Below, piece after piece: positions 1-64,000 of a stretch of 64,000 nt of DNA (positions are counted from its first letter, which is position 1; each line of letters begins with the position of its first letter). The notes beneath the pieces were generated by a model. That model was given only the letters and a program-made list of their open reading frames with translations. It did no database searches and was not told where the DNA came from. The position numbers and the translations under genes were made by a program. Origin of the DNA: Pseudofulvimonas gallinarii (GTDB lineage Bacteria; Pseudomonadota; Gammaproteobacteria; Xanthomonadales; UBA2363); the NCBI RefSeq assembly GCF_004343305.1, contig NZ_SMAF01000001.1:186001-250000 (forward strand), in the 5' to 3' direction.

Positions 1-724
1 AACCGAACTGGCGGGACTGCAGGTCGGCGACGAGAAGACTTTCAAGGTCGAGTTCCCGGCCGACTGGCGTAACAACCCGGAACTGGCCGGCAAGACCGCT
101 GATGTCACCGTCAAGGTGACCAAGGTGCACGAGTCGCGTGTTCCCGAGGTCGATGCCGATTTCATCAAGAGCTTCGGCATCGCCGACGGCAGCGTCGAGC
201 AGTTCCGTTCCGACGTTCGCGCCAACCTGCAGCGCGAGCTGAACTCGGCCATCGCCGGTCGCCTGAAGCAGTCGGTCATCGACAAGCTGCTGGCGGCCTA
301 TCCGGATCTCGAAGTGCCCAAGGGCATGGTGTCAATGGAAGCCGCCGCGCTGCACGCCGACGCCCAGCGCACTTTCGCGCAGGCGCAGCAGGCCGGCCGC
401 CAGCTGCCGCCGGTGCCGGCCGTGGAAGCGTTCGAGGAAACGGCGCTGCGCCGCGTCCGTGCCGCCGTCCTCATCGGTGCGATCGCGCAGCAGAACGACA
501 TCCGCCTGGAAGAGTCCCGCCTGCGCGAAGCGCTGGCGACGATCGCCTCGACCTACGAGGACCCGGAAGAGGTCATCCAGCTGTACTACAGCAACCAGCA
601 GCTCATGGGCGGCCTGCAGCAGCGCGTCATGGAAGACCAGGTCGCCGAGTGGGTGGCGGAAAAGGCCAAGGTCGAAGTGCGCGAGATTCCGTTCACCGAG
701 GTCATGAATCCGCAGACCGCCTGA
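1..724 (+). CDS. tig: Trigger factor, C-terminal part (5' end outside window)
   Basis: Ribosome-associated chaperone and prolyl isomerase that meets nascent chains at the exit tunnel. The reading frame is open from the left edge (frame beginning at base 2), so the N-terminal ribosome-binding domain is missing. The visible part holds the end of the FKBP-like domain (VGDEKTFKVEFPADW, then a TVKVTKVHE strand) and the helical C-terminal arms, with the usual VPEVDADFIKSFG junction. It ends at a TGA followed by a strong hairpin terminator, and clpP follows on the same strand as in most proteobacteria. The family assignment is safe; only the start is unknown. Confidence 0.95.
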   Translation, partial: TELAGLQVGDEKTFKVEFPADWRNNPELAGKTADVTVKVTKVHESRVPEVDADFIKSFGIADGSVEQFRSDVRANLQRELNSAIAGRLKQSVIDKLLAAYPDLEVPKGMVSMEAAALHADAQRTFAQAQQAGRQLPPVPAVEAFEETALRRVRAAVLIGAIAQQNDIRLEESRLREALATIASTYEDPEEVIQLYYSNQQLMGGLQQRVMEDQVAEWVAEKAKVEVREIPFTEVMNPQTA

Positions 725-746
725 CGGCGGGCCGGTAGCGGTTCAG

Positions 747-778
747 GACGACGCGGCCCACGGGCCGCGTCGTCGTTT
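747..778 (+). terminator. Rho-independent terminator after tig
   Basis: A 12-13 bp GC-rich perfect inverted repeat (arms 747-759 and 762-774) with a 2-4 base loop is followed by GTTT. It lies 23 bp after the tig stop and about 100 bp before clpP, so tig and clpP are probably at least partly separate transcripts. Confidence 0.75.
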
Positions 779-879
779 CCGGAACCACCCTGCCCGGCGC
801 AAACCCGAACGCCTTGTGCGCGGCGACCCGCGCCCCCATCTGATCTGGCATGCTGTAGGCCTGAATCCGGAGACTCCCG

Positions 880-1512
880 ATGTACCCACCGTCCTTCAAT
901 CCCCAGAACCTGAACCTGGTTCCGGTCGTCGTCGAACAGACCTCGCGTGGAGAGCGCGCCTATGACATCTACTCGCGCCTGCTGAAGGAACGCGTGGTGT
1001 TCATGGTCGGTCCGGTGGACGACTACATGGCCAACGTGGTCGTTGCCCAGTTGCTGTTCCTCGAGTCGGAGAATCCGGACAAGGACATCTCGCTGTACAT
1101 CAACTCGCCCGGCGGTTCGGTGAGCGCCGGCCTGGCGATCTATGACACCATGCAGTTCCTGAAGCCGGACGTCAGCACCATGTGCATTGGCCAGGCCGCG
1201 AGCATGGGCGCGCTGCTGCTCACCGCCGGTGCCAAGGGCAAGCGCTATTCACTGCCGCATTCGCGGATCATGATCCACCAGCCGTGGGCGGGGGGCATTT
1301 CCGGCCAGGCGACGGACATCTCGATCCACGCCAAGGAAATCCTCGACACCCGCGAGCGACTGAACCGCATCCTTGCCAAGCACACCGGCCAGGACGTGGA
1401 AACCATCGCCCGCGACACCGAGCGCGACAACTTCATGGCTGCGGACGTGGCGAAGAAGTACGGCCTTATCGACGAGGTGCTGGAGCGCCGCGCCGACGTC
1501 GCCGCGAGCTGA
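880..1512 (+). CDS. clpP: ATP-dependent Clp protease proteolytic subunit
   Basis: Serine peptidase that forms the double-heptamer chamber of the cytosolic Clp proteases, fed by ClpX or ClpA. The 210-residue product has the family's usual length. The catalytic triad is visible as Ser108 in GQAASMGA, His133 in MIHQP and Asp183 in DTERD. The ATG at 880 gives the typical short N-terminal propeptide region before [10 protein letters not shown]. It follows tig as expected, but the next gene is a CoA-binding protein rather than clpX, so its unfoldase partner must be encoded elsewhere. Confidence 0.97.
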
Positions 1513-1519
1513 TACAGGG

Positions 1520-1966
1520 ATGTCCACTTCACCGGGTCGCCTGATCGAGGACGACGCAGCACTGAAGGCGCTGCTCGACGGCACCCGGCGCATTGCCGTG
1601 CTGGGCATCAAGACCGAAGCCCAGCACGACCAGCCGGCGTTCTACGTGCCGGCTTACATGGCCGACGCCGGCTTCGACATGGTTCCCGTGCCGGTCTATT
1701 ACCCGGAGGTGCGCGAGATCCTCGGCCGGCCGGTCGTGCGCTCGTTGCGTGCCATCGAAGGCCCGGTGGACCTGGTCAACGTCTTTCGGCGTCCGTCCGA
1801 CCTGCCGGCGCATCTGGATGACCTGATCGCCCTCGCCCCCCGCGCCGTCTGGCTGCAGAGCGGCATCCGCGACGACGCATTCGCCGCCGCCCTGGTTGCC
1901 TCCGGGATCGACGTGGTGCAGGATCGCTGCCTCATGGTCGAGCACCGGCGCCTGCGCACCCGCTGA
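1520..1966 (+). CDS. CoA-binding domain protein (YccU type)
   Basis: A 148-residue single-domain Rossmann-fold protein of the CoA-binding family. The N-terminus has the [11 protein letters not shown] nucleotide-loop segment, followed by the typical [17 protein letters not shown] and [10 protein letters not shown] blocks and a C-terminal [11 protein letters not shown], where the conserved Cys sits. Bacterial homologues bind CoA or protein-bound thiols in the cytosol, but their role is poorly defined. The ATG at 1520 is 7 bp after the clpP stop and preceded by AGGG, suggesting co-transcription with clpP. Confidence 0.85.
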
Positions 1967-1981
1967 TCGCCACCTGGGAAC

Positions 1982-2911
1982 TCAATCCTCCGGCGGCGGC
2001 TGCCTGACCGGCACCGGCACGTTGCAGAGCTCGACCTTTCCGACCGGGTGCACGAACCATTCCTCGCGCCGGTTGCGACGCGATTCGACCAGCCGCTCGA
2101 AGGCCGGCGTGTCCGTCCGCATCACCTGCAGCGGAACGCGTTCCGCCTCCGGCACATCGCTGCCCAGCCGGATCGAACGTATTGCGATGCGCTGCGCCGC
2201 ATCCTCGAAGAATCCCATCGGCCCGCGACCGCGTGGAAGGCCACCGAGCACTTCCATGCCCGTCAGCACCCGGCCAACCAGCGTGATGTTGCGGTCCAGA
2301 TGCCGCGGGCTGTGGCCGGTCACCACGTACAGCTCGCTGCCATTGCTGGAATCCGCCGCGTTCTCGCGCCCGGCGCCGACGGCGGCATAGCAGTGCGCCA
2401 GCCAGGCCTGGTCGCCGTCGGCCGCACTTTCACGCGCCACCGGGAATCCGTTCGACCAGCCCACCTGCGGTGCATAGACATCGCCATCCGGCAGGCGGGT
2501 GAATGCAACCGCGGACGCAGCCACCGTGAACTCCGCTGGCAACTGCCGTTCCGCCGCGCCGAGTTCACGTGCGCGGTCGGCATTTCCGGATTCGGGATCG
2601 CCCCATTGCACGACGTAGTTCTCCTGCACGCGCACGATCGCCAGGCCGTCCCAGTATTTCTGGCGCGCCAGCTTGCGGATGTTGGCGACATGCGCCGGCG
2701 CGAAGGCCGGTGCCAGCTCGATCACGACGCGTCCGGCTTCCAGGTCCAGGTAAAGCAGATCCGCCAGCTCCGGCGTGCGCCAGTCCGACGCCGTGGTCGC
2801 CCCCAGCACGTCGGCCATGGTCAATGGTCGCGCGCCGCCTTCGGATCGGCCGAAGGCCGTCGAGACCAGCGCCAAACCCAGGCACGCCGCTGTAAACATT
2901 CCCCGCCTCAT
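1982..2911 (-). CDS. Secreted cyclophilin-type peptidyl-prolyl isomerase
   Basis: Predicted periplasmic prolyl isomerase that would help fold exported proteins. The 309-residue product has a short signal peptide (about residues 1-21, ending TAFG). A cyclophilin domain covers roughly residues 50-260, with [42 protein letters not shown] and a late [15 protein letters not shown] strand. The arrangement is the same as in bacterial PpiA-like proteins but longer, with an extra C-terminal segment (about 260-309) of unknown role. It is convergent with the CoA-binding gene and separated from gdx by about 50 bp. Confidence 0.85.
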
Positions 2912-2963
2912 CGAAGCCCTCCGTTGCCCAGGCCCGCAGCTTAGCGCGGCATCGTGGGCAGGA

Positions 2964-3287
2964 TCACGAAGCCGGTGTCGCCAGTTTCAGCCCGACGAGC
3001 CCGGCGACGATGAGCACGATGCTGGCGATGCGCAGCGCACTGGCCGACTCGCCGAACACGATGATGCCGACCACGAAGGCACCGACCGCGCCGATGCCGG
3101 TCCAGACCGCGTATGCAGTGCCCAGCGGCAGCACGCGCATGGCCAGCGCCAGCAACCAGAAGCTGAAGATCATGCAGGTCACCGTGACCATGCTGGCGAC
3201 AGGCCTGCTGAAACCTTCGGAGAATTTCAGGCCGACGGCCCAGGCGACTTCCAGCAGCCCTGCCGCGAACAGGTAGATCCATGCCAT
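2964..3287 (-). CDS. gdx: Guanidinium exporter, SMR family (SugE/Gdx)
   Basis: Four-helix small multidrug resistance transporter that exports guanidinium in exchange for protons across the inner membrane. The 107-residue product begins [26 protein letters not shown], with the membrane-embedded Glu of helix 1 and the GLKFSEGF stretch typical of the SugE/Gdx subgroup rather than EmrE. Later helices include [14 protein letters not shown]. The ATG at 3287 is chosen over an upstream in-frame start because GGGGAG lies 6 bases ahead of it and because the upstream codons overlap the riboswitch-like leader. The leader supports the guanidinium assignment. Confidence 0.92.
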
Positions 3288-3315
3288 GTCCGGCTCCCCA
3301 TGTCCTGATCGGGTC

Positions 3316-3383
3316 GGGGCCGTCCCCTGGATGAAGCGGTCACCGCCTTGCACGATGCGCCGGCGTCGGGTCGTCCCGACGCC
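3316..3383 (-). promoter_or_regulatory. Guanidine-II (mini-ykkC) riboswitch candidate
   Basis: Read on the minus strand, two hairpins each carry an ACGR tetraloop. The first has a perfect 9-bp stem (3362-3383) closing ACGA, and the second has a GGGG/CCCC stem (3316-3327) closing ACGG. The linker is 34 bases. Paired ACGR hairpins define the guanidine-II class, which is known to control sugE/gdx genes. The second hairpin ends about 16 bases before the GGGGAG ribosome-binding site of gdx, so translational control is likely. The class is inferred from pattern only, not from a covariance model. Confidence 0.85.
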
Positions 3384-3388
3384 CACAC

Positions 3389-3417
3389 AGGCTAGCCATG
3401 GACCGGCACAGGCTCAA
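3389..3417 (-). promoter_or_regulatory. Sigma-70-type promoter for gdx leader
   Basis: Minus strand TTGAGC (3417-3412), a 17-base spacer and TAGCCT (3394-3389). Transcription from here would begin near 3382, just at the first riboswitch hairpin, which agrees with a short 5' leader. Confidence 0.5.
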
Positions 3418-3463
3418 GCGCCGCCGTCACTTCCATTCATGCGCTGGCGGGCATGCCGCGCGG

Positions 3464-4240
3464 TCAGTCCAGGCACACCCGCAGCAGTGCCTTGAGCACC
3501 GGCGTCACCATATCGGCGCGACCTTCATCCCAGGCGAAGGTACCCTCGTCCATGTAGGTGCGCTGCGCCAGTTCCAGCTGCACGGCGTGCACGCCTTCGT
3601 CCGGACGGCCGTAGTGCCGGGTGATGTACCCACCCTTGAAACGGCCGTTGACGACATGGGTGTAGCCATCCTGGGCGGCGAGGACGGCGCCCAGCCGGCG
3701 CGCAAGATCCGGCGAACAGCTGCCGCCATCGGCCGTGCCGAGGTTGAAGGCGGGCAGCTCGCCTTCGAACAGGAAAGGGAGGAAGCCACGGATGGAATGG
3801 CCTTCCCACAACACCACGCGCCCGTGCAGCGCACGCAGTCGTTCGAGTTCGCAGGCCAGCGCCTCGTGATACGGATGCCACCAGGTCTCGACGCGCTCCG
3901 CGATCTCCGTGGCATCGGGTTCGGCGCCGGGCAGATACACGGGCTCACCGCTGAACTGCACGGTCGGGCACAGCCCGGTCGTGTTCTGGCCCGGATACAG
4001 CGAGCGATCATCCGGCGGCCGGTTCAGATCGACCACGTAACGCGACCAGCGCGGCACGATCATCGAGGCGCCGAGCTCGCGGGCGAAGGCATAGAGCCTG
4101 CTGACATGCCAGTCGGTATCCGGCGCACGCCGGGCCGAGGGCGTCATGCGTTCTGCGAGTCCGGCGGGAATTTCGCTGCCGTCGTGCGGCAGGCTGACCA
4201 GGAGCGGCGCGTCGCCGCGGTGCAGTTGAAAGATTTCCAC
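3464..4240 (-). CDS. N-formylglutamate amidohydrolase family protein
   Basis: Zinc hydrolase of the HutG/N-formylglutamate deformylase family, which releases formate from N-formyl-L-glutamate in one branch of histidine breakdown. The 258-residue length is typical. Characteristic blocks are LLVSLPHDGSEIP near the N-terminus, the YVVDLNRPPDDRSLYPGQNTTGLCP stretch, the VVLWEGHSI metal-site segment and RFKGGYITRHYG. No other hut genes are next to it, so a role in general formyl-amino-acid salvage is equally possible. It ends about 45 bp before the gdx promoter and is divergent from the SemiSWEET gene. Confidence 0.9.
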   Translation of the reverse strand: MEIFQLHRGDAPLLVSLPHDGSEIPAGLAERMTPSARRAPDTDWHVSRLYAFARELGASMIVPRWSRYVVDLNRPPDDRSLYPGQNTTGLCPTVQFSGEPVYLPGAEPDATEIAERVETWWHPYHEALACELERLRALHGRVVLWEGHSIRGFLPFLFEGELPAFNLGTADGGSCSPDLARRLGAVLAAQDGYTHVVNGRFKGGYITRHYGRPDEGVHAVQLELAQRTYMDEGTFAWDEGRADMVTPVLKALLRVCLD

Positions 4241-4350
4241 GTCCGGCAGTGTACGACGCGTCCGCAGGGTTTGGCAGCCAGCCTAGAATGACCGCTCGCG
4301 CCGCCGCCTGGATCCAGGCGATCGCCCCCCCGCCGGTCCGGATTACTTCG

Positions 4351-4608
4351 ATGAGCCTTGCCGTTGAACTCGTCGGCTTCGCCGCCGCCACGCTGACCAC
4401 GCTGTCCTTCGTTCCGCAGGCGATCAAGACCTGGCGCAGTCGCGATACACGCGCCCTGTCGCTGTCCATGTATGCCGCCTTCACCGTAGGCGTCGGCTGC
4501 TGGCTGGCCTACGGCCTGCTTCTGGGCTCCTGGCCGATGATCTTGTCCAACATCGTCACGTTGACGCTGGCGGCGATGATCCTGGTACTGAAAATCCGCC
4601 ACGGCTGA
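4351..4608 (+). CDS. SemiSWEET sugar transporter (PQ-loop)
   Basis: An 85-residue membrane protein with three predicted helices, the size and pattern of bacterial SemiSWEETs, which dimerise to move sugars down their gradient. The PQ motif lies in LSFVPQAIKTWRSRDTRALSL at the end of helix 1, and helices 2 and 3 are YAAFTVGVGCWLAYGLLLG and LSNIVTLTLAAMILVLKI. The ATG at 4351 is preferred over an upstream frame extension that has no hydrophobic or conserved sequence. The ribosome-binding site is poor. Substrate is not predictable. Confidence 0.85.
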   Translation: MSLAVELVGFAAATLTTLSFVPQAIKTWRSRDTRALSLSMYAAFTVGVGCWLAYGLLLGSWPMILSNIVTLTLAAMILVLKIRHG

Positions 4609-4806
4609 TCACGACGCCGGCGCATCATCGGACGCCGCCCGGAAGAACACTCCGGTCAGCGGCACCTCCAGGGCTTCGCAAATCCGGAAATCCCGCTACA
4701 GAGACGGCGCATGGCGCCCGCCTTCCAGCGCGATGATCGTCTGGCGCATCACGCCGCAGCGCGGCGCCGGCGATTCCTGGGTCATCTCGCCGCGCTCCAA
4801 TCGCAG
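4609..4806 (-). pseudogene. Decayed Xre-type HTH regulator (YozG-like)
   Basis: Translation on the minus strand gives LRLERGEMTQ, then [20 protein letters not shown], an in-frame TAG (4698-4696) and RDFRICEALEVPLTGVFF. This aligns by eye to small Xre regulators that normally read [29 protein letters not shown] and continue through ALEVPLEEVF. The first helix is damaged, there is a stop in the middle, and no start codon is visible upstream. It is therefore read as a remnant. It sits just downstream of a decayed membrane-protein frame, the usual partner of such regulators. Confidence 0.7.
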
Positions 4807-4842
4807 GGGCGGGGGTGAATGCCGAGGAACGTGCCCGCCATG

Positions 4843-5461
4843 TCAGTGCCGTTTGCCCCGGTTACAGCGCACCTGCACCGCGAACTCGACCCGCTGCGAC
4901 ACCACCCGCGGACGTATCAGCAGCGGCGCCAGCAAGGCCGGCGTCGCCGACGCCAGGCGTTCGGGCGGCGTCACCGCCAGCGCGGCCTGACGTTCGGCCA
5001 AGGTCCAGCGGCCTGCGCTGGAGGTGCCCGCGGGGATCCGGCGAGCGCGCCCGTCGACCTCGACACGCCCTCGCCAGCGCGTGCCCGGCATACCGGAGAA
5101 TACCGGCCACGCGATCGCCATCGTCACGACGTTGGGTCCAGCCCGGCGCATCCGGGAAGTCGGTGACCGGGCCGGGCAAGGCGAACAGCGCAGCCCGGCC
5201 GCGACGCAGGCCATCGCCTGGGCTAGGCACAGCAGTCCGATCCGTGCATTCCACTCCACCGGCGAGGCGGGCACTTCCAGCGATCGGCCGACAGCGTGGA
5301 TATCCACCAGAGCGACAGGCACATGGTGGCCAGCACGATGGCGATGCCGACATCTCGCGAATCGGATCCGAAGATGCCGGGCCCAGCAAGACCCACCCCA
5401 GCCGGACCACCAGGATCGCCGCGGCCGCGACGGCCAGCACCCGCCGAATCATGGGCCCCAC
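4843..5461 (-). pseudogene. Probable decayed membrane-protein gene
   Basis: No intact gene covers this stretch, but hydrophobic coding-like segments appear in three frames of the minus strand in order. These are MIRRVLAVAAAAILVVRLGWVLL, then GIAIVLATMCLSLWWISTLSADR in a second frame, then ARIGLLCLAQAMACVAAGLRC in a third frame that stays open to 4843. This is what a frameshifted multi-helix membrane protein would leave. The small Xre remnant lies directly downstream, so the two were probably one regulator/membrane-protein cassette. The family cannot be named with confidence. Confidence 0.5.
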
Positions 5462-5497
5462 AGGGCCATCCGCAATCGACTTGATCTATGGCTCACG

Positions 5498-5522
5498 TTA
5501 CATGTGGCCGCGACTGATGTAA
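5498..5522. promoter_or_regulatory. Inverted repeat upstream of decayed cassette
   Basis: TTACAT and ATGTAA half-sites separated by 13 bases lie in a small AT-richer island ahead of the decayed membrane-protein gene and 77 bp before cnoX. This could be an old operator or promoter of the lost cassette. Weak evidence. Confidence 0.25.
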
Positions 5523-5599
5523 AAACTGTTTGACAACGCTTGCGAAACGCGGGGTCTGGCACCATGTCAGGTCCATTCTCCCGACCGGATGACCTCCCC

Positions 5600-6451
5600 A
5601 TGTCCCAGGCCATCGCTGTGACCACCGCCGACTTCGAAGCCGAAGTCATCCACGCCTCCATGGACCTGCCGGTCCTGGTGGATTTCTGGGCGCCCTGGTG
5701 CGCGCCCTGCCGCTCGCTCGGCCCGATCCTCGACAAGCTCGCCGAAGAGTTTGCCGGTCGCCTGAAGGTGACCAAGATCAATACTGACGAGGAACCGCAG
5801 CTGGCCGGCTTGTTCGGCATCCGCAGCCTGCCGACGGTGGTGCTGATGAAGGACGGGCAGCCGGTCGACCACTTCATGGGCGCGCAGCCGGAAGGGGTGG
5901 TCCGGCAATGGCTGGAACCCCATCTCGGCGCGCTGCCGGAAGTGGAAGCGCCCGCCGTCGCAGCGGCACCGACCGCCGTCGATGCGGATACCGCGCTCGC
6001 CGAGGCGCGCCGCGCACTGGCTGAATCACCTGACACCGCGGAACTGAAACTGGATCTGGTCGAAGCGCTGCTGCGCAAGCAGGAAATCGACGAAGCACGC
6101 ACCCGCCTGGGCGAGTTGCCCGCCGCCGAAGCCGAATCGGACCGCGGCCGCCGCCTGGCCAACCAGCTGGCGTTCGTGCAGGTCGCCCAAGGCGCGCCGT
6201 CGATCGCGGAGCTCGACGCACGGCTGCTGCGTGATCCGGACGACCACCCTGCGCGCCACCTGCTCGGCGTCCGCCTGCTTCTCGACGGCGATGCGCCGAC
6301 GGCGCTGGAAAGCTTCCTGGAATTGATGCGACGCGACCGCAAGTTCGGCGACGACCTCGGCCGCAAGTCGCTGGTGCAGGCGTTCAGCCTCGTCGACGAC
6401 GCCGACCTGGTCGCACAGGTCCGCCGCCGCATGTCCAGCCTGCTTTTCTGA
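5600..6451 (+). CDS. cnoX: Thioredoxin-TPR chaperedoxin (CnoX/YbbN type)
   Basis: Cytosolic thioredoxin-fold protein with a TPR-like helical C-terminus that protects proteins during oxidative or chlorine stress and hands them to GroEL or DnaK. The 283-residue length matches YbbN/CnoX. The thioredoxin domain (about residues 1-112) has the active site WAPWCAPC and the cis-Pro segment RSLPTVVLM. The TPR part (about 130-283) contains repeated ALAEARRAL, LVEALLRKQ and HLLGVRLLL helices. The ATG at 5600 is chosen by homology to the domain start. A CxxC pair rather than the degenerate SQHC of E. coli CnoX suggests redox activity. Confidence 0.88.
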   Translation: MSQAIAVTTADFEAEVIHASMDLPVLVDFWAPWCAPCRSLGPILDKLAEEFAGRLKVTKINTDEEPQLAGLFGIRSLPTVVLMKDGQPVDHFMGAQPEGVVRQWLEPHLGALPEVEAPAVAAAPTAVDADTALAEARRALAESPDTAELKLDLVEALLRKQEIDEARTRLGELPAAEAESDRGRRLANQLAFVQVAQGAPSIAELDARLLRDPDDHPARHLLGVRLLLDGDAPTALESFLELMRRDRKFGDDLGRKSLVQAFSLVDDADLVAQVRRRMSSLLF

Positions 6452-6459
6452 GCGAACCC

Positions 6460-7305
6460 ATGAGCATCGAAATCGTTTCCGAACAACGCTGCCACGGCGG
6501 CACCCAGGGCATTTACCAGCATGCGTCCGACGCCACCGGCGGAAACATGCGGTTCTCCGTCTTCGTGCCGCCGGCGGCGGGCGACGGGAAATATCCCGCC
6601 CTCTACTTCCTGGCCGGCCTGACCTGCACCGAGGAAACGTTCATCATCAAGGCCGGCGCGCAGCGCCTGGCCGCCGAACTCGGCCTGGTCCTCGTCGCGC
6701 CCGACACCAGCCCACGCGACACCGGCCTGGACGGGGCCACGGGCGACTGGGAGTTCGGCGAAGGCGCCGGCTTCTATGTCGATGCCACGCAGGCGCCGTG
6801 GTCGACCCGTTTCAACATGCACCGCTATGTCGCGGAGGAACTGCCTGCCCTGGTCGAAGCGCACTTCCCGGTCGATCCGTCGCGCCGCGGCATCTTCGGG
6901 CATTCAATGGGCGGCCATGGCGCACTGACCCTCGCCCTGCGCCATCCCGGCCGCTACCGCTCGGTCTCGGCCTTCGCACCGATCGTCTCACCTGCGCAGG
7001 TCCCCTGGGGCCGGAAGGCGTTTCCGCGCTACCTCGGCGAGGACGAGACGACCTGGCGGGGCTGGGACGCGACGGCCCTGGTCGAGGACGGCCATCGCTT
7101 CGATGGCGAGATCCTCATCGACCAGGGCGAAGCCGACCGCTTCCTCGAGGCGCAGTTGCAGCCGGAACGCTTCGCCTCGGCCTGCAGGGACGCCCGCCAG
7201 GCGCTGCGCTTGCGCATGCAGGCCGGATACGACCACAGCTACTGGTTCATCCAGACCTTCATCGACGACCACCTGCGCCACCACGCCCGCGCGCTGGAGG
7301 GTTGA
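6460..7305 (+). CDS. fghA: S-formylglutathione hydrolase
   Basis: Esterase D-type hydrolase that splits S-formylglutathione to glutathione and formate, the last step of glutathione-dependent formaldehyde detoxification. The 281-residue alpha/beta hydrolase has the oxyanion segment LYFLAGLTCTEETF, nucleophile Ser149 in GHSMGGHGA, an acid in IDQGEADRF and the His in YDHSYWFI. The gene starts 8 bp after cnoX and is probably co-transcribed. The class III alcohol dehydrogenase that makes the substrate is not next to it. Confidence 0.95.
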   Translation: MSIEIVSEQRCHGGTQGIYQHASDATGGNMRFSVFVPPAAGDGKYPALYFLAGLTCTEETFIIKAGAQRLAAELGLVLVAPDTSPRDTGLDGATGDWEFGEGAGFYVDATQAPWSTRFNMHRYVAEELPALVEAHFPVDPSRRGIFGHSMGGHGALTLALRHPGRYRSVSAFAPIVSPAQVPWGRKAFPRYLGEDETTWRGWDATALVEDGHRFDGEILIDQGEADRFLEAQLQPERFASACRDARQALRLRMQAGYDHSYWFIQTFIDDHLRHHARALEG

Positions 7306-7408
7306 CCCGGCATCCCCTCCCGCATTCCGGGGGCTTCACGGCCTGCCGGCAGTCGGCAACAATGCCGCACCGGGCGGCGAAGGTCGCGGCCCACAATTGG
7401 AGTCGCTC

Positions 7409-7849
7409 ATGCGCGCATTGCTGTTGTCCCTCCTCCTTGTCTTCGGCCTGTCCGCCACGCCGGCGCGCGCCGCCGACGTCATCGAAACCATTTCCGCCCA
7501 GCGCGTCGTCGACCTGCTGGGGCAGGCCGGCTTCGTCGGCGCGGAAATCGACGCCGACGAAGATGTCCTGGTGAACATGCAGGGATATCGCGTCCTCATC
7601 CTGGTCGGCACCTACAAGGGCAAGAACCTCTCGATGCGCTTCGCGCTGGCGGGCACAAAGGCCACCCACGAGACGGTCAACCAGTTCGACACCGAGAAGC
7701 GCTTCGGTCGCGCCTATCTCGACCGCGACGGCGATCCGGTGCTGGAAGCGGACCTGGATCTGGAGGGCGGCGTCACCGAAGCACGTGTGGTCGACTACTT
7801 CCGCACCTACAACCAGCTGATGGTCCACTTCCTCCGCGCGGTGCTGTGA
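7409..7849 (+). CDS. Exported YbjN-domain protein
   Basis: A 146-residue protein with a clear signal peptide (MRALLLSLLLVFGLSATPARAA) followed by a YbjN-type sensory domain. Marks of the family are the QRVVDLLGQAGF helix, a DEDVLVNMQGYRVLI strand pair and the late FRTYNQLMVHFL helix. YbjN proteins resemble type III chaperone folds, and their ligands are unknown. The ATG at 7409 has TTGGAG just upstream. Its stop overlaps the GTG start of the following transporter in GTGA, indicating translational coupling. Confidence 0.85.
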   Translation: MRALLLSLLLVFGLSATPARAADVIETISAQRVVDLLGQAGFVGAEIDADEDVLVNMQGYRVLILVGTYKGKNLSMRFALAGTKATHETVNQFDTEKRFGRAYLDRDGDPVLEADLDLEGGVTEARVVDYFRTYNQLMVHFLRAVL

Positions 7850-8736
7850 CCGCGGAAGGTCCTGCTCCAGCCGGCCGCGCAACGCTGGCCGGCTTCGCCG
7901 CCATCTGCCTGTGGTCGACGCTGGCGGTGCTGACGCTCGGCACCGCCGGCATGCCGCCGTTCCTGCTGCTTGCGCTGGGCTTCGGTATCGGCGGCCTGCT
8001 CGGCCTGGCCCTGCTGGTGCGTCCCGGCGGCGCCGGCCTGCAGGCATTGAGACAGCCGCCGCAGGCGTTCCTGCTTACGACCGCTTCGCTGTTCGGCTAT
8101 CACGCGCTGTACTTCATCGCGCTCAAGTCGGCGCCGGTGGTGCAGGCCAACCTGATCAACTACCTCTGGCCCCTGTTGATCGTGGTGTTCGCGGCGCTGC
8201 TGCTGCGCCAGCGCGTCGCCGGCCGGCAATGGCTGGGCGTGCTGACGGGACTGGCCGGCGCGATCCTGATCGTCACCGGCGGTGCCCGCATCGGCATCGA
8301 TCCGGCGCATTTGCCGGGCTACCTCGCCGCCCTCGGTGCGGCCGTCACCTGGGGCATTTATTCGGTGCTCAACCGCCGTTTCGCCCAGGTGCCTTCCGCC
8401 ACCATCGCCGGACCCTGCCTGGTCGTGTCCGTCCTCGGCGCGATCTGCCACGTCGTCCTGGAAAACGGGATCGCATGGGATGTGCGCACCGCCGCCATCG
8501 TCCTCGCGATGGGACTGGGGCCGGTGGGCATCGCCTTCTGGCTGTGGGATATCGGCACCAAGCGCGGCAGCCTGCCGGTGCTGGGCAACCTCGCCTACGC
8601 AACGCCCCTGCTTTCGACGCTTTGGCTGCTGATCGCCGGTGCCGCGACACCGCACTGGAGCCAGGCGGTGGCCTGCCTGCTCATCATCACGGGCGGACTG
8701 CTGGGGACCGCCAACGTCCGTGCGCCGCGGCGCTGA
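7846..8736 (+). CDS. EamA-family (DMT) exporter, YddG-like
   Basis: Inner-membrane transporter of the drug/metabolite superfamily with about ten helices in two EamA repeats (roughly residues 10-135 and 150-290). The length of 296 and segments such as FLLTTASLFGYHALYFIALKSAPVVQANLINYLWPLLIV resemble YddG-type aromatic amino acid exporters, with the second repeat reading GPVGIAFWLWDIGTKRGS. It starts with GTG inside the stop of the YbjN gene. Substrate is inferred by resemblance only. Confidence 0.85.
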   Translation: MTAEGPAPAGRATLAGFAAICLWSTLAVLTLGTAGMPPFLLLALGFGIGGLLGLALLVRPGGAGLQALRQPPQAFLLTTASLFGYHALYFIALKSAPVVQANLINYLWPLLIVVFAALLLRQRVAGRQWLGVLTGLAGAILIVTGGARIGIDPAHLPGYLAALGAAVTWGIYSVLNRRFAQVPSATIAGPCLVVSVLGAICHVVLENGIAWDVRTAAIVLAMGLGPVGIAFWLWDIGTKRGSLPVLGNLAYATPLLSTLWLLIAGAATPHWSQAVACLLIITGGLLGTANVRAPRR

Positions 8737-8790
8737 TCGCCGTGCCCACCTGCGCTAAGGTAGGGCTCCGGTGACGGGAGGACATTGGCG

Positions 8791-9522
8791 ATGAAAAGCT
8801 CTGCCGTACTTGGCCTGGCGCTGGGCCTGCTGTGCGCTCCGGCCGCCGCCGACGACGTGCTCCGTTTCCTGGATGCCCCCGATCGTCGCGGTGGCCAGGT
8901 ACTCGCACCACCGAACTGCCAGGGCGGCCTGCGCAATGACGACGGCAGTTTCGAAGGCGCGACCGGCTACGCCAATGCGGTCCAGGTCGGTGCCTACGTC
9001 ATGGCGCTCGACATTCCCGCAGGTTTCCAGCCGACGCGGGTCTGCCTGTGCTGGACGCGGGGCCCGTTCAACAACGGGACGGACCTGGACTTCGACGTCG
9101 TGTTCTTCGCCGACGACGGGGTCGGTGCCAAGGGCGAACCCGGTTTCCCGGGCACCGAACTGGGCCGCACCAGTGCCCGGGCGGAAGCCATCCCCGAGTT
9201 CCTGAAAGACGGCGTCGCCATGTACCCGGTCGATCTGCCACCGGAACTGCGCGCGCTGTCCGGCCGGATCCATGTCGGCGTGGAATGGCAGCCCTTCGTC
9301 AACCGGCAATTCTTCAACTGCAACGACACCGAAGCGGAGGGGTCGACGGAACGGCCGGTATTCGAGGGCTACAGCCACGTTCCGCCGGAGCCGTTCTGGT
9401 CGCCGCTGTCACCGATGCGTCCGACGTATCGAGCCTTCGGTACCGTGCTGTACGGCGAGCTCGTTGCCGCACACGATTTCGAATGTCGCGACGATCTTCC
9501 GGGCTGCATTCCGCCGCCCTGA
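8791..9522 (+). CDS. Secreted protein of unknown function
   Basis: A 243-residue protein not assigned to a known family. It opens with a signal peptide (MKSSAVLGLALGLLCAPAAA) and continues as a beta-rich domain with NDDGSFEGATGYA, LDIPAGFQPTRVCLCW, TDLDFDVVFFADDG and GRIHVGVEWQPFV, as seen in uncharacterised exported proteins of this lineage. Six or more Cys suggest disulfides. The end, HDFECRDDLPGC, recalls the D-x-F-E tails of other secreted proteins in this window. The ATG at 8791 is chosen over a TTG six bases upstream because GGGAGG sits nine bases ahead of it. Confidence 0.7.
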   Translation: MKSSAVLGLALGLLCAPAAADDVLRFLDAPDRRGGQVLAPPNCQGGLRNDDGSFEGATGYANAVQVGAYVMALDIPAGFQPTRVCLCWTRGPFNNGTDLDFDVVFFADDGVGAKGEPGFPGTELGRTSARAEAIPEFLKDGVAMYPVDLPPELRALSGRIHVGVEWQPFVNRQFFNCNDTEAEGSTERPVFEGYSHVPPEPFWSPLSPMRPTYRAFGTVLYGELVAAHDFECRDDLPGCIPPP

Positions 9523-9532
9523 GCAGCGCGGT

Positions 9533-10336
9533 TCACGTCACCGGCAAGGGTGGCGGATAGCGGCGCCCTTCGCGCACCGGCTGGAAACAGGGCGCGTCGT
9601 GATAGAAGTCGACGGTTCCCGCGCGCGGATGCCAGCCCGGCACGCCGGCCAGCGGCAGCGGACGCAGCTCCAGGGGATCGTTCAGCACCTGGCCGCTGCG
9701 GATCGCGCTCACCAGCGTATCCCGCGCGCGCCACGGATCGTCGCCGAGGACGACCATTGCCTTGCCGACCAGCCAGGGCTGCGGGTACAGCGCGTGTTCC
9801 AGCAGCGCGTGACCGAAAACGTGGATGTGGATGCGGTGCCGCCAGGCGCTGCCACCGTCGAGGAACAGCGTCGACCAGTCGTGCCGGTCCCAGGCAGGCA
9901 GCAGCGACGCGTCAGGCATCACGACGACGATACCGGCTTCGTCGAAGTGCGTCAGCGCGCATTGTCCGCGCGTCCTTTCGCGCCGGCCGACGATGCCGAT
10001 ATCGGCCACCTGGCGGGCGTTGAGGGCGCGCTTCAGGGCTGGATACTCCATCCAAACCAGCGCGTTCAGCAGGTCGTGCCAGTTGTCGGGACGCGTCGCC
10101 ACACGTCCTGTCGCGGCAATGCGCGTTTCGTAGTGATGGCCATCGGCAAGCAGTGCCGCATCCTGGCGTACAAAGCGGATGCCCGGATCGACGGCGCCCA
10201 TGCGCCGGTCGAGTTCATCCAGCGCCGGCCAGTGTTCCGCTCGCAGCAGGTCCAGATGTCGCGCGTAAGCGGCGAAGGCCGGATGGTCGAAACAGGCGGA
10301 ATCCACCGTCCCGCGCAACGGCGCGACGAAGCGCAT
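9533..10336 (-). CDS. DUF3025 family protein
   Basis: A 267-residue cytosolic protein with the DUF3025 hallmark block NWHDLLNALVWMEYPALKRALNARQ and later LTHFDEAGIVVV, and a C-terminal HVFGHALLEHALYPQPWLVGKA segment. The function of the family is unknown. Its ATG overlaps the rimO stop (TGATG on the minus strand), so it is the second gene of a rimO-DUF3025 operon. It converges on the secreted-protein gene 10 bp away. Confidence 0.85.
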   Translation of the reverse strand: MRFVAPLRGTVDSACFDHPAFAAYARHLDLLRAEHWPALDELDRRMGAVDPGIRFVRQDAALLADGHHYETRIAATGRVATRPDNWHDLLNALVWMEYPALKRALNARQVADIGIVGRRERTRGQCALTHFDEAGIVVVMPDASLLPAWDRHDWSTLFLDGGSAWRHRIHIHVFGHALLEHALYPQPWLVGKAMVVLGDDPWRARDTLVSAIRSGQVLNDPLELRPLPLAGVPGWHPRAGTVDFYHDAPCFQPVREGRRYPPPLPVT

Positions 10337-11670
10337 CAGTCGTCGGCGGACACGCCAAGCGGCCGCGCGAACAGGTCATGCTCGTCGCAGGCTTCGATCA
10401 CCACGTCGATGATGTCGCCGGGCTTGACGCCCTCCACCTGCTGCACATGGACCACGCCGTCGATCTCCGGCGCATCGGCCATCGAGCGCGCAGTGGCCAG
10501 GTCGTCTTCGGCGACATCGACGATCACCTTCTGCACGGTACCGATCTTGCGTTCCAGGCGCGCGGCACTGATCGCGGCCTGGTGCTCCATGAAACGCGCC
10601 AGCCGCTCCTCGCGCACCTCATCCGGCAGCGCGCCGGGAAGATCATTCGCCGCCGCGCCGTCGATCGGTGAATAGGCGAAGGCGCCGACGCGGTCGAGCT
10701 GCGCCTCGTCGAGGAAATCCAGCAGTTCCTCGAACTCCGCTTCCGTTTCGCCGGGAAATCCGACGATGAAGGTGGAGCGGATGGTCAGCTCCGGACAGGC
10801 CGCGCGCCACGCCTTGACGCGGTCGAGCACGCGCTCGACATTGCCAGGCCGCTTCATCAGGCGGAGGACGCGCGGGCTTGCGTGCTGGAATGGAATGTCG
10901 AGGTAAGGCAGCAGACGCCCCGCGGTCATCAGCGGGATCACCTCGTCGACGTGCGGATAGGGATAGACGTAATGCAGGCGGGTCCAGACACCCAGTTCCG
11001 ACAGGCCTTCGCACAGTTCCGTCATGCGCGTACGCCAGGCACGGCCGCGCCATTCGCGTTCGGCGTAGCGCAGGTCGACGCCATAGGCGCTGGTGTCCTG
11101 CGAAATCACCAGCAGCTCGCGCACGCCGCCGCGGACAAGCCGTTCGGCCTCGCGCAGCACATCGTCGACCGGGCGCGACACCAGGTCGCCGCGCATCGAC
11201 GGAATGATGCAGAAGCTGCAGCGATGGTTGCAGCCTTCGGATATCTTCAGGTAGGCGTAGTGCTTCGGCGTCAGCTTGATGCCGGTACCCGGCACCAGGC
11301 TGGTGAACGGGTCGTGCCGCGGCGGCAGCGCCTCGTGCACGGCGGTCAGCACGCTGGCGTAGTCCTGCGGGCCGCTGATCGAGAGCACGCCCGGGTGCGC
11401 CTCGCGGATGAGGTCGGCGCGCTTGCCGAGGCAGCCGGTGACGATCACCTTGCCGTTCTCCGAAATCGCTTCCCCGATCGCATCCAGCGATTCGGTCACG
11501 GCCGCCTCGATGAAGCCACAGGTATTGACCACCACGACATCGGCATCGTCGTAGGTGCCGACGACATCATATCCCTCGACCTTCAGCTGGGTGAGGATGC
11601 GCTCGGAATCGACGAGCGCCTTCGGACAGCCAAGGCTGACGAAACCGACTTTGGGCTGGCTGGTGGACAT
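10336..11670 (-). CDS. rimO: Ribosomal protein S12 methylthiotransferase
   Basis: Radical SAM enzyme that adds a methylthio group to an aspartate of ribosomal protein S12 using two 4Fe-4S clusters. The 444-residue product has the N-terminal cluster cysteines Cys15 ([12 protein letters not shown]), Cys51 and Cys80, and the radical SAM motif Cys147-x3-Cys151-x2-Cys154 (CNHRCSFC). A C-terminal TRAM domain covers about residues 375-440. The ATG at 11670 begins [16 protein letters not shown], and an upstream frame extension has no family similarity. Confidence 0.96.
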
Positions 11671-11905
11671 GGAGATGGGCCGGGAAAGAAGGCCGCGGAT
11701 TATAGCCGCCTGCCTCCATGAGGGCCGTGCCGCGGCAGAACCCGGGCTTTCCAAGGAGCGGAACAGGCGTTTCGGACACCCAGGACTTCCGGCCGTTGCG
11801 GATTGCGAACAAGGTCGTAGCCTGCGCCGCTACCGCCCGCCGCCGCCGCAATACCGCCGCGTCGGGCCGCGGGCAGTCCCGCCCTGGCCGTCCCGACGCG
11901 TTTCC
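11671..11905. other. Intergenic region upstream of rimO
   Basis: This stretch holds the rimO leader and presumably its promoter. No convincing gene, RNA or repeat was seen. The frames that remain open are short and have no recognisable motif. Confidence 0.4.
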
Positions 11906-12221
11906 ATGCAGTTGATCGACGACCCCAGCGCCTGCCTGCAGCTTGCACCCACGCTGGATTCTGGCCGGCCGTTTGCCACGACCGCCGCGGGCTGGCGCTG
12001 ATCCACAAGATCGACGGCTGGATCAGGTGTGCGTGGCGCCCGATATCGCCGCCGCGCTGCCCAGGTGGACAGCCGGCGGAAGAAACGTCGCCGTCGACGG
12101 CGGGACGACCCGTTCGCTGGCCGAGCCGCTCGCCTGGCGCCAGGACGCGGCGGGACGTGTCCCGGGGTTGGCGCTGGAGGACGGCCGCGAGCGCGAACGG
12201 ACCGTGGCCGGCTCTTTCTGA
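11906..12221 (+). pseudogene. Probable frameshifted small gene
   Basis: A frame starting MQLIDDPSACLQLAP and reading GRPFATTAAGWR ends at 12001. The plausible continuation shifts frame through LIHKIDGWI and then a third frame, LDQVCVAPDIAAALPRWTAGGRNVAVDGGTTRSLAEPLAW, up to ERERTVAGSF and a TGA at 12221. Each piece has coding-like composition and they follow one another in order, so a broken gene of roughly 105 codons is likely. The family is not recognised. A sequencing error could also produce this. Confidence 0.4.
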
Positions 12222-12316
12222 ACCGGCCTGCGCCGGGCCGCCCCGCCGGCCCGGCGCGTCGATACGTCGCCGGGCCAGGACTGCGTATGATCATGCAGGT
12301 ATCCGGTGGAGCCGAC

Positions 12317-12982
12317 ATGGGCGAACGTATCCAGATTCCCACCCAGGGCATGCAGTGCATCGGCGCCTGGCTGGCGCGACCGGCCGGCGCCCCCGTCGGC
12401 GGCGTGGTGATCGTGCAGGAGATCTTCGGTGTCAACGCGCACATCCGCAGCCTCGTCGAGCATTACGCATCGCTGGGCTTCGCGGCGATCGCCCCGGCAG
12501 TGTTCGACCACGTCGAAGCGGACGTCGAGCTGGGCTATGACGAGCCCGGCGTGGAGCGCGGTCGCGCCCTCGCCGCCGCTGTCGGTTTCGAGCGCGCGCT
12601 CGAAGCGGTGGTCAGCGCCGCCGAAGCGATCGCGTCGGCGGGCCGGATCGCCGCGATCGGGTTCTGCTGGGGCGGAACCGTTTCCTTCCTTGCCAACACG
12701 CGCCACGGCATGCCGGCCGCGAGTTATTACGGCGGGCGTACGGTCCCGTTCCTCGGTGAACGCCCGAAGGCGCCGCTGCTGATGCATTTCGGCGAGCGCG
12801 ATCCGATCATCCCGCCTGGGCACGTCGACCTGCACCGCCAGGCGCTGCCCGAGGCCGAAATCCATGTCTATCCTGCCGGCCACGGGTTCAATTGCGACCA
12901 GCGCGCCGACCATGACCCGGCCAGCGCCGCGCTTGCCGGACGCCGCACACTGGACTTCCTGCACAGGACGCTGAGGCCGTGA
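12317..12982 (+). CDS. Dienelactone hydrolase family protein
   Basis: A 221-residue cytosolic alpha/beta hydrolase with the Cys-His-Asp triad of dienelactone hydrolases: Cys117 in GFCWGG, the Asp in GERDPIIP and the His in PAGHGFNCD. Another family mark is GVVIVQEIFGVNAHIRSL near the N-terminus. Members hydrolyse lactones or esters, and the natural substrate here is unknown. The ATG at 12317 begins MGERIQIPTQG. The stop overlaps the GTG of the HIT gene in GTGA, so the two are coupled. Confidence 0.88.
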   Translation: MGERIQIPTQGMQCIGAWLARPAGAPVGGVVIVQEIFGVNAHIRSLVEHYASLGFAAIAPAVFDHVEADVELGYDEPGVERGRALAAAVGFERALEAVVSAAEAIASAGRIAAIGFCWGGTVSFLANTRHGMPAASYYGGRTVPFLGERPKAPLLMHFGERDPIIPPGHVDLHRQALPEAEIHVYPAGHGFNCDQRADHDPASAALAGRRTLDFLHRTLRP

Positions 12983-13389
12983 GCGACTTCCTGCTTCATC
13001 CGCAACTGCTTGCCGATACGCATCCAGTCTGCGAACTGGCGCTGTGTTCGGTGCGTCTCATGGACGATACGCGCTGGCCCTGGCTGATCCTGGTGCCTCG
13101 GCAACCATTCCTGCGCGAGCTGATGGACCTGTCGGCCGACGACCAGCTGGCGCTGCTCAAGGAGGTCAACCGCGCCGGACGCGTCCTGCAGCGCCTGTAC
13201 CGCTGCGAGAAGCTCAATGTCGCCGCGCTGGGCAACATGGTGCCGCAGCTGCACATCCACGTCATCGCACGGCACAAGGACGACTACGCCTGGCCGCGGC
13301 CGGTCTGGGGCAAGGGCACGGCGGTACCGTATTCACCGGAGCAGCTGTCGGAACAGCTGGTCGAACTGGCGCGTGCGCTGTCGGCCTGA
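12979..13389 (+). CDS. HIT-domain nucleotide hydrolase/transferase
   Basis: A 136-residue histidine-triad protein. The catalytic H-x-H-x-H motif appears as QLHIHVIARH, preceded by the nucleotide-contacting KLNVAALGNMV. It lacks the GRP pattern of Hint proteins and looks like the short HIT proteins common in gammaproteobacteria. The substrate is likely a nucleoside phosphate ester but is not defined. It starts with GTG overlapping the upstream hydrolase gene. Confidence 0.88.
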   Translation: MSDFLLHPQLLADTHPVCELALCSVRLMDDTRWPWLILVPRQPFLRELMDLSADDQLALLKEVNRAGRVLQRLYRCEKLNVAALGNMVPQLHIHVIARHKDDYAWPRPVWGKGTAVPYSPEQLSEQLVELARALSA

Positions 13390-13510
13390 ACGGCGCACAA
13401 GGCTCACGTTCGCTCTCCCGCCCAGCCTGAACCGTCCCCTGCGGCGGCGGTTTTCTTGCCCGTGGATCGACGTCAGAATCGGCACATCCGAATCACGATG
13501 GAGTACCTCC

Positions 13511-13951
13511 ATGCGCATTGCCCAGCGTTTCTGCCTGCCTGTCGCCCTGCTGCTCGCCTCCTCCACCGGCACCGCACTGGCGCAGCAATACGACTGCCAG
13601 ATGCGCTTCGAGATGAGTGGCTGGTCCGCCTTCTTCAAGACGGCCTCGGGCCACGGCACCGTGACCTGCAACAACGGGCAGCGCATGAGCGTGCGCCTGA
13701 GTGCAAAGGGAGGTGGCATCACCTTCGGCCGCTCCTCCATCGAGGACGGCCGCGGCGAGTTCTCGGGCGTGCGTGACATCAGCGAGGTGCTCGGCAGCTA
13801 CGTCAGCGCCGAAGCCCACGCCGGCGCGGTGCGTTCGGCCAAGGGCCAGGTCGTGACCAAGGGCGAAGTGTCGCTGGCACTGAGTGGCACCGGCCGCGGC
13901 TGGGACCTGGGCGTCGCCTTCGGCAAGTTCAGCATCGAGCGCGCGCGCTGA
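13511..13951 (+). CDS. Exported protein of unknown function
   Basis: A 146-residue protein with a signal peptide (about residues 1-24, ending TALAQQ), so probably periplasmic. The mature part is beta-rich with two Cys (YDCQMRF and GTVTCNNG) that could pair, and glycine-rich strands such as AKGGGITFGRSS and GRGWDLGVAFGKFS. I do not recognise the family. The ATG at 13511 follows GGAG and stands alone after the HIT gene with a 120-bp gap. Confidence 0.65.
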   Translation: MRIAQRFCLPVALLLASSTGTALAQQYDCQMRFEMSGWSAFFKTASGHGTVTCNNGQRMSVRLSAKGGGITFGRSSIEDGRGEFSGVRDISEVLGSYVSAEAHAGAVRSAKGQVVTKGEVSLALSGTGRGWDLGVAFGKFSIERAR

Positions 13952-14017
13952 GCGCGCTCCCGGGCACCGTACAGGCCCTCCGGCCGGCAGCGAACCGTCT
14001 GCCCCGGGATCGGTGGC

Positions 14018-14593
14018 TCAGGTGCGCGGCAGGGTGACGCCGCGCTGCCCCTGGTACTTGCCGCCGCGGTCGCCGTAGGAAGTCTCGCAGACATCATCGG
14101 GCGCGGACTGGAAGAACAGCATCTGCGCCACGCCTTCGTTGGCATAGATGCGCGCCGGCAGCGGCGTGGTGTTCGAGAACTCCAGCGTCACGTGCCCTTC
14201 CCATTCCGGTTCCAGCGGCGTGACGTTGACGATGATGCCGCAGCGGGCATAGGTGCTCTTGCCCAGGCAGACCACCAGCGTGTCGCGCGGAATACGGAAA
14301 TACTCGACCGTGCGCGCCAGGGCGAAGGAATTCGGCGGGATGATGCAGACGTCGCCGCGGAAGTCGACGAAATTCCGGGCGTCGAAATCCTTTGGATCGA
14401 CGATGGTCGAATTGATGTTTGTGAAGATCTTGAACTCGTCAGCGCAGCGCACGTCGTAGCCGTAGCTGGACGTGCCGTAGGAAATCATCCGGTGCCCGTC
14501 CTCGCGCATGCGTACCTGCCCGGCCTCGAAGGGCTCGATCATCCCTTTCTCTTCGGCCATGCGGCGGATCCAGCGGTCGGATTTGATGGTCAT
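14018..14593 (-). CDS. dcd: dCTP deaminase
   Basis: Converts dCTP to dUTP and ammonia, the main source of dUMP for thymidylate synthesis in gammaproteobacteria. The 191-residue length matches the family. Visible marks are [22 protein letters not shown], the [16 protein letters not shown] motif, [10 protein letters not shown] with the substrate-binding segment, and the catalytic Glu region [12 protein letters not shown]. The ATG at 14593 is set by homology, and the in-frame upstream extension is unrelated sequence. Confidence 0.97.
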
Positions 14594-14854
14594 GACGGTC
14601 GGCGGTCCTCGAGGGAGGGCAAGGTTAGCAGCATGCCCGGCCTCGCCCCAAGCCGATCGAACGATGGCGCCGGGACGCGTCCAGAATTGCCTTCGCCACC
14701 GTGCTAGCGTCGGTGCCCACGTCGGCCACCGGTGCAACCCCCCGCGTGCCGCCCGCCCGGGCGTCATCGTGGATGGGGAGCGTCCGTACCGGCATAAGAT
14801 CCGCGGGCTACGACCTGCGGCCGCTCACCCGTCTCACCTGATTCCGCACCCGCC

Positions 14855-16798
14855 ATGATCCGCATCCTCGCTTTCCTGTTCGGCTGCCTTGCCGGCCTGC
14901 CGGCGTTCGCCCATGCGCCTTCCGCCACCTCGGACCATGAGGTCGTCGTGATCAACTCGCCCCCGCCCGCCGTGGTGCAGGCGCTGGGCCAGCGGTTCGG
15001 ACACATCCTCCGCGATCCGAGATCCGGCGATGTGCGCGTGGAAGCGGACGGCGAGGACCGCGCCTGGCTGGCGGCGCAGCGCTTCCGCTTCGCGGTCGAC
15101 GACGAGGCCACGCAGTCGTTGCAACGCAGCCTGCTGCCGCTGCAGGCGCAGCGGGCGATTCCGGGCTACGCCTGCTACCGCACGGTCGAGGAAACGCAGC
15201 AGACCGTCGACAGCCTGGTGGATAACTACCCGCTGCTGGCCAGCGCCATCGACATCGGCGACAGCTGGCGCCGCACCCGCAACGGCGCGCAGGGCTACGA
15301 CCTGGTGGTGCTGAAGCTCACCAATTCCACGACCGGCGGCACCAAGCCGAAGATGTTCGTGATGAGTTCGGTGCATGCACGCGAATACACGCCTGCGGAA
15401 CTGATGACGCGCTACGCCGAGGAGCTGCTCGCCGGCTACGGCGTCGATCCGGACGCAACCTGGCTGCTCGACCACAACGAGTTCCATTTCCTTCTGCAGG
15501 CGAATCCGGACGGGCGCAAACGGGCTGAAGCCGGCAATTCCTGGCGCAAGAACGAGAACCTCGACTACTGCGGCAGCGGCACGCGGCCCGGTATCGACCT
15601 CAACCGCAATTTCCCGGTGTTCTGGAACTACAACAACGGCGGTTCGAGCACGTCGGCCTGCTCGGAAACCTATCGCGGTCCCGGCGCCGCCTCGGAACCG
15701 GAAACGCAGGCGGTCATCGAATACGTCCGCAGCATTTTCCCCGACACCCGCCCCGGCAATCCCGAAGACCCCTCCATTCCCGCCGATCCCGATACCCAGG
15801 GCCTGTTCCTGGACATCCACAGCTATTCACAGCTGGTGCTGTGGCCCTGGGGCCACAGCACGGCGCCGTCAGGCAACGCCGATGCACTGGCCACGCTGGG
15901 AATGCGCATGGCGTGGTTCAACGGCTACGAGCCGCAGCAGGCGGTCGGCCTCTATCCGACCCGCGGCACCACCGACGATTTCGCCTACGGTGAAATGGGC
16001 GTGCCCTCGTACACCATTGAACTGGGCGTCGCGTTTTTCGAGAACTGCACGACATTCCAGAACAACACCGCGCCGAAGAATCTGCAGGCGCTGCGCTACG
16101 CGGCGCGCACACTGCACGCGCCCTACCGCCTTCCAGCCGGCCCGGACGCCTATGACCTTTCAGTGGACGCGGATACCGTCGTTGCCGGCGAACCGGTGCG
16201 CCTGACCGCCCGGGTCGACGACAGCCGCTACCGGAACCAGCAGCAATCCACGCCGGCGCCGACCACGGCCCGGCCACACCATGTCATCGCCGGCGCGCGC
16301 TACTACATCGACCAGCTGCCGTGGGAATCCGGTGCCGTGGGCCAGCCGATGCTGCCCGGTGACGGCCACTTCGACGGCACCAGCGAACAGGTGTGGGTCG
16401 ACATCGACACCACGGCGCTTGCGCCGGGCCGCCACCTGGTCTTCGTGCAGGGCCATGACGCCGGGGGCGAATATGGCCCGCCGGCTGCCGTGTTCATCGA
16501 GATCAAGGAGCCCGCGCCAGCGCAGGCGGTGCTTGTCGGGCGGATCACCGACCGGGTCACCGGCGACGGCATCGACGGCGCACGGGTGCAGGCGGGCGAT
16601 GAAATCGTGATCAGCGAGGATGGCGACTACAGCTTCCTGATTGAACCGGGCAGCATGTCGGTGACGGTGAGCGCCGAAGGCTACCTGTCCGTCCCTGCGC
16701 GGACCGTCACCCTGGCCCCCGAAGAAACCGTGAATCTCGACTTCCCGCTGGTCCCGACCTCCGACGTGATCTTCGCTGACGGGTTCCACACCGATTGA
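14855..16798 (+). CDS. Secreted M14 zinc carboxypeptidase (copy 1)
   Basis: Exported metallocarboxypeptidase that would trim C-terminal residues from extracellular peptides. It has a signal peptide (residues 1-20) and an N-terminal pro-like region to about 100. The M14 catalytic domain (about 103-425) carries zinc ligands His174 and Glu177 (SSVHAREYTP) and His322 (DIHSYS), Arg251 in DLNRNFP and catalytic Glu389 (YTIELG). A beta domain follows (430-550), then a carboxypeptidase-regulatory-like repeat (about 557-632) absent from copy 2. The end is DVIFADGFHTD, close to the FADGFE tail found in other secreted proteins here. The next gene is a paralogue. Confidence 0.92.
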   Translation: MIRILAFLFGCLAGLPAFAHAPSATSDHEVVVINSPPPAVVQALGQRFGHILRDPRSGDVRVEADGEDRAWLAAQRFRFAVDDEATQSLQRSLLPLQAQRAIPGYACYRTVEETQQTVDSLVDNYPLLASAIDIGDSWRRTRNGAQGYDLVVLKLTNSTTGGTKPKMFVMSSVHAREYTPAELMTRYAEELLAGYGVDPDATWLLDHNEFHFLLQANPDGRKRAEAGNSWRKNENLDYCGSGTRPGIDLNRNFPVFWNYNNGGSSTSACSETYRGPGAASEPETQAVIEYVRSIFPDTRPGNPEDPSIPADPDTQGLFLDIHSYSQLVLWPWGHSTAPSGNADALATLGMRMAWFNGYEPQQAVGLYPTRGTTDDFAYGEMGVPSYTIELGVAFFENCTTFQNNTAPKNLQALRYAARTLHAPYRLPAGPDAYDLSVDADTVVAGEPVRLTARVDDSRYRNQQQSTPAPTTARPHHVIAGARYYIDQLPWESGAVGQPMLPGDGHFDGTSEQVWVDIDTTALAPGRHLVFVQGHDAGGEYGPPAAVFIEIKEPAPAQAVLVGRITDRVTGDGIDGARVQAGDEIVISEDGDYSFLIEPGSMSVTVSAEGYLSVPARTVTLAPEETVNLDFPLVPTSDVIFADGFHTD

Positions 16799-16879
16799 AC
16801 GCATAATGGCGACGAGGCCTGCGTGTGGGACGCGGGCCAAGCCGTCCCGTTCGATCGACCATCCATCCGTTGGAGACCG

Positions 16880-18580
16880 ATGATACCGAGTCCTCGTGCC
16901 GTCCTGGCCTGCCTTGCCCTCGCCGTTTCCAGTGTCGTGACGGCGTCGGAACAGCATCAGATCGTTCGCATCCATGCCGCCGATGCCGGCCTTCGCCACC
17001 AGCTCGGTGACCTGTTCGGTCACATCGGCTACGACGAGACGACCGGCATAGCGATGGTCGAAACCGATGTACTGGGCCGCGACCGCCTGCGCCGCCTCGG
17101 CATCGGATGGCAGGTCGACGCCGATGCGACCGCGGCCTACCAGGCTTTCATCGAGCACGGTGTCGATGGACTGCGGGCCATTCCCGGCTACGCCTGCTAC
17201 CGCACGGTCGAGGAGACGTTCGCCAGCATCGACACGATGGTCGCCCATTACCCGGTGCTGGCCAGTTCGATCGACATCGGCGACAGCTGGCGCCGCGTAC
17301 AGGATCCCGGCCAGGGTTATCCGCTGCGCGTCCTTCGACTGGGCAACCGGGAGGCGACCGGAAAAAAACCGGCGATGTTCGCCATGTCCTCGGTGCATGC
17401 GCGCGAGTACACGCCCGCCGAGCTCATGACACGCTTTGCCGAGCGCATGCTCGCAGGCTACGGCAGCGATGCGAACGCCACCTGGCTGCTCGACAACTTC
17501 GAGTTCCACCTGCTGCTGCATTCGAATCCCGACGGCCGCAAGCGTGCCGAGCAGGCGGTACTGTGGCGAAAGAACGAGAACATCAACCACTGCCCGCAGA
17601 TGAACGGCAACCCGGACGGCAACTCGCACCCGGGCGTCGATCTCAACCGCAACTTCCCGTTCAACTGGCAACCGGGCGGCACCGGCCCGCAGCAATGCAG
17701 CGCCGTGTATCCCGGCGTCGGTGCCGCGTCGGAACCGGAAACACAGGCCATTCGCGATTACGTACTGGACATATTCCCGGACACGCGGCCCGGAACCGAC
17801 CTGACCGCCGCGGCTGATCCGGATACCAGCGGACTGTTCCTGGACATGCACAGCTACACCGGCCTGGTGCTGTGGCCCTGGGGCGTATCCGTACAGAGCG
17901 GCAATGAAATGGCGTTCCGCCACCTCGGCCGGCGCCTGGCCTGGTTCAACAACTACACGCCGCAACAGTCTGTCGCCCTGTACCCGACCTACGGCACGAC
18001 GGTGGACTTCGCCTATGGCGAGCGGGGCGTTCCCGCGCTGACCTTCGAACTGGGAACGGCTTTCTTCGAAAACTGCAACACCTTCCAGAGCACCATCCTG
18101 CCGGACAATCTCGCCGCACTGGACTACGCCGCGCGCAGCCTGCACGCGCCCTATCGCCTGCCGTGGGGTCCCGACAGCTACAACGTCGCCGCGAGCAACG
18201 ACAAAGCCGTGCAGGGTGAAACGGTACGCATCAGTGCCACCGTGAACGACGGCCGGTACCGGAACGAGGGTGGATCCGGCAGCGCGCTGGCCATCCAGAA
18301 TGTCGCCGCGGCGCACCTGTACGTGGACAGGCTGCCCTGGCAGCCCGGCGCCACCGGAATGCCGATGCTGGCGACGGACGGCAACTTCGACGCGAGCATG
18401 GAATCCGTCCACCTGGATCTCGACACGGCCGCGCTGCCCGTGGGCCGACACCTGCTTTACGTCCAGGGCACGGATGCGGATGGACACGCCGGCGCACCCT
18501 CGGCGGTGTTCCTGGAAATCAAGGCTGACCCGGACCGCCTGTTCGCGGATGGATTCGAACCGCCGCCGGGTTCACCGTGA
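16880..18580 (+). CDS. Secreted M14 zinc carboxypeptidase (copy 2)
   Basis: Paralogue of the preceding gene and 566 residues long. It has a signal peptide (MIPSPRAVLACLALAVSSVVTAS) and the same catalytic layout: zinc ligands His173 and Glu176 in SSVHARE, Arg257 in DLNRNFP, His324 in DMHSYT and Glu390 in TFELG. The segments GYACYRTVEET, SNPDGRKRAE and ASEPETQAI are near-identical to copy 1. It lacks the regulatory-like repeat and ends DRLFADGFEPPPGSP. The ATG at 16880 has TTGGAG five bases ahead. Tandem duplication followed by divergence is the simplest reading. Confidence 0.92.
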   Translation: MIPSPRAVLACLALAVSSVVTASEQHQIVRIHAADAGLRHQLGDLFGHIGYDETTGIAMVETDVLGRDRLRRLGIGWQVDADATAAYQAFIEHGVDGLRAIPGYACYRTVEETFASIDTMVAHYPVLASSIDIGDSWRRVQDPGQGYPLRVLRLGNREATGKKPAMFAMSSVHAREYTPAELMTRFAERMLAGYGSDANATWLLDNFEFHLLLHSNPDGRKRAEQAVLWRKNENINHCPQMNGNPDGNSHPGVDLNRNFPFNWQPGGTGPQQCSAVYPGVGAASEPETQAIRDYVLDIFPDTRPGTDLTAAADPDTSGLFLDMHSYTGLVLWPWGVSVQSGNEMAFRHLGRRLAWFNNYTPQQSVALYPTYGTTVDFAYGERGVPALTFELGTAFFENCNTFQSTILPDNLAALDYAARSLHAPYRLPWGPDSYNVAASNDKAVQGETVRISATVNDGRYRNEGGSGSALAIQNVAAAHLYVDRLPWQPGATGMPMLATDGNFDASMESVHLDLDTAALPVGRHLLYVQGTDADGHAGAPSAVFLEIKADPDRLFADGFEPPPGSP

Positions 18581-18656
18581 TCCGGAGCAGGACTCCGCGC
18601 ACCACGATTCCCCGCGGTGGGCCAGACCGGCCGCCTCCGGCAGCCAGGAATGCGCG

Positions 18657-19736
18657 CTATTCGATCGAGACCTTCGGCAGGCCCATGGTCTTGTTGCGGG
18701 CGCGCAGGCTGAGGCGGCCGGCGGCACCGCGGGCGATCCGGCGATAGATCGCCGCCTCGTCCGAATCCGGCGCCGCGACCACGGTCGGGCGACCGCCATC
18801 GGCCTGTTCGCGGATCGCCAGCGCCAGCGGCAACTGGCCGAGCAGCGGCACATGCTGTTCCTCGGCCATGCGCGCGCCGCCGCCTTCACCAAAAACCGGT
18901 TCGACATGGCCGCAGTTCGAACAGCGGTGCGTGCTCATGTTCTCGACCACGCCCAGCACCGGGATGTCCACCTTGGCGAACATCGCCACGGCGCGCCGTG
19001 CATCCAGCAGTGCGATGTCCTGCGGCGTGGTGACGATGATCGCGCCGGACACCGGCACCTTCTGTGACAGCGACAGCTGGATGTCGCCGGTACCTGGCGG
19101 CAGATCGACGACCAGGTAATCCAGGTTCGACCAGGCGGTCTGGTTGAGCATCTGCTGCATGGCCTGGGTGACCATCGGGCCGCGCCAGATCATCGGCGTT
19201 TCCTCGTCGACCATGAAACCGATCGACATGCACTGCAAGCCGTGGCCGATCATCGGCTGGAAGTGCTTGTTGTCGTGGCTGTGCGGGCGACCGCTGACGC
19301 CCAGCATGCGCGGGACGCTGGGTCCGTAGATGTCGGCATCCAGCACACCGACGTTCGCGCCCTCCGCTGCCAGGGCCAGTGCCAGGTTGACGGCCGTCGT
19401 GGACTTGCCGACGCCGCCCTTGCCCGAAGCCACGGCGATGATGTTCTTCACTTCCGGCAACGGTGTCAGCCCGTCCTTCACGACATGGGCGACGATGCGC
19501 TGGTCGATGCTGATGGTGGCAGGGCCGAGGCCCGCGGCGGCAAGGGCAGCCTGCACCTGCGCGCGTAGTCCGTCGTGCCCGCTGCGACCAGGATAGCCGA
19601 GCACCAGGTCGATGACAGCGCCCTCGGCCGTCTGCGCCGCGCCGCGGAAGGCGCCGGATCCGACCAGATCGGTTCCCGTGTCCGGATCGACGACATCGGA
19701 CAAAACCGTCCGGACCTGGTCCTGGTATGCAGCCAT
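18657..19736 (-). CDS. apbC: Fe-S cluster carrier ATPase (Mrp/ApbC)
   Basis: P-loop ATPase that binds and delivers Fe-S clusters in the cytosol. The 359-residue product has an N-terminal MIP18-like domain (about 1-85), the deviant Walker A GKGGVGKST at 105-113, DADIYGPS and DLPPGTGD as switch segments, and the cluster-binding CSNC in the MSTHRCSNCGH stretch. It is divergent from metG across about 270 bp, the same arrangement as in E. coli. It is tail to tail with the second M14 gene. Confidence 0.95.
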   Translation of the reverse strand: MAAYQDQVRTVLSDVVDPDTGTDLVGSGAFRGAAQTAEGAVIDLVLGYPGRSGHDGLRAQVQAALAAAGLGPATISIDQRIVAHVVKDGLTPLPEVKNIIAVASGKGGVGKSTTAVNLALALAAEGANVGVLDADIYGPSVPRMLGVSGRPHSHDNKHFQPMIGHGLQCMSIGFMVDEETPMIWRGPMVTQAMQQMLNQTAWSNLDYLVVDLPPGTGDIQLSLSQKVPVSGAIIVTTPQDIALLDARRAVAMFAKVDIPVLGVVENMSTHRCSNCGHVEPVFGEGGGARMAEEQHVPLLGQLPLALAIREQADGGRPTVVAAPDSDEAAIYRRIARGAAGRLSLRARNKTMGLPKVSIE

Positions 19737-19970
19737 TCCGCTTTCTCCTGCGTGAAGCGCAATTCTACCCGGCCCGCGTGCCGCGGCCGCTCCGGCCGCT
19801 GAATGCGGCAGCGCAGCCTACGGCCATCGCGCTGGAAACGCCTTCGCGGCACTGCGCACCGACCGGGGGGGCCTGCCCCGGCATCGGACGGGTGCGCGGA
19901 AGCGTCAGCGCATTCAGTGGCGCCAGCGCAAGTCGCGAGCCGGTGCCGGTCCACTGCGTCGTGCACGCCG

Positions 19971-19979
19971 TGGGATAAT
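19971..19979 (+). promoter_or_regulatory. Extended -10 promoter element for metG
   Basis: TGG-GATAAT at 19971-19979 fits an extended -10 element 26 bp before the metG start. No good -35 is seen at 19951-19956, which is tolerable for extended -10 promoters. Confidence 0.4.
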
Positions 19980-20005
19980 GCGCGTCCGGTCCCGAGTTCC
20001 TGTCC

Positions 20006-22144
20006 ATGTCCCGAACGCTGCTCGTCACTTCCGCCCTGCCCTACGGCAACGGCCACCTGCACCTTGGCCACCTGGTCGGTTACATCCAGGCCGACATCTG
20101 GGTGCGCGCGCGGCGCATGGCCGGCGATACCGCCCATTTCGTCTGCGCCACGGACGCCCATGGCACGCCGATCATGCTGGCCGCGGAAAAGGCCGGAATC
20201 GCCCCCGAGGACTTCGTCTCCACAATGCAGGCCAGCCAGGAGCGCGACTTCCGCGACTTCCTGGTCGCGTTCGACTGGTACCACAGCACGCATTCCAGCG
20301 AGAACCGCGAATTGACCGAGCGCTTCTACGCGGCGCTGGAAAAGCGCGGGCATATCGCCCGGCGCAGCATCGAGCAGCTGTACGACCCGGCGAAATCGAT
20401 GTTCCTGCCGGACCGCTACGTCAAGGGCGAATGCCCGAAGTGCGGCACCCCGGAGCAGTACGGCGACAACTGCGAGAACTGTGGCGCCACCTACTCGCCG
20501 ACCGAGTTGAAGAACGCGCGCTCGGTGGTCTCGGGCGCGACACCGGAGCTGCGGCAGTCCGAGCACTTCTTCTTCAAGCTCGGGGATTTCACCGAAGTGC
20601 TGCGCGAGTGGTTGCAGGGCGAGGTTGCCGTGCCCGGTGTCAAGGCCAAGCTGCGTGAATGGATCGACTCCGACGGCGGCCTGCGCGACTGGGACATCTC
20701 CCGCGACGCACCCTATTTCGGCTTCGAGATTCCCGGCCGGCCCGGCAAGTATTTCTATGTCTGGCTGGACGCGCCGATCGGCTACTTCTCGAGCCTGCTC
20801 GCACTGGCGCGCTCCGGCCGCGAGCCCGGCCTGGACGAAAGGACACTCGATGCCCTGCTGGCCGAATCCGGCAATGCCGAGCTGCACCATTTCATCGGCA
20901 AGGACATCGTCAACTTCCATGGCCTGTTCTGGCCGGCCGTGCTCAAGGGCAACGGCATCCGCCTGCCCGACCGCCTGCATGTCAACGGCTACCTCACCGT
21001 CAACGGCGCGAAGATGTCGAAGTCGCGCGGCACCTTCGTGCAGGCGCGCACGTTTCTCGATGCCGGGCTGAATCCGGAATACCTGCGCTACTACTACGCC
21101 GCGAAATCCTCCGGCGGCGTCGACGACCTCGACCTCAACCTGGAAGACTTCGCAGCGCGCGTGAACGCCGACCTGGTCGGCAAGTTCGTCAACATCGCCA
21201 GCCGCTGCGCGAAGCTGCTGGCCACGCACTTCGACAACCGGCTGGGAGATGCGCCCGGCGCTCAGGCCTTGCAGCCGTTCACCCGGGTCGCCGCGCTCGT
21301 CGAACCTGTCTGGAACGACTACGAGACGGGTGACTTCGCCGGCGCGATCCGCAGCGTCATGGGCGCGGCCGACTACGCGAACGAATACATCGCAACGCGC
21401 GAACCGTGGAAGCAGGCCAAGGATCCCGCGCAGCGCGAGTCATTGCACGAAACGCTGTTCGTCGCCCTGAACATGTTCCGCCTGCTGGCCATCGCCCTTC
21501 GTCCGATCCTGCCGCGCACCGCGGAGCGGATCGCCGCGTTCTTCAACGAGGACATCCGTGGCTATACGCGTGACGCGATGTGCTCGCTGGCGCAACCGCG
21601 GGCGGGTGCCCACGGCCTGCCGGTCCTGAGCCGGCACACCGTCAATGCCTACGAACCCCTGCTCACCCGAATCGACCCAGCCCAGATTGCCACCATGATC
21701 GAAAACAGCAAGGAAACCCTGACCACGACGGAAGCGACGCCACCCACGTCCGCGGCGACCACCACCCCGGCCGCTGTCGGAAAAGCGGAAATGCCGGCAA
21801 CCACGCAGCCCGAATACGTCGGCATCGACGACTTCGCGAAGCTGGACCTGCGCATCGGCAAGGTCGTCGTCTGCGAACACGTCGAAGGCGCCGAGAAGCT
21901 GCTGCGCTTCGTGCTCGATGCCGGCGACCTCGGCCAGCGGCAGATCTTCTCGGGCATCAAGGCCGCGTATCCGGAACCGGAAAAGCTGGTCGGCCGCAAT
22001 GTCGTGTTCATTGCCAACCTGGCGCCGCGCAAGATGCGCTTCGGCCTGAGCGAAGGCATGATCCTGTCCGCCGGTGACGGCGGTGCAGACCTGTTCCTTC
22101 TCGACGCCGACGCGGGTGCCCGCCCGGGCGCCCCGGTGCGCTGA
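20006..22144 (+). CDS. metG: Methionyl-tRNA synthetase
   Basis: Charges tRNA-Met with methionine, including the initiator. The 712-residue product has the class I signature in GNGHLHLGHLVGYIQAD, a zinc-knuckle insertion (CPKCGTPEQYGDNCENC) and the KMSKS motif at about residues 336-340. A C-terminal tRNA-binding EMAP/OB domain (about 608-712) is joined by a Thr/Ala-rich linker and gives a dimeric long form as in E. coli. The ATG at 20006 starts MSRTLLVTSALPYGNG. Confidence 0.98.
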   Translation: MSRTLLVTSALPYGNGHLHLGHLVGYIQADIWVRARRMAGDTAHFVCATDAHGTPIMLAAEKAGIAPEDFVSTMQASQERDFRDFLVAFDWYHSTHSSENRELTERFYAALEKRGHIARRSIEQLYDPAKSMFLPDRYVKGECPKCGTPEQYGDNCENCGATYSPTELKNARSVVSGATPELRQSEHFFFKLGDFTEVLREWLQGEVAVPGVKAKLREWIDSDGGLRDWDISRDAPYFGFEIPGRPGKYFYVWLDAPIGYFSSLLALARSGREPGLDERTLDALLAESGNAELHHFIGKDIVNFHGLFWPAVLKGNGIRLPDRLHVNGYLTVNGAKMSKSRGTFVQARTFLDAGLNPEYLRYYYAAKSSGGVDDLDLNLEDFAARVNADLVGKFVNIASRCAKLLATHFDNRLGDAPGAQALQPFTRVAALVEPVWNDYETGDFAGAIRSVMGAADYANEYIATREPWKQAKDPAQRESLHETLFVALNMFRLLAIALRPILPRTAERIAAFFNEDIRGYTRDAMCSLAQPRAGAHGLPVLSRHTVNAYEPLLTRIDPAQIATMIENSKETLTTTEATPPTSAATTTPAAVGKAEMPATTQPEYVGIDDFAKLDLRIGKVVVCEHVEGAEKLLRFVLDAGDLGQRQIFSGIKAAYPEPEKLVGRNVVFIANLAPRKMRFGLSEGMILSAGDGGADLFLLDADAGARPGAPVR

Positions 22145-22357
22145 GCCCCACCGCCGCACACGCGCCGCGGCCGACGCGCGGCGAACCGCCGGAGCCGCCG
22201 GCGGGACCTTGAACCGGCGCCCGCTGGACGCCGGATGCCAGCTTTCACCCGGACCAGACAGCCAGTCGATGTCGCCGGCCGATCCGCCGCCGGTGATGTC
22301 GCTTCCCGCTCCGATTTTCCGTATCCCGGATCAAGCAACGGAACGGGAGCGTGCCTG

Positions 22358-24397
22358 ATGAAGTCCAAGGTCCTGCTGGCAACGCTGGCGTTCGCCTTCG
22401 GGGCGGGTACGACTCAGGCGCAGCCGACGCTGGTCATCTACGACGACGCCTTGCAGAACGGATTCCTGGACTGGTCCTGGGTGGATCCGCCGGGCGACCT
22501 GAACCTGTCATCGACCGCAGCCGTACACAGCGGCACGCATGCGATCCATTTCCGCGCCCATTCCTGGCAGGGCGTCTCGTTCCACTGGCCTGGCGCGGCA
22601 CTGACCACGGCGCAATGGCCGGAGCTGCGCCTCTGGGTACGCGGCACGGCGGGTGGCGAACAGCTGCAGGTGTCTCTGCAGCAGGACGCCACCCTGGTCG
22701 CACAGGCCAACCTGGCCGGCTTCGTAGGCGGCGGCTCGATCGCCGCCGGACAGTACCGGCTGGCCACGATCCGTTTCACCGATCCGCCGCTGAACTTCAA
22801 CGGCAGCTTCAACCGCATCAACATCACCGACGCCAGTGGCAATGCGCCGGCGGCACCCCAGGTCGTGTATCTGGATACCCTCGCCCTGCGCGGAGAAGGT
22901 GGGCCCGACCCGATCTTCGCCAATGGCTTCGAAGGCGCCGGCGCGAGCGGCCTGGTCATCACCCGCGATGTCGCCATCGACGGCATCACCGGCGACCGCT
23001 TCGAATGGAAGGACAGCGGCGGACTGACCCGTTCCGCCGTGCTCGCGCACAACAATGGCGGCACGGCGGCTGGCGGCAGTCGCGGTGGTGAACTGCGCGA
23101 ATTCCGCTACCAGACGCCGCAGGGACAGCGTCACGTGCGTGCACCGGCCACCGGCGCCGGCGGCTTCGGCTACGTCGTCGCGCACCCGCAGAGCCACGAT
23201 CATTGCACCGGTGGCGGTGACAGCTCGTCGCTGGGCCACTTCACTCCCGGCCAGTTCCAGCGGGTCTTCGAAGGACGCCACCACGCGATCCTGCGCTTCA
23301 CGCAGGCCTACCCGCGCTACTGCACGCGCAATGCACCCGCCCAGCAGTACAACCTGCCAGTGACCATCGACTGGCTGATCGCCAACGGGCGCGACCATCC
23401 GCTGTGGTCGATCACCTGGGACATGTCCGCCATTCCGGTCAACCGCCTCGAGGACGACGCCCGCGCGCCCTACGGCGAACTGCTGTTCGACGGCGCCACC
23501 AGCTTCGCCACCGCCAGCACGATCGCCGGTGTCGGCTGGGGCGACCGCTACCGCTTCGCGACCACGACGGCGCCCTTCACCTTCAACAGCCACTGGACCT
23601 GGAACCAGCCGAACACGGTGCCCTACGTGAAGCTGTGGACCTCGGCGGTCGATGCGACGATGGGCACGGTGGCAACACAGACCATCACCCAGCAGGACGC
23701 CGGCGGCTATTGGGGCACCACGCGCTGGAACACCACCAGTGCGGCGGGCAATGCCTGCGCCAGTCCGAACCACCGCATGCCCTGCGACTACAACTGGCCG
23801 TTCCAGTCGATCAACTATTCAATCTACCCGTTCAATCCCGACCAGGCCACGAACAGCACGCGCCTGGCCTGGGGCACGAACTTCGGCTTCCTTGGCGGGC
23901 AGACCTACGATACGCACGGCTATCTCGGCACGGCATCCGGCTGGCCGAAGAAGAACTACTCGACCTACATCGTGCTGGGCACGCACAGCGCCGATCCGGT
24001 CGGCGCCCAGGTCAGCCAGGTCGAGGCGAGCCAGGGCCTCGCCCTGACGGCGACCACGGGCTCGGTCGTCGCCAGCGGGCCCAGCGGCGTCAACGATGCA
24101 ACGGTGCGCACGTACACGCCCTCGGGTTATGACCCGGTGTACGGCGCGCTGCGGTTCAACGCCAGCGGCAACCAGCTGACCGCCAACATCGCCGTCGGGG
24201 CAGGCACGCTGCGCAACCCGCTGCTGATCATCGGCAACTACACCGGCGCCTTGCCGACCACGCTGCGTCTCAATGGCCAGGTGCTGGTGCGTGATCAGGA
24301 CTGGCTGCCGTCGCTGCGTGCAGGTTCGCAGCAGGTCTGGATCACCCTGCGACGCGACCTGACCGGCGCCACGAACTCGCTGCAGCTGCAGCCCTGA
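22358..24397 (+). CDS. Large secreted protein, jelly-roll-like N-terminus
   Basis: A 679-residue exported protein with no assigned function. After a signal peptide (residues 1-21) comes a carbohydrate-binding-like beta domain (about 22-185). It opens LVIYDDALQNGFLDWSW and has HSGTHAIHF and FNRINITDASG, similar in style to galactose-binding modules attached to glycan-active proteins. The domain ends at DPIFANGFEGAGASG, the same motif that forms C-termini of the two M14 proteins, here acting as a junction. The rest (about 200-679) is Trp/Tyr/Asn-rich (WTWNQPNTVPYVKLWT, NYSTYIVLG) and not recognised. A role in polysaccharide binding or breakdown is a guess. The ATG is at 22358. Confidence 0.75.
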   Translation: MKSKVLLATLAFAFGAGTTQAQPTLVIYDDALQNGFLDWSWVDPPGDLNLSSTAAVHSGTHAIHFRAHSWQGVSFHWPGAALTTAQWPELRLWVRGTAGGEQLQVSLQQDATLVAQANLAGFVGGGSIAAGQYRLATIRFTDPPLNFNGSFNRINITDASGNAPAAPQVVYLDTLALRGEGGPDPIFANGFEGAGASGLVITRDVAIDGITGDRFEWKDSGGLTRSAVLAHNNGGTAAGGSRGGELREFRYQTPQGQRHVRAPATGAGGFGYVVAHPQSHDHCTGGGDSSSLGHFTPGQFQRVFEGRHHAILRFTQAYPRYCTRNAPAQQYNLPVTIDWLIANGRDHPLWSITWDMSAIPVNRLEDDARAPYGELLFDGATSFATASTIAGVGWGDRYRFATTTAPFTFNSHWTWNQPNTVPYVKLWTSAVDATMGTVATQTITQQDAGGYWGTTRWNTTSAAGNACASPNHRMPCDYNWPFQSINYSIYPFNPDQATNSTRLAWGTNFGFLGGQTYDTHGYLGTASGWPKKNYSTYIVLGTHSADPVGAQVSQVEASQGLALTATTGSVVASGPSGVNDATVRTYTPSGYDPVYGALRFNASGNQLTANIAVGAGTLRNPLLIIGNYTGALPTTLRLNGQVLVRDQDWLPSLRAGSQQVWITLRRDLTGATNSLQLQP

Positions 24398-24531
24398 GCG
24401 CACACCGCACCGGGCCCGGACACCCCGTCCGGCTCCGGACGGCGCAATTGGACGACATCTGGACGCTCCGGCTGACGGGGGGCCGTCGGCAGCGGATACC
24501 ATGCGAAGTTCCATTTTCGCCGAGGTAGTCC

Positions 24532-26676
24532 ATGATCCGACTGGTCGCGTCGCTTCTGGCCTGTGCACTGGCCGCATCGGCAGCGGAACCCGCTTCCGCC
24601 CGCACGATCACCCACGAAGACCTGTGGCGGATGCCACGCGTCGCCGCGCCGGTACCCAGCCCGGACGGTCGCCAGCTCGCTTTCACCGTCACCCTGCCCG
24701 AGTACGACGCTGACAGGTCGCGCACCGACATCTGGCTGGTGGCCAGCGACGGTCGCACGCCGCCACGCCAGATCACCTTCGACCGTGGTGGCGAATCAGG
24801 ACTGGCGTGGAGTCGCGACGGCAGGCGACTCGCCTTCGTTGCCAAGCGTGGCGACGACGAAACCGCCCAGGTCTACGTCCTCGATCTCGATGGCGGCGAA
24901 GCGCGACGCGTGACCGACATCGTCACCGGTGCCCGGGCACCGTCATTCTCGCCGGATGGCCGCCATCTGCTCTTCATCAGCAACGTCCCGGCCGGTTCCA
25001 CCAACGAGGAAAGCCGGCGCGCGCTGGTCAAGGAACGCAAGGAACGCAAGCACAGCGCCATGGTCTATACCGGCTTTCCCATCCGCGACTGGGATCGCTG
25101 GCGCGAGGACACGCAGGTGCGCGTCTTCGTGCACGACCTGGTCGATGGCGGCGAGGCGCGCGACCTGCTGGCCGGCACGCAGTTGTCGACGCTGCCCGGC
25201 TTCGCCGGCACCGGCGGCATGGGACGCGAGGAAATCCAGGCAGTCTGGGCGCCGGATGGTCAGTCCATCGTGTTCAGTGCCAGCCGCAACCGCGACCGCA
25301 GTGCCTGGTCTTTCACCCACAACGACCTCTGGCAGGTGGCGCTCTCCGGCGGCGAACCACGCCGCCTGACCGGCACCGATGCCGACGACGCCGCGGACAG
25401 CCATGGATCGGTGACCTTCAGTGGCGACGGTCGCCGCCTGTTCGCCATGGTGTCGCCACGAACCGCCCAGGTTTACAACGCCGCCCGCCTTGTCGCCTTC
25501 GACTGGCCGTCGATGGCGGAGGTGGCGCGAATCGAGGCGCCGGAAAGGCGTGCGATCGGCAGCTATGTGGTCAACCAGCGTGGTGATCGCGTATGGTTCA
25601 GCGTCAGTGTCGATGGCCAGGAGCACATCCTGGAAGCGACGACCGGCCGCGGTGAACCGCGCGAGTACGCGCGCCCGGATTCGGGTGGCTATCTCGCGCT
25701 GACCGGCGTCGCGCAGGGCGACTCGCCGATGCTGGCGGGCCTTTTCGACAGTGCGGTCACGCCACCGGAAGTCGCGCGCTTCGACGCCGGCCGCAACCGT
25801 TTCATTCGCCTGACGCAGTTCACCGCAGAACGACTTGCCGGCCTCGACCTGATGCCGGTCGAGCATTTCTGGCACGACAACGACGGCCACCGCATCCACA
25901 GCATGCTGGTACGTCCCCCAGGCTTCGATCCGTCGAAGAAATATCCGCTGTTCGTACTGATGCACGGTGGTCCGCACATGCAGTGGCGGGACCAGTGGGT
26001 GCTGCGCTGGAACTACCACCTGCTGGCCGCGCGCGGGCATGTCGTCCTGCTGACCAACTTCCGCGGATCGACCAACCAGGGCGAGGCCTTCGCACAGGCG
26101 ATCATGGGTGATCCGCTGCGCGGTCCGGCCGACGACATCAACACGGCTGCCGACGCCGCCATCGCGCGCCATGACTTCATCGACGGCGAACGCCAGTGCG
26201 CCGGCGGTGCCAGCTATGGCGGGCACCTGGCCAACTGGCTGCAGGGTACGACCGACCGCTATCGCTGCCTGGTCAGCCATGCCGGCCTGGTGAACCTGGA
26301 AGCGCAGTGGGGCACCAGCGACATCGCCTGGTCGCGGGAAGCGTCGATGGGCGGCCCGGTGTGGGAACAAGGCGAAGTCTGGCGCACGCAGAACCCGATC
26401 CGCCTGGCAGCCAACTTCCGCACGCCGACACTGGTGACCTACGGCGAGAAGGACTTCCGCGTGCCGATCAACAACGGCCTGGAATACTGGGCGGCACTGC
26501 AGCGGCAGCGCGTCGAGAGCCGGCTGGTCGTCTTCCCCGACGAGAACCACTGGATCCTGAAGGGCGAGAACAGCCGCTACTTCTACCAGGAAGTCGGAGA
26601 CTGGCTGGCGCGCTGGCTGCTTGACGAAGCCACCACCACGCCCGCACCCTCATCCGCTGATCCGCTGATCCGCTGA
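24532..26676 (+). CDS. S9 family prolyl oligopeptidase-type peptidase, exported
   Basis: A 714-residue peptidase with a signal peptide (about 1-23, ending PASA), an N-terminal beta-propeller built of WD40-like SPDGRQLAF, SRDGRRLAF and SPDGRHLLF repeats, and a C-terminal alpha/beta hydrolase domain (about 440-700). Catalytic residues are Ser561 in GGASYGGH, an Asp in YGEKDFRVP and a His in DENHWILKG. Family members (acylaminoacyl or dipeptidyl peptidases) release short peptides in the periplasm. The last residues, SADPLIR, are encoded by the first copies of an 8-bp tandem repeat, and the stop codon lies in repeat copy 3. Confidence 0.93.
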   Translation: MIRLVASLLACALAASAAEPASARTITHEDLWRMPRVAAPVPSPDGRQLAFTVTLPEYDADRSRTDIWLVASDGRTPPRQITFDRGGESGLAWSRDGRRLAFVAKRGDDETAQVYVLDLDGGEARRVTDIVTGARAPSFSPDGRHLLFISNVPAGSTNEESRRALVKERKERKHSAMVYTGFPIRDWDRWREDTQVRVFVHDLVDGGEARDLLAGTQLSTLPGFAGTGGMGREEIQAVWAPDGQSIVFSASRNRDRSAWSFTHNDLWQVALSGGEPRRLTGTDADDAADSHGSVTFSGDGRRLFAMVSPRTAQVYNAARLVAFDWPSMAEVARIEAPERRAIGSYVVNQRGDRVWFSVSVDGQEHILEATTGRGEPREYARPDSGGYLALTGVAQGDSPMLAGLFDSAVTPPEVARFDAGRNRFIRLTQFTAERLAGLDLMPVEHFWHDNDGHRIHSMLVRPPGFDPSKKYPLFVLMHGGPHMQWRDQWVLRWNYHLLAARGHVVLLTNFRGSTNQGEAFAQAIMGDPLRGPADDINTAADAAIARHDFIDGERQCAGGASYGGHLANWLQGTTDRYRCLVSHAGLVNLEAQWGTSDIAWSREASMGGPVWEQGEVWRTQNPIRLAANFRTPTLVTYGEKDFRVPINNGLEYWAALQRQRVESRLVVFPDENHWILKGENSRYFYQEVGDWLARWLLDEATTTPAPSSADPLIR

Positions 26677-26728
26677 TCCGCTGATCCGCTGATCCGCTGA
26701 TCCGCTGATCCGCTGATCCGCTGATCCG
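26653..26728 (+). repeat. 8-bp tandem repeat (TCCGCTGA), 9.5 copies
   Basis: Nine perfect copies of TCCGCTGA (26653-26724) and a half copy. Each junction creates GATC, so with the site at 26729-26732 about ten GATC sites lie in 80 bp. Because 8 is not a multiple of 3, a TGA appears once every 24 bp in every forward frame, so any frame entering the array is stopped. The array ends the S9 peptidase and lies 66 bp before the globin fusion gene. Confidence 0.95.
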
Positions 26729-26739
26729 GATCAACCACC

Positions 26740-26760
26740 CCTGCCCGCACGTCGGGCAGG
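26740..26760. terminator. Hairpin between S9 peptidase and redox fusion gene
   Basis: A perfect 8-bp stem (CCTGCCCG/CGGGCAGG) with a 5-base loop. There is no T-run directly after it, so it may be a weak or factor-dependent terminator, or an operator-like element. It separates the repeat array from the next gene. Confidence 0.45.
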
Positions 26761-26793
26761 ATACCGTCCATCTGTTTGACGAGCACGTTCGGC

Positions 26794-28365
26794 ATGTCGC
26801 ATCCGGTTGAATACGAAGGCCGTGAATACAGCGTCCGCGAAGGCGAAACCATCCTGCGCGCGCTGCTCCGCCAGGGCGTCAACATCAACTATTCCTGCGG
26901 CAAAGGCAGCTGCCATACCTGCATGTGCCGGCTGGTCAGTGGCTCGGTCGAGAGTTCGCGCGACATCGATCCGGCGCTGAGCGGAAGCGGACATTTCCTG
27001 CCCTGCGTCAGCCGGCCGAAGGAGCGGGTCGTCGTCGGCCCGCCCGATCTGGATGCGCTGGCAAAGCCGGCCGAAGTCATCGGACGACGCCTGCTTGCCG
27101 ACGACACCCTCGAGCTGGATATCGCCCCGATGGGCGAAGTGGCGTACGAGGCCGGCCAGCACATCCACATCGCCGGACCGGACGGACTGTCCCGGCCCTA
27201 CTCCATCACCACCCTGCCGGGTGAGGACTTCTTCCTGCGCATCCATGTGCGCCGCGTCGACGGTGGCGCGATGAGCGGCTGGCTGTTCGATCACGCCGAC
27301 AGCGGTACCACGCTGTCATTGCGCGGCCCCTACGGCGACTGCTTCTACGACCCGCGCATGCAGGGTCGGCCGCTGCTCCTGCTCGGTACGGGCACCGGCG
27401 CCGGCGCGCTCATGGCGATTGCGCGCGCCGCGCTGTCCGCGGGCCACACGGCACCGGTCACGCTCTTCCACGGCGGCCGTCGCCAGTCCGATCTGTATCT
27501 GCATGAAGTCCTGTGCGAGCTCGCACGCGAACATGCCAACTTCACCTACGTACCATGCCTCAGCCGCGAGGAAGCCCGCGGATGCGTACGCCAGGGTCGC
27601 ATCGTCGAGCATGCCTTCACTGGCCTTCCCGACCTGCAGGATGCCGAAATCTTCCTCTGCGGCCTGCCCGCCATGGTCGAACAGGCGCGGGTCATGGCCA
27701 TCGTCGCCGGCGCGCGACGCGACGCCATCCACGTCGACCCCTTCGACTTTGCCCACGGCAACGTGCAGGACGACGCCAGCCGCGTCGATGCCATCCCGGC
27801 CGATCCCGAACTGTGGGCCGCGCTCGGCAACGGTCCCGGCCTGACCGCGGTGTTGACCGACTTCTACCAGCGGCTGTTCCAGGACGCCCGCCTGTCGCCC
27901 TTCTTCCACGGCATGCTGCCGCAGCAGGTCGCGGCGAAGCAGTACGGTTTCCTCGCCGACCTGATCTCGGGGCGGCGTGAATATTTCGGCCTCAATCCCT
28001 ACAACGCGCACCACTGGATGGTGATCTCGGACGAGCTGTTCGATTACCGCGAAGCGATGTTCGAAGAGGTTCTGCGCGAACATGGACTGGCACCGCACCT
28101 GGTCCGCCGCTTCCTCGCGCTGCACGAGCGTTTCCGGACGTCCATCGTCAAGGCGGAAGCGGTGCCGATGCGGGTCAAGGGCGTAGACATTCCCCTGCGC
28201 ACGCAGTCGGTCGAACGCCTCGACCTCGACACGGTCTGCGATGGTTGCCACCAGGAGATTCCCGCCGGTTCACCGGCGCGCTACCACGAGCGGCTGGGCA
28301 CCCTGCACTGCCGGACGTGTGCGCAATTGACCGACGAGGAAATCGCCGAGGTAATGCCGGACTGA
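26794..28365 (+). CDS. Ferredoxin - FAD/NAD reductase - truncated haemoglobin fusion
   Basis: A 523-residue, apparently cytosolic redox protein with four modules. Residues 1-85 are a plant-type 2Fe-2S ferredoxin with Cys35, Cys40, Cys43 and Cys71 (CGKGSCHTC). Residues 90-325 are a ferredoxin-NADP-reductase-like unit with FAD motif RPYS (135-138), pyridine-nucleotide loop GTGTGAG (198-204) and FLCGLPAMV. Residues 345-447 are a truncated haemoglobin with a B10-type Tyr in TDFYQRLF and the proximal His in NAHHWM. Residues 476-523 hold a CxxC...CxxC pair (482, 485, 506, 509), perhaps a zinc ribbon. Electrons could pass from NAD(P)H through FAD to haem for oxygen or NO chemistry. The ATG at 26794 is chosen; a TTG lies 18 bases upstream. 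Confidence 0.9.
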   Translation: MSHPVEYEGREYSVREGETILRALLRQGVNINYSCGKGSCHTCMCRLVSGSVESSRDIDPALSGSGHFLPCVSRPKERVVVGPPDLDALAKPAEVIGRRLLADDTLELDIAPMGEVAYEAGQHIHIAGPDGLSRPYSITTLPGEDFFLRIHVRRVDGGAMSGWLFDHADSGTTLSLRGPYGDCFYDPRMQGRPLLLLGTGTGAGALMAIARAALSAGHTAPVTLFHGGRRQSDLYLHEVLCELAREHANFTYVPCLSREEARGCVRQGRIVEHAFTGLPDLQDAEIFLCGLPAMVEQARVMAIVAGARRDAIHVDPFDFAHGNVQDDASRVDAIPADPELWAALGNGPGLTAVLTDFYQRLFQDARLSPFFHGMLPQQVAAKQYGFLADLISGRREYFGLNPYNAHHWMVISDELFDYREAMFEEVLREHGLAPHLVRRFLALHERFRTSIVKAEAVPMRVKGVDIPLRTQSVERLDLDTVCDGCHQEIPAGSPARYHERLGTLHCRTCAQLTDEEIAEVMPD

Positions 28366-28369
28366 TGCC

Positions 28370-28390
28370 CGGCCGCCGTGGAGGCGGCCG
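28370..28390. terminator. Hairpin between convergent genes
   Basis: A perfect 8-bp stem CGGCCGCC/GGCGGCCG with a 5-base loop lies between the convergent fusion gene and mtnP. It lacks a clear T-run on either side. It could stop transcription in both directions. Confidence 0.45.
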
Positions 28391-28408
28391 CGATCGTCGG
28401 GTTGTCCG

Positions 28409-29149
28409 TCAGCCCAGCATCGCGGCCAGCACCGCCGGCAGCTGCGCCGTGGCCTCGGCCATGTTCGCCAGCACTTCCTCCAGCGTGATCTCGGCGGCAT
28501 CACCGCGTCCCGCCGCCCAGTTCGCGACTACGGCGATGCAGGCGTAGGCCAATCCCAGTTCGCGCGCCAGCCCGGCCTCGGGCATGCCGGTCATGCCAAC
28601 GAGATCGCAGCCGTCGCGGTGCAGGCGCCGGATCTCCGCGGCCGTTTCCAGACGCGGGCCCTGGGTGGCGCCATAGCAGCCCCCGTCAACCATCGCCACG
28701 CCCGCGGCTGCGGCGGCTGCGAGAATGCGCGCGCGCAGCGCCGCGTCGTAGGGTTCCCCCATGTCGACGTGCTCGACGGTGCCGCCAGCACCGAAACAGG
28801 TGTGCGCGCGACCCCAGGTGTAGTCGATGATCTGGTCCGGAACTGCCAGCACCTTCGGCCCCATGTTGTCGCTGATCCCGCCGACCGAGTTGATCGCCAG
28901 TACCGACTTTGCGCCCAGCGACTTCAGTGCCCAGAGATTGGCGCGGTAGTTGATTTCGTGCGGGCACAGCGCATGGCCTTCGCCGTGCCGTGCCAGGAAC
29001 AGCACACGGCGGCCGTTGAGCCAGCCATCGACGACGGCATCGCTGGGCGCGCCGAAAGGCGTGTCCACCAGGCGCCGTTCAATTCCTTCCAGTTCGGCCA
29101 GCTTGTAGACGCCGGTCCCGCCGATCACGGCCAGTGCGATGTCGCTCAT
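28409..29149 (-). CDS. S-methyl-5'-thioinosine phosphorylase
   Basis: Purine nucleoside phosphorylase-family enzyme of methylthioadenosine salvage. The 246-residue product has the phosphate and base motifs of the MTAP/MTIP group: IGGTGVY, LARHGEGHALCPHEINYRANLWAL and NSVGGISDNM, with DLVGMTGMPEAGLARELGL near the C-terminus. The gene context with hpt and nagZ matches the Pseudomonas-type methylthioinosine phosphorylase rather than MTA phosphorylase, so inosine-type substrate preference is inferred. Its ATG overlaps the hpt stop (ATGA). The released hypoxanthine can be recovered by the Hpt next door. Confidence 0.9.
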   Translation of the reverse strand: MSDIALAVIGGTGVYKLAELEGIERRLVDTPFGAPSDAVVDGWLNGRRVLFLARHGEGHALCPHEINYRANLWALKSLGAKSVLAINSVGGISDNMGPKVLAVPDQIIDYTWGRAHTCFGAGGTVEHVDMGEPYDAALRARILAAAAAAGVAMVDGGCYGATQGPRLETAAEIRRLHRDGCDLVGMTGMPEAGLARELGLAYACIAVVANWAAGRGDAAEITLEEVLANMAEATAQLPAVLAAMLG

Positions 29150-29703
29150 GCCTCCACCTCCGCCATCGCGTAGATGCCGTCGAGATTGCGGCCGTGGCCG
29201 TGCCAGTCCATGCCATAGCCGAAGACATAGCGGTCCGGCACGGTGACGCCGACATAGTGGGCGCTGATGCCCTCGGCGCGGCGGTCGTGCAGTTTGTCGG
29301 CGAGCACGGCGATGCGCACGGACGCCGCGCCCTGGACGCGACAGTGTTCAAGGATCGCCAGCAGCGTCGGGCCCTCGTCGAGGATGTCATCCGCCAGCAG
29401 CACGTGGCGCCCCGCCAGCGGAATTCCCGGCTCCTTGATCCAGTTCAGCCCGCCGCCGGCTGTACCGCGATAGCGCGTCGCGTGCACGTAGTCGAATTCG
29501 AAATCTGTGTGGCAGCAGAGGGCCAGGCGTGCGGCAAAGAACAGGCCGCCGTGCATCACGGTCAGGAACACCGGTCGCTCCATCTGCGAATAGTCGGCAT
29601 CGATGCGCGTGGCCATGTCGCGGATGGCCGCGTCCAGCGCGTTGCCATCATGGAGCAGGTCGGCTTCGGCCAACACGGCGGAAAACGTCTGGTTGGTTGT
29701 CAT
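29146..29703 (-). CDS. hpt: Hypoxanthine-guanine phosphoribosyltransferase
   Basis: Cytosolic salvage enzyme that joins hypoxanthine or guanine to PRPP, giving IMP or GMP. The 185-residue product has the PRPP-binding loop VLLADDILDEGPTL, the MHGGLFFAARL loop and the base-contacting DRYVFGYGMDW segment. Two ATG codons are 6 bp apart. The second, at 29703, is preferred because AGGAG lies 6 bases ahead of it, whereas it abuts the first. It is the middle gene of the nagZ-hpt-mtnP set. Confidence 0.95.
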   Translation of the reverse strand: MTTNQTFSAVLAEADLLHDGNALDAAIRDMATRIDADYSQMERPVFLTVMHGGLFFAARLALCCHTDFEFDYVHATRYRGTAGGGLNWIKEPGIPLAGRHVLLADDILDEGPTLLAILEHCRVQGAASVRIAVLADKLHDRRAEGISAHYVGVTVPDRYVFGYGMDWHGHGRNLDGIYAMAEVEA

Positions 29704-29767
29704 CGGCATCTCCTGTCACGTCGCGCCCGTCCGGGGCGCCTCAATATGGCCGGCGCGCTGCAACGGC

Positions 29768-30769
29768 TCAGGCCAGCGCATCCAGAGCGGCCATCGCCTG
29801 CGCATGGCGCGGATCGGCAAGCAGCGACGACCACGTCAGGTCGCCGCGACCGGCAAGCGCTGCCAGGCGGTCGGCGGTGCTTTCAAGATGGTCCCATGGC
29901 ACCGCATCGATGGCTTCCTCGACCAGTTCCGGCTTGCAGACCAGCACGACATCGCAGCCGGCATCCAGGTGCAGCTGCACGCGACGGCCCACGGCCCCGG
30001 CGCCTTCCGCCGCGACCATGGCGATGTCATCGCTGACGACGATGCCGTCGAAACCCATGCTGTCGCGAAGGATGTGGCGGATCCAGTGGTCGGAATAACC
30101 GGCCGGTGCTTCATCGACCGCCGGGTAGGTGACATGCGCCATCATCATCGCGTCGACGCCGGCCTCGATGGCCGCATGGAACGGCACCAGGTCGGCGGCG
30201 GCCAGGTCGGACAGCGGCCGGCGGTCGATCGCCTGGCTGAAATGGGTGTCTTCCAGGACCGAGCCGTGACCGGGAAAATGCTTGCCGGTGGTACGCATGC
30301 CTGCGGCCTTCATCGCTTCGATGTAGGCTGCGCCCAGCTCCGCGCAGACCTGCGGATCGGCATGGAAGGCGCGATCGCCGATGGCGCGATTGCCGCGCGC
30401 AAGGTCGAGCACCGGTGCCCAGCTGAAGTCGATGCCGATGGCGCGCATCTCGCTGGCCATCAGCCATGCATGCTCACGGGTCAGGGCCAGTGCCTGCTCG
30501 CGATCGCGGTCGTACAGCTCGCCCAGACGCGACAGCGGCGGCAGCGCGGCGAAGCCTTCGCGGAAGCGCTGCACGGGACCGCCTTCCTGGTCCACGCACA
30601 CCAGCAGCGGCACTTCGCGCAGCCCGCGGATGTCCTCGATCAGCGCCTGGCTCTGCGCGCGATCGACGATATTGCGCGCGAACAGGATGACCCCGGCGAT
30701 GGACGGGTGCATCAGCCAGGAACGTTCTATGGCGGTCAGTTCCGGACCTTCGATTCCGACGATCAGCAT
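29768..30769 (-). CDS. nagZ: Beta-N-acetylhexosaminidase, wall recycling
   Basis: GH3 enzyme that removes GlcNAc from anhydromuropeptides in the cytosol during peptidoglycan recycling, and so influences ampC induction where that exists. The 333-residue length is typical. Signature elements are VDQEGGPVQRF, KHFPGHG (with the His of the catalytic loop), VTYPAVD and the nucleophile segment VVSDDIAM. Its start overlaps the end of the upstream CYTH gene by 7 bp, so the two are likely co-transcribed. Confidence 0.96.
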   Translation of the reverse strand: MLIVGIEGPELTAIERSWLMHPSIAGVILFARNIVDRAQSQALIEDIRGLREVPLLVCVDQEGGPVQRFREGFAALPPLSRLGELYDRDREQALALTREHAWLMASEMRAIGIDFSWAPVLDLARGNRAIGDRAFHADPQVCAELGAAYIEAMKAAGMRTTGKHFPGHGSVLEDTHFSQAIDRRPLSDLAAADLVPFHAAIEAGVDAMMMAHVTYPAVDEAPAGYSDHWIRHILRDSMGFDGIVVSDDIAMVAAEGAGAVGRRVQLHLDAGCDVVLVCKPELVEEAIDAVPWDHLESTADRLAALAGRGDLTWSSLLADPRHAQAMAALDALA

Positions 30770-31239
30770 GGGGCACGACTCCAGCGCGAGTACGGCTCGC
30801 GCATCAGGTTGACGTTGTAGTAGAGCGCATCGTCGGTCACCTCCTCGCCCAGCCAGTCCGGCCGCGGGAAGCTGGCATCAACGGCTTCCAGTTCGATCTC
30901 GGCGACGACAAGCCCCGCGTTCGCGCCTTCGAACTCGTCGATTTCCCAGACGTGCCCCTCCATCTCGATGTAGTGGCGCAGCTTGCGCAACACCTGGCCA
31001 CAGGCAAGTTCAAGCAGCGCCTCGGCATCCTGCAGGGGAATGCCGTATTCGAACTCCTGCCGCACGACGCCGAGCTGCTTGGACTTGATGTTGAGCGATC
31101 CCTGTTTGTCCTCGATGCGCACGCGGACCGAACAGGCGTCACCGCCGAGGTAGCCCTGCGCGATGCGGGTGCTGCGGCTGACTCTGTCGCGCCAGCGGCC
31201 GTTGGCCAGCAGGAACTTGCGTTCGATTTCCAGTGCCAT
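30763..31239 (-). CDS. CYTH domain protein
   Basis: A 158-residue CYTH-domain protein, a fold that binds organic or inorganic triphosphate in a beta tunnel. The signature ExExK appears at the start as MALEIERKFLL, with later acidic and basic strands SVRVRIEDKQG, LNIKSKQ and WEIDEFEG. Small bacterial members are usually inorganic triphosphatases rather than adenylyl cyclases. The true role here is open. The ATG at 31239 begins 8 bp after the rlmD stop. Confidence 0.9.
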   Translation of the reverse strand: MALEIERKFLLANGRWRDRVSRSTRIAQGYLGGDACSVRVRIEDKQGSLNIKSKQLGVVRQEFEYGIPLQDAEALLELACGQVLRKLRHYIEMEGHVWEIDEFEGANAGLVVAEIELEAVDASFPRPDWLGEEVTDDALYYNVNLMREPYSRWSRAPC

Positions 31240-31246
31240 CGTTTCC

Positions 31247-32578
31247 TCAACCGCGTTCGAACAGCGCGATGGACTCGACATGCGCCGTATGCGGGAACAT
31301 GTCCATGACGCCGGCGGCGGACAGACGGAAGCCATGGAGATCGGCAAGGATGCGGGCATCACGCGCCAGGCTGCCGGGATGACAGGACACATAGAGCAAG
31401 CGCTGCGCATCCGGGAAGCGCAGTTGCTCAAGCATCGCCTGTGCACCGGTACGCGGCGGGTCGATGAGCACTGCGTCGTAGCGCTGCCGGGCCCATTCAT
31501 GCCCGCGCAGGTCCTGCGTCAGGTCGGCGGCATGGAACCCGGTTTTCTCTTCCAGCCCGTTGCGGCGCGCGTTGTCGCGCGCACGCTGAACCAGTCCGGC
31601 CTCGCCTTCGACGCCGACGACATGGGCCGCCACCTGCGCCAATGGCAGGGTGAAGTTGCCGAGTCCGCAGAACAGGTCAAGCACCCGCTCATGGTCCTTC
31701 AGCGCCAGCAGCGCCAGTGCGTGTTCGATCATCGCCGCATTGATGCGCGCGTTGACCTGGACGAAGTCCAGCGGCAGGAACCGGTATTCCAGCCCACGCT
31801 CCGGCAGCGAGAACACCAGTTCGTGTTCCGCCGGCCACAGGCGGTGCACGCTGTCGTTGCCGCCGGGCTGCAGGTAGATGGCGATGCCCTCACGCTCGCC
31901 GAATGCCTGCAGGCGCCCGGCATCGCCCGCCCCAAGCGGCTGCAGATGGCGGAACACCAGCGCCGGCATGCCGTCCCCGGCCGCCACTTCGATCTGCGCG
32001 ATGGACTCGGCGACACCCAGTGATGCGACGAGTGCCGAAATCGCTTCCAGACGCTTTCCAATGCGGGCGTCGAGCACTTCGCAGACCGACAGGTCGGCGA
32101 TGAAGCGCGGCTGGCGTTCGCGGAAGCCGACCAGCACCTTTTCCTTCTTGGCGACGTTTTTCACCGACAGCCGTGCCTTGCGCCGGTAGGCCCAGGGTTC
32201 GGCGACCAGTGGCGGCAGCACCCGCGCGGGTTCGAGACCGCCGATGCGGCGGAAGTTCTCCAGCAGCTGCTTTTCCTTGGCGGCGATCTGCGCAGTGGGC
32301 GAAAGATGCTGCAGCACGCAGCCGCCACATACGCCGAAGTGCGGACAGCGCGGCGTGACGCGATCCGGCGATGCGGCCAGGACCTCCAGCGTCTGCGCCT
32401 GGTCGAAATCACGGCCCGGGCGGGTGATCCTTGCCAGGACCTGCTCACCGGGCAGGGCGTCCTCGACGAAAACCACCTTGCCTTCATGTCGTGCGACACC
32501 GCGTGCCTCGTGGCTGAGGTCATCGATGCGGAGTTCGATTGGCGGCGCATCCCTGCGCGAACTGGCTCTTCTGTTCAA
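31247..32578 (-). CDS. rlmD: 23S rRNA (uracil-1939-C5)-methyltransferase
   Basis: SAM-dependent enzyme that methylates U1939 of 23S rRNA and carries a 4Fe-4S cluster. Domains: TRAM (LSHEARGVARHEGKVVFVE, about residues 18-75), cluster cysteines in PRCPHFGVCGGCVLQ plus a later Cys in VCEVLD, and a Rossmann methyltransferase with LDLFCGLGNFTLPLA, IDPPRTGA and catalytic Cys in YVSCHPGSLARD. No ATG fits. A TTG at 32578 gives 443 residues, close to the usual 430-450, and lies after the terminator of the upstream gene. The start is the least certain part. Confidence 0.93.
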   Translation of the reverse strand: MNRRASSRRDAPPIELRIDDLSHEARGVARHEGKVVFVEDALPGEQVLARITRPGRDFDQAQTLEVLAASPDRVTPRCPHFGVCGGCVLQHLSPTAQIAAKEKQLLENFRRIGGLEPARVLPPLVAEPWAYRRKARLSVKNVAKKEKVLVGFRERQPRFIADLSVCEVLDARIGKRLEAISALVASLGVAESIAQIEVAAGDGMPALVFRHLQPLGAGDAGRLQAFGEREGIAIYLQPGGNDSVHRLWPAEHELVFSLPERGLEYRFLPLDFVQVNARINAAMIEHALALLALKDHERVLDLFCGLGNFTLPLAQVAAHVVGVEGEAGLVQRARDNARRNGLEEKTGFHAADLTQDLRGHEWARQRYDAVLIDPPRTGAQAMLEQLRFPDAQRLLYVSCHPGSLARDARILADLHGFRLSAAGVMDMFPHTAHVESIALFERG

Positions 32579-32593
32579 CGTCTGCGGTGTCCT

Positions 32594-32630
32594 GAAAAAC
32601 GAAACGCCGCGGCCGGCATGGCCGCGGCGT
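32594..32630 (-). terminator. Rho-independent terminator after ydbL
   Basis: On the minus strand an 11-bp perfect stem (32630-32620 with 32614-32604) with a 5-base loop is followed by TTCGTTTTTC. It lies 17 bp after the ydbL stop and just before rlmD, separating the two transcription units. Confidence 0.85.
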
Positions 32631-32646
32631 GCAATGGGATGACGCC

Positions 32647-33225
32647 TTACTTGCGGGTCCAGCTGCCGCCCGCGCCCTGGTAGTACCAGCCGGCACCGGC
32701 GCGCTCGATCCATTCGCGTGCAAAGGTTTCGCGGATCTGTGCTTCCCACTCCGGATGGCCGTTGGCGACGGCGATCTCGCGATAGACCGCGTCGCGGTCA
32801 CGGTTGTCTTCGGCGACCAGCTGGTTCAGCGTGGCGCGCTCACGCAGCGGCAGCGACGCCGGATCACGCACGGCGATGCGTCCATCGGCGGTCATGCCGA
32901 TGGCGCCACTCTCGAAATGCGGTTTCAGGGTCTCGAAACGCTCGCGCATGCGGGCACGGATGGCCTGGATGGCCGGCGTGCGGATATTGATGTCGGCCTG
33001 GGCATGCGCCGTGGAAATGAATCCGAAGTGGAAGCGCGACACGTGGGCACCACGGTTTTCATCCTCCGCTGGCGGCTGCCCATTGCCGGAGCGACCGATG
33101 ACATCGTCGACGAATTCGCGCGCAGCGCGCTCGGCCTCGGCGGCCGGGAAGTACACATTGATGGTGACGCAGGCCGCCAGCACCAGCAGTGCCGACAGCA
33201 ACAGCCATCGCAAGGGACGCAGCAT
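32647..33225 (-). CDS. ydbL: YdbL family (DUF1318) lipoprotein
   Basis: A 192-residue predicted lipoprotein with signal and lipobox LLVLAAC (Cys at about residue 19), then CVTINVYFPAAEAERAAREFVDDVIG typical of YdbL/DUF1318. A second part follows with FGFISTAHAQADINI and a helical region. In E. coli YdbL works with YdbH and YnbE in envelope lipid homeostasis. The ATG at 33225 has GAGGAG six bases upstream. Another in-frame ATG at 33252 overlaps the ydbH stop as ATGA and could be used for coupling. No YnbE-like small lipoprotein is seen between the two genes. Confidence 0.85.
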   Translation of the reverse strand: MLRPLRWLLLSALLVLAACVTINVYFPAAEAERAAREFVDDVIGRSGNGQPPAEDENRGAHVSRFHFGFISTAHAQADINIRTPAIQAIRARMRERFETLKPHFESGAIGMTADGRIAVRDPASLPLRERATLNQLVAEDNRDRDAVYREIAVANGHPEWEAQIRETFAREWIERAGAGWYYQGAGGSWTRK

Positions 33226-33248
33226 CGTCATCTCCTCAGGGTCGTCGT

Positions 33249-35333
33249 TCATTCCACGGTGGGTGCGGCACCGCGCAGCATCGCCTGCAGCCGCCCGAGC
33301 AGCACGGGCCAGTCGACGCGGCGCTGGAAGCCGCGGATGGTGATCTGCGGCAGCCCGGAGCCTTGCAGGATAGTGTAACTGCCATCCTCGCCTTCGATGC
33401 CGCCCATTTCGCAGACGTCGTTGGCGAGGCGGCAGGACAGGCCGATGCGCCGGTAGCTGAAACTGTCGAAGGCACCGAGCAGGCGCCCTTGCAGGCCGGA
33501 TACCGAACCTCCGCCGCCGACACTCGTCAATTGCTCGACGGCGAGCTGGCTGATCCGGCGCCGGCCCGATTCCTGCGAGCGCAGGTCGGCGTCAAATGCC
33601 ACGGGTCGCCAGTCGAGCAGGCGCAGGCCGACGATGTCGCCGTCGAGGCGGCCCTCGATGCGCCCGAATCCGAACACCTCGGTCATCGGCTGCAGGTCCA
33701 GGCCCCGCATGCGCACATCCGCGCTCAGCGCCGGCGCGACGCCGAATGGCCGTTCGATCGCCAGTGCACCAATGTCGATGCTGCCATCGAAGGCTTCGAT
33801 ATCCAGTTCGCCATCGACGGTCAGGCGCTCGCCGCTGTAGCGCAGGCGCGGCAGACTCGCGTCCAGGCGCCCGGGAAATGCCGGCCAGCGGAACGCCGTC
33901 GCCAGCGACGTCATGTCGATGTCGCGCAGCTCGACGGCGGCGGACAGGCGGTCGCCTTCCGCATCGAATGGCCGGATCCGCAACGCATCGAGGGTGATGC
34001 TGCCGCCGAACAGGCCCAGCACCACGGGTGATTGCGCGACGAGCTCGCCCCCACGGCTGACCGCGACCAGGCGGCCGGCTTCCAGCGGCAACCCGCTCAC
34101 GCCAAGCCGGCGCCAGCCCAGCGCCGTCCTTGCTTCGTCGTCGCCGTCGTCGCGGAACCCCAGTTCGCCCGTGACGCCGACGAGATCGTAACGCCCCGCC
34201 GGATGCCGAAGGCCGACGTCCTCCAGCGCCGCGTCGAGCCGTGTCAAACGCCCGTTTTCCGCGAGGCCGACGCGGACATCGAGCTGGCCGCGGGCACTGA
34301 CATCGCGCTGTCCCAGCCAGGTCATGACGCCACCGAGGTATCGCTCATAATGGCGATCCAGGTCGATGCCGATGGCAATATCGGCGGCCTGGACCCATCC
34401 GCCGCTGCCGCTGTTGTCGAGACGGCCGCTCACCGCCGCGGAGAAGCCGTCCTCGCCCAGGCTCAGCCGGTCCACCTGCCATCGTCCTCCCTGCCCGACC
34501 ATGGCCAGGTCCAGACTGACGGCGCTCCCTTCCGGCCAGCCCACGTAGAATGGCCCGGCCAGCACTTCGCCTGCGGTCAGTGTCGATCTCGCGGCCACGG
34601 ACAGCTGTCCATGGGCGCGGTTCGCAATCTCGAACGGGCCGGAAAGGGCGACCCCGGCGAGGGCGAATCGCCCGTCCGGCGTCTGGGCGGCGAGTGCTGA
34701 CGCCTTCAGCTCGCCCCGCCACTGTGAGGGCGCGGTGTGCTCGAGACGTCCATCGATGCGTCCGCCCTGCCATTGCCATTGCGGCAGCAGCCGTTGCATC
34801 CAGCCCGCCGACAGCCTGCGCGCCTGGGCGACCATCCTCTTGCCAACCAGTGGCAGGTCGAGGACCAGTTCGCTGCTGCCCTGTGCCAGGCGCACCTGGA
34901 TCGCTGACAGGTCACTGGCACTGCGCCAGCCCAGGCTCCAGTCGGCCTGCCCGCCGCGCCAGCGTACCGGCCCCTGGCAGGCCCATTCCGCCAGCTCGGG
35001 GGCGTCGGGCCGGGCCTGCATGGAGGGTTCGCATTCCAGGTGGACCGAGCGCAGCTCCTGGTCCAGGGCCGGCATTTTCAGGCGCTCGATGTCGAGCACC
35101 AGGCGTGCGGGCTGCTCCAGCCCCATGGGCCGGAAGGACAGTCGCAAGGCTTCCGCTTCGGCCTGGGCATGGGCGATCCGGGCGATCCGCAGGTCGAGCT
35201 CGTGTCGCGTTTCCAGTGCCGCTGCCTGCGGCATTGGGGTCGCCAACAGCGCCACCAGCAGGCCGATGACTTGACCCGACGCGGAGGCCCGGCGAGGCTG
35301 GGACCGGCGGCCAGCGACCGGGGAGGGAGACAT
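33249..35333 (-). CDS. ydbH: YdbH-type AsmA-like envelope protein
   Basis: A 694-residue protein with an N-terminal hydrophobic signal or anchor (about residues 20-40) and a long repetitive beta-strand body rich in short amphipathic strands (RVVAQARRLSAG, GGRIDGRLEHTAP, IRPFDAEGDRLSAAVELRDIDM). Such a body is typical of AsmA-like bridge proteins thought to carry phospholipid to the outer membrane. The C-terminal region GRIEGRLDGDIVGLRLLDW matches the YdbH style. ydbL follows directly, supporting the call. Its ATG at 35333 lies inside a CATG shared with the divergent REC-HPT start; an alternative ATG at 35354 would overlap that gene by 23 bp. Confidence 0.8.
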   Translation of the reverse strand: MSPSPVAGRRSQPRRASASGQVIGLLVALLATPMPQAAALETRHELDLRIARIAHAQAEAEALRLSFRPMGLEQPARLVLDIERLKMPALDQELRSVHLECEPSMQARPDAPELAEWACQGPVRWRGGQADWSLGWRSASDLSAIQVRLAQGSSELVLDLPLVGKRMVAQARRLSAGWMQRLLPQWQWQGGRIDGRLEHTAPSQWRGELKASALAAQTPDGRFALAGVALSGPFEIANRAHGQLSVAARSTLTAGEVLAGPFYVGWPEGSAVSLDLAMVGQGGRWQVDRLSLGEDGFSAAVSGRLDNSGSGGWVQAADIAIGIDLDRHYERYLGGVMTWLGQRDVSARGQLDVRVGLAENGRLTRLDAALEDVGLRHPAGRYDLVGVTGELGFRDDGDDEARTALGWRRLGVSGLPLEAGRLVAVSRGGELVAQSPVVLGLFGGSITLDALRIRPFDAEGDRLSAAVELRDIDMTSLATAFRWPAFPGRLDASLPRLRYSGERLTVDGELDIEAFDGSIDIGALAIERPFGVAPALSADVRMRGLDLQPMTEVFGFGRIEGRLDGDIVGLRLLDWRPVAFDADLRSQESGRRRISQLAVEQLTSVGGGGSVSGLQGRLLGAFDSFSYRRIGLSCRLANDVCEMGGIEGEDGSYTILQGSGLPQITIRGFQRRVDWPVLLGRLQAMLRGAAPTVE

Positions 35334-36051
35334 GGCAGGGAAATCGATCCTCATCGTCGAAGACCATACGATGATCGCCGAGTATGTCGCCAGCGTGCTG
35401 AGGGATGCCGGTTACCAGGCAATTCAGGCGGGTTCACTCGCTGAAGCCCGCAGGGCGCTGGCAGACCGGCGCTTCGACCTGTTGCTGAGCGACCGCTGGC
35501 TGCCGGATGGCGAAGGCCATGAGCTGCTGACGGGCCCCGGGGATGGTCGCGTGCATCCAGCGCCGCCGGCGGTGCTCATGAGCGCGGAGCTCGACCGCGA
35601 TGAACGCGAAAAGCTGCTTGCGCATGGCTTCGCCGACGCGCTTGCCAAGCCCTGCCCGCCCCAGGTCCTGCTGGACCGGATCGCGCAGGTGCTGGGCGGA
35701 AACACCCCGCACGCAACGGCACAGGCAGCACGGTCGCAGGTTTCACCGGCGCCGGTACTGGATGACGAGGCGGCACTGGCCGTGTGTGCCGGCAACGCCG
35801 CCACACTCGCGTCGATGCGCAAGCTGTTCGCCACCGAGCTGCCCGCCGTCCGCGAGCGCATTGCCGCCTGCGCAGCCCGCGGCGACACCATGCAGCTGGC
35901 GCAGGAACTGCACCGGCTGTGTGCCTCGGCCGCTTGGGTGGGCGCCGCCGAGGTCAGGCAGTGTTGCGATGCCGCCCGCACGGATCCGGGCCAGGGCCCG
36001 GAAGGACTGGATGCGGCATTGGCGCGCGTGCAGCAGGCCTTGTCAGGCTGA
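35332..36051 (+). CDS. Response regulator with REC and HPT domains
   Basis: A 239-residue two-domain signalling protein. The REC domain (about 1-122) has the acidic pair in ILIVEDH, a phosphoacceptor Asp in LLLSDRWLP, a Ser in VLMSAE and the Lys in LAKPCP. The HPT domain (about 143-239) has LHRLCASAAWVGA, where the first His is the phosphotransfer residue. No output DNA-binding domain is present, so it probably relays phosphate to or from other proteins. GGGAGGGAG precedes the ATG. There is no kinase next to it. Confidence 0.85.
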   Translation: MAGKSILIVEDHTMIAEYVASVLRDAGYQAIQAGSLAEARRALADRRFDLLLSDRWLPDGEGHELLTGPGDGRVHPAPPAVLMSAELDRDEREKLLAHGFADALAKPCPPQVLLDRIAQVLGGNTPHATAQAARSQVSPAPVLDDEAALAVCAGNAATLASMRKLFATELPAVRERIAACAARGDTMQLAQELHRLCASAAWVGAAEVRQCCDAARTDPGQGPEGLDAALARVQQALSG

Positions 36052-36065
36052 CCCGAGCGCGCTGA

Positions 36066-36884
36066 TCAGGTCCGCCACTGTGCCGCAAGGCGCCAGGCGC
36101 GCAACTCGCCACCGCCCAGGTAATGCCGGACCAGGGCGCGGGCCAGGGGCTTGAGTTGCCGCAACTGGTCGGGCGTGGGCAGTCCGTCGCCGGACCAGGC
36201 ACGAAGTACCTGGGCGGAGGCGCGCGGCCAGGGACTGTCCGGCGACCAGGGCCGCGCCCCGTGTTCGGGATCGAGGCAATAGACGACATCGTCGACCAGC
36301 GGCCGCCCACTGACGCAGTCTTCGTCCAGCACCAGTGCATAGCCCAGCAACCCGATCAGGTCGCGTTCGAAGCGGCGCAAAGACCACGCCAGGCGATCGT
36401 CGGCGCGGGCATCCGGTACGGTCGCCGCCGGGCGTGCCCACGGGCCCTGCGATGAAGGTCGTTCGTCTGCGATCCCCTGCCCGGTTGGTGGCGACGGCGA
36501 GACGATGCCGCCCAGCTCGCCCAGCCAGTCGGCATAGCGGCGGAAAAGCGAGGGCGCCGGATCACCCCGGCCGGTCAGCCTGTGTACGAGTTCATTGACG
36601 TACCAGGCCGAAAACAGCGGCGCGCCGGCGAGCCGGAGGACCGGGCCTTCGGATTCGATCGCGCCGAGGCTCAGGACGTCGCCGCGGCCGGAGGCGCCAA
36701 TGCGCAGGCGTCGGAACGGCTCCAGCGCTGCGCGCCGGGCGGTGGCGCTGCGACTGCCGCCGCGCACGCCCCGGGCGACCACGGCCAGCCGGCCCTGGCT
36801 GGACGTCAGCAACTCAAGCAGCAGGCTGGTCTCGCGGTAGGGCCGCGCTTCCAGTACATAGGCGGGCTCGTCCTCGAAACGCAT
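36066..36884 (-). CDS. recO: DNA repair protein RecO
   Basis: Recombination mediator that binds SSB and loads RecA on gapped DNA. The 272-residue product has the OB-fold start DEPAYVLEARPYRETSLLLELLTSSQGRLAVVARGVRG, then the helical domain with LFSAWYVNELVHRL and FERDLIGLLGYALVLDEDC. It is about 30 residues longer than common RecO proteins because of a Pro/Ser-rich insert near 130-160 (VSPSPPTGQG and on). It is the last gene of the lepA-lepB-DUF4845-rnc-era-recO block. Confidence 0.95.
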   Translation of the reverse strand: MRFEDEPAYVLEARPYRETSLLLELLTSSQGRLAVVARGVRGGSRSATARRAALEPFRRLRIGASGRGDVLSLGAIESEGPVLRLAGAPLFSAWYVNELVHRLTGRGDPAPSLFRRYADWLGELGGIVSPSPPTGQGIADERPSSQGPWARPAATVPDARADDRLAWSLRRFERDLIGLLGYALVLDEDCVSGRPLVDDVVYCLDPEHGARPWSPDSPWPRASAQVLRAWSGDGLPTPDQLRQLKPLARALVRHYLGGGELRAWRLAAQWRT

Positions 36885-36957
36885 GATCGATCCTCAGGGA
36901 CCACAAGGCCTTCGTCGCGACCATGTCGGCGCCACACGCATTGGCGCGCGCATGCGA

Positions 36958-37854
36958 TCAATCCGTATAGCCCAGCTCGCGCAGCGCCCGGTCATCATCC
37001 GACCAGCCGCGGCGGACCTTGACCCAGGTTTCAAGGAACACCTTTCCGTCGAAGAGCTTTTCCATGGCGATGCGCGCCTTGCTGCCGATGTCGCGAAGGC
37101 GCTCGCCCTTGTCGCCAATGACGATGGCCTTCTGGCCATCGCGCTCGACCCAGATCACTGCATGGACGCGTCTCATGCGACCTTCCAGCTCGAAGCGCTC
37201 GATCTCCACCGTGGTCGAATACGGGAGTTCCTGGCCAAGCTGGCGCATGAGCTGCTCGCGGACCAGTTCCGCCGCCAGGAAGCGTTCGCTGCGGTCGGTC
37301 AAGGTGTCGGCTTCGTAGAGCGCGTCCTGTTCCGGCAATGCGCCTGCGATCGCATCCTCCAGCTCTTCCAGACCACTGCGACGCCGTGCCGAAACAAGGA
37401 ATACACCCTGGTAGCCGCGCCCTTCGCTGATCTGCGCGATGAAGGGCAGCAGGCGCTCCTTGTCCTTGACGGCATCCACCTTGTTGATCGCGAGCAGGCA
37501 GGGAATCCCGGCGGACAGGGCGGCATCGGCCACGGCACGATCCTCGTTGTCGAAGCGCAGCGCCTCGACCACGTGCACGCAGGCATCGGCGCCGGCCAGC
37601 GCCGTATGCGCGGTCCGGTTCAACTGCCGGTTGAGGGCCTTGCCGGTACCGGCGTGGATGCCCGGCGTATCGAGGTAGCCGATCTGGCCGTCCTCACGAG
37701 TGGCGACGCCAAGAATGCGGTGCCTGGTCGTCTGCGGACGCGGCGAGACGATGCAGAGCCGCTGGCCGATCAGGGCATTGAGCAGCGAGGACTTGCCCAC
37801 GTTGGGCCGGCCGATCAGGGCGACGTGACCGGCCCGGAAGGCTGCGGCATTCAT
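36958..37854 (-). CDS. era: GTPase Era
   Basis: Essential GTPase needed for 16S rRNA maturation and 30S assembly. The 298-residue product has G1 GRPNVGKSS, G3 DTPG, G4 NKVD, and a C-terminal KH domain (VHAVIWVERDGQKAIVIGDKGERLRDIG) that binds the 3' end of 16S rRNA. Its ATG overlaps the rnc stop (ATGA), giving the classic rnc-era coupling. Confidence 0.98.
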   Translation of the reverse strand: MNAAAFRAGHVALIGRPNVGKSSLLNALIGQRLCIVSPRPQTTRHRILGVATREDGQIGYLDTPGIHAGTGKALNRQLNRTAHTALAGADACVHVVEALRFDNEDRAVADAALSAGIPCLLAINKVDAVKDKERLLPFIAQISEGRGYQGVFLVSARRRSGLEELEDAIAGALPEQDALYEADTLTDRSERFLAAELVREQLMRQLGQELPYSTTVEIERFELEGRMRRVHAVIWVERDGQKAIVIGDKGERLRDIGSKARIAMEKLFDGKVFLETWVKVRRGWSDDDRALRELGYTD

Positions 37855-38522
37855 TTTTTCAATCCTTCAAGATGCGAAAGCATGGCCTGCGCGGCGATCT
37901 GCTCGGCCTGCTTGCGGCTGCCGGCCCGACCTTCCGTCACTTTTTCCGTACTTTCGGCGCGGCACTCGACAACGAACTCCTGCGCATGCGCCTGGCCGTT
38001 GGCACTGACCACATGGTATCGCGGCAGCCCTTGGCCGCGCCCCTGCAGCCATTCCTGCAGGCGCGTCTTGGCATCCGCGGTCTGGACAAGGTCGAGGGAT
38101 TCCAGCGACCCGGCGCAGCGTCCCCGCAGCCATTCCCGGCAGGCATCCCAGCCACCGTCCAGGAAGATCGCTGCCACCAGCGCCTCGAAGGCATCGGCCA
38201 GGATCGATTCGCGGCGGTAGCCGCCACTCTTGAGCTCGCCGGGTCCGAGGCGGAGATGGTCGCCCAGCGACAGCGTGCGCGCCAGCGCAGCCAGCGCTTC
38301 CCGGCGCACCAGGAGTGCGCGCAGGCGTGTCAGCTGCCCTTCGCTGGCCTTCGGAAACCGTTCGTACAGAAGCTCGGCGACGATGGCGCCAACCAGTCCG
38401 TCGCCGAGGAATTCCAGACGCTCGTTGTGCGGAACACCGACGCTGCGGTGGCTGAGCGCCTGGCGGAGCAGGCCCGGGTCCGTGAAACGGTAGCCCAGGC
38501 CGGGAAGAGGATCAGCCGCCAA
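37851..38522 (-). CDS. rnc: Ribonuclease III
   Basis: Double-strand-specific endoribonuclease that processes rRNA and many mRNAs. The 223-residue product has the signature NERLEFLGDGLVGAIVAE, a second acidic site in ESILADAFEALVAAIFLDGG and a C-terminal double-stranded RNA-binding domain (about 153-222). The start is a TTG at 38522, overlapping the DUF4845 gene by 11 bp. No ATG or GTG gives a complete N-terminus. Confidence 0.96.
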   Translation of the reverse strand: MAADPLPGLGYRFTDPGLLRQALSHRSVGVPHNERLEFLGDGLVGAIVAELLYERFPKASEGQLTRLRALLVRREALAALARTLSLGDHLRLGPGELKSGGYRRESILADAFEALVAAIFLDGGWDACREWLRGRCAGSLESLDLVQTADAKTRLQEWLQGRGQGLPRYHVVSANGQAHAQEFVVECRAESTEKVTEGRAGSRKQAEQIAAQAMLSHLEGLKK

Positions 38523-38874
38523 GGGTTTCGGTGCGATCGAAGGTCGCGATGAAATCCAGGTTGCCGAATAGCGTCCGCCGAACTTCGTAACGGACGCGGA
38601 TCTGCGGCGTTCCCTGGGTGGTCACACGCACGTTGTTGGGTTTCACGGATTCGACATAGCTCATGTTGAGGCGCTTGTCGAAACGCTGGCGGATGGCATC
38701 GGCACCAAGTGAGCGCACTCCGTCCTCCTTGGCCAGCCCCTTCATCGCCGTCACGACGCTGTAGTACTCCGAATACACCGGAAACAGCTTCATGCCGATG
38801 TAAGCAAAAAAACCGACGACCGCCATGACCACGAGCAAGCCGATCAGCGTGAAGCCCCTCTGGCGCCTTTGCAT
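38512..38874 (-). CDS. DUF4845 pilin-like membrane protein
   Basis: A 120-residue protein with one N-terminal helix (FTLIGLLVVMAVVGFFAYIGM) preceded by RQRG. This resembles a type IV pilin leader (RGFTLI), but with Gly where the usual Glu5 would be. DUF4845 proteins are regularly found between lepB and rnc in this group and have no established role. The ATG at 38874 has AGGGGT just ahead. Confidence 0.88.
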   Translation of the reverse strand: MQRRQRGFTLIGLLVVMAVVGFFAYIGMKLFPVYSEYYSVVTAMKGLAKEDGVRSLGADAIRQRFDKRLNMSYVESVKPNNVRVTTQGTPQIRVRYEVRRTLFGNLDFIATFDRTETLGG

Positions 38875-38897
38875 ACCCCTACCCCCTGATGTCCGTG

Positions 38898-39695
38898 TCA
38901 ACGAACGATAGTTCCAAGCCTACCGAAATCGACTGCCTCAAGCATACCGTCACGGCTGTCCCAGTTCCACCAGATCACCGAAGCCCGGCCCACCAGGTTC
39001 GCTTCCGGGACGAACCGCCAGTAGCGGCTGTCCTGGCTGTTGTCCCGGTTGTCGCCCAGAACGAAGTAATGGCCTTCGGGCACCGTCACCCGGAATTCGT
39101 CCTGCAGCTGGTTCAGGGCGCGCGGGTCCGGCCGTCGGAGGATACGGTGTTCGGCTCCCGGCAACCGCTCCAGCAGTTCCTCGTAGCCGGTGTACTCGGC
39201 GCTGCTGCGCTCGCCGACATAGCGGCCCAGCATCTCCTGCGGCACTTCCTGGCCGTTCACATGCACCACCTTGTTGCGGTAGCTGATCACGTCACCCGGT
39301 ATGCCGATGATGCGCTTGATGTAGTCGACATTGGGGTCGACCGGATAGCGGAACACCGCGACATCGCCGCGCTTGGGCTCGCCGACGGGGATGATCTTGG
39401 TATTGGTCACCGGCAGGCGGATGCCGTAGGCGAACTTGTTGACCAGGATGAAGTCACCGATCAGGAGCGTCGGCATCATCGAACTGGACGGGATCTTGAA
39501 CGGCTCGAACAGGAAGCTGCGGAAGACCAGCACCGCGAGGATGACCGGGAAGAAAGAGCGCGCATACTCGACCACGGCAGGAACCCTGCCATTGCGCTGC
39601 GCGCGCCGCGGCGCAAAGAACAGGCGATCGGCCAGCCAGATCAGGCCGGTCAGGGCGGTCAGGGCGACCAGCAACAGGGCGAAATCCAGCCTCAT
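38898..39695 (-). CDS. lepB: Signal peptidase I
   Basis: Inner-membrane serine protease that cleaves signal peptides of exported proteins. The 265-residue product has two N-terminal helices (about 5-22 and 48-62), the catalytic Ser in FKIPSSSMMPTLLIGD, the catalytic Lys in VDYIKRIIGIPGD and the GDNRDNSQDSRYWRFV block. The ATG at 39695 follows GAGGAAGG; a TTG directly before it is possible but less likely. It lies downstream of lepA in the expected order. Confidence 0.97.
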   Translation of the reverse strand: MRLDFALLLVALTALTGLIWLADRLFFAPRRAQRNGRVPAVVEYARSFFPVILAVLVFRSFLFEPFKIPSSSMMPTLLIGDFILVNKFAYGIRLPVTNTKIIPVGEPKRGDVAVFRYPVDPNVDYIKRIIGIPGDVISYRNKVVHVNGQEVPQEMLGRYVGERSSAEYTGYEELLERLPGAEHRILRRPDPRALNQLQDEFRVTVPEGHYFVLGDNRDNSQDSRYWRFVPEANLVGRASVIWWNWDSRDGMLEAVDFGRLGTIVR

Positions 39696-39746
39696 CAAAC
39701 CTTCCTCATTCTCGACAACCGCGATCCGGGCGCTTTCACCTGGCGC

Positions 39747-41537
39747 CTACTTGTCCATCTTCAGCACCGCCAGGAATGCTTCCTGCGGAATATCAACGCG
39801 ACCCACCGACTTCATGCGTTTCTTGCCTTCCTTCTGCTTCTCAAGCAGCTTGCGCTTGCGGGTGGCGTCGCCGCCGTAGCACTTTGCGAGCACGTTCTTG
39901 CGCAGCGCCTTCACCGTGGACCGGGCAATGATCTGCGAGCCGACGGCGGCCTGGATGGCAACGTCGAACATCTGGCGCGGAATCAGGTCCTTCATCTTCT
40001 CGACGAGGTCGCGGCCGCGCCGTTCGGCGAAGCTGCGATGGACGATCAGGCTCAGCGCATCGACGCGCTCACCGTTGATGAGGATGTCGACGCGGGCAAA
40101 GCTGCCGGCCTGGAAGCGCAGGAAGTGGTAGTCGAGCGACGCGTAGCCGCGCGACACCGACTTGAGCTTGTCAAAGAAATCCAGAACCACCTCGGCCAGG
40201 GGCAGCTCATAGCTGATCTGCACCTGCGAACCCAGGTAGTTCATGCCGACCTGCACGCCGCGTTTTTCCTCGCACAGCGTGATCACGTTGCCGACGTAGT
40301 CAGGCGGCGTGAGGATGTTCGCGAGGATGATCGGTTCGCGGATCTCGCGGATGTTCGACAGCGGCGGCAGGCGCGCGGGGTTGTCCAGCGTGATGATCTG
40401 GTCATCGCTGGTCTCCACCTCATAGACCACGGTCGGCGCGGTCGTGACCAGGTCGAGGTCGTACTCGCGCTCCAGGCGCTCCTGCACGATTTCCATGTGC
40501 AACAGGCCGAGGAATCCGCAACGGAAACCGAAGCCCATCGCCTCCGAACTTTCCGGCTCGAATCGCAAGGCGGCATCGTTCAGACGCAGCTTTTCCAGCG
40601 CATCGCGCAGGTCGGGATAGTCGTCGGCATCGACCGGGAACAGGCCGGCGAAGACGCGCGGCTGCATTTCCTGGAAGCCTGGAAGCGGCTCGCTCGCCGG
40701 CTTGCCGGTCAGTGTCAGGGTGTCGCCGACCGGCGCGCCGTGCACGTCCTTGATCGAGGCGCAGATGAATCCGACCTCGCCCGGGCCGAGGCGGCCGGTG
40801 ACCTTGCGCTTCGGTGTGAACACACCGACCTGGTCGACCTCGTGGCTGCGCCCCGTGGACATGACCAGGATCTTGTCGCCGCTGCGAATCTCGCCCTGCA
40901 TGACGCGCACCAGCGAGATCACACCGAGGTAATTGTCGAACCAGGAGTCGATGATCAGGGCCTGGAGGCGGTCGGTGTCGAGCGGCTTCGGCGGCGGGAT
41001 GCGGGCGACGATCGCCTCGAGCACGCCCTGGATGCCGACGCCGGTCTTGGCGGAAATCAGCACGGCGTCGTCGGCGGGAAGGCCGATGACCGCTTCGATT
41101 TCCCTCTTCACCCGATCCGGATCCGCGGTCGGCAGGTCGATCTTGTTGAGGATCGGCACGACTTCCAGCCCCTGCTCCACCGCCGTGTAGCAGTTGGCGA
41201 CGCTCTGCGCCTCGACGCCCTGGGCGGCATCGACCACCAGCAACGCGCCTTCGCAGGCGGCCAGCGAGCGGCTGACCTCGTAGGAGAAATCGACGTGGCC
41301 CGGGGTGTCGATGAAATTCAACTGGTAGGTATTGCCGTCCAGCGCCTTGTACGGCAACGAGACCGACTGCGCCTTGATGGTGATCCCGCGCTCACGCTCG
41401 ATGGGATTGTTGTCCAGCACCTGGGCTTCCATCTCGCGCTCGGTGAGGCCGCCACAGAACTGGATGATGCGGTCGGCGAGCGTGGACTTGCCGTGATCGA
41501 CGTGGGCGATGATCGAAAAGTTGCGTATCAGATTCAT
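39747..41537 (-). CDS. lepA: Elongation factor 4
   Basis: Ribosome-bound GTPase of the EF-G family, implicated in translation initiation and 30S assembly. The 596-residue product has G1 [23 protein letters not shown], and the unique C-terminal domain ending with the Lys-rich [25 protein letters not shown]. The ATG at 41537 ([14 protein letters not shown]) is the family start. It is the first gene of the block that runs to recO. Confidence 0.98.
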
Positions 41538-41590
41538 GAGTCGGGCGATCGCCCGGAGGGTCACCAGGCATAAAGACGGCGATTATCGCA

Positions 41591-41616
41591 AAAGCGGCCG
41601 CCCAATGGGCGGCCGC
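41591..41616 (-). terminator. Rho-independent terminator after degP
   Basis: A 10-bp perfect stem GCGGCCGCCC/GGGCGGCCGC with a 3-base loop is followed, on the minus strand, by TTTT. It lies 25 bp after the degP stop and closes the rpoE-antisigma-degP unit. Confidence 0.8.
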
Positions 41617-41641
41617 CGGGTGTCCCTTTGGTGGAACGGGC

Positions 41642-43138
41642 TCAGTCGCCTTCGCGGACGTTCAGTGCCAGGAAGGTATTGGCGCCGCCGCGGCGGACCA
41701 GCAACATGACCGAATCGCCGGCCTTGACGCCCTCGACCGCCTTGTTGAACGCTGCCACGCTGCCGACGTCGGTCCGACCGACACGCAGGACGATGTCGCC
41801 GCGACGCAGCCCGGCGCGTCCGGCCGGGCCGCCGACGACCTGCGCCACCAGCACGCCCTCGCCGCTGCCCAGCTCGGCCTGGGTGCGCTGCTCCGCGCTC
41901 AGATCCTGCAGGCGCATGCCCAGGCGCGTGGCGCTCGCGGGTTGAGCCTCACCCGAGCGCGCCGGCAGCACGGCCTCCGGATCGGACTCCGCCTCGGCGA
42001 CAGTGACGGTGAGCATGCGTTCGCGGCCATCGCGGACGATGCGCACGTCGGCCTTGCTGCCCGGACGCGTGGTGCCGACGATCGGCGGCAGGTCGCTCTG
42101 GGTGATGATGTCGCGGCCATCGAAGCTCAGGATCACGTCGCCGATCTTGATCCCCGCCTGGTCAGCGGCACTGCCCGGGACGACACGCGCCACCAGCGCA
42201 CCGACCGGACGATCCAGGCCCAGGGACTCCGCGAATGCGCGCGTGACCTCCTGGACCTCCACGCCAATGCGCCCGCGACGGACCCGGCCGTCGGTCTTCA
42301 GCTGGTCGACGACATTCTGCGCGACGTCGATCGGAATGGCGAAACTGATGCCCATGTAGCCGCCGGTGCCGGAGAAGATCTGCGAGTTGATGCCGATCAC
42401 CTCCCCGGAGAGGTTGAACAGCGGCCCGCCGGAATTGCCCGGGTTGATGGCGACGTCGGTCTGGATGAAAGGCACGTACTGCTGGTCGCTGCCACCGACG
42501 CTGCGGCCGGTCGCGCTGACGACACCGGCGGTGACGGTGTGGTCGAATCGGAACGGCGACCCGATGGCCACCACCCACTGGCCCGGCTTGACCGTGTTCG
42601 CATTGCCGAGGCGGACCGTCGGCAGGCCGCTGGCGTCGACCTTGAGGACGGCGATATCGGTCTGCGGATCGGTGCCGATCACGTCGGCGCGGAATTCGCG
42701 ACGATCGGTCAGGCGGACCGTCACCTCGTCGGCACCCTGCACCACGTGGTTGTTGGTCAGGATGTAGCCGTCCTGGGAAATGATGAAACCGGAACCACCG
42801 GAAGTGGAATCACGCCCGCCCGGGACGCCCGGCGGACCGAAGAAGCGGCGGAAGAACTCCGGCATCTCTTCTTCTTCCATGCTCCGCTGCCGGCTGGCCG
42901 CGGTGGTCAGCGCGGTGATGTTGACCACGGCCGGCGCGTTCCCTTCGACCAGCGCGGTGAAATCCGGCAGCCCGGTGACCTGCACCGGCGCTGCAGTCTG
43001 CGCCGGCTGGCTGGCCTGCATCGCCGCGACGCTGCCGGCGGCGGCCGGCGCCTCGCTCTGGGCGCACGCAGCCGGCCCTACGGCCATGAATGCCCCGACC
43101 AGGGCGATGCGCAAGGCAAAAAGTTGATGCGTCTTCAT
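41642..43138 (-). CDS. DegP/MucD-type periplasmic serine protease
   Basis: Do-family protease and chaperone that clears misfolded envelope proteins. The 498-residue product has a signal peptide (residues 1-27, ending PAACAQ), a trypsin-like domain with His in LTNNHVV, Asp in TDIAVL and Ser in NPGNSGGPLF, and two PDZ domains (about 290-380 and 410-495). Linkage to rpoE and an anti-sigma gene matches MucD. The Cys at the signal end is not in a good lipobox. A Q-linker-like Met/Glu-rich stretch (SMEEEEMPEFF) precedes the protease domain. Confidence 0.95.
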   Translation of the reverse strand: MKTHQLFALRIALVGAFMAVGPAACAQSEAPAAAGSVAAMQASQPAQTAAPVQVTGLPDFTALVEGNAPAVVNITALTTAASRQRSMEEEEMPEFFRRFFGPPGVPGGRDSTSGGSGFIISQDGYILTNNHVVQGADEVTVRLTDRREFRADVIGTDPQTDIAVLKVDASGLPTVRLGNANTVKPGQWVVAIGSPFRFDHTVTAGVVSATGRSVGGSDQQYVPFIQTDVAINPGNSGGPLFNLSGEVIGINSQIFSGTGGYMGISFAIPIDVAQNVVDQLKTDGRVRRGRIGVEVQEVTRAFAESLGLDRPVGALVARVVPGSAADQAGIKIGDVILSFDGRDIITQSDLPPIVGTTRPGSKADVRIVRDGRERMLTVTVAEAESDPEAVLPARSGEAQPASATRLGMRLQDLSAEQRTQAELGSGEGVLVAQVVGGPAGRAGLRRGDIVLRVGRTDVGSVAAFNKAVEGVKAGDSVMLLVRRGGANTFLALNVREGD

Positions 43139-43276
43139 CGGAACTCCTAGCGATGTCGATTCAATCGGCCCGGCACGTCCCGACCGGGCCCCGGGCACCT
43201 GGAAATGGGGTCGGCTGCGGACGGCTCAACCGCACCGCCCACGGTTCACGGGCGATGGCAGGGCCTCCGGCAACCG

Positions 43277-43900
43277 CTACTGCGCTGACGCCGGCCGTTC
43301 CTGCGCGGGGGCCGCGGGACGGACGGTCGCGGGCAGCACGATGATGTACTGGGTCGATGGATAGTGCAGCGACGTCACCGGTGCCTTCTGCCAGGCTTCC
43401 GGATCGGGCGTGGGTGCGAATTCCCCTGCCCCGACCGGTCGCGACGACCGCGACGACACCGGCAGCAGCGGCAGCTGGCGGCGCAGGTCGTCGGCGCGCA
43501 CGCCCGAACGCGTCACTTCCGATTCACCGGCGACCAGCTGGCCGGCGTCGGTACCGGATGCGCCGGGCGCACCTGGCTGGACGTACCAGAAGGCGGATGC
43601 CGCCACCACCGCCGCGGTGGCAAAACCGGCAGCCCAGCGCAATCCGACCTGCAGCGGCAGGCGCCGGCGCGGCACCGCTTCGGTGGCGATCGCGGCGCGG
43701 ACGCGTTCGGCCAACGCATGGGGCGCCGGCATCATCGAACGGCTGCCACGCAGGCAATCGCCGATCAGGTGCCAGCACGCATAGGTCTCGCGAAGCTCGG
43801 CGTCGTGTTCCAGCCGCCGCAACAGGAACGCCGATTCACTGCGTCCGAGCGCGCCGTCGATCAGGGCCGAAAGATCTTCGCGATGGGAGGAACTGGTCAT
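43277..43900 (-). CDS. RseA-like anti-sigma-E factor
   Basis: A 207-residue single-pass membrane protein. The N-terminal cytosolic part (1-85; SALIDGALGRSESAFLLRRLEHDAELRETYACWHLIGDCLRG) has the RseA pattern that binds the sigma factor. It is followed by a helix (about 90-108, WAAGFATAAVVAASAFWYV) and a periplasmic tail rich in Pro and Ala. Regulated cleavage by DegS- and RseP-type proteases would release sigma-E. It starts 3 bp after rpoE. Confidence 0.9.
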   Translation of the reverse strand: MTSSSHREDLSALIDGALGRSESAFLLRRLEHDAELRETYACWHLIGDCLRGSRSMMPAPHALAERVRAAIATEAVPRRRLPLQVGLRWAAGFATAAVVAASAFWYVQPGAPGASGTDAGQLVAGESEVTRSGVRADDLRRQLPLLPVSSRSSRPVGAGEFAPTPDPEAWQKAPVTSLHYPSTQYIIVLPATVRPAAPAQERPASAQ

Positions 43901-43903
43901 GGA

Positions 43904-44485
43904 TCACGTCTCGGACAGCAGGGGGCGGATACGGCGCTCAATCGCCTCGCGGGCGCGGAAGATGCGCGAACGGACCGTGCCGATCGGGCAATCCATCGCT
44001 TCGGCGATTTCCTCGTAGCTGAGTCCTTCGACTTCGCGAAGGGTGATCGCCATGCGCAACTCCTCGGGCAGGTCGTCGACCGCGGCCGTGACATTGCGCT
44101 CGATCTCCTGGCGCAGCAGTTCGTTCTCGGGCGTGGCCCGGTCCTTCAACTGCGAGTCGGCACTGAAATGCATGGCATCCTCGATATCGACGTCGTCACT
44201 CGGCGGTCGCCGCCGCAGCGCCACCAGGTGGTTCTTGGCGGTGTTGACGGCGATCTTGTACACCCAGGTGTAGAACGCACTTTCGCCGCGAAAGTTCCCG
44301 AGCGCCCGGTAGGCGCGCAGGAACACTTCCTGGGCCACGTCCTGTGCTTCGGAGAAATCACGGATATATCGGCCGATGACGGCGAGGATCCGGTGCTGGT
44401 ACTTCCTGACCAGCAGGTCGAAGGCGCCCAGGTCGCCGCGCTGAACCCTCTCCACCAGCTCCTGGTCGACGTCCCTGTCACTCAT
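43904..44485 (-). CDS. rpoE: RNA polymerase sigma-E factor
   Basis: ECF sigma factor for the envelope stress response. The 193-residue product has region 2 (VRKYQHRILAVIGRYIRD, AQDVAQEVFLRAYRALGNFRGESAFYTWVYKIAVNTAKNHLV) and region 4 (LREVEGLSYEEIAEAMDCPIGTVRSRIFRAREAI). The ATG at 44485 starts MSDRDVDQELVERVQRGD, as in E. coli. A sigma-E-type promoter sits about 30 bp upstream, so it probably activates itself. The anti-sigma and DegP genes follow. Confidence 0.98.
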   Translation of the reverse strand: MSDRDVDQELVERVQRGDLGAFDLLVRKYQHRILAVIGRYIRDFSEAQDVAQEVFLRAYRALGNFRGESAFYTWVYKIAVNTAKNHLVALRRRPPSDDVDIEDAMHFSADSQLKDRATPENELLRQEIERNVTAAVDDLPEELRMAITLREVEGLSYEEIAEAMDCPIGTVRSRIFRAREAIERRIRPLLSET

Positions 44486-44513
44486 TCCGGACCTTTGCTT
44501 TCGAAGATGGCGG

Positions 44514-44541
44514 GCAGACCGCCTGTTCCCCGGCAAGTTCC
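44514..44541 (-). promoter_or_regulatory. Sigma-E-type promoter of rpoE
   Basis: Minus strand GGAACTT (44541-44535), a spacer of exactly 16 bases and TCTGC (44518-44514). GGAACTT is the sigma-E -35 consensus and TCTGC is one base from the TCTGA form of the -10. This fits autoregulation of rpoE. Confidence 0.7.
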
Positions 44542-44594
44542 CCTGCCGCGGACGATCGCGGGCGATCCCTGCATCCGGCGCCTGCGGTCAGGTC

Positions 44595-45440
44595 TCACCG
44601 GGCGCAGTGCTCCTGGTAGATCGACAGCGCTTCCGGCATCCATTCCTCGAGCTGGCGGATGCGCGTGTCGTGGCTGGGATGCGTGGACGAAAACTCCGGC
44701 GGTTGCCGGCCGCCACTGGCCTGGCCCATCCGCTCCCACAGTCGCGGGGCCTCGCGCGGATCGAAGCAGGCGCGTGCGGCCACCAGCAGGCCGATCTTGT
44801 CCGCCTCGCTCTCATGGTCGCGCGAGAACGGCAACAGGATGCCGTACTGGGCACCGGCGCCGATGGCGCCCATGATCACGCGCTGCGTCTGGGGGTCCAT
44901 GTCGCCCACGGACATGCCGGCGGCCATGCTGCCCATCTGCACCAGCTTCTGCGTCGCCATGCGCTCGGCACCATGGCGGGCGATGGCGTGGGCGATCTCG
45001 TGACCCATGACGGCGGCAAGACCGTTCGCATTGGCGGTGATGGGCAGGATGCCGGTATAGACGGCCACCTTGCCGCCTGGCAGGCAGAACGCGTTCGCCT
45101 GCTCGGACTGCACCAGGTTGAACTCCCAGTCGAAGTGCTGCCATGGCACGTCGGGCGCGATTTCCTTCGCCGCCATGACCAGGCGCCGGCCGATCTCGCG
45201 GACCGCATCAACCTCAGGACCGCTGCGGACCACGCGCTCCTGCGCCAGGATCTGCTGGTAGGACTGCAACCCCAGCGCGGACTCCTGCTCGCGTGTGATG
45301 TCCACCAGCTGGCTGCGGCCGGTAATGGGCACTTCGTGCTGGTTGCTGAACCAGTAATAGCCCAGGTAAAGCACGAACAGGATGATCGGCCACCAGCGCA
45401 ATCCGGCACCGCCGCGTCGACCCGCACCCAATGGACCCAT
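44595..45440 (-). CDS. M48 family metalloprotease
   Basis: A 281-residue membrane-bound zinc peptidase with one N-terminal helix (WWPIILFVLYLGYYWF). The catalytic motif HEIAH lies in VMGHEIAHAIARHG, and the third ligand Glu in HESEADKIG. The C-terminal part has STHPSHDTRIRQLEEWM, usual in the family's periplasmic quality-control members (LoiP/BepA relatives). Its start is about 110 bp from the rpoE leader, but it is transcribed toward it on the same strand, so it lies upstream of rpoE. Confidence 0.92.
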   Translation of the reverse strand: MGPLGAGRRGGAGLRWWPIILFVLYLGYYWFSNQHEVPITGRSQLVDITREQESALGLQSYQQILAQERVVRSGPEVDAVREIGRRLVMAAKEIAPDVPWQHFDWEFNLVQSEQANAFCLPGGKVAVYTGILPITANANGLAAVMGHEIAHAIARHGAERMATQKLVQMGSMAAGMSVGDMDPQTQRVIMGAIGAGAQYGILLPFSRDHESEADKIGLLVAARACFDPREAPRLWERMGQASGGRQPPEFSSTHPSHDTRIRQLEEWMPEALSIYQEHCAR

Positions 45441-45509
45441 CTTCGTTCTCCTGTCGTTGCGACTGCCGCGGAGGATAGCGCCGCCGCCGTTCCGGCGTGT
45501 ACCGGGCGG

Positions 45510-47453
45510 TCAGGGTCCGGCAAGGTGTCGCGCGACACGGAAGCCCACACGCGGGCTGGTGGTCGCCGCTTCGATGTTCATCCTGTAAGCCGCACGCACC
45601 TGGTCCGGACCGCTGGCCCAGGACGAGCCGCGCACGACGCGTCGCGAACAGCCCGGATTCACCCAGGCCTGGCCGTCACTGGGCGCGCGCGAATAGGTGC
45701 TGTGCCAGCAGTCCTCGACCCATTCGGAGACATTGCCCACCAGGTCGTGAATGCCGAACGCGTTGGCGGCGTAGCTGCGAACCGGCGCGATGCCGAAGTG
45801 CCCGTCATCGATGTCGGGGAAGGCGTTGCTCCACTCCCGGCGCGAACGCGATCGGTCGCCGGCACTGGATACGTTGGCGACCGCCTGCTTCGGCGGTCCG
45901 GCGCCCCACGGATAGGCCGTCGCGCTGCCGGCACGCAGGGCGTATTCGAACTCGGCTTCCGATGGCAGGCGGTAAGGCTTGCCGGTCGATTCCGCCAGCC
46001 AGGTGGCATAGGCGACCGCGTCATCCCAGTCGACATGGACCACCGGATAGGTGTCCGGCGCGGCGCGACCGGTCTCGTCATGACGCCAGTTGATCCGGGC
46101 ACGTTCGCGCATGCTGCCGGAACGCTCGTCGTACACCGACGAACGTCCCTCGCGCTCGGCATGGGTCCGGTAGCCCGTCGCTTCGACGAACAGCCGGAAG
46201 GCGCCGACGGTGGTTTCCGATTCCGCCAGCGCGAAGCCCTGGTCGAAGCGCACGCGAAACCGTGGACCTTCGTTGTTGCGGCGGCCGGCCTCGCTCTCCG
46301 GCGAGCCCATCAGGAAACTGCCGACTGGCACCACCACCATCACCGGACCGCTGGAACCGTCGCCGAGCGCGTCGCGGAAGCGTTCGCCTTCGCCATAGCC
46401 GGCGTACAGGCGGACATTGCGGATACGTTCCCGGACCAGGCCGGCGCCGACGTGATCGGGGGCGATGGCCAGCGCCTGCTCGAGGGTGGCTTCGGCCGCA
46501 TCGGCCTGGCCTTCGTCCAGGCGCTGGTGCGCCTGGCTGAGCAGGACCGCACCGATGTGGTTGCGTTGCTCGACGAGCGCCGTCCGCGCCTCCTCCAGTG
46601 CGAGGCGGGCATCAGGCGTCACCGCGGCTGCCCGGTCTATCAGTGCTTCCGCCTCCTCGAATGCGCCCTCTTCGCCACGGGCCAGCGCCTGCGTCAGCAG
46701 CCGGTCGCGGATGGCGGCCAGGCCGGCCTGTGCCGTGAGATTGCCCGGTTCCAGCTCGAGCACCTGCTGGTAGATGGCCCTGGCGGATCGGTTGCCACGG
46801 TCGAGCCGGCCGCGCTCCACGGCCGCCGAGGCCTGCTCCAGCAGCACGCGCTGGGCCTCGCCGGCGACCACCCAGGCACGCCAGCGCGCCACGTCGGCAG
46901 GACCTTCGTGCAACTGCTCCAGTATCGGCAGCACAGCGCGTCCGCCCGGGTAGTCGCCCAGCGACATCGCCGATTCCATGTCCGCAGCCAGGCGTTCCAG
47001 TGTGCGCTCCAGGCCGGCGCGCGCCCGCGCGTTGCCGGGCGCGGCCGCAAGGACGGAAACGAAGAGATCGACGGCGTTGTCGCCGGGCGGCCGGAAAAGG
47101 CGACCCTGCGCCAGCGCGGCATCGGCGCGCTGCAGGATCACCGTCACGCCGTTGCGGTCACTGTGGTCGAACTCGACCAGCGTCGGTGCCCAGCCGGCTT
47201 CGGGAACCGGCGAGGCGACCGGTTCCGGGGTGTCGTGCGGCTCACCCTCGACTGCGACGGCTCCCGTGCCGGGGTCGTCATCGCCGTCATCGCCCTCATC
47301 GCCCGGAAAAACCGGGGCTTCCGGCCTGTCGGCAAGCACGGTGGCCGGTGGAGTCAGGCCGCCGGACAGGGTCTCCTGGCCGCGCTGCCACCAGCTGTAC
47401 AGGACGGCGCAGCCGGCCAGGGCGATCAGGATCGAGATGACCCGGCGTATCAT
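45510..47453 (-). CDS. Membrane-anchored TPR and FGE-sulfatase domain protein
   Basis: A 647-residue protein with an N-terminal anchor (about 5-22), an acidic low-complexity linker (EAPVFPGDEGDDGDDDPG), TPR-like helices (about 120-360: AIYQQVLELEPGNLTAQAGLAAIRDRLL, AEATLEQALAIAPDHVGAGL) and a C-terminal formylglycine-generating-enzyme-like (SUMF) domain. That domain covers about 375-640 with MVVVPVGSFLMGS, YPVVHVDWDDAVAYATWLAE, RLPSEAEFEYALRAG, NVSEWVEDCW and RVVRGSSW. In this class the SUMF fold often has no oxidase activity and serves as a binding module. It is divergent from rnd with only 32 bp between starts. Confidence 0.88.
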   Translation of the reverse strand: MIRRVISILIALAGCAVLYSWWQRGQETLSGGLTPPATVLADRPEAPVFPGDEGDDGDDDPGTGAVAVEGEPHDTPEPVASPVPEAGWAPTLVEFDHSDRNGVTVILQRADAALAQGRLFRPPGDNAVDLFVSVLAAAPGNARARAGLERTLERLAADMESAMSLGDYPGGRAVLPILEQLHEGPADVARWRAWVVAGEAQRVLLEQASAAVERGRLDRGNRSARAIYQQVLELEPGNLTAQAGLAAIRDRLLTQALARGEEGAFEEAEALIDRAAAVTPDARLALEEARTALVEQRNHIGAVLLSQAHQRLDEGQADAAEATLEQALAIAPDHVGAGLVRERIRNVRLYAGYGEGERFRDALGDGSSGPVMVVVPVGSFLMGSPESEAGRRNNEGPRFRVRFDQGFALAESETTVGAFRLFVEATGYRTHAEREGRSSVYDERSGSMRERARINWRHDETGRAAPDTYPVVHVDWDDAVAYATWLAESTGKPYRLPSEAEFEYALRAGSATAYPWGAGPPKQAVANVSSAGDRSRSRREWSNAFPDIDDGHFGIAPVRSYAANAFGIHDLVGNVSEWVEDCWHSTYSRAPSDGQAWVNPGCSRRVVRGSSWASGPDQVRAAYRMNIEAATTSPRVGFRVARHLAGP

Positions 47454-47485
47454 GCGCGGCTTGCCTGCAACTGCATCATCCCCGA

Positions 47486-48604
47486 ATGGTACCCAATCCC
47501 GACGAATCGACCACCCATCCGACAGAACTCTGGATCGAAGACGGCCCCACCCTGCTCGAGTGGCGCGGTGAAGGTGGCCAGATCCTCGCCGTCGATACCG
47601 AATTCGTCCGTGAACGCACGTACTGGCCGACCCTCGCCCTCGTGCAGTTGGCCGGCCCCGCCCCGGCCACGCTGATCGACCCGCTGGTCTTCAAGCCCCT
47701 GGAAACCCTGGGCCAGGTGCTGGCTGATCCGGCGGCGACCATCCTCATGCACAGCGCCAGCGAGGATCTGGTGGCGCTGCGGCCACTGCTTCCCGCTCCG
47801 ATCACCGGACTGTACGACACCCAGATCGCCGCGGCCTTCGCCGGACTGGGCGCGGGGCTGGGTTACCAGGCCTGCGTGGCGCAGCTCCTCGGCGTCCACC
47901 TGGAAAAACAGGAAACACGGTCGAACTGGCTGGCGCGCCCACTCAGCGACCGGCAGATCAGCTACGCCCTGGATGACGTCCGCCACCTGCACCGCGTCCA
48001 CGCGCTGCTCGACGACCGCCTAAAGACCCGCGGGTATGCGTCCTGGCATCGGGAAGACTGCCGGCGGCTGGCCGAAAACGGCTGGCGCGGCGAGACCGAC
48101 GAGCAGCCACAGCTCGCCTTCCGCAACGGCTGGCGCTGGTCGCCACTCGCGCAGGCGCAGTTGCGCCGCATCCTGTTGTGGCGCGAACAGGCCGCGCGCG
48201 AGCGCGACCTGCCACGCCGCTGGGTCCTGGACGACCACACCGCCATAGCCGCCGCCATCGAACCGGAACATAGCGCGGCCCGCCTGGCCGCTCGCCTGGC
48301 CGATGCACCGGCGGGACGCCGCCGCAGCCTGCAGGCGCTGCTCAACCTGCTCGAACGCGTGCCGGACGACGAGGAACTCGCAACAACCGTTCCCGTGCCG
48401 GCGCCGCACGACGATGTCCTGAAACAGGGCATGAAGCGCCTGAAGGCGGTCGTCGACCGGGAAGCCGAGCGCCTCGACCTGCCGCCGGGACTGCTGTGCC
48501 CGCGACGTGCGCTGGAGTTTCTGCTCCGCGCCGGACGGCTGCCCGACGACCTGGCCGGCTGGCGCCGTGAAGTACTGGAGCCGGCGCTGGTGGCTGAACT
48601 GTAG
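47486..48604 (+). CDS. rnd: Ribonuclease D
   Basis: DEDD-type 3'-5' exoribonuclease that trims tRNA precursors. The 372-residue product has Exo[14 protein letters not shown], ExoII region around [10 protein letters not shown], Exo[17 protein letters not shown], and one or two HRDC domains in the C-terminal half ([32 protein letters not shown]). Length and order match E. coli RNase D. The start at 47486 faces the SUMF-TPR gene. Confidence 0.95.
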
Positions 48605-48626
48605 CCACGGCGCACTGCTCCAAACT

Positions 48627-48655
48627 TTGCCAAGCGGCGCTACTCATGGCAGAAT
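48627..48655 (+). promoter_or_regulatory. Promoter for infA
   Basis: TTGCCA (48627-48632), a 17-base spacer and CAGAAT (48650-48655), a good sigma-70 match. It begins about 20 bp after rnd and would start transcription near 48662, 40 bp before the infA ATG. Confidence 0.5.
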
Positions 48656-48701
48656 CGCCGCCTTCGCCCAGCGGGCCCCTGACCCAACACGACGCCAACG
48701 G

Positions 48702-48920
48702 ATGTCGAAAGACGATCAAATCGAGATGGAAGGCTCGGTCATCGAGACCCTGCCCAACACCACTTTCCGCGTGAAGCTGGACAACGGCCACGTCATTACC
48801 GCCCATATTTCCGGTCGCATGCGCAAGCACTACATCCGCATCCTCACCGGTGACAAGGTCAAGGTCGAGATGACCCCGTACGACCTGAGCAAGGGTCGTA
48901 TCACCTACCGCATGAAGTAA
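48702..48920 (+). CDS. infA: Translation initiation factor IF-1
   Basis: A 72-residue OB-fold factor that binds the ribosomal A site during initiation. It is recognisable throughout: [70 protein letters not shown]. No tRNA-Ser or aat gene follows, unlike in E. coli. After the gene about 280 bp contain two hairpins and no convincing gene. Confidence 0.98.
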
Positions 48921-49152
48921 TGGCGGTGGCGGCCCCCACGGCCGCCTTCCAGTATCCCGAAGCTGTCCGCCGCCCTGACCGGGGCGCCGCGGGGCATTGC
49001 CGTGTCCGCGCTTCCAGCGGAGGCTGCGGCTTCGGGGAGACAGCAAACATTTCCGCCTATGCGACGCGGGCCTTCTCGTTTCCGCGATGCCCGCGGCTCG
49101 CGCGCGCCTGCTCGAGCTCCGCCTGCGCACACCGGACGACCGCGGCGGAAAA

Positions 49153-49184
49153 CCGCCCTGCAACGGGTGCAGGGCGGCTTGTTT
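49153..49184. terminator. Bidirectional terminator between infA and gdhB
   Basis: A 10-bp perfect stem CCGCCCTGCA/TGCAGGGCGG with a 5-base loop (49153-49177) is followed on the plus strand by CTTGTTTT, and on the minus strand by TTTT. A weaker hairpin (GGCGGCC/GGCCGCC, 48928-48946) lies just after infA. The rest of 48921-49198 shows nothing else. Confidence 0.75.
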
Positions 49185-49198
49185 TCCTTGCGCCGTGA

Positions 49199-52100
49199 TC
49201 AGCGACGGCCCGCGTTCACCAGCTGTGCCAGGCGATGCACCGCGACCATCACGGTCGGATAGTCCATGCCCAGCTGGTTGCGCATGTCGGCCAGCATGCC
49301 GAGGGTGAAGCGCAGGCCCGGGTCATCGCCGGTGAACCAGGCCTCGACCAGCTTGCGACCATTGCCATCCGGCTTGGCGGCACCGGCGAGGATCTGTGCC
49401 GTCAGCGCGCGATGCTGCGCGAACAGCTCGTCGCGGAGACTGCCACGTGCATGCGCATGCCAGCGACCGGTGACAGGCAGGTCCTCGACACGGTCCATCA
49501 GCCATTTCAGGTGCAGCGTGTCGCCGACCTGGAAATAGACTTCGGCGACCTTGCCCACCGGCAGCCCACGCTCGGCCGCGACCTCGACGATGTCCAGCGC
49601 CGCCGCCAGGTGTGACAGCCCCGCCAGCTGCGCGGCCAGCGCCTTCGGCACGCCGCGTTCCTGCCAGTTCGAAGCATCGGCGCTGATGGCTTCGCGCTCG
49701 CTGGCGGACACCAGCTTGCCGAGGCCGCTGCGCAGTTCGGCCAGGCCGGGCGCGTAGCGGGCCACGGCATTGGCGATCACCAGCTTGTCGCCGGGCAGGT
49801 TGAGCAGCCAGCGCGTCATCGAGCGCAGAAGCTGCCAGATGCGCATCAGCGCATCGACCTGAACCGCATCGGTGACCTTGCCGTCGAGCGCGTCGATGTC
49901 CGCCCACAGGGCGCGGGCATCGAGGATCTCGCGGGCGATGCTGTAAGCCTTGGCGATCTGCGCCGGCGTCTGCCCGGTGTCTTCCTGCATGCGCAGCACG
50001 AAGGTCGAACCCATGCGGTTGACGATCGAGTTGGTCACCGCCGTGGCGATGATCTCGCGACGCAGGCGGTGCTGCTCGAGCTCGCGGCCGTAGCGCTCCT
50101 GGATCGGCTTCGGGAAATAGCGCGCCAGTTCGGCGGACAGGTGCGGATCCTCCGGTACGTCCGATTCCAGCAGGCGCTCGAACAGTTCGATCTTGCTGTA
50201 GGACAGCAGGACCGCCAGCTCGGGCCGCGTCAGCCCTTCGCCACGCGCCCGGCGTTCTTCGAACTCGGCGTCGCTGGGCAGGTACTCGATGGCACGGTCC
50301 AGCTTGCCCTGCGCTTCCAGCGTGCGCACGAAGTGCTGCTTGGAACCCAGGCGCGCGACGCCCATGCGCTCCATCAGGCTGATCGCCTGGTTCTGGCGGT
50401 AGTTGTCGTTGAGGACCAGCTGCGCGACCTCGTCGGTCATCTCGACCAGCAGCGCGTTGCGTTCGTCGAGGCTCAGCACGCCACGCTGTACCAGCTCGTT
50501 GAGCAGGATCTTGATGTTCACCTCGTGGTCCGAGGTGTCGACGCCGGCCGAGTTGTCGATGAAATCGGTGTTGAGCAGCACGCCGGCGCGCGCCGCCTCG
50601 ATGCGTCCGAGCTGCGTCATGCCCAGGTTACCGCCCTCGCCCACGACCTTGCAGCGAAGTTCGCGGCCATCGACGCGCAGCGGCGTGTTGGCGCGATCGC
50701 CGACATCGGCGTGCGATTCACTGGAGGCCTTCACGTACGTACCGATGCCGCCGTTCCAGAGCAGGCCGACCGGTGCCTTCAGGATCGCCTTCATCAGTTC
50801 GTTCGGCGTCAGCGACGTGACGTCGTCCGCGATGCCCAGCGCCTCGCGCGCCTGCGGCGACAGCGGAATGGTCTTGGCGCTGCGCGGCCAGATGCCGCCA
50901 CCTTCGGAAATCAGGCTGCGATCGTAGTCGTCCCAGCTCGAGCGCGGTACGTTGAACAGGCGCTTGCGCTCCTTGAATCCGCGCGCCGAATCCGGCTGCG
51001 GATCGATGAAGATGTGGCGGTGGTCGAAGGCGGCGACGAGCCGGATGTGCTCGGACAGCAGCATGCCGTTGCCGAAGACGTCGCCGGACATGTCGCCGAT
51101 GCCGACGCAGGTGAAGTCTTCCTTCTGGCAATCGACGCCAAGCGCGCGGAAGTGGCGTTTCACGGACTCCCAGGCGCCACGCGCGGTGATGCCCATGCCC
51201 TTGTGGTCGTAACCGTACGAACCACCGGATGCGAAGGCGTCGCCAAGCCAGAAATCATGTTCCGCCGACACCGAATTGGCGATGTCCGAGAACGTCGCCG
51301 TACCCTTGTCGGCGGCGACGACGAGGTACGGATCGTCGCCGTCGTGGCGGACGACGTTCTTCGGCGGCACCGGCTTGCCATCGACGAGGTTGTCGGTGAT
51401 GTCCAGCAGGCCGTTGATGAAACTGCGGTAACAGCTCACGCCTTCAGCGAGCATCGCATCGCGGTCGCCGCTGGCCGGCGGGCGCTTGACGATGAAGCCG
51501 CCCTTGGCGCCGACCGGCACGATGACGGTGTTCTTCACCATCTGCGCCTTCACCAGGCCGAGCACTTCGGTGCGGAAGTCCTCGCGCCGGTCGGACCAGC
51601 GCAGGCCGCCGCGGGCGACGGGTCCGAAGCGCAGGTGCGTGCCTTCGATGCGCGGCGAATAGACGAAGATCTCGCGGTACGGGCGCGGCTTCGGCGCTTC
51701 GATCAGGCGCGCCGGATCGAACTTGAAGCTGATGTAGTCGTGCGGCCGGCCGTCCTCGGCCAGCTGGTAGAAATTCGTGCGCAGCGTCGCGTGGATCGCT
51801 GCCATCAGGCTGCGCAGGATGCGGTCCTCGTCCAGGCTCCCCACTTCCTCCAGCAGCGTCTTCACCGCTTCGACGATGGCCCGCTCGAACACCGCCGGGC
51901 CCATCCCGCGGGCCTCGACCAGCGCCGGGATCTGCGCACGCTCGGTGTCGGTGCGCGACAGACGTCCCATGGCGCGCTCGACCACGCCCTGCCAGCGCTG
52001 CGTTTCCTCGGCGGGCTCGTCGACGCGGGCCGGGTCGAACTTGGCCTGGAACACCTCGATCAGCAGGCGGGCGAGCACCGGATAACGGTTGAGCGTCTGC

Positions 52101-54145
52101 TCGATGTAGGACTGCGAGAACGGCGTGCCGACCTGCTGCAGGTACTTCGCGTAAGCACGCAGTACCGCGACTTCGCGCCAGAACAGGCGCGCGCCGATGA
52201 TCAGGCGGTTGAAGCTGTCGCTCTCGGCGCGGCCGCGCCAAACGGCCTCGAAGGCTTCCTCGAAGAAGCGGTGCGAAACCTCGAGGTCGACGTCGACGTG
52301 TTCCGGGAACGCGATCTCGAAGTCCTGGATGCTGATCAGGCTCCCCGCCACTTCCATTTCGTAGGGATGTTCGGCGAGCACGCGCAGGCCCATGTTCTCC
52401 ATCATCGGCAGCGCTTCGGACAGCGTGATCGCCTGCCCCATGCGATAGAGCTTGAAGCGCAGCGCGCCCTCGCGGTCACCCGGCGCGTGGTACAGGTTCA
52501 GGCGCAGGTCGTCCTCGTTGCCGAGATGCGAAATCGCCAGCAGGTCGGCGGCGGCGATTTCCGGCGGCACCTGCTCGACGTAGGCGGCAGGTAGCGCGCG
52601 CTGGTAGCGCGTCGCCAGGCGCAGGCCGAGGTCGTCGCCATGGCGCTGTACGAGGATGTCGCGCAGCTCGTCGTGCCAGTTGCGGACGATGCGCGCCATT
52701 TCCGCTTCCAGTGCCACCGTGTCGAACTGCGGGCGCACGCCGAAGGGCGGCCGGATGACCATGTGCAGGCGCGCCAGCGTGGAATCACCGACCTGCACCT
52801 GGGTGTCGATGGTCTGGCCCTGCAGCGCCTGCAGCAGCATCGCCTCGATGCGTTCGCGCACACCGGTGTTGAAGCGGTCACGCGGAATGAACGCCAGCGC
52901 CGAGAAGAAACGCCCGAAACGGTCGCGCCGCAGGAACAGGCGCGTGCGGCTGCGCTCGTGCAGGCCGAGGATGCCGGTGGCGATGGAGTACAGCTCGTCG
53001 GTGCTGCACTGGAACAGCTCGTCGCGCGGCAGCGTCTCCAAAATGTGCTTGAGCGCCTTGCCGCTGTGGCTGTCCGGGCGCAGGCCCGAGCGCTGCATCA
53101 CCTCGGCGACCTTGGTTCGCACCAGTGGCACGTCCTGCGGGCGGCGCATGTAGGCGCCCGAGGTGAACAGGCCGATGAAGCGGCGTTCGCCGACGACCTT
53201 GCCCTGTGCATCGAAGCGCAGCAGGCCGATGTAATCCATGTTGCCGACGCGGTGCACGGTGGCACGCGCATTGGTCTTGGTGATGATGAGCACGCGGTTG
53301 GCGCCTTCGGTTTCGGCGTCGTTCGCGGCCAGGCTGCTGATGCTGCGCGGAGTCGCACCGACGATGTCGCCGCGAAGGATGCCCAGGCCCGTGCCCGGGA
53401 TGGCCCTGAGCACCTCGTCGCCGTCGACGCTGGCGACTTCGTATTCGCGGTAGCCGAGGAAGGTGAAATGGTCGTCACCGACCCAGTCCAGGAATGCGCG
53501 GATCTCCGCGACCTCATCGGCGCCCGCCGGACCCGGTTCGCCGGACAGGCCGCTGGAAAGCTCGACGATCCGCTGCCGCATCGCGGCCCAGTCGGTCACG
53601 CTCAGGCGGACATCGACGAGGGCGCGCTCCAGCGTTTCCTTCAGCCGGCGCAGCTGTTCGACTTCCGGCTGGCGATCGATCTCGACATGGATGACCGATT
53701 CGCTGACGCCACTGCCCAGCGCGAGCAGGTGGCCGCCCGGGTCGCGCGACGCCAGGACCACCGGATGGATCAGTGTATGCGCGACGGCGCCATGCGCGGC
53801 AATGGCCATGCCGACGCTGTCGACGAGGAACGGCATGTCGTCGTTGACGATCTGGATCACCGTGTGCGGGCTGTCCCAGCCATGCTCGGCAAGCGTCGGG
53901 TTGAACACGCGGATCTTCGCCTTGCCGGTGGCGCGCGCGCGGACGAACTCGAGCAGATCGAGGATCAGCGCCGCCCAGTCGCCCTGGCTGCGGCCGGCCA
54001 GGTCGTCGTCGGCGACCCGGCCGAGCACGCCTTCCGCGAACGTCCGCGCCTCCTTCAGTCGCGCGCCGGACAGGCGTCCGGACAGCTGGTCAAGGATGGC
54101 AACAACCGACTCGGACGTAGGAACGACCGCGGCCAAGGCGCTCAT
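49199..54145 (-). CDS. NAD-specific glutamate dehydrogenase, large type
   Basis: A 1648-residue enzyme that deaminates glutamate to 2-oxoglutarate using NAD+, in the 180-kDa GDH class found in many GC-rich bacteria. Segments of the catalytic core are seen in [74 protein letters not shown] (about residues 815-890) and [38 protein letters not shown]. N-terminal ACT-like regulatory regions and helical domains flank the core. It is likely allosterically controlled. The gene is monocistronic. Confidence 0.97.
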   Translation of the reverse strand: [1648 protein letters not shown]

Positions 54146-54336
54146 GGTTTTTCTCCGGAAAAATCAGGGGTTTCGAGGGACTGGATTGCAGCCGCGCAGG
54201 ATACCGGGGCAGGCGCGGCGAATCCATGCCGCGATGCGCTGAGGCGACGCAGGGATGTCCGGATCCGGGCCAACGGCCAGCGGGCGTTCAGCCCGGTGAC
54301 GCGTCGCGCAATGGGCGACGCGGCAAGCGCAGGGAA

Positions 54337-54903
54337 TCAGTACGGGCGGCCGCCGTTGTTCCCGGGTGGCGAGTAGCGACAGACCAGATAGAACCACTGC
54401 CCCGTGCCACCCCAGGGCAGCGCGCCGGAACAGGTGTTGGTCGCGCATCCTAGTTCCTGCGTGGTCCGCCAGACCACCTGCGTGTAGTGGCCGCATATCT
54501 GGCCGGCGGCGCAGGTGTTGCCGGCATAGTTGTAATGCACGTATTCGTCGATCCACATCGGCACCAGGCCGGGCGCGTCGTAACCGATCGAACCGGCGGC
54601 GAGGTTTTCACCGTAGGGATGGCCACCTGGATGCGCCCAGTTGCACTGGTTCGCCCACGACTGCGCGCTGGCGGCCACCGTGGGATTCCATTTCAGGTCG
54701 CGCAGGCGCGGCGACGGCCGCGGCTGCGCGGTGCGACGCGCGCAGTTGTGCAGTCGCTGGACCTCGCGCATCGGGCCGGCGGGCGCCAGTCCGCCTTCGA
54801 AGGCATCGAAGTGGAGACAGTCCATGCTTGCGGCCTGCGACGGCCCTGCTGCCAGGGCAGTCGCGGCGACCAGCAGCGCGCCGGTCAGGTGGAACTGGCA
54901 CAT
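54337..54903 (-). CDS. Secreted CAP-domain (SCP/PR-1) protein
   Basis: A 188-residue exported protein with a signal peptide (MCQFHLTGALLVAATALAAGPSQAA) and a CAP domain. Signatures are WNPTVAASAQSWANQC, the GENLA motif and ICGHYTQVVWRTTQELGCA, with several Cys that may form disulfides. CAP proteins bind sterols or lipids, or act on polymers; the bacterial roles are poorly known. A short stretch before the domain, DCLHFDAFEGGLAP, resembles the FADGFE motif elsewhere in the window. The ATG at 54903 has GGAGG five bases ahead and is preferred over 54924. Confidence 0.9.
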   Translation of the reverse strand: MCQFHLTGALLVAATALAAGPSQAASMDCLHFDAFEGGLAPAGPMREVQRLHNCARRTAQPRPSPRLRDLKWNPTVAASAQSWANQCNWAHPGGHPYGENLAAGSIGYDAPGLVPMWIDEYVHYNYAGNTCAAGQICGHYTQVVWRTTQELGCATNTCSGALPWGGTGQWFYLVCRYSPPGNNGGRPY

Positions 54904-54944
54904 CCGGGCCTCCAGGCCATCCATTGACAGCCGGAAGTTAACGC

Positions 54945-56108
54945 TCAGCGCAGCCCCGTTTCGTTGCGCGCGATCACAAGTCGCTGGATCTCGCTGGTGC
55001 CTTCGTAGATCTCGGTTATCTTGGCGTCACGGAAATAGCGCTCCAGCGGCATTTCCTTCGAATAACCCATGCCACCATGGATCTGCAGCGCCTGGTGGGT
55101 GATGTACATCGCCGCCTCCGACGCCGTCAGCTTGGCCACCGACGCTTCGGTGCTGAAGCGCGCGCCCGTCGCCAGCGACTGCTGCTTGGCCCAGGCGGCC
55201 CGCAGGGTCAGGATTTCAGCCGCATCGAGACGGCACTTCATGTCGGCGATCTTGGCCTGGATCATCTGGAAGCTGCCGATCGGCTGGCCGAAGCTCTTGC
55301 GCTCCTTCACGTAGGCGACGGCGGCCTCATAGGCCGCCCGCGCCAGGCCGACGGCCTGGGCGGCGATGCCGATGCGGCCGGCATCGAGCACGCCCATGGC
55401 GATCCTGAAGCCCTGCCCTTCCTCACCGATGCGGTCCTCGACCGGGAGGCGGTAATCCTGGAACTCGATCTCGCAGGTCGCGGAGGCGCGGATGCCGAGC
55501 TTCGGCTCGGTCTTGCCGCGGAAGAAGCCCTCGCGCCCGGTGTCGACGATGAACGCGGTGATGCCCTTGGCACCCGCCGCCGGATCGGTGACCGCGAACA
55601 GCATGATGTACTTCGCCACCGGGCCGGACGTGATCCAGGACTTCTTGCCGTTGATGACGTAGTGGCTGCCGTCGGCGGACAGAACGGCGCGCGTGCGCAT
55701 TGCCGAGGCATCCGATCCGGACTGCGGCTCGGTCAGGGCGTAGGCGCCAATGGCCTCGCCGGTCGCGATCGGCGTGACGTACTTGTGCTTCTGCTCCTCG
55801 GTGCCGTTCCTCAGCAGTCCGTTGCAGTACAGCGTGTTGTTCACCGACATGATGGTCGAGTGCGCGCAATCGGCGGCGGCGATCTCGAACATGGCCAGCA
55901 CATAGCCGATGGAATCCAGGCCGGCACCGCCGTATTCGGTCGGCACTTCGATGCCCATCAAGCCGTTCTCACCCAGCAGGCGGATGTTCTCGAGCGGGAA
56001 CTCGCCGACCTTGTCCCAGTGCTCGGCGCTGGGTGCGATCTTCTCCTGGGCGATCCGTCGCGCCACGTCGCGGATCATCAACTGCTCTTCGGTGAACTGG
56101 AAATCCAT
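54945..56108 (-). CDS. Acyl-CoA dehydrogenase
   Basis: FAD flavoenzyme that makes enoyl-CoA from acyl-CoA in fatty acid or branched-chain acid oxidation. The 387-residue product has ALTEPQSGSDASAMRT, SWITSGPVAKYIMLFAVTDP, the IHGGMGYSKEMPLERYFRDAKITEIYEGTSEIQRLVIAR end with the catalytic Glu region, and length typical of short/branched-chain members. The exact chain length is not decidable from sequence. It is divergent from the DEAD-box gene. Confidence 0.95.
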   Translation of the reverse strand: MDFQFTEEQLMIRDVARRIAQEKIAPSAEHWDKVGEFPLENIRLLGENGLMGIEVPTEYGGAGLDSIGYVLAMFEIAAADCAHSTIMSVNNTLYCNGLLRNGTEEQKHKYVTPIATGEAIGAYALTEPQSGSDASAMRTRAVLSADGSHYVINGKKSWITSGPVAKYIMLFAVTDPAAGAKGITAFIVDTGREGFFRGKTEPKLGIRASATCEIEFQDYRLPVEDRIGEEGQGFRIAMGVLDAGRIGIAAQAVGLARAAYEAAVAYVKERKSFGQPIGSFQMIQAKIADMKCRLDAAEILTLRAAWAKQQSLATGARFSTEASVAKLTASEAAMYITHQALQIHGGMGYSKEMPLERYFRDAKITEIYEGTSEIQRLVIARNETGLR

Positions 56109-56282
56109 GTCCCTGTGCCTTGGAAAACTGGGGTGCGCAGACTAACGGATCGCCCGCGCGCGCGGCAAACGGGCGCCACGCGGCGTGTTCCTCGCGCTGG
56201 CGGCTGAACATGATTCGCCACGCGACACGCAGTCAGTCCGGCAGCCACTACAATCCACGCTTTACCCGTTCCGGAGTTGCCC

Positions 56283-58142
56283 GTGTCGGCCCCCGTTTCC
56301 TCTTTTGCCGACCTGGCCCTGCCGGCGCCGCTGATGCAGGCGCTGGGCGACGTCGGCTACGAATCCCCTTCCCCCATCCAGGCCGCGACCATCCCGCCGC
56401 TGCTGGCAGGCCGTGACCTGGTTGGCCAGGCGCAGACCGGTACGGGCAAGACCGCCGCCTTCGCGCTGCCGGCACTGGCCGGCATCGACCTCAAACTGGC
56501 TCAGCCCCAGGTGCTGGTGCTCACGCCGACCCGCGAACTGGCCATCCAGGTCGCCGAGGCCTTCCAGCGCTATGCCGCCCACCTGCCGGGCTTCCACGTG
56601 CTGCCGATCTACGGCGGCACCGGCTACGGCCCGCAGCTGGCGGCATTGAGGCGCGGTGTCCATGTCGTCGTCGCGACGCCTGGCCGTCTCATCGACCACA
56701 TCGAGCGCGGCTCGATCAAGCTCGACGGCGTCTCGCTGCTGGTGCTGGACGAAGCCGACGAAATGCTCCGCATGGGCTTCGTCGACGACGTCGAATCGAT
56801 CCTGCAGGCAACGCCGCCGGAGCGCCAGGTCGCGCTGTTCTCGGCGACCATGCCGCCGCCGATCCGCCGCATCGCCGAACGCCACCTGAAGGATCCGGCG
56901 TCAGTCACCATCGAATCGAAGACGCGTACCGCCGGCACGATCCGCCAGCGCTGCTGGTGGGTGTCCGGCGTCCACAAGCTTGACGCGCTGACGCGCATCC
57001 TCGAGGCCGAGACCTTCGAGGCGATGATCGTCTTCGTGCGCACCAAGCAGGCCACGGAAGAACTGGCCGAAAAGCTGGAAGCGCGTGGTTTCGCCGCCGC
57101 GGCGATCAACGGTGACATCGCCCAGCAGTTGCGGGAGCGCACCATCGAGCGGCTGCGCAATGGCGAGCTGGACATCCTGGTCGCCACGGATGTCGCCGCC
57201 CGCGGCCTCGACGTCGAGCGCATCAGCCATGTGCTGAACTACGACATACCCTACGACACCGAGAGCTACGTGCACCGGATCGGCCGCACCGGCCGTGCCG
57301 GCCGCACCGGCGAGGCGATCCTCTTCGTATCCGCACGCGAGCGGCACCTGCTGCGTGCCATCGAGCGCGCCACCAACCAGCCCATCGAAGTGATGAGCCT
57401 GCCCAGCGTGGACGTGGTCAACGACCAGCGGCTCATCCGTTTCAAGCAGCGCATCACCGATACGCTCGCGCGCGGCGACCTGGCCCCCTACCAGGCGCTG
57501 ATCGAGGCCTACGAAGGCGAACATGGCGTGCCGACCCGCGACATCGCCGCGGCGCTCGCGCGCCTGGTACAGGGCGACGCGCCGCTGCTGCTCGCGCCCG
57601 ATCCGGTGCAGACCGGGCGCCAGGGTGGCCAGGGCTTCGTGCGCGACCACGGCCGCGACCGCCACGAGCGCAAGCCGTACGCCCGCCACGAAGGCGGTGG
57701 CGAGCGTCCCGCCCGCCCACGCACGCCGCGCCAGGGTGACGCTGCAATGTCGACCTTCCGTATCGAGGTCGGCCACCAGCACGGCGTGCGTCCGGGCAAC
57801 ATCGTCGGTGCGATCGCCAACGAGGCCGGGCTGGACAGCGGCGCAATCGGCCGCATCGACATCCGCGGCGCCTACAGCCTGGTCGACCTGCCGGGCGACC
57901 TGTCCGGTGATGCCATCGAGCACCTGCGCAACGTCTGGGTGTCGGGCCAGCGCCTGCGCATCCGTCCCTGGGAGGATCGTGGCGACGAGGCAGCCTTCCA
58001 ACGCGGACCGCGCGAAGGTCGCGACAGCCGCGCTGATCGTGACGGTCGCGACGCCCGACCGCCACGCGACCGCAACGGTCCCCCGGTGAAACGTGGCGCC
58101 CCGCCGTCTTGGCGCAACGGCCCCGGCAAGCCGAAACGCTGA
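56283..58142 (+). CDS. DEAD-box RNA helicase with DbpA-type C-terminus
   Basis: ATP-dependent RNA helicase, likely in ribosome assembly or RNA turnover. The 619-residue product has the Q motif, AQTGTGKT, PTRELA, DEADEM, SAT, ATDVAARGLDVERISHV and HRIGRTGRAGR. After the two RecA domains (to about 380) comes a linker, a DbpA RNA-binding domain (about 490-570; TFRIEVGHQHGVRPGNIVGAIANEAGL) and a basic Arg/Asp/Gly-rich tail. This is the CsdA/DeaD layout. GTG at 56283 is chosen because CGGAG lies 6 bases ahead. Confidence 0.93.
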   Translation: MSAPVSSFADLALPAPLMQALGDVGYESPSPIQAATIPPLLAGRDLVGQAQTGTGKTAAFALPALAGIDLKLAQPQVLVLTPTRELAIQVAEAFQRYAAHLPGFHVLPIYGGTGYGPQLAALRRGVHVVVATPGRLIDHIERGSIKLDGVSLLVLDEADEMLRMGFVDDVESILQATPPERQVALFSATMPPPIRRIAERHLKDPASVTIESKTRTAGTIRQRCWWVSGVHKLDALTRILEAETFEAMIVFVRTKQATEELAEKLEARGFAAAAINGDIAQQLRERTIERLRNGELDILVATDVAARGLDVERISHVLNYDIPYDTESYVHRIGRTGRAGRTGEAILFVSARERHLLRAIERATNQPIEVMSLPSVDVVNDQRLIRFKQRITDTLARGDLAPYQALIEAYEGEHGVPTRDIAAALARLVQGDAPLLLAPDPVQTGRQGGQGFVRDHGRDRHERKPYARHEGGGERPARPRTPRQGDAAMSTFRIEVGHQHGVRPGNIVGAIANEAGLDSGAIGRIDIRGAYSLVDLPGDLSGDAIEHLRNVWVSGQRLRIRPWEDRGDEAAFQRGPREGRDSRADRDGRDARPPRDRNGPPVKRGAPPSWRNGPGKPKR

Positions 58143-58227
58143 CGGCTGGCGCCCAAACGATCCAGACCGGACGTCAAAAACCCGCTATCCTCGCTGCATC
58201 GCAGCAATCGCGGACCGACATCCGACC

Positions 58228-59508
<1,281 letters not shown>

Positions 59509-59571
59509 TCGCCCGCGCGGGATGCGGCCAGCCTTACGGTGCCGACCGCGACCCTTGAGGCCCGCTGAAGG

Positions 59572-60048
59572 TCAGGCCTCCACCAGCGCCCGCAGGTGGT
59601 CTTCCCACTGCTCCGCATAGTCCTCGCCGCGCGCCTTGGTCAGGGCGGCGCGCAGGTCCGGCATCAGGCCGAGCAAGGCCTCCGCATCCTCGGCACGCTC
59701 GATCTTCAGCTGGAAGAAATAGCCGCGCACACCGAGGTTCTCCCTGACGACGTCCGTCATCAGTGCGTAGAGGATCCCGTAGCGGTTGGCCGTTTCCGAC
59801 AGCGGCGGCGTGTCGGCGACAGGCCCTTCGGGCGTGGCCCCGGCCCGCTCGATCAGGCCCAGGTCGCGCAGCTGCTTGAGGGAATCCGGCGGCGCACGAA
59901 GGCCCATGATGACCGCCCGGAGCTGTTCGCCGCTGCGCTGGCCGTCGATCACCAGCAGCAGGGAGCGCAGTCCCATCGACATCTTGTGCTGGCGGGTCTT
60001 GATCTCCCTGCGACCCGCCTCCGTCTTGGTGTAGAAAATGTCTTCCAT
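59572..60048 (-). CDS. Conserved protein of unknown function
   Basis: A 158-residue soluble protein that I do not recognise. It starts MEDIFYTKTEAGRREIKTRQHKM and contains LRSLLLVIDGQRSGEQL and LRDLGLIERAG, a pattern seen in small proteobacterial proteins where a helix-turn region precedes a Gly-rich strand, followed by a helical C-terminus with AEDAEALLGLMPDLRAAL. GGGAG lies 7 bases ahead of the ATG at 60048. It stands alone upstream of the dksA terminator. Confidence 0.7.
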   Translation of the reverse strand: MEDIFYTKTEAGRREIKTRQHKMSMGLRSLLLVIDGQRSGEQLRAVIMGLRAPPDSLKQLRDLGLIERAGATPEGPVADTPPLSETANRYGILYALMTDVVRENLGVRGYFFQLKIERAEDAEALLGLMPDLRAALTKARGEDYAEQWEDHLRALVEA

Positions 60049-60259
60049 GAGGCTCCCACCATGATGCCTGGTCAAGTGGGGTGCCGGAAGGAACGGTTCC
60101 CGTCACGCACGACGACACCGACCCGAAACCGGACCCCCTTCCGCTGGGCTTGTTGCTCCCCGTCGCAACAGGTACATGATGGAAGACACAGTCTGCCATT
60201 CGACTTTGGTCGAATCCGTCTGGCACCGAGGTCGCCGGCACCCGAATCCCAGAGGGAGG

Positions 60260-60293
60260 CGGAAAAAGAAAATGCCCGCCGAGGCGGGCATTT
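60260..60293 (-). terminator. Rho-independent terminator after dksA
   Basis: On the minus strand a 10-11 bp stem (60293-60283 with 60280-60270, AAATGCCCGCC type) is followed by TTTCTTTTTCC. It lies 24 bp after the dksA stop. The remaining 60049-60259 stretch shows nothing convincing. Confidence 0.85.
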
Positions 60294-60316
60294 CCGGTGT
60301 CCTGCGGAGCGGGGGC

Positions 60317-61234
60317 TTATTCGCCCATGTGCTTCTGGCGCAGCTCCCAGCGTTCCTGGGCGTCGATCGAGAAGCGGGCGATCGGGCGCACTTCCAGCCG
60401 TTCCAGGCCGATGGGCTCACCGGTTTCCTCGCAGAACCCGTATTCGCCCTCTTCGATCCGCTTCAGCGCCTTGTCGATCTGCGCCAGCAGCTTGCGATAG
60501 CGATCACGGGTACGCAGTTCCAGGGAATTCTCGGTCTCGCGCGCGGCGCGCTCGGCTTCATCGCCGACGTCACGCACCTCGTCGCGGAGGTTTTCCATGG
60601 TCTGCTTGGATTCCTCGATGAGGTCGTCGCGCCAGGTCAGCAGCTTCAGCCGGAAGTACTCCAGCTGCCGCGGCGACATGTATTCCTCGTTCGCGGTCGG
60701 CTTGTAACCCGCCGGCAGCTTCACGTCAGCGGTCGCCGGTTCACGACGGCGGGGCGTGGCCGGCTCGTCCTGGCCATTCCGGACCGGCTGCGCACGAGCC
60801 ACCAGCGTCCCGGCCTTCGCGACCGCGACGGCGGTCTTCGGCGCGGACACCTTGGCCGGCATCGACTTCGGCGTCGTCGCGGGCTTGGCGGCGGCTGCCG
60901 GCGCCCTGGTTGCGACCGTCGCCTTTGCGACCGTCGCCTTTTTCGCAGGTGCGGCCTTTTTCGCCGCTGCAGGCTTGGCTGCCGGCGCCGGCTTCCTGGC
61001 GGCCGCGGCCTTCTTCACCGGCGCCGCCGGCTTTGCCGCGGGCTTCTTCGCCGGCGCAGCGGCCTTCTTCGCGACAACGGGCTTCTTCGCGGCCGGCTTT
61101 GCCGCGGCCTTCTTCGCCACCACCTTGGTCTTGGCCGGTGCCGACTTGGCCGCCGGCTTTCGAGCGGCAGTCTTGGCGGCCGCCTTGGCCCTGGTGGCGG
61201 GTGTATTTTTGGCTTTGGCCGGGGTCTTGGCCAT
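60317..61234 (-). CDS. dksA: DksA with long Lys/Ala/Pro-rich N-terminal tail
   Basis: RNA polymerase secondary-channel factor that acts with ppGpp. The core (about residues 176-305) has the coiled-coil tip motif DxxDxA (Asp222, Asp225, Ala227), the DRYRKLLAQIDKALKRIEEGEYGFCE segment and a zinc-finger fold in which only Cys268 of the four cysteines remains; the others are Thr271, Ser289 and Ala292. Residues 1-150 are a histone-H1-like tail of PAKK and AAKP repeats. E. coli DksA has 151 residues in total, so the tail doubles the length. A good promoter and terminator flank it as a single gene. Confidence 0.95.
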   Translation of the reverse strand: MAKTPAKAKNTPATRAKAAAKTAARKPAAKSAPAKTKVVAKKAAAKPAAKKPVVAKKAAAPAKKPAAKPAAPVKKAAAARKPAPAAKPAAAKKAAPAKKATVAKATVATRAPAAAAKPATTPKSMPAKVSAPKTAVAVAKAGTLVARAQPVRNGQDEPATPRRREPATADVKLPAGYKPTANEEYMSPRQLEYFRLKLLTWRDDLIEESKQTMENLRDEVRDVGDEAERAARETENSLELRTRDRYRKLLAQIDKALKRIEEGEYGFCEETGEPIGLERLEVRPIARFSIDAQERWELRQKHMGE

Positions 61235-61277
61235 AAATGATTGGTTTCCCTGTTGCCTTGAGGCGTAGCGGCCGCGT

Positions 61278-61306
61278 GTTATAGCCTAAGCGCACCGCCT
61301 CGGCAA
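61278..61306 (-). promoter_or_regulatory. Sigma-70 promoter of dksA
   Basis: Minus strand TTGCCG (61306-61301), a 17-base spacer and TATAAC (61283-61278). The predicted start near 61271 leaves a 37-base leader before the ATG at 61234. Confidence 0.7.
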
Positions 61307-61347
61307 CCACCTCCTCCCCACGACGCGGTCCGGACTGCGAGAGCCTT

Positions 61348-61614
61348 GTGCTGAACCGCCTGCTGCGCCGCCTGGTCGGTGCCTATCAAGCCACACTGAG
61401 CCCGCTGCTCGGAAACCGCTGTCGTTTCCATCCCAGCTGCAGCGAGTATGCGCGCATCGCCATCGCCCGCCACGGCGGCTGGCGCGGCGGCTGGCTTGCA
61501 CTGCGACGTCTGGCGCGCTGCCATCCTCTATGCCCCGGCGGCCACGACCCGGTGCCGGGCGTTGAACCCGGACCCGAACAATATCCTGGAAATCCGATCA
61601 AAAATGAACCGTAA
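61348..61614 (+). CDS. yidD: Membrane protein insertion efficiency factor
   Basis: An 88-residue YidD protein that assists YidC-dependent insertion. It has the family's Cys-rich motif [15 protein letters not shown] and [16 protein letters not shown] at 61348 is the start ([22 protein letters not shown]). It overlaps the dihydroorotase ATG by 11 bp. It is not in the usual rpmH-rnpA-yidD-yidC set. Confidence 0.95.
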
Positions 61615-62953
61615 CTGGTTGATAAAAGAAGCGACGATTGTCAACGACGGAAGAGTAACGGTGGGTGACCTGCGCGTCCGGGCGGGCCGCATCGAAGCGA
61701 TCGGGACGCAGTTCGCCGCGCGCAAGGACGAAACCGTGGTCGATGCCGGCGGCCTCTGGCTGCTCCCGGGCATGATCGACGACCAGGTCCATTTCCGGGA
61801 ACCGGGTTTCCCGCACAAGGGTGACATCGGCAGCGAAAGCGCGGCCGCGGTGTCGGGCGGGATCACCAGTTTCATGGACATGCCGAACACCGACCCGCCG
61901 ACCCTGGGTCGGGCGGCCCTCGACGACAAGTACGCTCGCGCGGCCGGCCGGGCCTTCGGCAACTTCGGCTTCTACATGGGCGCCAGCAACGACAACCTGG
62001 AGGCGATCAAGGCGATCGACCCGACCACCACGCCGGGCGTCAAGGTGTTCATGGGCGCCTCGACGGGCAACATGCTGGTCGATGACCCGGGCATCCTCGA
62101 CGGCATCTTCGCGCACGCGCCGACGGTCATCATCACCCACTGCGAGGACACGCCGACCATCCAGGCGAATATGGAGGCGGCGCGCCAGCGCCATGGCGAC
62201 CAGCCCATTCCGGTCACCGAGCATCCGTTGATCCGCTCGCGCGAGGCCTGCATCACCTCGACACGGCTGGCCCTTTCGCTGGCACGGCGTCACGACGCCC
62301 GCCTGCATGTGCTGCACATCTCGACCGCGGACGAGCTGGCCCTGTTCGAGGCCGGGCCGATGGCCGGCAAGCGCATCACCGCGGAAACCTGCGTGCACTT
62401 CCTGCACTTCTGCGACCAGGACTACGACGGCCTGGGCACGCTGATCCAGTGCAATCCGGCGATCAAGACCGCCGCCGACCGTGCCGCGCTGATCGCCGCG
62501 GTCGCCGACGGCCGCATCGACATCCTCGCCACCGACCATGCGCCGCATACGCGCGAGGAAAAATCCCGACCCTACCCGGCCTCGCCTTCCGGCCTGCCGC
62601 TGGTGCAGTTCGCGCTCGTCTCGGCGTTGGAGCACGTGCATGACGGCCACCTCGACCTGCCGACGCTGGTCGAGCGCATCGCCCACGCGCCCGCGGAACG
62701 CTTCGGCGTGGTCGACCGCGGCTGGCTGCGCGAAGGCTACGCGGCGGACCTCGTGCTGGTGGATCCGGCAGCGGGTACGGACGTGACACCGGACAGCATC
62801 CTCGGCCGCTGTGGCTGGTCGCCGTTTGAAGGCGCGCATTTCCGCAGCCGGGTCGTATCGACCTGGGTGAACGGCCATCGCGCCTGGCATGAGGGCGAGC
62901 TGTCCCCACAGGCTGCCGGCGAGCGCCTGGCTTTCAGCGGAGCGGGACGATGA
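61604..62953 (+). CDS. pyrC: Dihydroorotase, amidohydrolase type
   Basis: A 449-residue amidohydrolase for pyrimidine synthesis, cyclising carbamoyl-aspartate to dihydroorotate. The zinc motif is [21 protein letters not shown], with the carbamylated-Lys region GVKVFMG, the His in ITHCED and HVLHIST, and the catalytic Asp in [14 protein letters not shown]. The pattern fits the type I class. An allantoinase or hydantoinase role is less likely given the DHOase motifs. Its stop overlaps the M23 start in ATGA. Symbol assigned by function. Confidence 0.88.
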
Positions 62954-63780
62954 GGCCTGTCCGGCGATTCCACAGCGCGCTCGCCTCCATGACGGTGGCC
63001 CTCTGTATTGGCGCGGCGAAAGCGGACTCGCCCATCGAACTGCCCGGCTCCATCCGCCAGGGCGAGATGGTCATCGGACGCGTGCCGCCGGGCAGCCAGG
63101 TCCTCATTGGCGAACGCGAGGTACGCGTGGCCGATGATGGCTGGTTCGTCTTCGGTGCTGGACGCGACAGCACCGGCGTGCAGCGCGTCGAAGCGATACT
63201 CCCGGGCGGTCGCCGCAGCAGCGTCGAGGTGGAGATCGAAGGCCGCGAATGGCGTATCGAGCGCGTGGATGGCCTGCCGCAGTCCACCGTGACGCCCGAC
63301 CCGGTTCTCGCCGAGCGTATTGGCCGCGAACAGGCGCGCGTGATCGAAGCGCGCAAGCGCGATGACGACCGCACCGATTTCCTGCACGGTTTCATCTGGC
63401 CGGTCGAAGGCCGCGTCAGTGGCGTCTATGGCAGCCAGCGCATCCTCAACGGCACGCCGCGCAACCCGCATTACGGCCTCGACGTCGCCGTACCCACGGG
63501 CACGCCGCTGAAGGCGCCGGCCGCCGGCGTGGTGATTTTCGCCGACCCGGATCTGTATCTCACCGGCGGAACACTGACGATCGACCATGGGCACGGCATT
63601 TCCTCGACCTTCATCCACCTCAGCCGCCTCGACCGCAAGGTCGGCGACCGCGTCGAGCAGGGAGAGATCGTCGGTGCCGTCGGCGCAACCGGACGCGCCA
63701 CCGGACCACACATGCACTGGGGCATGAACTGGTTCGACGTGCGCCTCGATCCGCAGCTGCTGCTGCCGACCCGCCCCTGA
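62950..63780 (+). CDS. Secreted M23 family metallopeptidase
   Basis: A 276-residue exported peptidoglycan endopeptidase. After a signal peptide (about 1-25) comes an unusual beta region (PIELPGSIRQGEMVIGRVPPGSQVLIGEREVRV) and the LytM domain (about 150-265) with GVYGSQR, zinc ligands in NPHYGLDVAVP, and HMHWGMNWF with the HxH. All ligands are present, so activity is expected. It is coupled to pyrC by ATGA overlap. Confidence 0.93.
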   Translation: MRPVRRFHSALASMTVALCIGAAKADSPIELPGSIRQGEMVIGRVPPGSQVLIGEREVRVADDGWFVFGAGRDSTGVQRVEAILPGGRRSSVEVEIEGREWRIERVDGLPQSTVTPDPVLAERIGREQARVIEARKRDDDRTDFLHGFIWPVEGRVSGVYGSQRILNGTPRNPHYGLDVAVPTGTPLKAPAAGVVIFADPDLYLTGGTLTIDHGHGISSTFIHLSRLDRKVGDRVEQGEIVGAVGATGRATGPHMHWGMNWFDVRLDPQLLLPTRP

Positions 63781-63873
63781 GCACCGGGCAGCCCTACCGG
63801 CGCGACCTGCGGGCTTGCCCGCACCGGCGAGTTCGGAGATGCTCGCCCTTGCACTGCAGTCCACGAGCCAGAG

Positions 63874-64000
63874 ATGACTTCCACTCCCGATACCTTCCGC
63901 TGTTTCCGCATCCACAACGACGCCGCGGGCTACCGCGCCGCTCTGGAAACGGTGAAGCTGGACGACCTGTCCCCGGGCGAAGTCACGATCCGCACCGCCT
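63874..64000 (+). CDS. YhdH/AcuI-type NADPH oxidoreductase, N-terminus
   Basis: Only the first 42 codons are inside the window: MTSTPDTFRCFRIHNDAAGYRAALETVKLDDLSPGEVTIRTA. This is the start of the MDR family acrylyl-CoA reductase or quinone oxidoreductase YhdH. The right end of the gene is missing. Confidence 0.8.
   Translation, partial: MTSTPDTFRCFRIHNDAAGYRAALETVKLDDLSPGEVTIRTA

Follow-up and report, generated by a model that had tools for sequence, protein, structure and literature searches.

Flavohemoglobin Hmp carries a globin and an FAD/NAD reductase in one chain; its globin is an N-terminal 3/3 domain (PF00042), and it has neither a ferredoxin domain nor a CxxC tail. Group I truncated hemoglobins, such as HbN and glbN, are single-domain proteins. 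Reductases of the BenC/GcoB class end with the NAD domain and deliver electrons to oxygenases. Among signaling proteins, HGbRL joins a globin and a roadblock domain in one chain (PMC4476040). Group 3 MglA systems, as set out in the available text of their description, consist of a receiver-like and winged-helix protein, MglA, and one or two MglB proteins (Wuichet and Sogaard-Andersen 2014, PMC4316618). They are reported there and elsewhere from many Beta- and Gammaproteobacteria, including Neisseria, Xanthomonas, and Snodgrassella (PMC4316618, PMC11112851), and mglB of the Snodgrassella system affects type IV pilus-dependent motility (PMC11112851). In the open-access literature searched, no sensor for Group 3 MglA systems was named and no globin in their operons was described. 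In this study, we compare with these systems a fusion gene of Pseudofulvimonas gallinarii, located in a window that is the whole stretch of DNA analyzed (64,000 nucleotides).

The fusion gene is a stop-free open reading frame on the forward strand (26794..28365) encoding 523 amino acids. The original prediction had read its module order as [2Fe-2S]-FAD-NAD-truncated globin-CxxC..CxxC, with the globin at residues 345-447. Pfam returned the same order, all four domain calls exceeding the curated cut-offs: Fer2 (PF00111, residues 8-76, 26815..27021, + strand), FAD_binding_6 (PF00970, residues 112-185, 27127..27348, + strand), NAD_binding_1 (PF00175, residues 196-299, 27379..27690, + strand), and Bac_globin (PF01152, residues 340-448, 27811..28137, + strand; 22.8 bits against a cut-off of 21). 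The cofactor residues predicted to be intact are all present, namely Cys35, Cys40, Cys43, and Cys71 in Fer2, RPYS at 134-137, GTGTGAG at 198-204, and Tyr358 and His406 in the globin. So is the predicted four-cysteine C-terminal tail, C482xxC485-x20-C506xxC509 (28237..28320, + strand).

The structural evidence agrees with this arrangement. The AlphaFold2 model of the fusion protein had a mean pLDDT of 92.0 and a pTM of 0.83. In a fold search with the whole model, the listed matches all cover the reductase part, and the first 320 residues match the structures of GcoB and benzoate dioxygenase reductase (BenC). The BenC-type motifs CX4CX2C..C, RxYS, and GTGTG are found in that order. For the globin part, the matches at E < 0.01 among solved structures were all truncated hemoglobins, and two other rows were at chance level; the best was truncated hemoglobin 4 (6bme, E 1.5e-6), followed by the Chlamydomonas eugametos and Paramecium globins and Mycobacterium tuberculosis HbN. 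Tyr358 and His406 align with the B10 tyrosine and the proximal histidine of these proteins. Following the known structures, we take these two residues to be B10 and F8. With the profile match, Tyr-B10, Gln-E11 (Gln383), and His-F8 all found, the globin is by its sequence a C-terminal, truncated domain nearest to group I. A sequence search of solved structures revealed no relative of the tail; with four invariant cysteines in CxxC pairs it is a candidate zinc ribbon or treble clef, and probably forms a metal (zinc) knuckle.

A scan of genome contigs gave 80 loci, of which 77 encode a globin with the HHWM motif followed by the tail; these are distributed over Gamma-, Beta-, and Alphaproteobacteria, Myxococcota, and Acidobacteriota. 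Within the order, scanning the whole genomes of relatives gave five homologs of identical architecture, one of them with an in-frame stop. The key FAD, heme, 2Fe-2S, and tail residues were invariant in an alignment of five members and again in one of 57. In all 57 full-length members, the 2Fe-2S cysteines, R134, Y136, Y358, H406, H407, W408, M409, and the four tail cysteines are unchanged, and Gln-E11 is present in 46. The fusion architecture is real, conserved, and well above chance, because the Pfam calls, the invariant residues in 57 members, the confident model, and the matches to reductase structures all support it. It is undescribed in the open-access literature searched.

Most of the family contains all modules. 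Four proteins, three from Marinobacter and one from another gammaproteobacterium, consist of ferredoxin, globin, and tail without the FAD and NAD domains. One Gallionellaceae protein retains a mere remnant between ferredoxin and globin. Eight proteins, from Myxococcota, Acidobacteriota, and one gammaproteobacterium, are globin and tail alone. These module forms clustered on a globin-tail tree that is compatible with either gain or loss of the reductase. By sequence, globin and tail are thus the constant part of the family. Since they occur without a reductase, in some cases near roadblock genes, the comparison suggests that they may be the functional core and that the reductase would be a means of keeping this core ferrous. 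Regarding mobile elements, one protein scan confirmed no viral relative of the fusion protein, and no plasmid match covered 80% of the query. An anti-phage defense role was rejected, given that the fusion protein had no PADLOC match and the partner genes gave just weak ATPase and dynamin matches.

The gene neighborhood was then compared among relatives. Genes around family loci were called by a simple ORF method and the neighbors were clustered. Besides PAS-GGDEF-EAL genes and a CxxCxxCC protein, the recurrent families comprised a fusion of an ABC-ATPase with a DSP-type phosphatase, a small GTPase, a Robl_LC7 protein, and two families named here by size, one of 134 aa and one of 228 or 214 aa. 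Pfam assigned the partner domains as Robl_LC7, GTPase PF03029, and ABC_tran with DSP phosphatase. The 134-aa protein had no Pfam match, and its model is a roadblock fold whose best matches include MglB and Ragulator (E 4e-7 to roadblock/MglB structures). The module in relatives comprises an MglA-type GTPase, two roadblock proteins, the ABC-ATPase/phosphatase fusion, and a winged-helix protein. Counted over the 58 loci whose upstream DNA reached 3.5 kb or more, at least one module gene was present in 43 and at least two in 40. The 134-aa roadblock protein occurred in 39/58 loci and the GTPase in 31/58; an ABC-phosphatase match was obtained in 40/58, an upper figure because the HMM may also match separate ABC ATPases or phosphatases. 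The nearest module gene often lies within 30 bp of the globin gene or overlaps it, and members lacking FAD/NAD or the whole reductase adjoin the same partner genes in several cases. Fifteen of the 58 loci, mostly from Myxococcota and Acidobacteriota, had no module gene within about 6 kb. A strict DAR/DGR pattern was seen in 18 of 36 GTPases. In Alphaproteobacteria, two dynamin-family GTPases stand in place of the small GTPase (L056, 1567-4823; also L042, L063, L067, L071, L079, and L080).

The 25 most frequent other-neighbor families included no Rieske oxygenase, no P450, and no nitrogen-oxide family, and the last result led us to reject an NO-detoxification operon. The same neighbor set bears on the idea that the reductase serves another enzyme, an oxygenase or a thiol target, with the globin as an oxygen gate. 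The closest structural relatives of the reductase part, GcoB and BenC, do feed oxygenases; however, the frequent neighbors include no Rieske or P450 enzyme to receive the electrons, and part of the family has no reductase, so we regard this idea as very improbable.

The main rival is NO dioxygenation, in which a one-chain truncated globin and ferredoxin reductase would convert NO and O2 to nitrate and the signaling operon would be just co-regulated. Tyr-B10 is invariant and Gln-E11 frequent, as in HbN. In Legionella, a truncated glbN and a ferredoxin reductase share an NsrR-controlled operon (PMC1274295, PMC3820574). Reduction limits NO dioxygenation by globins (PMC2323109), a limit that the fusion architecture would solve. 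No full-length flavohemoglobin was seen in the window genome, where the sole match to PF00042 falls in a frame of 137 aa. The upstream region offers a further point. A perfect 8-bp tandem repeat of 9.6 copies (26652..26728, + strand), the sole array of its unit in the genome, spans the 3' end of a peptidase gene and part of the DNA ahead of the fusion gene. Half of an FNR/DNR-like box, CTGATCCGGATCAA (9/10; 26721..26734, + strand), is formed by this repeat, about 60 bp upstream of the fusion gene. The box weakly suggests a control site of the fusion gene. However, boxes scoring at least 8/10 occurred in 14 of the 77 family upstream regions against 12% expected; this is no clear enrichment, and conserved FNR/DNR control of the family was rejected. 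The length of the repeat could vary by slippage, given that its unit is not a multiple of three.

Also against this rival, nitrogen-oxide families are missing from the frequent neighbors and some members lack the reductase entirely. The original prediction had suggested a self-contained electron chain for NO or O2 chemistry. That purpose gains no support from the same observations or from the recurrent neighbors, in which an MglA-type GTPase stands with roadblock proteins and an ABC/phosphatase fusion. NO dioxygenation is a possible chemistry of the fusion protein; as its full explanation we consider it rather unlikely.

In the window genome, the fusion gene is flanked by an S9 peptidase gene on one side and a convergent phosphorylase-like gene on the other, flanks that are not common to relatives. 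The module is on a separate contig (C9), where the ABC-phosphatase, 134-aa roadblock, winged-helix, GTPase, and LC7 genes stand in one row. This order is that of Lysobacter daejeonensis, in which the fusion gene comes next. In genome G013, the fusion gene is likewise apart from the module. Co-occurrence was strong at the genome level. All six fusion genomes were among the 10 of 101 genomes with the ABC-phosphatase (chance about 2e-7), and all four globin-tail genomes were among the 6 of 350 gammaproteobacterial genomes in which the roadblock partner had a strong match (about 2e-8), shared ancestry being ignored in both figures. The window genome has a second, differently arranged GTPase/roadblock/ABC-phosphatase set with no globin nearby (contig C31, L108, 116-4063), including two GTPase genes, of which one has an N-terminal extension. 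The window genome (G000) also encodes two more globins, one truncated and one of the single-domain 3/3 type (C5:7447-7704, L115; C6:34361-34678, L116).

The conserved operon is compatible with the globin as a sensor, an effector, or a protective enzyme. One version would have the globin generate superoxide or peroxide from O2 and NADH, or else scavenge NO, in the vicinity of the ABC-phosphatase protein's Cys-phosphatase and thereby control how active that phosphatase is, by analogy with the eukaryotic pairing of NADPH oxidase and tyrosine phosphatases. A DSP-PTPase domain is present in the family partner, the operon is conserved, and the Cys-X5-Arg motif (HCRGGLGRTG) is intact in the window-genome partner. 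Nevertheless, the phosphatase is absent nearby at some globin loci, and this version leaves the CxxC tail and the roadblock partners unexplained; we judge it improbable.

We put at about even the case that the fusion protein feeds gas or redox information, through its heme, into a roadblock-GTPase switch and stays reduced through an NADH-driven chain of its own. The family operon and the genome-level co-occurrence speak for this reading; the 15 loci with no module gene nearby and the separate contig of the module in the window genome speak against it. A sensor or regulator is preferred over NO dioxygenation because globin and tail persist without the reductase, some of them near roadblock genes. 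Because the gene adjoins a Ras-like GTPase switch in related bacteria, the arrangement suggests that bacteria use the protein to keep that switch informed of gas or redox state, not solely to destroy nitric oxide. By analogy with the families concerned, electrons would pass along NADH-FAD-[2Fe-2S]-heme. NADH would reduce FAD, FAD would reduce the ferredoxin domain, and the ferredoxin domain, or FAD directly, would return the truncated-globin heme to the ferrous state. As to ligand, partner contact, and output of the proposed sensor, we infer that either the redox state of the heme or its ligand, O2 or NO, may be relayed, probably via the CxxC tail and the roadblock proteins, to the MglA-type GTPase and the ABC-ATPase/phosphatase protein. 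Output may be transcription by way of the winged-helix partner, or c-di-GMP, or the behavior of type IV pili. In the window genome, contact with the partners would be in trans, since they sit on another contig. The wider reading is of a widespread, undescribed heme-sensor class, whose truncated globins would carry a CxxC tail, reduce themselves, and act in trans on a bacterial network of roadblock/Ras-like GTPase and ABC-phosphatase proteins. We hold it slightly more tentatively, a little short of even.

Compared with known systems, the fusion protein shares with Hmp a globin and an FAD_binding_6/NAD_binding_1 reductase in one chain. As originally predicted, it differs from Hmp, and by its sequence it is not a flavohemoglobin because its globin (PF01152) is C-terminal, truncated, and nearest to group I. 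It resembles group I truncated hemoglobins in globin type, Tyr-B10, Gln-E11, and His-F8; in contrast to them, its globin is joined to a reductase and a tail. Its [2Fe-2S]-FAD-NAD order and motifs are those of the BenC/GcoB class, whereas its chain continues to a globin. The raphidophyte nitrate reductase NR2-2/2HbN also unites a truncated globin and an FNR-type reductase, but is a eukaryotic Mo enzyme of other architecture. Globin-coupled sensors have an N-terminal 3/3 globin with a transmitter domain, an arrangement that the fusion protein does not have. HGbRL of Methylacidiphilum also brings a globin together with a roadblock/LC7 domain; it is, however, a direct fusion of another globin type, without a reductase and in one genus. 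A further signaling parallel is the Group 3 MglA system, whose available description, although its text mentions no globin or ABC-phosphatase (PMC4316618), is matched by the family's partner genes in content, as distinct from tree position: a small GTPase with a DAR-type G5 motif, one or two MglB proteins, and a winged-helix partner. A self-reducing globin in a Group 3 MglA-like operon would supply a candidate input for such systems and, if true, would extend globins from single-chain sensors to signaling in trans.
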